This document shows, piece by piece, positions 1 to 64,000 of a DNA stretch of 64,000 bases; positions within the stretch are counted from its first letter, which is position 1, and every line of letters starts with the position of its first letter. The DNA is from Mesorhabditis belari. Lineage: Eukaryota; Nematoda; Chromadorea; Rhabditida; Rhabditidae. The stretch is from positions 534,001-598,000 of the forward strand of contig CAUEEP010000936.1 of NCBI GenBank assembly GCA_958450365.1, given 5' to 3'. Position numbers and translations under genes: made by a program. A model generated the notes under the pieces. It had not been told where the DNA came from. It searched no databases and saw only the letters and a program-made list of their open reading frames with translations.

Positions 1-919
1 GATGAAGCTCTTTCCGAAACACAATGTAAGAGATGGTATCGACGGTTCAAGGAAGGGGATGAAAGTCTTGAAGATGAGCCTCGCCAAGGACGACCCGAAC
101 TTCTGCAGAACGATATTTTGGAAGCAGCTTTAAAGGAGGATCCAAGTCAAACATCACGCGAGCTAGGGGGTCGATTGGGCTTTTCGCATACTGCAATCGA
201 AAAGCGACTTCATGCATTGGGGGAAAAGTAACCGCAGTGGAAAGTGGATTCCGCATGAATTGAGCGAAGAAAATAAGGCTACTCGTGTTATCACAGCTGG
301 AATACTACTAAAAATTGCGAAAAAGGGAAGCTTCTTGGATTCCATTGTCACTTCTGATGAAAAATGGATCTTTTATGATAATCGAACGCGAAAACGACAG
401 TGGCTTAGCACAAACGAAGACCCAAAACCAACTCCGAAGCCGGATATTCACTCAAAGAAAACTCTCCTCCGTGTGTGGTGGAGTTCTCGTGGGTTGGTGC
501 ATTTCGAGGTCCTCAAAAGCCGGCAAACGGTTAATTCAGAACTCTATTCGTCTCAACTACATCGTGTAGATCAAGCAATTCGCTCTCAAGGACTCGAACC
601 CTCTTCAATTCATTTTCTCCATGATAACGCAAAACCACACACTGCAAAACTTACAATGGAGAAAATCGAGGAGTTGGGCTGGAATGTTCTTCCTCATGCG
701 CCATACAGCCCGGATATGGCGCCTAGTGATTACCATCTTTTTCGATCGATGCAACACTTTCTAGCCGAGAAAAAGTTCAATGACCTTGACGAAGTCCGAA
801 TTTCAGTGCAGAAGTTCTTTGGCGATCAACCAGAAGAATTTTTCAAGAGAGGAATCCAGTTGCTCCGTCAAAAGTGGAAAGAAGTAATAAAAAATGACGG
901 AGAATACCTTTTGGATTGA
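1..919 (+). pseudogene. mariner (DD34D) transposase, 5'-truncated and frameshifted
   Basis: This is a Tc1/mariner-type cut-and-paste transposase. Frame 1 from the window edge reads an N-terminal helix-turn-helix stretch (CKRWYRRFKEGDESLEDE, then RELGGRLGFSHTAIEKRLHALG) and hits a stop near 231. The protein resumes in another frame at about 212 (GKWIPHELSEENK) and runs to a TGA at 917-919, so one frameshift near 215-235 breaks it. The catalytic triad is intact in the second part: D in SDEKWIFYDN, D in HDNAKPHTA, and D in APSDYHLF 35 positions later (34 residues between, hence DD34D). The C-terminus WKEVIKNDGEYLLD is typical of mariners. The real start lies before the window. Apart from the frameshift it is well preserved, so the insertion may be fairly young. 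Confidence 0.9.
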
Positions 920-954
920 TGTTGATATTTGTTCATCTTGTTAATAAATTTTTT

Positions 955-997
955 GTTTTTTACTGAAAAGGGCCATTATTTAGTTGCCAACCCGATA
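955..997 (+). repeat. right terminal inverted repeat of the mariner element
   Basis: About 40 bp after the transposase stop the sequence ends in GTTGCCAACCCGATA. Its reverse complement (TATCGGGTTGGCAAC) matches the TA-TTGGGTTGGTG termini of the other mariner derivatives in this window. I take it as the right end of the element. Confidence 0.55.
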
Positions 998-1902
998 TTA
1001 AGTGACACTTAAACCAGAAATTATTCCAATTGGCTTCTTTTCAACTGAAATTTCCGTCTTTTATATAGTTTAAAGTCAGCTTTGAAGACTTATAGCTTAC
1101 GCAGACGACAAAATTTTTATAACTTTCATATTGTTTCATTGAATCTCGTTTTCAGAGTTCAAATGGTATTGATCAATCCAGATTGATCAATTCAGCCTTG
1201 AGGAAATTGTTTCAACTGTCTTTTATGTCAGCTGATCAGCTTTAGTCCTTATTTTATTAAAGTTCTCTCTTTCTTATTCAATTTGGCTCAATTCGGTAAC
1301 ATATTATAATAGAGAATGTTAGCTCGAATTCAGTTATAAGTCTTCACACTTCCCCTAAACGTACAGTTTGTATTTCGATTTGTCAAAGGCAATCATTAGA
1401 TAACCCGGAAATTCGACAAGATCATCCTCGATAAGCGATTTGCTGAATGTTTTGGTTTTGTCACAGCTTAAACCTCTTGATTCCGATCCTAACCACATTA
1501 CGGAACTAAACCTCAGTTTTTGCGGGTGCTCTGGTCTTCGGATCATGACGCTTTTTGTGACAGATAGATCTTCGGATCTTGGTCTTTTAGGATCGTCTTA
1601 TGACCTGATTGTCGTTCTTTATTTATAAATAAACAATATAATTTAGAAACTTTATATATCTATACAAATAAACTATGATTTCACTTCTATTCATAAAATT
1701 CTTAGATTATTACATACGTTTCATTTGTGTTTTATTTGTCATTTGGCGTTTCATTTGGCCAAACTAAGTCTAGCTTCTAGAGGACTCAAAGTTCTTGCGT
1801 AGGTCCACTGCAAAAGCAGACCACTGATAACTTGGGCAACAGATCTAATCAAATCTTGAAAATTTTAGAATTTCAACGTAGAATCTAACTGCATACATTC
1901 AG
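998..1902. other. non-coding stretch, nothing identified
   Basis: AT-rich sequence. Open frames at 1355-1628 on both strands lack splice-site framing and recognisable motifs. I see no gene or repeat I can name. Confidence 0.4.
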
Positions 1903-2023
1903 AAACCCGCTCGATTCTGCCAGTGATCCGGATCAAGAAGTTGAGGAAAACGACAGCCTTGAAGAGGATCGCTATCATCGACAATATCAGCCACACCATC
2001 GAAGTCATCACCAATTCCGATAA
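1903..2023 (+). CDS. possible terminal exon of an unidentified gene
   Basis: A clean acceptor (CATTCAG at 1896-1902) is followed by an open frame of 39 codons ending in TAA (2021-2023). The first part is acidic (SDPDQEVEENDSLEED) and the end is His/Arg-rich (HHRSHHQFR). The strong Glu/Asp and His codon content over about 120 bp is unlike the surrounding AT-rich DNA. I could not find preceding exons between the mariner end (997) and here, so this may be a remnant or the last exon of a gene disrupted by the insertion. I do not recognise the family. Confidence 0.3.
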
Positions 2024-2512
2024 TTCTCCTCACTCTTTTGTTTCAATTCTACGGGTTTTTCTCAATTCAATTCTACTGCCTTTAAATTTTTGTCCGTATT
2101 CAAGTGTACAAGTTGATAAATACATTCATCACTGCAAAAGATGTTTCCAACAAAACCGCATCTCTTATCAGAAAAAGTAAAAGAGCTTGGCCAGGAATCG
2201 AGTCCGGTGTGGCTCTAGGGTTAGTCAAAATTCAATACACAAGTTAAAATTCAAAGTTGATGGATAAACTACCGTAATCAGCCACTAGACGATATTCATT
2301 TGTCCGTTTGTCGTAGCTTATTTACTTAAAAACCCATTATTTAAGCTTAGTTCTTGAGTCATTTGCGGGCTCCCTTTTCTATTCATCCTTTTTTCACACC
2401 AAAGTGTTGAAGTAATTGTGATAGTGCCAGGTTGCTCCAGTTTGAGCGAAGTTTGCCCTAATAAGGCTTTTGATCAATAGGGAAAGCTTTGATAAATTGT
2501 GCGTTTTCAAGA
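2024..2512. other. non-coding stretch, nothing identified
   Basis: No coding pattern, RNA gene or repeat seen by eye. Confidence 0.4.
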
Positions 2513-3246
2513 CATCTACCATTAAACCACACCGAGACACGGTCTCACAAGAAATTATAAAGGTCAAGGTATAAATATATATTTCTTAGATCCGGGTTGC
2601 ATAAGTGGCAGGCGAGCATTCTACCACTGAACCATCAATAGTCAAAACTTTTTCTTGGCAAGGAAATTCCCTCGAAAAGCCAGTACTCAAACCATTTTTG
2701 CCGTTTCTAAACCCAAAAAAATTGAGACTTTGTGTATATTCTACGGCGCGTTTCCTGAAACACGCGTTGTTTTGGTCACATAAAAGAATAGAGGTGGGAA
2801 AGAATTTCATTCTGGTTAATCGTGTTGCAGAGTAAGGTGGAGGCCCGTGCCCAGAAAGAGGAAGAGCTTTCAGGAGAGCAAGGTGGAACAAAAATCGACA
2901 AAATTTGAGGGTGTCGAATTCAAATTTTGACATAACAGAGCGTGTGGAACCAATTTGAAAGACAAAGAGAAAGACAAAACGGCTAGATCAAATTACAGAA
3001 AATTGTCGATTTTTCTCTTTGTATAACTCCGTCCGTTTTTTTCCCCAAGCTCTGATATGTCAAAATTTCGATTCTACGCCCTAAAATTACCTAGAAAAAC
3101 AACTTTTTGGAATAGAAATTGGTTAATATTAGCTTTTTAGAGCTTTTTTAAAACGCGAAAAAAGGTGCGCTAATGGGCTAAATGCGGAAAAAAAGGTGCG
3201 CAAATGTCCGGGTGCGCAAAAAAAGGTCGCATTTGTCCCACCCCCC
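2513..3246. mobile_element. right half of a fold-back element (same family as 5697-6711)
   Basis: Nearly identical over about 730 bp to 5988-6711, including the tRNA-Gly-like segment and the terminal repeat ending GGTCGCATTTGTCCCAC. The left arm present in the 5.7-kb copy is missing here, so this copy is truncated. Open frames inside it are repeated with the element and are not genes. Confidence 0.8.
2588..2636 (-). repeat. tRNA-Gly(GCC)-derived segment (SINE-like)
   Basis: Read on the minus strand, 2634-2605 carries GGTTCAGTGGTAGAATGCTC followed by GCCTGCCAC. This matches the D arm and anticodon arm of animal tRNA-Gly(GCC), including the A box and a GCC anticodon. The 3' half (T arm, acceptor) is replaced by unrelated sequence, so it is not a functional tRNA. 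A second, weaker tRNA-like start (GTGTGGTTTAATGGTAGATG) lies at about 2513-2546 on the same strand. The same pair recurs at 5988-6112. Confidence 0.6.
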
Positions 3247-4205
3247 AAAAATCACGAGCCCCGCATTATAATGACACTTTTTAAAGATTCTCAGCCGTTT
3301 AACTGATTTGGTGGGAAATTCCCTTCCAATGTAAAAAAATGATTTTTTTGAAAAACCTGCGCGAAAAAATTGCTTTTATATTTTTTTTGCCCAAGCGCAC
3401 TTTTTAGAAAACGCATTACTCGACAATTACTCGAGCTATTACCCGAGTAAAAAATTACTCATGCAAATTTACTCGAGTAATTACTTACTCGCGAGGAACA
3501 CACTCTACCCCTCCCCCCTGGGTACTGGCTTGTGGGCTGTCCACCCGGCCCAAAGACAGATCACAAAATGAGAAAGGGCTAATAGTGCAGAAATCTTAAG
3601 AAGATCTCGTCCAATCGCCGAGGATAGTCACCACAAGGATCGCAACAAGGACATCAAACAAGAACATCAACAAATAGATTAGGCCCCAGCCAAAAATCTT
3701 TCAGGCATTCTCAGTTACAGTCCGAAGAGAGCCCAAAATCAAGAACCAAGAATGTCATGAAGCCGATTGCGGAGATCTTAAAGGTATGTAGAAGAAGAAG
3801 AAGATCCTTCAATGTGGAAGAAGATCGACGGTCAGTGTGATTTACCGATTGTTCAGACGCGATAGAGAACGAGAGCACATCACTTTATACCCGAGGGGCG
3901 AATTGTTTGTGTTGTTTTTGTGTGTTTGATGTGTTTGCGTCTATTGTGATAGCTCTACTTCCGATAAACCATATCTACCTACGAGAATGTGCATAAAATG
4001 CGCAGAAAGACGCAATGTCATGAAGGCTTTCAAAGGTAAAATCCAAAAATTTGCATTTATGTATAAATCTGTAAAAATCCTTCAGCACATAACTATTTAT
4101 CTCATTTTAAACCTTTATAAACTGACCAGGGAAACTGTTTTTTTAAAGAAAATCAATAAAAAAAATGATTCAAAGCTTTTCATAAGAAAATCGAGAGAGA
4201 GAGAA
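3247..4205. other. non-coding stretch with short TTACTCGAG repeats
   Basis: At 3415-3500 there is a cluster of ATTACTCGAGTAATT-type short palindromes. The segment 3570-3840 is less AT-rich and contains AAG-rich tracts but no sustained reading frame. The open frame from 3987 is AT-driven and I do not accept it as a gene. Confidence 0.4.
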
Positions 4206-4213
4206 AAATGCTG

Positions 4214-4661
4214 GGTACTTTTCCAATATCGGGGGAGCGGAAAGATTATCGGGGGAGCGAAAGGAAAAACGGGAGAGCAAATTTTGCCCCCTCGAAAAAT
4301 GCATTTCCGGGACTGTATTTTAACTGCAACGTTTTTTTTTCAAACTTTAACGACGATGCGCCTTCTCCAATATTTGTGCGTTCAAGGAATCGACGGCAAT
4401 CGATTATTTCGTCACCAAAGGAGTCATCCAGTCGTGGATTTGCAATTGTGGCGAATCGATGAAAGTCGGCTCAAAGGGAAAAGATCTATTTCGCTAATAT
4501 AAATCTAATCTAAAGGTTGTGAGAATAACGGGTAATTCGCGGATTTTATGGCGGTAGTTTGTATAATATAGGACATATGTAGCGCTGCCAAAATTTGCTC
4601 CCCCGAGTTTCCTTTCGCTCCCCCGATAATCCTTCCGCTCCCCCGATATTGGAAAAGAACC
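4214..4661. mobile_element. fold-back MITE with 8-bp target duplication
   Basis: Terminal inverted repeats of about 55 bp begin GGTACTTTTCCAATATC on the left and GGTTCTTTTCCAATATC on the right (reverse complement). They contain the repeated motif CGGGGGAGCGGAAAG. The element is flanked by the direct repeat AAATGCTG (4206-4213 and 4662-4669). An 8-bp duplication is typical of the hAT superfamily. Neither strand encodes a transposase. Confidence 0.75.
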
Positions 4662-4830
4662 AAATGCTGGAATGACTGAAAAAGTCGAAAAAAAAGCCTT
4701 ATAACAATTAACAGCAGACAGAAAAATTAGCATTCAACTGAAATTAGCATAAAATTAATACCGTAATCTTCGCCTTTTAGGGAGTGGGAGAAGAAAAACG
4801 AAAAAAAAAGAGTTTCACAGGGGCAAAATT

Positions 4831-5410
4831 TGACAGGAAAGCTTGACAATGACGAAAAATCTTCGCCTTGTAGGGACTACCATTTAAAAACCACTTTTTT
4901 TGTGGTAGTTTTATGCGTCGATTCCAAAAACATGACGAGAGCTTGGGAAAATGAGTATTAAGCCGAGTTTCGGGGCTTCAAAGTGCGCGCTTCTATAGTG
5001 TGTTTTTCGGAATTTTGATGTGTTGATGGGCAGAGGTCTTGGAGCGTCATCCCCAGAGACCTCGGTCCATCAAGGTCTTGGAGCGTCATCCCCAGAAACC
5101 TCGGTCCATCAAGGTCTTGGAGCGTCATCCCCAGAAACCTCGGTCCATCAACACACACCTAGAAGACTAATATTTAGTGGTTAAAAATGGTTTTGGCTCT
5201 AGCTTTGACGTTGAAAAGTGCCGCAATAGTCGATAGCTTGGGCTCCAAATAGTGAAGTACAATATACCTTATAGCGCACCAAAACTTGACTTCAAACGCC
5301 TTTTCCTAAGACTCGTTCTGTTTTTTTGGAATCTACGCATAAAACTACCCCAAAAAAAAGTGGTTTTAAAGAAAAAAAGTGCCAGGAAAGCTTGACAATG
5401 ACGAAAAACA
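4831..5410. repeat. fold-back repeat with inner minisatellite
   Basis: The arms (about 4885-4930 and 5317-5370) are inverted copies built around AAAAACCACTTTTTTTGTGG and a TTTTATGCGTCGATTCC-like stretch. Outside the arms the sequence GGAAAGCTTGACAATGACGA is present as a direct repeat (about 4836 and 5385). The centre holds the 39-bp minisatellite listed separately. Confidence 0.55.
5034..5150. repeat. 39-bp tandem repeat, three copies
   Basis: Three back-to-back units start with AGGTCTTGGAGCGTCATCCC (5034, 5073, 5112) and differ at a single position (CAGAGACC versus CAGAAACC). Each unit also begins and ends with near-complementary AGGTCT/AGACCT, so a hairpin per unit is possible. The derived open frame on the minus strand is an artefact of the repeat. 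Confidence 0.85.
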
Positions 5411-5696
5411 AAAAAAAATGACAAAAAATTGCTAATCTTTCAAGTTTTGTTTATAAAATAAAGCAAAAATGACTAGAGAAATGAAGAAAAAACAAAAAGA
5501 ATCGCCTTGAAAATTGCCTAAAAAGAAACAACAAAATTTTTCGCACAAAAATGACACACAAGCCACGAGAATGGTGAGCAAAATAGCAAAACGAACAAAA
5601 CGAACAAAAGAAGAAAAGGATTTCGGAAAAATTTTCGCAAAAATTACTGATATGCAAGGAAAAACAATGTATTTGAAGAAAAGAATTACAAGTGAT

Positions 5697-6711
5697 GGGA
5701 GTGGGACAAATGCGATCTTTTTTTACGCACCCGGACATTTGCGCACCTTTTGTTCCGCACCTTGCCCATTAGCGCACCTTTTTTCGCGTTTTAAAAAAAG
5801 CTCTAAAAAGCTAATATTAACCAATTTCTATTCCAAAAGTTGTTTTTCTAGGTAATTTTAGGGCGTAGAATCGAAATTTTGACATAACAGAGCGTGTGGA
5901 AACAAACGGACGGAGTTATACAAAGAGAAAGATCGACAATTTTCTGTAATTTGATCTAGCCGTTTTGTCTTTCAAATTGGTTCCACACCATCTACCATTA
6001 AACCACACCGAGACACGGTCTCACAAGAAATTATAAAGATCAAGGTATAAATATATATTTCTTAGATCCGGGTTGCACAAGTGACAGGCGAGCATTCTAC
6101 CACTGAACCATCAATAGTCAAAAACTTTTTCTTGGCTTTTCAAGGAAATTCCCTTGAAAAGCCAGCACTCAAACTACTTTTGCCGTTTTTAAACCTAAAA
6201 ATTGAGACTTTGTGTATATTCTACGGCGCGTTTCCTGAAACACGCGTTTTTTTGGTCACATAAAAGAATAGAGGTGGGAAAGAATTTCATTCTGGTTAAT
6301 CGTGTTGCAGAGTAAGGTGGAGGCCCGTGCCCAGAAAGAGGAAGAGCTTTCAGGAGAGCAAGGTGGAACAAAAATCGACAAAATTTGAGGGTGTCGAATT
6401 CAAATTTTGACATAACAGAGCGTGTGGAACCAATTTGAAAGACAAAACGGCTAGATCAAATTATAGAAAATTGTCGATCTTTCTCTTTGTATAACTCCAT
6501 CCGTTTGTTTCCACAAGCTCTGATATGTCAAAATATCGATTCTACGCCCTAAAATTACCTAGAAAAACAACTTTTGGAATAGAAATTGGTTAATATTAGC
6601 TTTTTAGAGCTTTTTAAAACGTGAAAAAAGGTGCGCTAATGGGCAAAGTGCGGAAAAAAGGTGCGCAAATGTCCGGGTGCGTAAAAAAAAGGTCGCATTT
6701 GTCCCACTCCC
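5697..6711. mobile_element. 1.0-kb fold-back element with 8-bp target duplication, carrying a tRNA-Gly-like core
   Basis: The arms are about 290 bp each and start GGGAGTGGGACAAATGCG on both sides. They are flanked by a perfect 8-bp direct repeat CAAGTGAT (5689-5696 and 6712-6719). Between the arms lies the tRNA-Gly-like tandem (minus strand, about 5988-6112) and a 250-bp segment shared with 2640-2900. No transposase is encoded. The termini resemble a shorter palindrome at 50.65-51.05 kb. The long terminal repeats and 8-bp duplication suggest a non-autonomous, hAT-like DNA element; that is inference. Confidence 0.8.
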
Positions 6712-6719
6712 CAAGTGAT

Positions 6720-7426
6720 TGAAAAGTTTTTTCGAAAATTGACGAAAATCGACGGGAAAATTGGGGTGAACGGCAAGGAGCATTTTGAAGCAATTTTGGC
6801 GATTTTTTGTGAACGGGAAAAGAAAAAGCTAAATGTCGTGGTTTTTCTGAAAAATGGCAACGAGGAATTGTGAGATTTTTGAGGTGATAGATCTATGACC
6901 AAAATCTTAAACTTTTCAAAAAGTTATCTAGTTTTTAAAGCACTAATTTGACTTTTAAGAGTTTAGGGTGTTTGAATTGTAGTGAAACTTTGAAACTGTT
7001 AGTCAACGATTAGGCTTCCCAGAGTCTTTCATTCGTTTTCGTTTCTTTTCGTACTTCTGTTTAACACCAACAATTTTCAGGAATTCTGACTGGTATAACT
7101 GGCATTTGGCAAATTTCACGCAATCTTTACCTGCACATTTACTCATGAAATCCCATACTAACAAAGGGAGATTAGGTTGGCGCTTTGGCGCTTTGGAAAT
7201 GGTGAGCTCTTAAAGAAATGATATAAAACGGATGATTTAAGGAATTTACAGCGCTCAACAAATTGTTGTTCATGCTAATTTGTATCTATAGCTATCCAAA
7301 ATTAGCTGGGTACTCTAAAAACAAGATTTAGTAGCTAAATGCATTAATTTATTAGATGGTTATGAACTTTTCGCTTTTTTCAAGTTATGAATTGATCATA
7401 GATCTATCCTATCAAATATATAACAT
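6720..7426. other. 3' flank of grk-1
   Basis: No further gene is visible. On the minus strand an AATAAA lies at 7348-7353, about 75 nt past the grk-1 stop, and is a plausible polyadenylation signal for it. Confidence 0.5.
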
Positions 7427-34240
<26,814 letters not shown>

Positions 34241-36492
34241 CTTATCGAAAAGAAAAAAATTCTATCGATAGAGAATCTCAACAATTGGCCTCTTCATCGA
34301 TCAGAGACGATTAGCTGTGATTAGGGAAGTGAAAACGAGCAAGAGTAAAACGGGGATAGAACAAGAAGACAAGATCGGGGAGAGGCTTTGATCTTGAAGA
34401 GGGGAAAGGATCGAAATGAGAGGGGCAAGGAAGGGGGTTGTTGGGGGGAATCACTCGTGGCCTCCTCAGAGCTAGCTGGGGGCTGAAGAAAAGGAAAAGG
34501 GGGGCACTGGGAAGAGGCAGTGAGAGAGGGCAACCAAGGGGTGGAGATGGGGAAAGATGCGGCAAGGGGAGGGGACAGCCACAGCCATGAGACCTGTGGA
34601 TGGGGAAGGAAGGGATGAGGAGAGTGGAAAGAGAAAGAATTGAGAAATAGTAAGAGAGCAAGAAAGATAGGGAATGCCAATGGAGAGAATGGAGGGATGA
34701 TATGTGGAGAGTAGAAAGAAGAAGAGCTGAGAAATAGTACAGAGAAAGATAGAGAATGCCAATCTGTGAATGAGAAAAGCACGACCGATATGTAGAGAAA
34801 GAGAAGAGGATGAAGGCATTGTAGAGAGGAGAGGTTGGATTGGGAGGGCAATAGATAGTGTGGAGAGGAGAGGTTGAGGTATATAGATAGATAGTAGAGG
34901 GAAAGGAGCATTGAGAGGGAAATAGCAATGTGCCGCTGATAGCGTGGAGAGGTTGGGGTGTAGAAAAGGATAGAGAGATAGAGAAATGGCAGCCACAGAG
35001 AAATCTGTGAGACATGAAGAATAGAGATTGAATGAGAAGTGGTAGAGTATCGAGAGATCTGGGAGGAGTGAGGGACTGATGGGTGAAGGCTTTTGCCTCT
35101 ATCTCACTCTTAATCGCCACGTCTAGATCTTTCTCCATTTTCTCTCGTTTTTCTATATCTTGTCCCTCTCTTCTTGTTGTTCTCTGCTCTAGATAGAGCT
35201 CTGATCTTTCTCGTTTTTGTTATGTCAAGGATCTCCTGCATCTCCTGCTTTCTCCTCTATACTCTTGTCTCTTCCTTCTCTAACTTCCTCTATCTGTGTT
35301 CTATATCTGTTTTCTATGTCTTTCAACATTTCCAATGCCTCTATGCCTTGTTCTTAATCTTTTTCTAAGTAATCCTCCTTCTATATCTGTTTTTCTCTCT
35401 TTTAGCATTTCCAATGCTTTCAATGCCTCTATTCCTTGCTCTTTTTTAAGCCAACTCTCCCAAATCTCTAGCCTATTCACACTATTTTTATCCATCATCT
35501 TTCTTTCCTCAGCCATCTTCTCCCCTTTCGAACTTCAAACTCTTCCCGCTCCTCCCAGCACCATCTCATCAATCCCTTCCCTTTCTCATTCCCCGGTCAA
35601 TTCAAATCCCTTCATTTCCCTCATTTCTCTGCATTTTCCCCCTAAAAGATCGATAAGAGGCAATGGCTGGCTGTGTCCCTTGGATCTTCTCCTCTTCTCT
35701 CGAAAAAGCGCCTCTAAAAGTGAGCAGTGCCTTTTTCCTTTTCCTTCTCATTTTCCCTTTTCGGTTTCCCTTTTAGCCGACCTTTAGCCGTCTTTTCCCT
35801 TTTCACTTATTCAGCTCTTCTCGCTTTTCCCCCGTTTCCCTCTCACCGATTTCCTTTCTATCGCCTTTCTCGTAAAGCTGGCAAAATGCCAAGACCGAAA
35901 GCGATTTCAGCTAATTAGCCCAGGGGAGAAACAGCTGATGTTTATTGCTTTGTAAATTGTTTGTTTGATTTTTGTTTGTCTTTTCCCAATTGTTTTTCTT
36001 TTTCTAATTTATTTAAGCAAAACCTCGCAGGTTCGAGTCCCACATTCAACTGATTCTTTTATAGTTTCAATTTAAACCGAAAATTTTTGATTATATACAT
36101 ATTTGCCTTGTCTTTAACTACAAAATCCACTATCCTAGCTTGTTTGTGACGCAAAATCGCAACTGATGTTGATGTTGACTATTTTCAAAATGCCGTAGTT
36201 GAATTCTTATCTTGTTTTCGATCTAATCACACTTGTCACAAGATTCTTTAAATTGCTGCTTTTGCTTTAAGTGTCCCTATTTCATTTTGCTTTAAATATC
36301 TCTATTTCATTTCACTTGTTCCCACAATTTTCCACAAGTGTAAACAGTATTATTCGCCTTTACTTTTCTTATCAGTGTTTTTACCAAAAGATCAAAAGAT
36401 TCAATTTTAGGTGATGTATAGATGGTGACGAGACGATAAGCTCCAACAACGGGACAAATACTTCTACAGCTTTCTAATATTTCTTTTCTTGA
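34241..36492. promoter_or_regulatory. divergent intergenic region between grk-1 and the ECD-like gene
   Basis: The two genes start back to back here. From about 34320 to 35100 the plus strand is strongly purine-rich (GGGGAAAGG, GAGAGAATGGAGGGATGATA). From about 35100 to 35880 it is strongly pyrimidine-rich (TTTCCCTTTTC). A block around AGAGAATGCCAATG is duplicated (34667 and 34755). Upstream of the grk-1 ATG the transcript would read a T-rich tract ending TTTTCGATAAG, a possible trans-splice acceptor. I see no TATA box. Long Ser/Pro/Leu open frames on the minus strand come from the CT bias. Confidence 0.5.
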
Positions 36493-39400
36493 ATGGGAAT
36501 GGTGTCGGATACATCGGATTGTCTTTATTACACAATCTATCGTGACTCGAACTGCACGAATGAGGCCGTTTGCAAAGAAGTGATTGAGGAGATCAAGGAT
36601 CATGTTTGGGAAGCTGAAGGAATCACGTTGAAGACGAACGATGGTAAGTAGAATTGCGGAAAGTTCGCTGAAAGATTGATCAAGCTGATCGTTTGCTATT
36701 ATCCACTGTTCTTTTATGTCTAAGTCTGACATATGTTTTATGTAAATCTTGCGCTTACAGCAAGGCAAAAAGAAATTTGAACTGCTCAAGGGATACTAGG
36801 TGACTAATTCCACCTTCGTTTTCTCAGCCGTCTCTTGGCCGATTGTTCTGAAATTTTGTTTACAAATAGGAATTGGCATTCTCTGCTTGTAGACAAAATC
36901 TCAGAGCAATCGGGCGAGAGACGGCTGAGAAAATGAAGATGGAATTAGGTTCAGTTTGGAATTTCCCCATATCTTATGTCGCTTGATTGAGCTGACCTGC
37001 TAATCGTAAGTTTGGAATGAAGCTAAGTAGCTGTGCAAAAGCTAAATTCAAGCTTTAACTATGCAAGAGTAGTGCAAAGCCATAACGGTAGTTCTCGACT
37101 TGGAATATTGTACTCAATATCGTGATTCTAAAATCGCTTTCCAGGCCTTAAATTTAGGCAAAAACAGTCTTGAAATGCTAACTGCAACTGCCAAATTGAG
37201 AAATGTAGATCAAGCTATTCAATATTTAAGCCTGTGATGAAAAATGAACAATCATCTCCAAATTCTAGGCTACTCTGGCTTCTACTCGCAACACGGAACC
37301 TCGAAGATCTTGCAAACTCCGATGGATTTGTGGAAAGCGATTCACGTGCTCTTTCGGCTTAGCGAGAAGTTCGAGGGATTAGTGTTCAGGTGGGATTAGC
37401 ATGAATATAAAATCTACTAGATATTTTAAATCCTTCTTACTTTGGTTATATTTGATTGGGGCGCGCTAGAATTACGGCTAAACCTTTTCAGCAGATTGCA
37501 TGCCAAACGCCAGAATCAATTCAAAAGCACTAAGTGTTGTATAGGGAATAGAGGCCTGGATTCTTGCCTACATTTCTGTACCAAAAGATCTTTGATTGGA
37601 GTTTTGCAGCCGATTTTTCAGACTGCCAAATGCGCCCAATCCGACCACTTCTCCGCTTCCATTTTTAGCTGTTTTCTAACTAAAAACTTGTATGTAGAAA
37701 GAGTTTTTCTTTAGTAAAAGCACATTTTTATTCATTTAGAAATTATTTTCAACTAATTTACAGCTTTAGGACAGCACGTATGGACATCAAAACTAAGAAT
37801 TGAACACCCCAAAAACCCAAAATTTGCCAAAATCACCAAACATCCAAAGAGAGCTATCTTTAATTCGAGTTCTGGTCATGTTAACATTGTCAAAACACTT
37901 TTTTGTTATCATCATTTTTCATATCATTCAAAATGCTATCTTTTTATGTATTAAACAACCCAAAAATTCTTTTAGAAAAATTTTTTAGTTAGGAAACAGC
38001 TGAAAATAGAAGTGTGTCGGATTGGGCTCATTTGAGGGTCTGAAAAATCGTCTGCAAAACTCCAATTAAAGATCTTTTGGTACAGAAATGTAGGCAAGAA
38101 TCCAGGCTTCAATTTTCTATTTAACACTTAGGGTTTTTGAATTGATTGTGGCGTTTGGCACGCAATCTGCTGAAAGGCATGCAATCTGCTGAAATCTGCA
38201 ATCAGCCGTAATTCTAGCACACCCTCTACAATATTATTAAATTTATACATAAATTTAATGTTAATTTATACCTCTTAAATTTATACATAAATTAATAATA
38301 ATATCATTCGTTTAGCGTTTCGACTGACGACGATAAGCGGAATCCTTTTTACATCGAGTGTGATCGAAACGAGGTCATCCCAAAATGGGCCAACATTCCC
38401 GGGCAATTTACAAAGAATGTAAGTAGTAAAGATTCGGCTTTTAGAGAATAAACTAATAAATTTATATGCGAATTGAATAAATATGGAAATTTTTAGGTTT
38501 ATGGTTGTGGCGGAGTTCTCCATTGCATATCACCGGACGTGGTGAAAGCGAATCCGAAAATGAAGGGTGTTGAAGTAAATTTATTAGATTACTTAGCAAA
38601 TTTTAATATAAGTTATTTATTTTTTAAATAATCCTGCCGTTTTCAGATTGTTCGTAAATTTGGACGCCAAACGAGAAACATTTTGATTACCGAGGCCGTT
38701 CAACAGAAGATCAACATCGCAAAGCAGAAACGATTCGGGATGAATCGGTGAGGCGACTAGAACAGATATAATACTTTACAATAGATATAATACTTGTACA
38801 ATAGATATAGTACTTTAAAATAGATATACAGTACGTTGCAAAATGATAGGACCACCCTCGATTTTGGCGATTTGTGATTTTAAATAACTAAAAATTTCTA
38901 AAAGAACCAAACCATCGATTCTTCTGAAATTTTTTACTCAAAAATTGAATAAACTTTGAGAATTTATTGCCAAAAAATCAGAACCAGCTTCTGGTATCAT
39001 TTTGAAGATTTCACCGATTCTAGTGTCTCAAGTCACTTTTTGAGTGTTTGCCTTCAAATAAACTTTTTGTGGTCAAAATTTTTGAAATTGAACTAAACTT
39101 GAAAACAAATATTAACGTAAAAATGAACAAAAATTTCTAATGGAACCAAATTTTAACCGAAGCTTTAGTTTTCAAGAAAGCCTCTTTCTTATGCGATGTT
39201 CAATTTTTGAGTAAAAAATTTCAGAAGAATCGATGGTTTGGTTCTTTTAGAAATTTTTATTTATTTAAAATCAAAAATCGCAAAAATCGAGGGTGGTCCT
39301 ATCATTTTGCAACGTACTGTAGTACTTTACAATAGATACAATAGATATAATAGATATAATACTTTACAACAGCCACCTGTTACAATTACATTGTACATTT

Positions 39401-42400
39401 TAGTGTTGGAGTGAGTGTGCCTGACAATCTTGCCTACATTGCTCGGCAACGACCGGATCTTCTCTCGCAAGCGATTCGTCGATTTGCTGACGATGAGAGG
39501 GATGAGGTTCGTATTGAAATTCTTCAGAGCGGAATTTGCTGAATTTATCGAATTTATCGAATTTATGAAAGTTAAGTTTTCAAAGTAAATAAACTTTCAA
39601 CTAAAACACTGACAATGAATCAGAAATCTCTTGGAGGTTTTAGTCTGAAGAAATGCGTTGATAGTACGACAAATTTCTACATTTAGAATGAAATCCTCGC
39701 AATTAGAAAAGCCATTGTAAAGATAAGCTTAAAAATGCTGCAAAATCAATACTAAAACTGTTTTTTAGTCCCTCGAAGCTCTGCTCGATCAACTTGAGAA
39801 AGTGATGGTGCATGTAGAAGTCAGCGATCGGGATTACAAGGTTTTTTTTAGATGCAAACTTTAATCGATTGAAATTCTAGAGGGTGAGATTTTGTAGTAA
39901 AAACAAGGTAAATCCCGGTCAAATCGCTGTCCAGACAAAAAAAAAGCGTTCGTATTGTGAGCCTGCTGTTTTCGTGCTTTTCATCGAGCATGTTCAGAGC
40001 ATCATTATTTTTCTCTTTGTGGCTTGCTGAATGAAATCAGAAATCAGATAAAAATAGAAACGTTTGGGATCTGATGTGCTTATCAGTAATGTCTTTTTAA
40101 TTTTAATTAGTTAGATTAACTGGCTGGCTGATGGCAGGGCTGAATTGGAAGCTTGTTTTAGCTCACAGATAGTTCACTTGAAATCAGCTTGAAATCAATA
40201 TAGCAATGTTGAAATATTAGATTAGAGATAATATTATTGTTAGTTTTGCGTATAATTTTAAAGAGGAAATTCCAGACTTTCAAATGATATGAAATAGAAT
40301 TTGATTCGACTACACAATTCTAATAAAATCAAGAGACAAATGCTCAAGTCAGCTCGCATTATTCTCTCACCATCAGTTGAGCTGCTTGTTTAGCAATTTA
40401 GTTAGTTTCAATGAATAAAATGAATAGCTCCAATCGATTACACGATCCCGAAAACCGCCGAGTACAAATTTCCAGCTGAATATCTTCTTTTTGTGCCACC
40501 TAGAAAGCAAGAGAAAAATCCCTGTGTAAAAGGACGCCAAGGTGTTCTTTCAATGCGCACACAATCGCTCATCATCTGGCAAACTCGCCTAGCATAAGGG
40601 ACTTTCCTTCTCGGCTCCGTATTCTCTACGAATTGTCTACGAATTGTCTACGAATTGTCTACGAATTGTCTACGAATCGTCTACGAATTTCAAGCTAACT
40701 TCTATCTTTCTTATCCTTTCTTATCCTTTCTTATCCTTTCTTATCCTTTCTTATCCTTTCTTATCCTTTCTTATCAGGCTCCAGGGCTAGCAGTGAGCGA
40801 CTGAGCTCATTCGCCACTTTGAGCATCACTATGCCAAAATTCAGGGGATCAATTTTTGTCTGTATTTTGCTCCAAAACATTTAGGCCTAACTCCCATGGT
40901 TTTTTTAAGATTGTGTCGAATCGAATCAAATGCTTTATAGTGCTAGGATTATTTGTTGCTAGTTTAGTTTTAAGTTAAAGCTTTAAGCCAAGATACCGTA
41001 AATACTCTAGTAGAACGCCACCTCCTCGTACAGTCGTGTGGTCTCACTTTTTCATTTTCTTTTTTCTCAGCCCCTAGATTTTTCCTAACTACACTTTTGA
41101 TACCAAAAATATTAGATTTTAAGGACTATTATTTCACACCCAAGCCCACACTGTAGCATAAAGCAGCGCGGAGAACGGGACGCTCGAAGTTAGACTACGC
41201 GACTGTACACTCGTTATTATGGGGGTGGCGTTCTATTAGAGTAATAGCGAGAGATTGAAAGTAATCATAAGTAGTCACACAAATTGCAGAATGTTCTATC
41301 CCAGATTCCAAGCGTAATTTCCTTCAGCAAGCCCATAGATTTTCATTTCTCAGCGAGGTGCGAACTGAAATTTTCATTGATTCAGTTTTTCCAGGTGGTC
41401 ACCGCTTTGGCCGACATCGATGCGCCGACGGACATCGTTTCGCATCGAATCGGACTCTTTTTGCTGGAGTTGGATCGAAAGTTTTCGAATTGTCAAAATG
41501 GAGCTGATGTACCCGAGGATACTCTGTACCGAAATGTGGTTTGTTTCGCCAAAAATTCAGTTAGCATGGCGATAGCTAGACTAACCTCTAACCATGCTTG
41601 ACCGAGTTTGAAGTTCTTTTGTTTTTCCGTTAGAGTTTGACCCACTTTTCTCTACATTATCTGAATAGCAATAGTCAAAGGTTTGCCGGATCTGGTTCAA
41701 TAAAATCTGATCTAATTATAAACAACTTTATTTTAAGAAATTGAACCAAGATATTTCATTTCTCAATGCAAAAACTAAAAAGTATTATAGTTGACTGAAT
41801 ATCATTTAAATAAAAGCTAAAGATGTTTTCGATGATTTCTATATTTTTTTAGAGCTTGATGATTCATTCCTTTTTACTTTTGAGATTAGTCAGTAAATGT
41901 AACATTTTCTTTAGCAAGAAATGGCATTACTCATTTACTTTACTCATTCTCTGTTTTAGCACATTTGTTTTGTGTTTTGTGTACATCAGTTTTTGCACAA
42001 ATGATCAACCTTGTTAGTCTAAAGCAATTGGATCAACTCAACGATTTTCCAACACCCAACTGTTGCAAGAAAAACTTCTGCAAGTTTTTCCCTAGCACTT
42101 TCTCCTTAATCCACTCCAACTCCTGGTCAAAGCGATAAATTTCCGTTTTCAAAGCATTTTTCAAAAACAATCCCTAATTTATGATTTTCCGCCTCTTGCG
42201 GAATTCTTGAATTGAAAATTCTCGCACGCAATCTATTCAGTTAAAGCCGTGGACTTGTTTTACTACAAAATTTCTAATACTTTTAATCTAGAAATCTATA
42301 AAGATATCACATTTACCTTTGAAATTTAGGAAGATCAATTCGAACGTGATCGTCTCTCATCATTGGCGATGAAGTTGATGGGAAAAGAACTCAGCTTAGC

Positions 42401-44590
42401 TCATCAATATCAAACAGCAAAAGCTTTCGTCACCGATGCGCATCGGCAAATTTGCAGAAATATTTTCAGAGGTTTGAGATCTATGAGTTCAAAAATTTAA
42501 AGAAACAGCAACCAGAAGGAGAATTGCTTTTAACTGAAGCTTAAGAGCAAGAGATGCTCCAAACGATCTCTAGGATCAATAAGGCAGGAAAAGCCAGGTC
42601 CAGAGCCAGAAGTCAAGCCCATATTTGTCTTGGGCCTAGGTCCAGGCTGAGATCTAGGTCCAGATTCAATTCTGGCGGCCCGGTCCAGATCAATTTGGGC
42701 TCTTAATGGAAACAACCTTACCATAAGGTCTAAAAATTGTATCTAACATTTAACCATTCATAGGTAAACGTTTAGATAACTTTGAAAAGCTTCAAGTACT
42801 TGATTGGATTTCAAAATATAGATATACTTAGTGAAAGACTTTTGACTATTTTCAGAGTCAGCCGAATCTTCGACGGACACTCGGGACACGGCTTGCTCCG
42901 GTGATGATGAGGATCAATTGCCGGTTGATCGAAATAAAAATCGAAAACAAGTAAGCTCAAAATAAAAAACCATAGATAGAGCGATTTTAGGTTTACAAGA
43001 AGAAGAAAGATCGAGCCGAGGTGGGAAAGAAACGAACATTGGCACCGGTTCAGCTAAAGAAGTTATTACCGTAAGTTTTCTATGATCTGATTAACATTGT
43101 ATGGGTCCAGAGATCCACCAAAAGAGTACGAGTACGAGATGGAGACACCGGCTGCATCATCGCAGTTCCGGAACTTCGAGCGAGCTGCGAATGGAGACGA
43201 TGCTTTTTATAAGGAAAGCAGTGATGAGAGGAGTCTCGGAGAAGAAGAGGTTGGATATATCAGAAAAATTTGTTTATCAATAGCTTTCTTTTCCGGAATA
43301 AGAACGAATAAGTGATTATTGATTATTTAAAGATAATCAAAACAATCAAAACAAAGGAGAACTTACTCAAGAGTAGATCTGCTAAGAGAGTTATCGAGAA
43401 TTAACGCTATCGAACCTTATCGAAACTTAACGATATCGATATCAGACTTTGAAGCGCCTATTTTTGTGAAATGTTTCGAAATGAAATGAAATGTGAAAAG
43501 ACGATTTTTAGAGATCCCAAACTCGAATTGAACTGATTTTTAGCATCGTACGCATAGCATTTTTTGTACTGCTCGGCTAGGGTTGTTAAAGTCATTAAGA
43601 AAATGTTACGGTTCTTCTATTCTATGTAAAATCCCATGTACAGTACTGGACAATGAAAATCATATTTGAAAAACGATCGTCACTTTCGCGCGTCTGTAAC
43701 TCCCTTGTCTTTGAGTTTAAACTATTAGTGTTATACTTTTTCTGAAAGCTCTTTTCAAGGGCTACACAATGGTAATATTAATATTTCGAAATACGGTAAA
43801 GACAAGGGAGTTATAGACGCGCGAAAGTGACGATCTTTTATCAAATATGATATTTCATTGTCCAGTAGTGTATAAGATTCGTAATACTTTAAACGTGATT
43901 GCTGCTGCATAGAATTTTTTGTACTCCTCGGCTAGAGTTGTTAAAGTCATTAAAATAATGTTACGCTTCTTCTATTCTATGTAGAATCCCATGTTTAAGA
44001 TTCGTTTCTTATAGGACTTTAAACGTGATTGCTGGTCTCGAAAAAATGAAATTTGTCAAAAATATACCCATTTTTGTTAGCCAAGATAACCTCGCATTTG
44101 CAATTTGCTCAAAAAGCACTACTCTTATAGTAATTAACTCTAAAAAAAAGTATTAATGCAGAAGAAGACGGAAAAGGACGATTTTTAGAGATCCCAAACC
44201 CGGATTGAACTGATTTTTAGCATCGTACGCATAGCATTTTTTGTACTGCTCGGCTAGGGTTGTTAAAGTCATTAAAAAAGCTTAGGTTAATGTATTGTCT
44301 TAGAAAGTAAAAAAAATGCATTAAGCGCAACACTATAAATGCCGTACCCAGTGAATACACACTGAAGTCATTCCACCAAATTATTCAATTCCTTTCAGGA
44401 GCTCGAGTTCTTCGCCGCTAGAAGTAAGATTGGGAAGAAAAATGGTGAAATCGAGGAGAAAGCGCTCACTCCTCGTCCTCTTCAACCATTGAAAGCTCAA
44501 ACCGAATCCGATGACGGTTTTGATGTTTCCGATCTTCTCAACGCCGCGCCTCCACTAGCGGCAAATGATGAAGATTTTGATGATATTTAA
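36493..44590 (+). CDS. Ecdysoneless (ECD/SGT1) family protein (complete, 13 exons, 506 aa)
   Basis: ECD proteins are known as pre-mRNA splicing (U5/PRPF8) and R2TP-associated cell-cycle and survival factors. Exons: 36493-36643, 37269-37389, 38316-38418, 38497-38574, 38647-38747, 39404-39506, 39769-39840, 41395-41538, 42330-42471, 42856-42950, 42991-43070, 43111-43249, 44399-44590. All are GT-AG and in phase. The ATG at 36493 directly follows an in-frame TGA; a second ATG at 36499 is possible. Family features in order: N-terminal CLYYTIYRD, then DLWKAIHVLFRLSEKFEGLV with FYIECDRNEVIPKW, VYGCGGVLHCISPDVV, a basic block, SVPDNLAYIARQRPDLLSQA, and EDQFERDRLSSLAMKLMGKE. The C-terminal third is acidic and basic low complexity (DDEDQLPVD; VYKKKKDR) and ends NDEDFDDI. 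It is shorter than the human protein (about 640 aa), mainly in the C-terminal region. The family call is from motif order and would be settled by a profile search. Confidence 0.82.
36803..36949. repeat. short fold-back (ECD-like gene intron 1)
   Basis: Left CTAATTCCACCTTCGTTTTC and right GAAAATGAAGATGGAATTAG are inverted copies that also share CTCAGCCGTCTC/GAGACGGCTGAG. About 147 bp. Confidence 0.75.
37459..38226. mobile_element. 768-bp fold-back element (ECD-like gene intron 2)
   Basis: Inverted arms of about 200 bp: left contains TTCTTGCCTACATTTCTGTA and CCAAAAGATCTTTG, right their complements. The outer end is built on GTGTGCTAGAATTACGGC-like sequence. The middle (37690-38000) is AT-rich with no transposase. 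Confidence 0.75.
38829..39319. mobile_element. 491-bp MITE flanked by TA (ECD-like gene intron 5)
   Basis: Terminal repeats start CAGTACGTTGCAAAATGATA and continue for about 100 bp, flanked by TA. Tc1/mariner-like by its duplication; no coding sequence. Confidence 0.82.
40620..40780. repeat. two adjacent tandem arrays (ECD-like gene intron 7)
   Basis: CTACGAATTGT (11-12 bp) in about six copies at 40628-40690, then TTATCCTTTC (10 bp) in about seven copies at 40709-40775. Confidence 0.9.
40996..41245. mobile_element. CCGTAAATACT-family MITE (ECD-like gene intron 7)
   Basis: Left CCGTAAATACTCTAGTAGAA with CGCCACC; right GGGTGGCGTTCTATTAGAGT. Relative of the 59654-59909 element, with the shared inner motif GACTACGCGACTGTAC. 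Confidence 0.7.
43511..44280. repeat. threefold repeat cluster (ECD-like gene intron 12)
   Basis: Three direct copies (about 43511-43635, 43905-44000 and 44186-44280, the middle one partial) share GCATAGCATTTTTTGTACTG and CGGCTAGGGTTGTTAAAGTC. The MITE at 43641-43870 sits between the first two. Confidence 0.8.
43641..43870. mobile_element. 230-bp palindromic MITE, complete copy (ECD-like gene intron 12)
   Basis: Ends CAGTACTGGACAATG and its complement CATTGTCCAGTAGTG, flanked by TA. Same family as 7849-8080 and 24186-24383. Confidence 0.85.
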
Positions 44591-46447
44591 AAGAAGATAC
44601 TGTAAAGGATCTAGTTACAGTAAAAATGACAGAACTTCAAGTATTAGAACTGGAATTTCTTTGGATTCAAATGAGGAACTTGTAGATTTCCCTATATTTC
44701 GCCAAAAATCTAAAGGGTTACGGTCGTTTTCTTAGTTTTCTATCTTTTAGAAAAGAAATTAGCCGATAGGGTAGCTCACGACACTTTAATATTTTAGTTT
44801 CAAGTACGATTTTTATCTGTTTTTACAATACCAAGATCAAAAAACCCATTTTCACAGTATCTTTGGTGGGTTTAAACTTTAAAAACTGCTTGTTAAACGC
44901 GTTTTTAAAGTTTAAAAGTTCAAAAACTGCTTGTTAAACGCGTTTTTAAAATTTAAAAGTTCAAAAACTTGACAAAAAGTTGACAAAACTTGAGAAAACT
45001 TGACAAAACGACTACTTTTCTAGCAGTTGATCCCAGATTTTGACTTAAAAATGAGACTTTTCCTTTGAAAAATCAAAATTTAAACATCAAAAACTCTCAA
45101 ATCATGAGTGCATTGTCAAAAAGATCAAATTTAAATCACCAAATTTTTACTGCACCTCATTTTTTCACTCATTTTTGGCTTTGGTGCTCTCCTTTCTATT
45201 CTCTACTTTTCGTTTTTGTACAAATTTTTCTCAAATCCTGGAAATTCCCCACAAAAATTCCCATTTTCGCATTTCCGCATTTCTTTCTTTTACTTCAAAT
45301 GTGTATAATTTTCACGTACGGCTACTTAAATAGAATAATTTTGAAAGAGTTTTATGTAAAATTGTGGCCATTTGTTTCAAAAATTTCTTTGCAGAGCTTT
45401 CAAAAATTTTTAAAAAAACTTGAAATCTCAAATTCTTGTTGTAACAAGAATCAAAAAAAAAACATTTTTTTGTAGAATTTTCTTAAATGAAAGAATCTGG
45501 TGCACTAAATTTCATTTAAGGCTTATTTTAAACAAAATAAGCGACATTTTAAACTTTTTTATATCAAATACCCTACGATTATGAGAATTTTCAGCTTTTT
45601 TTCCATTGTGGTTGTAGAAATTTTGGCTTATTTTGGCTGATTTTGACTTATTTTTGTCAGATTCTTTTTCTTTTGGACAAACTCGAGCAATCTGGCGCAC
45701 TTATTTGCCAAAATGAGAAGCCAGACGACCCGCGTTTACTCTGCTTTCGATCAGAGAATGCATAAGCTGACCAGGCCAAATGGCTTCCGTTTACTAATCG
45801 TCAAAAAATGCACAACCGTGCCTGTGCCATCTGTGCTTTTCATTGCTTCATCTGTGCCAGATAACTCGTGTTTACGACTCCGTTCGCTCAAAGAACGATA
45901 AATTCAACTTGTAACTTAAACTAACCATTCTTAAAAACTAACTTAACTAAGTATTTTTACGAACATTGTCTTTCTCCCATTTTTTTTGAGATTTTTCTCT
46001 CTTTTATGCTGCTTTCTGTGCTTTAATGAGAACAATTGCCTATGTATAAATTCAAAGATTTTGAAGATAATGATTTATCCGGTATTTTGTAAAGCAAAAT
46101 TCCTTCAATTTCTTCAATTTCTTCAATTTTCTAGTCTTTGTATCATTTTTCTTGCAAAAATTGACTTATTTTATGATAAAAAGCCTTGATACAAACAATT
46201 TTATTGAGTTTATTTTTTTGGAAAGCTTTACGAAATAAACTCTGGTCATTTTTGAGGTAAAATTTGCAATCAAGAAAAGAAATAGGAAAGAAAGAAACAA
46301 ATTTGAAGTGAATTTGAAGTTGAAATTTACAAAAGTACCTCTGCTTCAATGAATTATTCAACTTTGATTGTTTAAAATACTTATATTCAAAGTTACTGTA
46401 GAGTTTTGCTTCACTTCAACTTACCGTAATCAAACCAGCTTTGTTTT
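44591..46447. other. AT-rich intergenic stretch
   Basis: Contains a direct repeat built on CTGCTTGTTAAACGCGTTTT (44885-44955). The long open frame at 45065-45475 is Phe/Lys/Ile-rich and driven by AT content. A less AT-rich patch at 45710-45900 has a 62-codon frame without recognisable features. Confidence 0.4.
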
Positions 46448-46632
46448 TTTAATGAGTTTAGCTTTATTCCCTTTACAGAAGATGGATTGGGATGAAAACT
46501 AAAGACAAGACTGTCTTGTCTTTAGTCTTGTTCTTGTAGTCTTGTCTTTAGTCAGAGAACAACCCAGAGTAGGGATCGAACTTGTCAGATCTCGCTCTAG
46601 AAACGAACGTCCTACCACTCGGCCACGTCTGC
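46448..46632 (-). repeat. tRNA-derived SINE-like sequence with a CTA anticodon
   Basis: On the minus strand 46632-46565 has an A box (GTGGCCGAGTGG), an anticodon arm TTCGT-TTCTAGA-GCGAG with anticodon CTA, and a B box (AGTTCGATCCC). The T stem and acceptor stem do not pair, so it is not a working tRNA. The adjacent 46448-46510 (GAGTTTAGCTTTATTCCCTT block) recurs almost exactly at 50258-50326, which suggests a dispersed SINE family. Confidence 0.5.
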
Positions 46633-47179
46633 ACCGAATTGGGACCGTTAAGACACAAATGACTACATTTTCAGAGACCCAACAAAACTTTAGACGTTTA
46701 TAACTCCCGGCAGATTGTCATTTAGCAAAAACAGAATACAGATTCGGAATCAGCATAAAATTCTGCGTTGGATGGTATAGCTTGCATAGCATTTGGCCGG
46801 CTCAGCCAGTTGAACTTCCTTTGTAAGTTTCTTAAAATTGTCTAACATTAGATAATTTTGGTTTTACTTTAAAACACTTGCAATAGTTGTATTAAGGTTT
46901 ACTAATTGTTCCACGCGATGCACGAGCAAATGATCTTTCTTAATAAAGAAGAGAGAAGAGAAAGAAAGAAAGAGAAGGAAATACATGGCTCTTCACAACT
47001 GTGGATTCCCGTCTTACTTCAAGATCAGAAGACGGGCAATAGTCGTAAAGTAAAGTAAGGAATTGGAAAGAAAGATTTCCGAAGGAGATTTAAGTCGAGA
47101 AGTTTTCTGTTAAAAAATGAGAGCATATGATTTATTATTTCATCACCAAAATGAGGTAGGTACACGTTTCTACGAACTA
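46633..47179. other. intergenic, nothing identified
   Basis: A purine-rich GAAAGAAAGA tract lies at 46940-46985. No gene seen. Confidence 0.4.
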
Positions 47180-48015
47180 TTGGGTTGGTGGAAAAGTCCT
47201 TTCGGATTTTTTGGGAGAGTACCTTAAATTTGTCGAATTTAGACGTTTTATAGCTCATCCGAAAGCTGAATTCAAGACGGATCGATTGGTAAAAACCGTT
47301 TTGAGATATCTCTTTTCTAAAAATTTTACAGCTATTTTAGTAAAGGGTGGCAGAGCCAAAAAATGGCTGTTTTCACGTTTCGTTAGTTTTCCGTGCAGAA
47401 ACCTAGGCTAAAAACATGTGTTTCGTGATCAGCGTCAAAAACAACCCCTAGACACGCATTTTCAGAAAATTAGCAAAAAATTTTTGACAAATATTGTCAC
47501 CGGTGGAAGTCGAACCAGCGACCCTCAGATCAATAGCCTTTCCGCCCCTTTTCGCGATTTTCTCGTTTTTTTTTTTGTTTTATCATTGTTTGATGTTGTT
47601 AGAGGGCTTTTTCAGGGTACAAAAGAAAGAAAAAAAAAGAAAGAAAATCGCGAACGGCTATTGATCTGAGGGTCGCTGGTTCGACTTCCACCGGTGACAA
47701 TATTTGTCAAAAATTTTTTGCTAATTTTCTGAAAATGCGTGTCTAGGGGTTGTTTTTGACGCTGATCACGAAACACATGTTTTTAGCCTAGGTTTCTGCA
47801 CGGAAAACTAACGAAACGTGAAAACAGCGATTTTTTGGCACTGCCGCCCTTTACTAAAATAGCTGTAAAAACTTTTAGAAAAGAGATATCTCAAAACGGT
47901 TTTTACCAATCGATCCGTCTTGAATTCAGCTTTAGGATGAGCTATAAAACGTCTAAATTCGACAAATTTAAGGTACTCTCCCAAAAAATCCGAAAGGACT
48001 TTTCCACCTACCCAA
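47180..48015. mobile_element. 836-bp fold-back mariner-type element with tRNA-like arms
   Basis: Begins TTGGGTTGGTGGAAAAGTCC after TA and ends with the complement followed by TA. The two arms are near-identical inverted copies of about 370 bp with a loop of about 90 bp (47560-47650). Each arm contains GGGTCGCTGGTTCGACTTCC, which resembles a tRNA B box (plus orientation at 47670-47690, inverted at 47502-47525). Its right end lies about 55 bp past the stop of the receptor gene. The many open frames are mirror pairs from the two arms. Confidence 0.85.
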
Positions 48016-48069
48016 TACATAGAGTTGGACATTGAAACAAATCAAATGAGTTCATTTAAAGTAATTGAT

Positions 48070-51000
48070 TTATGATGGTGACGGTAGTTTCTTGGTGAAA
48101 GCATTTGCCGCCGAGGCGACGGTGATCGCCGAAAGCGTTGGTTTATTTGGAGTGATGATTGGTGTTTGGGAAACCATTCGTGGACCGTGTATACCGCTTT
48201 CATCGAGTACGAGTCGCTGAAAAGAGTTGGGGTTAAATTTGAAATTTTCTGCTAAACTTTCTGCTAAACTTCAACGATTCAATGCACAATTTACAATGTA
48301 CAATGCAAAGAACTCTTTCATTTAAACAAATTTTGCTCCTCTCGAGCTATGCATTGTTTTCAAAGTACAATTTTCAAGTTACTGTTAGTTAGCCAATTTT
48401 CAAAGTACCATAATCTTGCCTTAATTTATCAACTCAACTTTTATCTGATTTTGTGCGGATTAACTAAAGATAGATTGTTGATAGACAGTTGATAAATTAG
48501 ATAAAATTCAGGCAAGTTTATGGTAACTTACAGTTGACAGATTATAGAAAACACGTTAGTTGAGACTTTAACGTCATTATATTAGGTTGGTGAATTGAAA
48601 ACTGTCGGACTTTGAACTAAAATGTGTTCAACATAAAACCATGAATTCATTCCAAGCAATTTCCATTATTATTAACGACTTCTGCCCATTTTACAAGCAA
48701 TTTGCGGATTCCTCTTTCGTAGTAGGATTTTGGTTTTGATTCGAAAAACTTTCAAAGCCAATTTTTGACTGCTTCTTCCGAATCGAAGTGTTCTCCCGTA
48801 AGCTCATTGCTCATGATCCGGATTAAATAGTAATCAAAAGGGGCGAGGTCCGGACTGTATGGGAAATGCGCCAAAAGTCAAACAAGGCTATTTATTTTAG
48901 AGCGAGTCAGTTTTGCAACATGAGGGCGCGCGTTGTGATGAGAAAGAAAAGATTTCCTTTTGTATTGTGAGAGATGGACGGCACTGATGGAGGCGCGCTG
49001 CCACTTCTGGGGGTTATTGAGGTCATGGGGCACCCAAGTCCCAAGTTTCGATTTAAGTCCAAGGGTATGAAGGTGATTTAGCACAGTAACATGATCAACC
49101 CCTAGCTCTTCTCCCAATTCACGCGATGACACCCGATGGTCATTGGTAATGACTATAGACTACGATCAACTTTCAAAGCAATACTCACCTTTAAAGACAT
49201 TCGCATCTCTTTCGATGTCATCAGATATAAAGCGAATTTGTAAACCTAAAGCTAGAATTTAGCGAGTTTTGCCAAGATTTCTTAACCTGAAAAACAGCCG
49301 GCGACCAAGTGACCACAATATTTTGCGTGCCCACCGTCACACCACTGTTTGTAAAATTTTTCAGAATATAAACCTGAAAGAGTTCTATGATGAATTAAGA
49401 ACTCGAAACTTACAATATTATTAGCGATAATCAAAATACATGCGATACAACTCGAGACGAGAACGGGTCGAATTGCCTGGAAAGGTGTGAGCTGGATAAG
49501 AATACGACAGGCGATCAAAAGAAAAGAATTAAAGTAAAAGAAAATTGTTTGATAAACCTTTTAATTAGTAATCTACTAGTTATAGTTGTTCCAACAGAGG
49601 TATTTTTTTAAAATAGGGCTGGCAGGCTAGGCAGCCAGGGCAGGCTAGGCAGACCCAGGTCAGATCCTGACTTGCCTACACTGATTTTGCTGCAAGCCTT
49701 GACCAAAGTCCAAAAAGAGACCTGAACCTGATTCTAACCCGTTTACTTTTTGTTAAAAATGTTTTAGTTGGGTGCGTTCTCTGGAACTTCAATGACTGGA
49801 TCGAATCCCAGCTGCCTTGTGAGCAATCCCTCCGCAGATCGAATCCAAAAGGTTGCTTATAAGCCAACCACTGCTTGCTTTACAAGCCAAACAATGAAAT
49901 CGACAAGAAACAGAGCTTAGAGTTTAGAGCTTTTCCGGGTTCTTTTACAAAAAATGAGTCAAGAATGACGTTTGCTGACAGAGGCAGACAAATTTTATAA
50001 GATTTATTGTGAATTTATCGTTAATGTTGCTCTATGTGACACAAGAAATTTAAAAGCACGGCGAAAGCATGCATGGAAGATTCAGAAGACCAGAAAAAAT
50101 TAGATTTTGGTCAAATTGGAGAAAAATGCGACAGAATCTAGTGTAAAATAGAATTTAGCCTTTGGCAGGCAAGTGAAAAGAGTCACTTTTTGAGCACTTA
50201 ACTATTTTATTAACTATTAGTCAAGTATCATATTCTTATAAGACTCTTATAGTCTTTTTTAATGAGTTTAGCTTTATTCCCTTTACAGAAGATGGATTGG
50301 GATGAAAACTAAAGACAAGACTCTCTTTTTTCTTATAATCAGTATCATATTCTTATAGCAAATAGACTCACCGCAATATCTTTCGACGTATCGAGACCCA
50401 TTTTCTTTTTCGAATACATAGCATACCCGTATGCAAAAAGGGAAAGAAGAAATGAAGCTACCTAAGCGAAATTTTTCGGGTTTTCAGTTTCAGCTTGTTT
50501 CAGCTCACTCACTTGTGTCACTATGTTGAGATTCTGATGGTAGAGGGCAAAACCATCAGTTACACTAGAAACAGATTTGTTCCTTATACAGTTATCAATT
50601 CACCATCAAGTCGGTACTTGTAACTTGTACTTTTAGCACAGTAAAACGGGGGTGGGACAAATGCGACCTTTTTTGCTCACCTGGACACTTGCGCACCTTT
50701 TTTTGCTGGAAAAGGCCTTAGGCAAGGTCGTAGAGCTTCGAAAATATTTCCAAAAAGGGAATCGTATGCGTAGATTCTGAATTTCGACAAATCAGACCTC
50801 GCTGACACGTCAAATTTGGGCTAAAAGGCAAAAACTACGCAACTTAACGCTATTCCGCAGTTTTTGCCTTTTAGCCCAAATTTGACGTGTCAGCGAGGTC
50901 TGATTTGTCGAAATTCAGAATCTACGCATACGATTCCCTTTTGTGGAAATATTTTCGAAGCTCTACGACCTTGCCTAAGGCCTTTTCCAGCAAAAAAGGT

Positions 51001-53249
51001 GCGCAAGTGTCCAGGTGAGCAAAAAAAAGGTCGCATTTGTCCCACCCCCGAATAAAACTCAATCTTTTATATATTTCACCAACCTTCCCGATATTCCACA
51101 ATAATAATCGGATTGTGTCTCGTTTCCATCATACAAATAAGAGGTAAGATACATGGCACCTTGATTGATTAAACAAAATATTAAACCGATGAAGGCCAAC
51201 AGCAAACGGAATTTCGTGTTGAAGCGGGCTCTAAAAGAAGAAAAAGGTTATCGAACATTTGACCCCTTTTCCCATTAGCAATCTAACTTTGAGCTCTAAT
51301 TTCTTGGTGTTGGGCTGTTCAATTTAAATGTTCTTGGTATCATTTGATGTGCCAAGTCTTTCTCTGTCGATTCGTACCAAAAACTATTTAAAGTGAACAA
51401 CCCAACACTAAGATATTCGAGCTCAAAGTTGGATTGCCAGTAGCGAAGGGGGCGGGGCGCATATATAAACCCCTAAGCCTTATGCCATTGGCAATCTAAC
51501 TTTAAGCTCAAATTTCTTGGTGTTCGGCTGGTCAATTTAAATGGTTTTTGTACCAATCGACAGAGGAAGACTTGACGCATCCAATGACATCAAGAATATT
51601 TAAATTGGACAGCCCAACACGAAGATATTTAAGCTTAAAGTTAGATTACCAATGGGGAAGGGTATCAAATGTCCCACAATCGAAAAAATGGTTTGTTCTA
51701 TGGTGTACTTTGGATTTGTACAGGAAAGAAGCCCTTCCCAAGCGCTTGATGGTCAGAGATAGTCTAACCAGACTCTAGGATTTGTGTAAGCCAGGCCAGA
51801 CAAGGTAAAACCAGAACCCAGATCCAGAAACCAGTACAGGCTTGACTTCTAGCGGTCCCAGGGCCAGTGAGAGCAGGCCTGCAGTAAAGCTGGACCAGGC
51901 CAATAACAAACTCAGGCTAACCAAAGCCAAAACCCAGACCAGAACTAGCCTTGCTCTTGAATCTGGCTTCTAGACTAGCCCTGGTTTTGCCTGTCGGAAT
52001 ACTTATCAACCCTGGTGGTGACCAATGAACTCACCTATAGAAAAATGGAAAGCCGACAGCGAGTACCCGCTCAAGTGACAATAGAAACATGTTCACTCCG
52101 ACGAATTCAGTGCCAAAAATACGAAAAGCCATATTGCCTCGTTGGACACAATCCCAAAAAGTTGTGGCTAAAGCTTGGATTTGATAAAAGCCATGAAAGC
52201 AATAAAGGCTTTGATTCTTCAATACTGTAAAGTATTGGTCTTCTCCAGAAGGCCTTCTCCGTCTTGAAATTTTGTTTATAAATGAACAATTAACCGATCA
52301 ACATAAGTAGACTGAATTTAACCATTTTTTTTTGACAAAAGTAGAACTGAATACCCAATTTACACTGTGAGGTTACTTCGTTTTTACAATAATTCGAGCT
52401 CACTCTGATAATATGTGCCCGTTGTCATCTTGTAGAGTCGATTTAGTGAAGGAAAAAGAAAATAACTTCCATCAAAGGTGTCCCCAATGGCAACACATGT
52501 GAACAAGAAATATCTGAGTTTTTTTGGTTTTAAAAATTTAACTCCGATCACTCACTTCTTTCTCAAGTTTGGTCTTGATGTGAGAAAAAGGATGAGCAAC
52601 AGGTTCGCCGATATCACAACCATTCCAACATACGTTCGATAGAGTTCACCGATTGCCACCGCTGGATTGGGTTTCACAATGTAGTTGGTCGATATGGCTT
52701 CTAAATATTGGTATAGACAAAAAGTACAGTATATACGGTGAGTGTAATTCAAGCTTTTTCGAAAACGTATCAGTTTTGAAAACTACTGTAACCTTGCTTA
52801 ATGCTAGGCCAGGTCACTGGCACGGACTTGATCCGGGATCTGGCTTAAAACAATAAGTTAGCTCTAATCGGTTTTACGGTTTTACGGTTTCCAAGCTTTT
52901 GCAGAAGCTCAACACTCTAATCCCCCGCTAGATCTCATCGTCAGCTACATTTTCCGACCCCACATCGATAGGTTCTGATAAGCGGTTCTCGAGATTTCGA
53001 GGAATTTAGGCGACGCTCAGGGTGCACTACTATTAGAGAAAATACGGTATTAGCGAACAATGGCATTAACGAACAATGGCATTCTGATTGAAACTTGTTT
53101 AAACTTTATTGGAAGCTCTTTCTCTGTTTTCATAGAAAATTGAGTAATTTTATTGGCAGGATAACATATTCACCTGTAATTTGATCCTGATCACAGATAA
53201 CATTCGTTTCCGTATCATTCTCAAGTCCAACTATGCAAAAATCGTTCAT
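48070..53249 (-). CDS. seven-transmembrane G-protein-coupled receptor, chemoreceptor-like (complete, 11 exons, 387 aa)
   Basis: Predicted plasma-membrane receptor. Exons (5' to 3'): 53249-53174, 52700-52556, 52513-52404, 52224-52035, 51230-51084, 50564-50513, 50461-50372, 49476-49414, 49373-49287, 49245-49189, 48216-48070. All are GT-AG and in phase. The ATG lies directly after a possible acceptor (CTAGCAG). The N-terminus is short and Cys-containing with an N-glycosylation site (NDT). TM1 is YVGMVVISANLLLILFL followed by TSRPNLRKK. TM2 starts KYFLFTCVAIGD. TM3 ends LLSLERVLAV with an ER in place of DRY (Glu162-Arg163). Candidate disulphide Cys are 136 (or 119) and 218. TM4 is LLLAFIGLIFCLINQG, TM5 VASFLLSLFAYGYAMY, TM6 VLVSSCIACILIIANNI, and TM7 ends FALYLMTSKEMRMSLK. 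The tail is Ser/Thr-rich. It resembles the nematode serpentine receptor superfamily; I cannot name the class. Exon 8 could start 15 nt earlier. Confidence 0.85.
48582..49150 (-). pseudogene. degenerate mariner element in receptor intron 10
   Basis: The right terminal repeat starts at 48582 (TTAGGTTGGTGAATTG, after TA). On the minus strand the transposase reads MSSRELGEELGVDHVTVLNH and GTWVPHDL, then jumps to HHNARPHVAKL, and farther on reads FFESKPKSYYERGIRKLLVK to a stop. The first catalytic Asp has been lost by an internal deletion, and the second (HDN) is His. The left end is missing. Its 3' 150 bp match the MITE at 58457-58975, so it is a relative of that MITE's parent. Confidence 0.8.
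50646..51050. mobile_element. 400-bp near-perfect palindrome (receptor intron 5)
   Basis: Starts GGGGGTGGGACAAATGCGAC and ends with the complement. The arms are about 190 bp with a loop of about 20 bp near 50840. The termini match the 5697-6711 family, but the inner sequence differs (block TTAGGCAAGGTCGTAGAGCT). Confidence 0.85.
51255..51671. mobile_element. dimeric fold-back repeat (receptor intron 4)
   Basis: Two adjacent palindromes (about 51258-51450 and 51487-51665) share GCAATCTAACTTTGAGCTC-like arms with AATTTCTTGGTGTT, and outer ends CATTTGACCCCTTTTCCC and GGGGAAGGGTATCAAATG. No coding sequence. Confidence 0.7.
51740..52000. repeat. GC-richer degenerate CCAGGCC-type repeat (receptor intron 4)
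   Basis: Recurring CAGGCC, CCAGACC and GGCTAGA words. Similar patches lie at 29815-29880, 42540-42680, 49615-49700 and 54470-54960, so this is a dispersed low-complexity family. Confidence 0.5.
52869..53050. mobile_element. MITE copy related to 24896-25137 (receptor intron 1)
   Basis: Shares the block TTTTCCGACCCCACATCGAT and the right end CTACTATTAGAGAAAATACG. The left end is diverged. Confidence 0.65.
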
Positions 53250-53884
53250 CTGCTAGGGAATTTCGAGAATTTCGAGAATTTCGAGCTTTCACATCTGATT
53301 TTGGTGAAATTTGAAGCCACAGATCACAAGGACGGCCGTCTTTTCTTTCAAAATTAGCTCACTTGTGGAAAAGTTTGAGGGTCTAAAAAAGAAAAAGGTT
53401 AAGATCTTAAGATCTTTCAAAATCAAGTACACAGTTAAAAACAATAAGCAAAATTAGTGATAGACGTAGGTGGACTGACAAAAAAACGTTATTTCAGTAA
53501 AATTTTTGAATCAAATTTGTTGAGGAAGTAGTAGAAATAAGTAAAAAAAAAACGTGTTTTAGCGAAAAAATTGAATCAGTGAAATGAGTGAATATCGTTA
53601 TGCGTTTAGCTCAAAACCAAGCCATGAGTGATTACAAAAAAAACTCGTGCTTCAGTGCGGGTTATTCAATTTATTCAATTTGAGAAAACCAAAGAATAAA
53701 ATATAGTTGAGAAAGGTGGAACTGTGATGTTAGGTTTTCACTTTGCTGACGTAAGCTTGCATCTACGCAAATTTTGAGCAACTTGAGCAGTTTAAAAATG
53801 CTCAAACGATCTAAAAATAGCAATAATGATAGGAGTTTTTGGATATCTTTGTTTAACTTTGAAGTCATTGATAGAAGTATGTTT
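53250..53884. other. upstream region of the receptor gene, nothing identified
   Basis: AT-rich, with AATTTCGAG short repeats at 53262-53290. No promoter motif I can defend. Confidence 0.4.
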
Positions 53885-54720
53885 CAACTGGGTTCTAGTC
53901 AATAGACAGGTCTTGTCAATAGACTTGCTTATCGATATTATCGATACAAACGGCATGATCATGTTTGATCCTTCAGAACTCAGTTTCTAGAACAGCTATC
54001 AGAAAACTGGGTTCTAGGTCTTGTCAACTGGGTTCTAAGTCTTGTCATTAGACTTGCTTATCGATATTATCGATACAAACGGCATGCTCATGTTTGACCC
54101 TTCAGAAATCAGTTTCTAGAACAGCTATCAACCTGAAAATTCTTTCATTGTAAATCCAAGAATGCCAGCTTTTGATTGCCATTTTAAACAGCGGCTTTTA
54201 ATGAGTAAGCAGCTCATGAAGCTGATCGATATCGAAAGTATCGATTCTCGATAAGCTTATCGATATTTGAGTATCGATAAGTATTGATAAGCTTTTTAAG
54301 GCACTCATCTATGAGAATTTGCTATGTGTGAGATGGCAATCAAAAGCTGACATTCTTGGCTTTCCAATGAAACAAGTTTCAGATTGATAGCTTTTATAAA
54401 AACCGAGATCTTAACGATCAAACATGAGCTTATCGTTTGTATCGATAATATTGATAAGCAAAGTCTAATTGTCAGGCAGACCAGAGCACGCTCAGGCTAG
54501 ACCTGGTTTTCGGCCCTTTTTCGAATCGAATCGTTTTTGGTCCAGACTGATTCGATCTCGATCAGGTTTATGAGGTGCTGACTCATTAAAAGTCACTGTA
54601 TAAAATGGCAATCAAAAGCTGACATTCTTGGCTTTGCAATGAAACAATTAGCATATTAATAGCTATTCTAGAAACCGAGATCTGAACGGTCAAACATTAA
54701 TTTGCCGTTTGTTTGGATCG
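53885..54720. repeat. fold-back complex rich in TATCGAT
   Basis: Two direct copies (53887-54000, 54005-54128; block TTGCTTATCGATATTATCGA) are followed by inverted copies at 54325-54475 and 54600-54700 (block CAATCAAAAGCTGACATTCT). Short TATCGATA palindromes fill 54225-54300. Confidence 0.75.
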
Positions 54721-55134
54721 GAACCTTCAAATTGTCGAATCGGATCGAGTTGGACTGATTCGATTCGAAAATAGAACGAACCGATTCGCTTCGACTCGAT
54801 TTGAAACCCAGGTTTAGCCCAGGCTTTGGTTTCTGAAAGCTCAGAGACTTTTTATATGTCAGGCCTAGCCAGATTCGACTATTTCAAAAGCAATCTTTTC
54901 AGAACAAACAAGGCTAACAGGACAACAAAACAAGGCTTGCTAGAACCTACCTTCTGGCCTAGTTTCTGGACTATCTGGCTTAATTTAACTTGAAAAATAT
55001 CTTTGGAACTATCGTCTATAGATTTCTCTCGAGTGATGCATTTTCAAAACTTTTCAACTTTTAAAAGGTATCGTAATTAACAACTGCGTTACTTTAATGC
55101 ACTAGAAGTGAAATTTTGTTGAGCAAAAAGTACG

Positions 55135-56485
55135 TTGTAAAGAGGTTCAAACCGCTGAAAACCTGGAAGTAAAGCAAAAGGAGTAAAGCTGTAAAGTTTA
55201 ACTAGTTGTTAGCAACATTATAAACTAATCCATTCAGGTAAATATTTCTGGAAACAGCTAGGTTTTGGTCAGTCTTTCAGAGATTAATGATGGACCCCTT
55301 CAGGTAGGTCGTCTGACTTTGAGTGAAATGTTTTTACACTAGTCTGTACTAAATAAATTGTGGTTTTCTATAACGAAATTTCATAAAGAACATTTTAAAA
55401 GCAACCACAAGTCGATTCGACAATTAGAAGTCGAGATATGGAGGAAAAGAGAAAAGTCATCATACTCAGATTCTCTGAGGGGGGTCAAGTAAGTCTCTGA
55501 GGAACTTATCTCGACTTTGACCTTAATTTTCTCTATGTTTTTATCGGTAAGTCTACAAAGCAGATTCTATATTTCTTTACTCAAATTTAATGTAGATTCT
55601 AATAAAAGTAACCATGAGTTGATTCAACTTTTACATCTTGAGTTATGGACCATTTAAGTGGATCGACCCTTTCAGGTAGGTAGTCAAACTTTGACCAAAA
55701 TTTTCCCTATGTTTTTATATTAAAGTGTAGTAAGTGTAGCGTAATCAACAAAGCCATCAATCAAAAGGGAAAGGTGAACACGTAAAATAAAGAATTTCTC
55801 AATAAGCTAAATTGAAAGGGAAGAAAAATATTGACGAAATGCTTATTAAGATAAATTATTGACTTCAAAGATTTTATTTAGGAAAAAGTCGACAAAATCT
55901 GTCTTTCCTTTTAGAAACTTGAACAAAAATATTAAGACATGAAATGAGGAATTGAATTGAATTTTAATAAAGGGTTTCAAAGTGAAAAACACGGCAAATA
56001 ATAATAATTGCTTCTAGGAAAGAATTTTTGGAGAAATCTATGGAAAATTAGTTTGTAAAAACCAGTCAAAAATCTACAATTATTGACTTCAAAGTTTAAC
56101 TAGTTTAACTAGTCAAACTAGTTGTTAACAACATTCTAACCTAATCCATTCAGGTAACTATTTCTGGAAACAGCTAGGTTTTGGTCAGTCTTTCAGAGAT
56201 TAATGAAATCAAGAGGTTCAAGCCGCTGAAAGCTTGGAAGTAAAGCAAAAGAAGTAAAGCTGTAAAGTTTAACTAGTTATTAACAACATTCTAAACTAAT
56301 CCATTCAGCTAACTATTTCTGGAAACAGCTAGTCTTTGAGAGATTAATGAAATCAACAGTCTTTCAGAGATTAATGAAATCAACAAAGCCATCAATCCAA
56401 AAGGACAGGTGAACACGTAAAATAAATAATTTCCCAATAAGCCAAATTCTGGGCGTATTCTGAAAGGGAAGAAAAATATTTACAA
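55135..56485. repeat. diverged direct-repeat cluster
   Basis: Copies of a unit with GTAAAGCTGTAAAGTTTAAC and TTTCTGGAAACAGCTAG lie at 55138-55290, 56095-56200 and 56214-56380. A second unit (GGTGAACACGTAAAATAAA) lies at 55770 and 56405. A third unit around CCTTTCAGGTAGGTAGTC is found at 55300 and 55670. Confidence 0.7.
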
Positions 56486-56687
56486 AGCAATTGAAAGCAA
56501 TTGAAACTGGTATTGCAAAAATGATTTTCGGGATTATAGTCAAGTGGCTATCATCCTTGGCTAACGTTTTCTCAATTGCGAAATGTTTATGGCACTTTGC
56601 TTGCTTTAGATTTGATTTCGAAGTAGTTTAGCCCCAACAAAAGTCCGTACAATGTTTAAAATTCTGAAGACATCGTTGTGCTAATAC

Positions 56688-57055
56688 AAACTACAGGACC
56701 AGACTTTAAACCCTTGTAGAAACTCGTAGAATAGAGATTTTTTAAAACTTTCTTTACCAAAAGATTGGGCCAACTTTAGACTTTCGAATGACACCAAAAT
56801 CAGGCTAAATCACGTTTTCAGCGCTGAGATATAACGTTTTTTCCAGGTTTCCAGGTTTTTCTATAGGACGAGACTACAAACAACTACAAATGGCTCGTCC
56901 TCAGGGTGAAAATGATGGATTGATTCATTGGATTTTGGTGTCATTCGAAAGCCTAAAGTTGGCCCAATCTTTTGGTAAAGAAAGTTTTGAAAAATCTCTA
57001 TTCTACGCGTTTCTACAAGGGTTGGTAGTTTGGGCTTGTAGTTTGTAGTGTCCAT
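56688..57055. mobile_element. fold-back MITE
   Basis: Left ACAAACTACAGGACCAGACT, right end GGGCTTGTAGTTTGTAG. Inner inverted block TTTACCAAAAGATTGGGCCA and GGTGTCATTCGAAAGC. The open frame at 56861-57112 is part of this structure. Confidence 0.7.
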
Positions 57056-57112
57056 GTCTACTACTGATGTTTGGATCCGACTGAAACGACTTCTTGTATC
57101 AAAAGTTGCCAT

Positions 57113-57974
57113 TTTCAGTCAGCAATTCTTAGTACTACAGTTTTGAAAGCTAGATATTTTGGATTACTGCTATTTTGAACTTATCAGATCACTGAATTTT
57201 CTCAGCATTGAGTGAACTAATTTAGCTTTATTTTGTTTCATTTTAAAGCTAGCAAAGTCTGCAAAAGTGTCAAAGTTACGTAATGGAAAAAGTGAAATGG
57301 AAAATGATTTAGAAAAAGTTCTGGGTTCAAAGTCCGCTCACACCCGGAAAATGGACAAGAGACATTTTGTTTTTGTCCGAAAAGAAAAATTTGAGTGTGT
57401 CAGCGTTTTTATTTCAAATACAGAACACAAAAAAACTCTGTTTTTCACCAGTAGTATAAAAATTGTTAAGTTTAATTACTGTTTAGCAACAAAATTGAAT
57501 AGTGTTGAAAGTGTTGAAGTTGAAAAGTGTTGAAAAGTGAAAAGTGTCATAAAACGTAAAGGAACACTATTTTAAAACCAATAAGAAGCGGGAAATAGGA
57601 CTAGAAATTGTTGGAATTGTGAAGAAAATTTCATCAAACATCACGGAGAAACTGTAGCTAATGAACACCGCGTTCTCAATCTCATTTTCTTTCACCGACG
57701 TGATTAGATTTCCTCCGATCAACCATTGTCACACAAAGAATCGAAGAAAAATTGGACAAAAAATCAACTAACGAAAAAACTTTAATCTCAAAAGTAGCGC
57801 TTTACTTCAAACTTTAACGGAGAAATAATTATTTCTTCAAGAAATTTCTTTTTATTAAATGGCTTTCGGGGAAATGAAAGGATTTAGTTTGTGTGATTTG
57901 AAAAAATTCGCTCAAAAAAAATGGTAATGAAGAAAAATTGTGATTTGGAGCAGATTTTCAAAGAAGATTCTAAT
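57113..57974. other. intergenic, no gene supported
   Basis: The open frame at 57267-57533 has no recognisable domain. The minus strand at about 57700 has a short open stretch (frame with VKENEIENAVFISYSFSV) of unclear meaning. Confidence 0.35.
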
Positions 57975-58140
57975 TAAGTTGGTGAATTGAAAACTGCCGG
58001 ACTTTGAACTAAAATTTATTCAACATAAAACCATCAATTCATTCCAAATAATTTCCATTATTATTGACGACTTCTGCCCATTTTACAGACAATTTGCGGA
58101 TTCCTCTTTCGTAGTTTTGAATCGAAAAACTTTTCGATTC
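57975..58140. mobile_element. 5' fragment of the 58457-58975 MITE family
   Basis: Starts TTAAGTTGGTGAATTGAAAA and matches the first 160 bp of the complete element, then breaks off. Confidence 0.75.
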
Positions 58141-58164
58141 AAAACCATCTGCTCACTCACTTAC

Positions 58165-58268
58165 CTTTATAGGAAAGCTTTTGTTGTTCTGGTGAATAAC
58201 CGATTCGATCCTGAAGTTTTCTTTTCACCGTTTCGATTGAATCCGTTGATATCAGATATTCAATGAAA
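58165..58268 (-). pseudogene. ubiquitin-like exon fragment
   Basis: On the minus strand an open frame reads ISTDSIETVKRKLQDRIGYS and then PEQQKLSYKG up to a GTAAGT donor (exon end 58165). The pattern (D-x-I-x-x-VK-x-KLQD...PEQQKL) is that of the ubiquitin fold between the first and third strands. I could not define the exon's 5' end, nor find the following exon. It is flanked by two mariner MITE copies, so it may be a gene fragment or an isolated exon of a broken gene. Confidence 0.5.
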
Positions 58269-58456
58269 GTAAAGCTCAATAAATTAGCAATAAATTAGCT
58301 TTTCAATATTTATGGAAACCAGCAGATTACTCGATTTAGAGCTCATTTTGTACAATTTTAATGCTAAAAAGGAAACACACTAATCAATAAGCCTAACGTT
58401 AACAATCAATAAGCTACTTTTTCAAAATTAGTGTCTTTTGTGCTGGTGCTTACCTA

Positions 58457-58975
58457 TTGGGTTGGTGAATTGAAAACTGCCGGACTTTGAACTAAGATTT
58501 ATTCAACATAAAACCATGAATTCATTCCAAATAATTTCCATTATTATTGACGACTTCTGCCCATTTTACAGGCAATTTGCGGATTCCTCTTTCGTAGTAG
58601 GATTTTGGTTTGTGTGTGAGACAAGTGTGAGACTCAAAAATGGAGGACTGGAGATGTCCCAGTTTGAGCACTTTCTTCAAAAGAAACCCATTCTGATGTC
58701 AATAGAAAAGTTGTAGAGAATCAAAAATTAGGCTTATAGCCAAATTTCCAAAAAGATACATTTAGTAGTTTCGATTAAAATGCAAGTTTTGTAAAAATTC
58801 GTAAATTTGGCATTTCTTGAAAACCAGTTTTTGAATCGTTCTGAAAATTTGGATATAAGCTTAATTTTTGATTCTCTACAACCTTTCCATTGACACCAAA
58901 ATGGGTTTCTTTTGAAGAAAGTACTCAAACTGTCACATATGACAATAGCCCGCAGTTTTCAATTCACCAACCCAA
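58457..58975. mobile_element. complete 519-bp mariner-derived MITE
   Basis: Termini TTGGGTTGGTGAATTGAAAA and complement, flanked by TA (58455-58456, 58976-58977). The left 150 bp derive from a mariner transposase C-terminus (compare 48582-48740). The rest is a fold-back around TTGTAGAGAATCAAAAATTA. Other copies: 16082-16510 and 57975-58140. Confidence 0.88.
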
Positions 58976-58995
58976 TAAAAAAATATTTCTTTCAG

Positions 58996-59140
58996 CTAGA
59001 ACAATTCTGTTCGCAAATTGGGACTCTGAGGAGTTCGGCTTGATCGGATCAACTGAATTTGTTGAAGAGTACACACAACATTTAATGGATCGAGCTATTG
59101 TTTATCTCAATATGGCTTGTCTAAGCGGGAATCCCACACT
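58996..59140 (+). pseudogene. isolated exon of a glutamate carboxypeptidase II-like (M28) peptidase
   Basis: An acceptor (TTTCTTTCAG) precedes a 145-nt open exon closed by a GTAACT donor. The frame reads RTILFANWDSEEFGLIGSTE and FVEEYTQHLMDRAIVYLNMA. This matches the catalytic core of GCPII/NAALADase-type zinc peptidases, with the Glu-Glu pair kept (DSEEFG). The Asp zinc ligand expected shortly after YxN is not there (YLNMA). No neighbouring exons were found on either side. A mariner MITE ends 20 bp upstream and hAT remnants follow. Most likely an orphan or decayed exon. Confidence 0.7.
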
Positions 59141-59611
59141 GTAACTTTTAAAGATTATTTCGAAAATCAAAGCTTTAGCGATGTTGACACGATTCCTCAA
59201 AAAAAAATGGTAATGAAGAAAAATTGAGATTTGTACTGAATTAATTTGATATTTATTTGTATTTATTTATAAAATCGTTGGTCTCATTTTTTTTCATCTA
59301 TTGTCGACAGTTGAAAGTGTCAAAGCAACACGAGCAGCTCCATTGTGAGCCGAATTGCATCAAGAAGGCGCCACGGTATTGCTGGAAATGAAAGTTAGAA
59401 TTTTGAACGTTTAGCTCACATCAACTACGCATTTGATCTATTTTTCAAATAAATTTTGTTCTTTTTCATTTCAGATATGCAAGTGTACCTTTAATTAATT
59501 TTCCCTAGAGAGTCTTTAAAAGATTGAGGGTAAAATGATAATGTGCTGGCGCTAAAGGAAATAACAGAGAGGTATTTTTCCCGATGCTTATTATTACAAG
59601 AAATTGTTTTA
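59141..59611. other. non-coding, nothing identified
   Basis: A short frame after an acceptor at about 59300 (LKVSKQHEQLHCEPNC) could be a remnant, but I cannot place it. Confidence 0.35.
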
Positions 59612-60060
59612 ATGAGACAGCGGTAGTTGCAAAGCTTTGTCGAAGAGGTCATACCGTAAATACTGTAATAGTACCCCACCGCCATAATGACGGTCCGGGG
59701 CGTTGCGTAGTCCAGCTTTGAACGAGTTTTTCTCGACACTGGTTTATGCTACAATGCACGCTTAGGTATCAAAAAATAGCTGAAATTCAGGGCTATTTTT
59801 TGATATCAAAGACGCATTTTTTGAAAGTACGGGCGCTTTGAAAAAAATGAAATACTAAAAAACTATTGCGACTACGCGACTGTACGAGGGGGGGGAGCAG
59901 TATTTACGGTAAGTGAAGCTGGAATTCAAGGCAAAGTATGCGCTATTGTGTCTGATCGTGGTTTAAATATGGTAAAGGGTATTGCGAAACTAGAATTGAA
60001 ACAATAATGATTTTCCATGTATTTTAAACCTTTTTAACGTAAACAATAAAATGTTTAAAT
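59612..60060 (+). pseudogene. hAT transposase fragment, copy 1
   Basis: Once the 59654-59909 insertion is ignored, the frame contains CAIVSDRGLNMVKGIAKLEL, the D-x-G-x-NMVK motif of the hAT transposase catalytic region. Copy 2 at 60061-60210 is about 85-90% similar. Only about 190 bp of the hAT-related sequence remains. Confidence 0.65.
59654..59909. mobile_element. 256-bp MITE with TA duplication, inserted in hAT copy 1
   Basis: Ends CCGTAAATACTG and its complement, flanked by TA. hAT copy 2 has GGTCATAAGTGAAG uninterrupted, which gives the empty site and proves the insertion. Related to 40996-41245. Confidence 0.9.
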
Positions 60061-60210
60061 GAGACAACGGTAGTTGCAAAGCTTTGCCGAAGAGGTCATA
60101 AGTGAAGCCGGAATTCAACACAAAATCTGCGCTATTGTGTCTGATCGTGGTTTAAATATGGTAATGGATATTGCGACACTGGGATTTAAACAGTCATGAT
60201 TTTTCATGTA
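60061..60210 (+). pseudogene. hAT transposase fragment, copy 2 (interrupted by a LINE)
   Basis: The frame reads FAEEVISEAGIQHKI and CAIVSDRGLNMVMDIATLG. At ...TTTTTCATGTA the LINE starts. The hAT-copy sequence resumes at 61745 (ATGTATTTTAATAAACC), which lines up with CATGTATTTTAAACC of copy 1. Confidence 0.65.
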
Positions 60211-60307
60211 ATAATAATACTTTATTCAAACGATAAAGTGAAAGAAATCATAGAGAAATGCACAGTGATACTTAATCATACAATACATACTGAAATCAAT
60301 AAGCCAA

Positions 60308-60673
60308 TTACTTACGGCAAAGAGCCACTAGATCTAAAGCATCGATACGTTTCTTGAATATGAAAAGCGACTGAATTTCTCGTATGTCGTTTGGGAGCAA
60401 GTTCCATAATCTAGCGGCTCTAACGGGAAATCAATTTGATAAAGAGGCATTGGAAGCAAAGGGAATTTGCAAAAGGAATGAGCCACTTCTGGGCCCTGAC
60501 CGCGGTTTAAATTTTAAAAAGTCTATAAACAAAGGGCTAATCTGTTTACAACGGAGGATTTTGAAAGTTTCGACTAAATCAATGACAAAGTGACGATGCT
60601 GTAAAGTTTTTAGTTCAAAAAAGCAAATCTCTCCTTCAAAATTCAAAAAGATCAAAATTTGATCAAAATTCAT
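60308..60673 (-). pseudogene. LINE ORF2 C-terminal fragment
   Basis: The minus-strand frame reads RHFVIDLVETFKILRC, an in-frame TGA at 60431-60433, then RAARLWNLLPNDIREIQSLF and a stop at 60308. The R-x-ARLWN-x-LP pattern with a following Phe-x-x-K-x-x-x-D is the usual end of CR1/L2-type reverse transcriptase ORFs. Confidence 0.75.
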
Positions 60674-60748
60674 TCAAAATTCATTCAAAATTCAAACAAA
60701 ATTCAAATAAAATCAAATAAAATCAAATAAAATTAAGATAAAAAGACA

Positions 60749-60976
60749 TTAAATTTGTCGATTATTGCTATTGGAGGCTAGACTGTGGGCATTTGTAAGA
60801 TAAACACTAGGTAGGATTGAGGAACAACTAAAATCAGACTTCTTCGGGGAAAATGAGATCATTTGGCGTCGGTTGGGAGCTTGAAACCTTTTTATGCAAC
60901 TTCTTACGAGTTTTTTCGTTTCTTCGTTGAGAAGGATGGGCAAATACATCCTTTGAGTTGCGAAAACTCTTGGCAA
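60749..60976 (-). pseudogene. LINE ORF2 N-terminal fragment
   Basis: Overlaps the 3' end of ORF1 in another frame and contains ILPSVYLTNAHSLASN, the typical first strand of the LINE endonuclease domain (TNAxSL). It stops at 60749, before the rest of the endonuclease. Confidence 0.65.
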
Positions 60977-61694
60977 CTGGTCCGTTCAGGTCTGACATCG
61001 AGTGGGCTTTCTTCAGGTGTGTTCCATTAGGGGAGATGATGACGGCATTTGCCCGTTTTGGTGGTCGACCTCTTGGTTTAGGCAAAGTAACAGGCGGTGG
61101 CTTCGCAATTATATTTAATGGTCTTGTATCCTCTACAACTCCTATAACGGCCATCTCGACGTCCTTTGAGTTCCGAGTTGGAGCAATTTTGAGTTGCTTA
61201 GCTTCTTTAACGGAGTCATCAATAATGCCGATTCCTTTTGGACGAAAAGGATCAGAACGACGAACATTGATTAGACGAGCGTACCAAGGTAAAAGATCTT
61301 TGCGTTGAAGGCGAAAAGAAGACAATAAGTTGGAGGCACCGTGAGAAGAAGCAAAAATCACTTTTATTGGACGAGGATGTTGCAAAGAAAAGATGCCCAT
61401 TCGATAAGATTGAAGAATCGTAGCATCCATTCCATAGCCGGCCAATATTGAGTCCAGAAGGAAGCGATCGGCTGCCCTTCTTAAGTATGGTGACAGAGAG
61501 GAGTGTATATTGGGTTCTGGGAGCCCCTCGACAACTAGATGATAGTCGGAAGAGAGTGTTTTCGCGAAGGCAACGTCCTCCTGGAGAAGTGGCAGCTTGG
61601 TGGGTTCGAGTGGCGGCGACAACGGATGAAACGGATGGCGTACATTCATCAACTTTTTCACCGTCATGTTGGGCATTTTTAACGGCATTTGCAT
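60834..61694 (-). CDS. LINE ORF1 protein (286 aa, intact)
   Basis: Uninterrupted 286-codon frame, rich in basic residues. Residues near 107-137 (RPIKVIFASSHGASNLLSSF) look like the small nucleic-acid-binding fold of nematode LINE ORF1 proteins. An AT-hook-like motif follows (KPRGRPPKRA), and the C-terminus is Lys/Ser-rich. There is no CCHC zinc knuckle. The ATG lies 3 nt after the embedded SL1 sequence, which is where the start codon of a trans-spliced mRNA would be expected. Intact while ORF2 is broken, so the insertion is probably recent or the deletion happened during copying. Confidence 0.72.
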   Translation of the reverse strand: MQMPLKMPNMTVKKLMNVRHPFHPLSPPLEPTKLPLLQEDVAFAKTLSSDYHLVVEGLPEPNIHSSLSPYLRRAADRFLLDSILAGYGMDATILQSYRMGIFSLQHPRPIKVIFASSHGASNLLSSFRLQRKDLLPWYARLINVRRSDPFRPKGIGIIDDSVKEAKQLKIAPTRNSKDVEMAVIGVVEDTRPLNIIAKPPPVTLPKPRGRPPKRANAVIISPNGTHLKKAHSMSDLNGPVAKSFRNSKDVFAHPSQRRNEKTRKKLHKKVSSSQPTPNDLIFPEEV

Positions 61695-61696
61695 AT

Positions 61697-61718
61697 CTCA
61701 AACTTGGGTAATTAAACC
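61697..61718 (-). promoter_or_regulatory. genomic copy of spliced leader SL1 (exact, 22 nt)
   Basis: Reverse complement starts GGTTTAATTACCCAAG and ends TTTGAG, an exact match to nematode SL1. It is followed by ATATGCAAATG (ORF1 start), not by the GTAAC donor of an SL RNA gene. No Sm site or SL RNA stem follows. It is therefore SL1 as found on a mature trans-spliced mRNA. Confidence 0.93.
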
Positions 61719-61775
61719 TCTGTACAAAAAAAAAAAAAAAAAAAATGTATTTTAATAAACCTTTTTTAGCGTAAA

Positions 61776-62616
61776 CTGCGGGCGCATATAATCAACAACT
61801 TTGTACAGAAAGTACTCGCGCTAAAGCCAGTACAAAGGATTCTTCAGCCAGTACGAGGCTTGGACTTTAGTCTTGGATTAAATGCCAGAAGATCACGTTC
61901 AGGTATCGGACTTTGGATATTAAAAGTGGTTCATGAGGTTAAGAGGCTTTTAATTGAATAAATTAGTTCTTGACTGGCGGAAGAGCCGTAGAATTTTATA
62001 GTTTAGCTATTAGTACGATAAATTTAGCTTCTTTTTACTTAGAAAAAGAAGTACTTCACGATTGGCTCATAGGGCAGACCTGGCATTCTTTTTGTACACT
62101 CATGTAAGACTAGACCTAGTCAGGCTCTTTCCTATTTTGTCAATTTAAAATCAAACTAGATTAAGCAGGGATTTTCTAATGGTTTAAGCCAGCTTTCATC
62201 TAAATTTAAAATCAATCTAAAATCTAAAACCAATCTAAAATCCCCGATGTCTGATTAAAACCAAAAAGAGATTGTAAAATTGTCAAGTTATGGGGTTCAT
62301 TCGACAAAGCAAGCACTTAAAAGTTCGCCTAAAATGTATCCTAAATCGTTGTTTCAATTAGTCAGACATTGAAGTTACATTTAAGATACTTTGTAATCCG
62401 TTTATTTTCAGAATTTAGCCTTTTTAAACACAAAAACAAAGTTATTCTCTTTCTTTGCACATTTCTCTCTGTGTGGCGTCAAACGTTGCCTAGTTACAAC
62501 ACGAAAATTAGCCTATTCACTATGTGTGACTTGTAAAAAGTCGTGATTGAGAATAAAGAAGAATTGAAATTGAAAGTTTTGATCATTTTTTCGTTATTAA
62601 ATAGTTTGTAAATGAT
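61776..62616. other. intergenic, nothing identified
   Basis: AT-rich with an AAATCTAAAACCAATCTAAA simple repeat near 62200-62245. No gene seen. Confidence 0.4.
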
Positions 62617-63847
62617 CTAGTAACCCACCACTCCCCAGCTTTGTTGTGAGGCCACTGATTGACAGCACGAAGTGCATGAGAGCTAAAAAAGTGATGAATG
62701 AACTTTGATTTTTGAATTAATCCATTAAGATCAATGAATTGATCCATCACAATTTCATTAGACTTTTTAATCTTTATTAACTCATCCAACCTGTGTGCCG
62801 GGTTGGAAAACGCATGGGCTCTGGCTGCTGAAGCTCGAGATGAAGAGTGGCTGACGAACGCAGGCTGAAATCGGAATCCTATTTGATTAGTTATATGGAA
62901 ATTTATTTAAACTTTAAGTGGTTTTGTGTTGAGTTGTGTATTTGTTTGTGTCACAATAGATGTATAGGGTGGGCCAAAATTACCGTCACAATGCTCACTC
63001 ACGCGCAAATGCGAAAGCGAAATAGAAGAAAGCGAACTGGAAGAAAGCAAAATGGAAGAAAGCGAAATGGAACAAAAGCGAACGGTAACAACTTCAGCAA
63101 ATGTCAAAAAAAAAGTGAGGCATCGCCTGTTGGAAACGCCAAACTAATCGGTGCCGAAAATGTCACAAAAAATGGGGATTAAGCGAAAATCCCTTAGAAG
63201 AATCATCAAAAACAAGCTCAAGTTAAAGGTCTACAAGAAAAATAAATCACAAATGCTATCAGTTGACGCTATCAACCACACAAATCTGTTGATAGTTTGA
63301 AAAAAGCGCTCGAAAAGGCTTGGAAAGAGCTGGATCTCCTGTACCTTACCTATACAATACCTATACTCCTATACCTACGCAGAATTGGATCTCCTTCTCG
63401 CCACGATCGACGCTTCTCTACAACGTTTGGACGCCTGTGTAAAAGCTATTGGAGATCTCTTTGAAAAGGAATAGTTTTTATAAATTGTTATGAGATAAAA
63501 GTTATTTTTAAGAAAAATCTTTGACCTTTTGAGTTGCTTTTTATACAGAGACTTTTTATATGTAACGATAATTTTGGCCCACCCTGTATACTTTTAAAAC
63601 TTACAATGACAAACTTCTTGTGGTCTGGGGAACGGGAACGGGAAACGTGGTCGACCGCCGTGGCCATGGCCGTGATGGTCATCATCTGAAATGCGATATT
63701 AAATGTTTTTATGGATTTATTTTGTTTGTGCTTAGATTTTGAAGCTTAGAATGTTTCTTTAAAGGCAAATTTTCTTATGCTCCTTGAACACCAACCGTGT
63801 TCGTCACTTCCTCGACTGTGACTTCCGCGTCTGTGACCACCGCGTTG
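62617..63847 (-). CDS. His/Gly-rich protein with Cys-rich C-terminus (partial, last four exons)
   Basis: Exons (5' to 3'): 63847-63796, 63685-63605, 62864-62791, 62682-62617. All are GT-AG and in phase, with a TAG stop at 62617-62619. The readable 90 residues run QRGGHRRGSHSRGSDEH, DDHHGHGHGGRPRFPFPFPR, PQEVCHSCVRQPLF, SPCVFQPGTQ, LSCTSCCQSVASQQSWGVVGY. So there is an Arg/His/Gly low-complexity region, then a compact domain with seven Cys ending CTSCC. This layout is common in secreted nematode proteins, but I do not recognise a family and the N-terminus (with any signal peptide) lies beyond 64000. Intron 2 of this set hosts a Tc1-like element. Confidence 0.65.
62965..63586 (+). mobile_element. 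622-bp Tc1-like element, internally deleted
   Basis: Termini (C/T)AGGGTGGGCCAAAATTA on both ends, flanked by TA. The inside keeps the N-terminal DNA-binding part of a transposase (KRKSLRRIIKNKLKLKVYKK) and its C-terminus (ELDLLLATIDASLQRLDACV then KAIGDLFEKE-stop), while the catalytic domain is missing. Sits in an intron of the 62617-63847 gene, in the opposite orientation. Confidence 0.78.
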
Positions 63848-64000
63848 CTGAAACGAATACTTTATTTGTAGAAGTTTTTGAATGAGTAATTGAGTTGAGT
63901 TAGAGTTGGCTTCTTATATAGCTTCTTGTTAGCTTCTTATAGCTTGTTATCTTCTTATCTAGTTTTAAAGAGCACACTTCAGACTCTCTTTTAGTCAGTT
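63848..64000. other. intron sequence of the 62617-63847 gene
   Basis: Contains the short repeat TTAGCTTCTTATAGCTT. The next upstream exon is outside the window. Confidence 0.5.

Follow-up and report, generated by a model that had tools for sequence, protein, structure and literature searches.

SL1 spliced leader as the regular 5' terminus of a group of LINE retrotransposons in the nematode Mesorhabditis belari

NeSL-1 and other LINEs targeted to spliced leader genes combine a LINE with a spliced leader in nematodes, the leader gene being the insertion target. Trans-splicing is the process that puts a mature leader on a message, and a LINE is copied from its own RNA through target-primed reverse transcription. 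Integrated leaders have been reported for other retroelements. In Brugia malayi, 60 of 120 intrinsic SL1 sequences are located within 1 kb of PAO LTR retrotransposons, and the inference drawn there is that expressed elements received leaders, which then integrated along with them (PMC7181701). In flatworms, 597 discarded candidate loci were tied to mobile elements, primarily LTR elements and LINEs, possibly reflecting trans-spliced transcripts (PMC12582326), and loci of mobile elements with partial leaders are mentioned for Schistosoma mansoni, where according to the authors misassembly was not excludable (PMC5832876). Dinoflagellate retrogenes carry DinoSL relicts whose stacked leaders were read as rounds of retroposition (PMC6050394), and the L1Tc/ingi LINEs have a Pr77 promoter and an HDV-like ribozyme (PMC4035085, PMC8190864); all of these are given here as stated in excerpts of the respective papers. 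A standing question is how the 5' end of a LINE stays complete, capped and translatable from one round of copying to the next.

Here we describe a nematode LINE group with SL1 as its regular 5' terminus. This arrangement is new, while the integration of SL1 itself has already been published. Among the titles and abstract beginnings of the open-licence literature, no nematode LINE with SL1 as its regular 5' end was found, which does not prove that none has been described. The resemblance to Brugia PAO lies in a nematode SL1 integrated with retroelements and in the inference drawn from it; unlike the LINE described here, however, PAO elements are LTR elements with a different replication route, their SL1 sequences were placed within 1 kb and not shown as a regular 5' terminus, and the excerpts of that account report neither a LINE case nor repeated addition nor a junction series (PMC7181701). 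The flatworm loci were discarded or mentioned in passing, with no element anatomy, boundaries or family-wide 5' ends in the excerpted text, and their leaders, unlike those found here, are not SL1 (PMC12582326, PMC5832876). With the DinoSL retrogenes our elements share the reverse transcription of a trans-spliced mRNA, but those are host genes, whereas here it is the autonomous element itself (PMC6050394). L1Tc/ingi elements have the same need for a defined RNA 5' end, for which they use a promoter and ribozyme, whereas the elements studied here apparently use host trans-splicing. A host leader as 5' terminus provides a visible mark for each integration as well as a record of successive rounds, and the same mark, which prior papers set aside or barely mentioned, can be searched for in the retroelements of other trans-splicing animals.

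The window, which denotes the entire stretch of 64 kb that was analyzed, contains one such LINE copy (Table 1). An earlier note on this DNA had placed an exact 22-nt SL1 directly before ORF1 without an SL RNA donor site behind it, and both observations were borne out: on the minus strand the leader is followed by AT and then by the ATG of ORF1, a gap of 2 nt, and it lacks the GTTA that forms the intron start of this genome's SL RNA loci and follows the leader in most of the SL RNA-like loci of the same genome. ORF1 matched no Pfam family at cut-off and no NCBIfam family, with an AT-hook match remaining below cut-off (E 0.26), and none of 915 candidates from the protein collection reached E <= 0.001. 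A plasmid search with the leader-plus-ORF1 string gave no match. ORF2 is deleted from the window copy and present as whole or broken frames in the sister copies L040-L043. The 3' part is common to L040, L042 and L043 plus more than 30 others among the genomic matches listed, and in the window it contains AATAAAG followed by TTA units.

Table 1. Positions of the window element, its parts and the related leader variant sites
Feature	Position	Strand	Remarks
LINE copy in the window	61744 to 60211	-	5' T19-GTACAGA, leader, ORF1, 3' part
Target-site duplication (putative), ATGTA, 5' side of element	61745..61749	.	
Extra 5' sequence T19-GTACAG-A	61719..61744	-	between target repeat and leader
Exact 22-nt SL1, 5' terminus of the LINE	61697..61718	-	reads GGTTTAATTACCCAAGTTTGAG
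ORF1, 286 aa	60837..61694	-	stop 60834-60836
Low-complexity stretch at internal deletion removing ORF2	60636..60750	-	from comparison with L040-L043
3' part of the LINE	60211..60635	-	end AATAAAGTATTATTA(TTA)
Target-site duplication (putative), ATGTA, 3' side of element	60206..60210	.	
GTTA-tailed SL RNA-like sites with A15G	G000:C551:1318605, C641:111263, C670:218854, C711:2325625	+	

Judged by its sequence, the element in the window belongs to an APE-type LINE and has lost its ORF2; sister L040 supplies the endonuclease (PF14529, 1.2e-06) and the reverse transcriptase (RT; PF00078, 8.8e-29) in a profile search of its ORF2. Hallmarks of LINEs were found in the 3' end TATTATTA common to the window copy, L040, L042 and L043, in 5' truncation, as seen in truncated leaders, and in target-site duplications of 11 bp (L040) and 5 bp (window). 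By name, the protein matches included an RT protein of Meloidogyne enterolobii (32%) and an X-element-like protein (26%). The insertion bounded by ATGTA that had been claimed earlier stood as far as the presence of the repeat is concerned, but a 5-bp repeat alone is weak evidence and T19-GTACAGA intervenes before the leader. Better support comes from L040, in which the 11-bp duplication TATTGCTCATT abuts the altered leader without a gap on the 5' side and follows the (TTA)n tail on the 3' side. At L042 no duplication reached 4 bp, and L043 had none at the boundary, its one 6-bp match lying away from it. The extra T19-GTACAG-A was not present ahead of the leader in the other inspected copies and could be transduced flank from a source locus that escaped trans-splicing. 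By appearance it resembles the end of a nematode outron.

To determine how regular the leader is, we analyzed the other copies of the element in the 207.6-Mb genome. A DNA search with part of ORF1 gave nine places (9/9 candidates scored), five of which were close copies whose 5' ends all coincide with SL1 or lie at most a few bases from it, while the remaining three besides a sixth, 74% identical relative (L036/L044) matched later parts of the query only. Among these the window copy, L042 and the sixth relative carry the exact SL1 at the 5' end, L041 has its last 18 bases, L043 has one change, and the leader of L040 is altered and looks like a partial double leader. The protein search (136 of 142 candidates scored) yielded 122 ORF1 matches including the window copy, 68 of which were N-terminal, defined by a query start of at most 24. 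From these the best 28 by E-value were chosen and 27 inspected, C359:75524 being left out. The leader was present in 26 of the 27 inspected copies, 10 with the exact 22/22 bases and 16 truncated or mutated, and it is the exact leaders in 10/27 copies that carry the argument. In all 26 it stands in the genome at the 5' end of the insert without the SL RNA intron, as expected of retroposed RNA. The single exception, L109, appears to be cut within its UTR. Collapsing three duplicate pairs with the same flank (L098/L099, L097/L100 and L103/L107) left leaders at 23 of 24 insertions.

In the batch L092-L111 (n=20), 19 leaders scored at least 28, the weakest being L102 (28) as well as L104 and L106 (30); the maximum of 4000 shuffles was 26, and opposite strands scored 12-26. 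Setting aside the three duplicate pairs and a 16-bp match that L092 has with L111, the upstream flanks of 29 loci were unrelated, and because they are unrelated the leader can be taken as the 5' boundary of the element. Six UTR families each include a copy with an exact leader, and the 22 nt that follow match at only 5-10 of 22 positions in the 15 pairwise comparisons; the representatives were picked for an exact leader, so their 22/22 identity within it is by choice. None of the 27 flanks ends in AG at the leader. By eye, GT begins 6 of 13 distinct leader-UTR junction types (L092-L111, L040-L044, L064, L080 and L085), like the SL RNA donor. Thus the earlier note's proposal, a LINE mRNA that received the leader by trans-splicing and was then copied back together with it, finds good support in 26/27 ORF1 copies from several divergent families. 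The alignment of 5' ends it had called for placed the leader at the same point in these copies, and the unrelated 5' UTR that it had named as counterevidence was not encountered there; capture of the leader as a one-off by a single copy was rejected on the same grounds.

Neither chance nor an SL RNA gene accounts for the leader in the window. It is the sole match in the window at up to 3 mismatches, with a shuffle expectation of 0.00, and the batch scores given above likewise exceed their shuffle maximum. No Rfam family reached its gathering score in the 64-kb window, although Rfam may miss the SL RNA genes of this genome. An upstream motif scored at least 30 in 20 of 24 distinct SL RNA upstream regions (taken from the first 30 exact-SL1 loci), but was absent from the 27 LINE flanks, which scored at most 17 (shuffle maximum 24), so none of the inspected sites is an SL RNA gene. 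The other objection raised earlier, that the match might belong to an SL RNA gene array, fails on the missing GTTA tail and upstream motif. Insertion within SL RNA genes, as in NeSL-1, was not found at the inspected copies, and the earlier distinction between the two arrangements holds: in the elements described here the leader lies within the insert, and features of an SL RNA-gene target are absent.

Across the genome, exact SL1 occurred 430 times, with 358 occurrences GTTA-tailed and 72 not. By coordinates alone, 20 of these 72 lie in the same orientation as an ORF1 match, their first base 24-157 nt ahead of it, and 18 of the 68 N-terminal matches are preceded by an exact SL1 that lacks GTTA; in the other 50 the leader is truncated, mutated, absent or unread (41/68 being unread). 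The leader variant A15G was found seven times, four times with a GTTA tail as in SL RNA loci (Table 1) and three times at LINE 5' ends, namely in L097/L100, which share one duplicated flank, and in a third copy on C294 known by coordinates only, representing two ORF1 families. Variant T5C was seen in L094 and in one GTTA-tailed copy. Because 358 GTTA-tailed exact leaders exist, these coincidences are not decisive, and the sharing of variants between LINE ends and SL RNA-like loci is only suggestive.

Closer examination of the junctions revealed variation between leader and body. The family C core ATTCGACGGTGAGATG, closely similar among copies, meets the leader through different spacers in L080, L095, L097 and L098. 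In family A, where L043 and the window copy agree at 98.4% over 924 nt, the leader of L043 is joined to CCCAACATG by ACTTT, and 23 other bases take this place in the window copy; the L043 spacer is 18 nt shorter and the shared sequence starts 23 nt further in. Pieces of a second leader were present in four copies (L040, L080, L092 and L104), with the leader plus GTTGTT duplicated in L092. Template slippage could make some of these few double leaders, that of L092 most easily. The earlier view that the leader has become part of the element agrees with its place as a regular 5' terminus, but it is probably not simply inherited: junctions that differ, together with partial double leaders, suggest that it was added repeatedly. 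L041 (reverse complement) also contains an SL1-like palindrome TTACCCAAGTTTTGGGTAA near base 1000, upstream of its leader, and internally an inverted segment (4214-4507), which suggests a rearranged or twin-primed insertion.

Across several families and many insertion places, a mature leader opens the insert at a fixed point, and from this sequence evidence we consider it probable that the SL1-trans-spliced LINE mRNA is the retrotransposing RNA, some copies becoming sources again with the leader re-added. The trans-spliced mRNA would be reverse-transcribed and its leader would integrate with the copy. In copies that serve as sources again, transcription would probably start in flanking host sequence because there is little room between leader and ORF1, and the presumed acceptor would be an AG of the flank or one within or close to the old leader. 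If the leader's own terminal AG were used, the 5' end would come out unchanged, and use of another AG would create a double leader or a new spacer, both of which were observed. Regeneration at the leader's own AG is the weakest step, since the leader end TTTGAG appears to be a poor acceptor compared with the nematode consensus TTTTCAG. More tentatively, a promoterless LINE without its own 5' UTR may ride host read-through transcripts, in which trans-splicing at an AG within or next to the genomic leader would release the element from the host pre-mRNA, cap it and restore the leader in each cycle. Truncated copies such as L043 could be re-armed by a flanking acceptor. The LINE group also suggests that element RNA is made from host transcripts, and if this is true the spliced leader does the job of the 5' ribozymes and promoters of other LINEs.

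Several other origins of the leader were weighed against repeated trans-splicing. Each family might instead have outron-bearing, leaderless source loci whose leader-carrying retrocopies are dead on arrival and never re-leadered. The mostly single leaders, the unrelated flanks of copies that lack an apparent promoter or acceptor of their own, and the small size of the window family with its five close ORF1 copies would all suit such master genes, but the different spacers and junctions among close relatives, together with the partial double leaders, imply that at least some copies served as sources once more. Nor did the 27 N-terminal matches inspected out of 68 include a recognisable source copy with an outron and no leader, and we regard this origin as rather unlikely. 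In the SL RNA genes of Ascaris, the 22-nt SL is said to act as initiator or internal promoter, and the leader could accordingly be inherited DNA kept by selection for such a function. This would be in line with exact-leader copies in six divergent UTR families, with the continuation into GT in 6 of 13 junction types (by eye), as in SL RNA loci, and with the 5' Pr77 promoter of trypanosomatid LINEs, which according to the excerpted report is bound by TBP and SNAP50 (PMC8190864). However, none of the 27 LINE flanks has the upstream motif of SL RNA loci, spacing and sequence between leader and body differ between close relatives, and partial double leaders are not expected from an inherited block, all of which makes selection for an internal promoter improbable.

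Two further origins would draw on SL RNA or its genes directly. L1 switches templates to U6, and a reverse transcriptase jumping from LINE RNA to SL RNA would likewise leave a leader at the 5' end, the GT in 6 of 13 junction types corresponding to the next two bases of the SL RNA. Such jumps are very improbable here, however, as UTR families unrelated to one another are joined directly behind leader base 22 and no inspected LINE copy continues from the leader into GTTAGC, as SL RNA does. An SL RNA gene hit directly or closely missed, in the manner of NeSL-1, would bring SL1 next to the element, as is the case, but the SL RNA tail and upstream motif are missing, the flanks are unrelated and the boundary is at or near leader base 1, which leaves this origin practically no probability for the inspected copies.

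Besides LINEs, reverse transcription of trans-spliced RNA in this genome may extend to host genes. At L079 (G000:C540:2148281+), SL1 is followed by AA and an intron-free, frameshifted reading that we take to be alpha-tubulin-like. L079 is probably a processed pseudogene derived from a trans-spliced mRNA, and it suggests that host SL1 mRNAs are also reverse-transcribed. Six more SL1 sites (L075, L078, L082, L084, L088 and L089) share downstream sequence in sub-groups, namely L075 with L088 as well as L084 with L089 and partly L082, and by eye upstream sequence is shared too. These sites are perhaps LTR elements with a built-in leader like those reported for Brugia PAO. Just before SL1 the sequence is T-rich, sometimes with TTTTTAT or TTATA.
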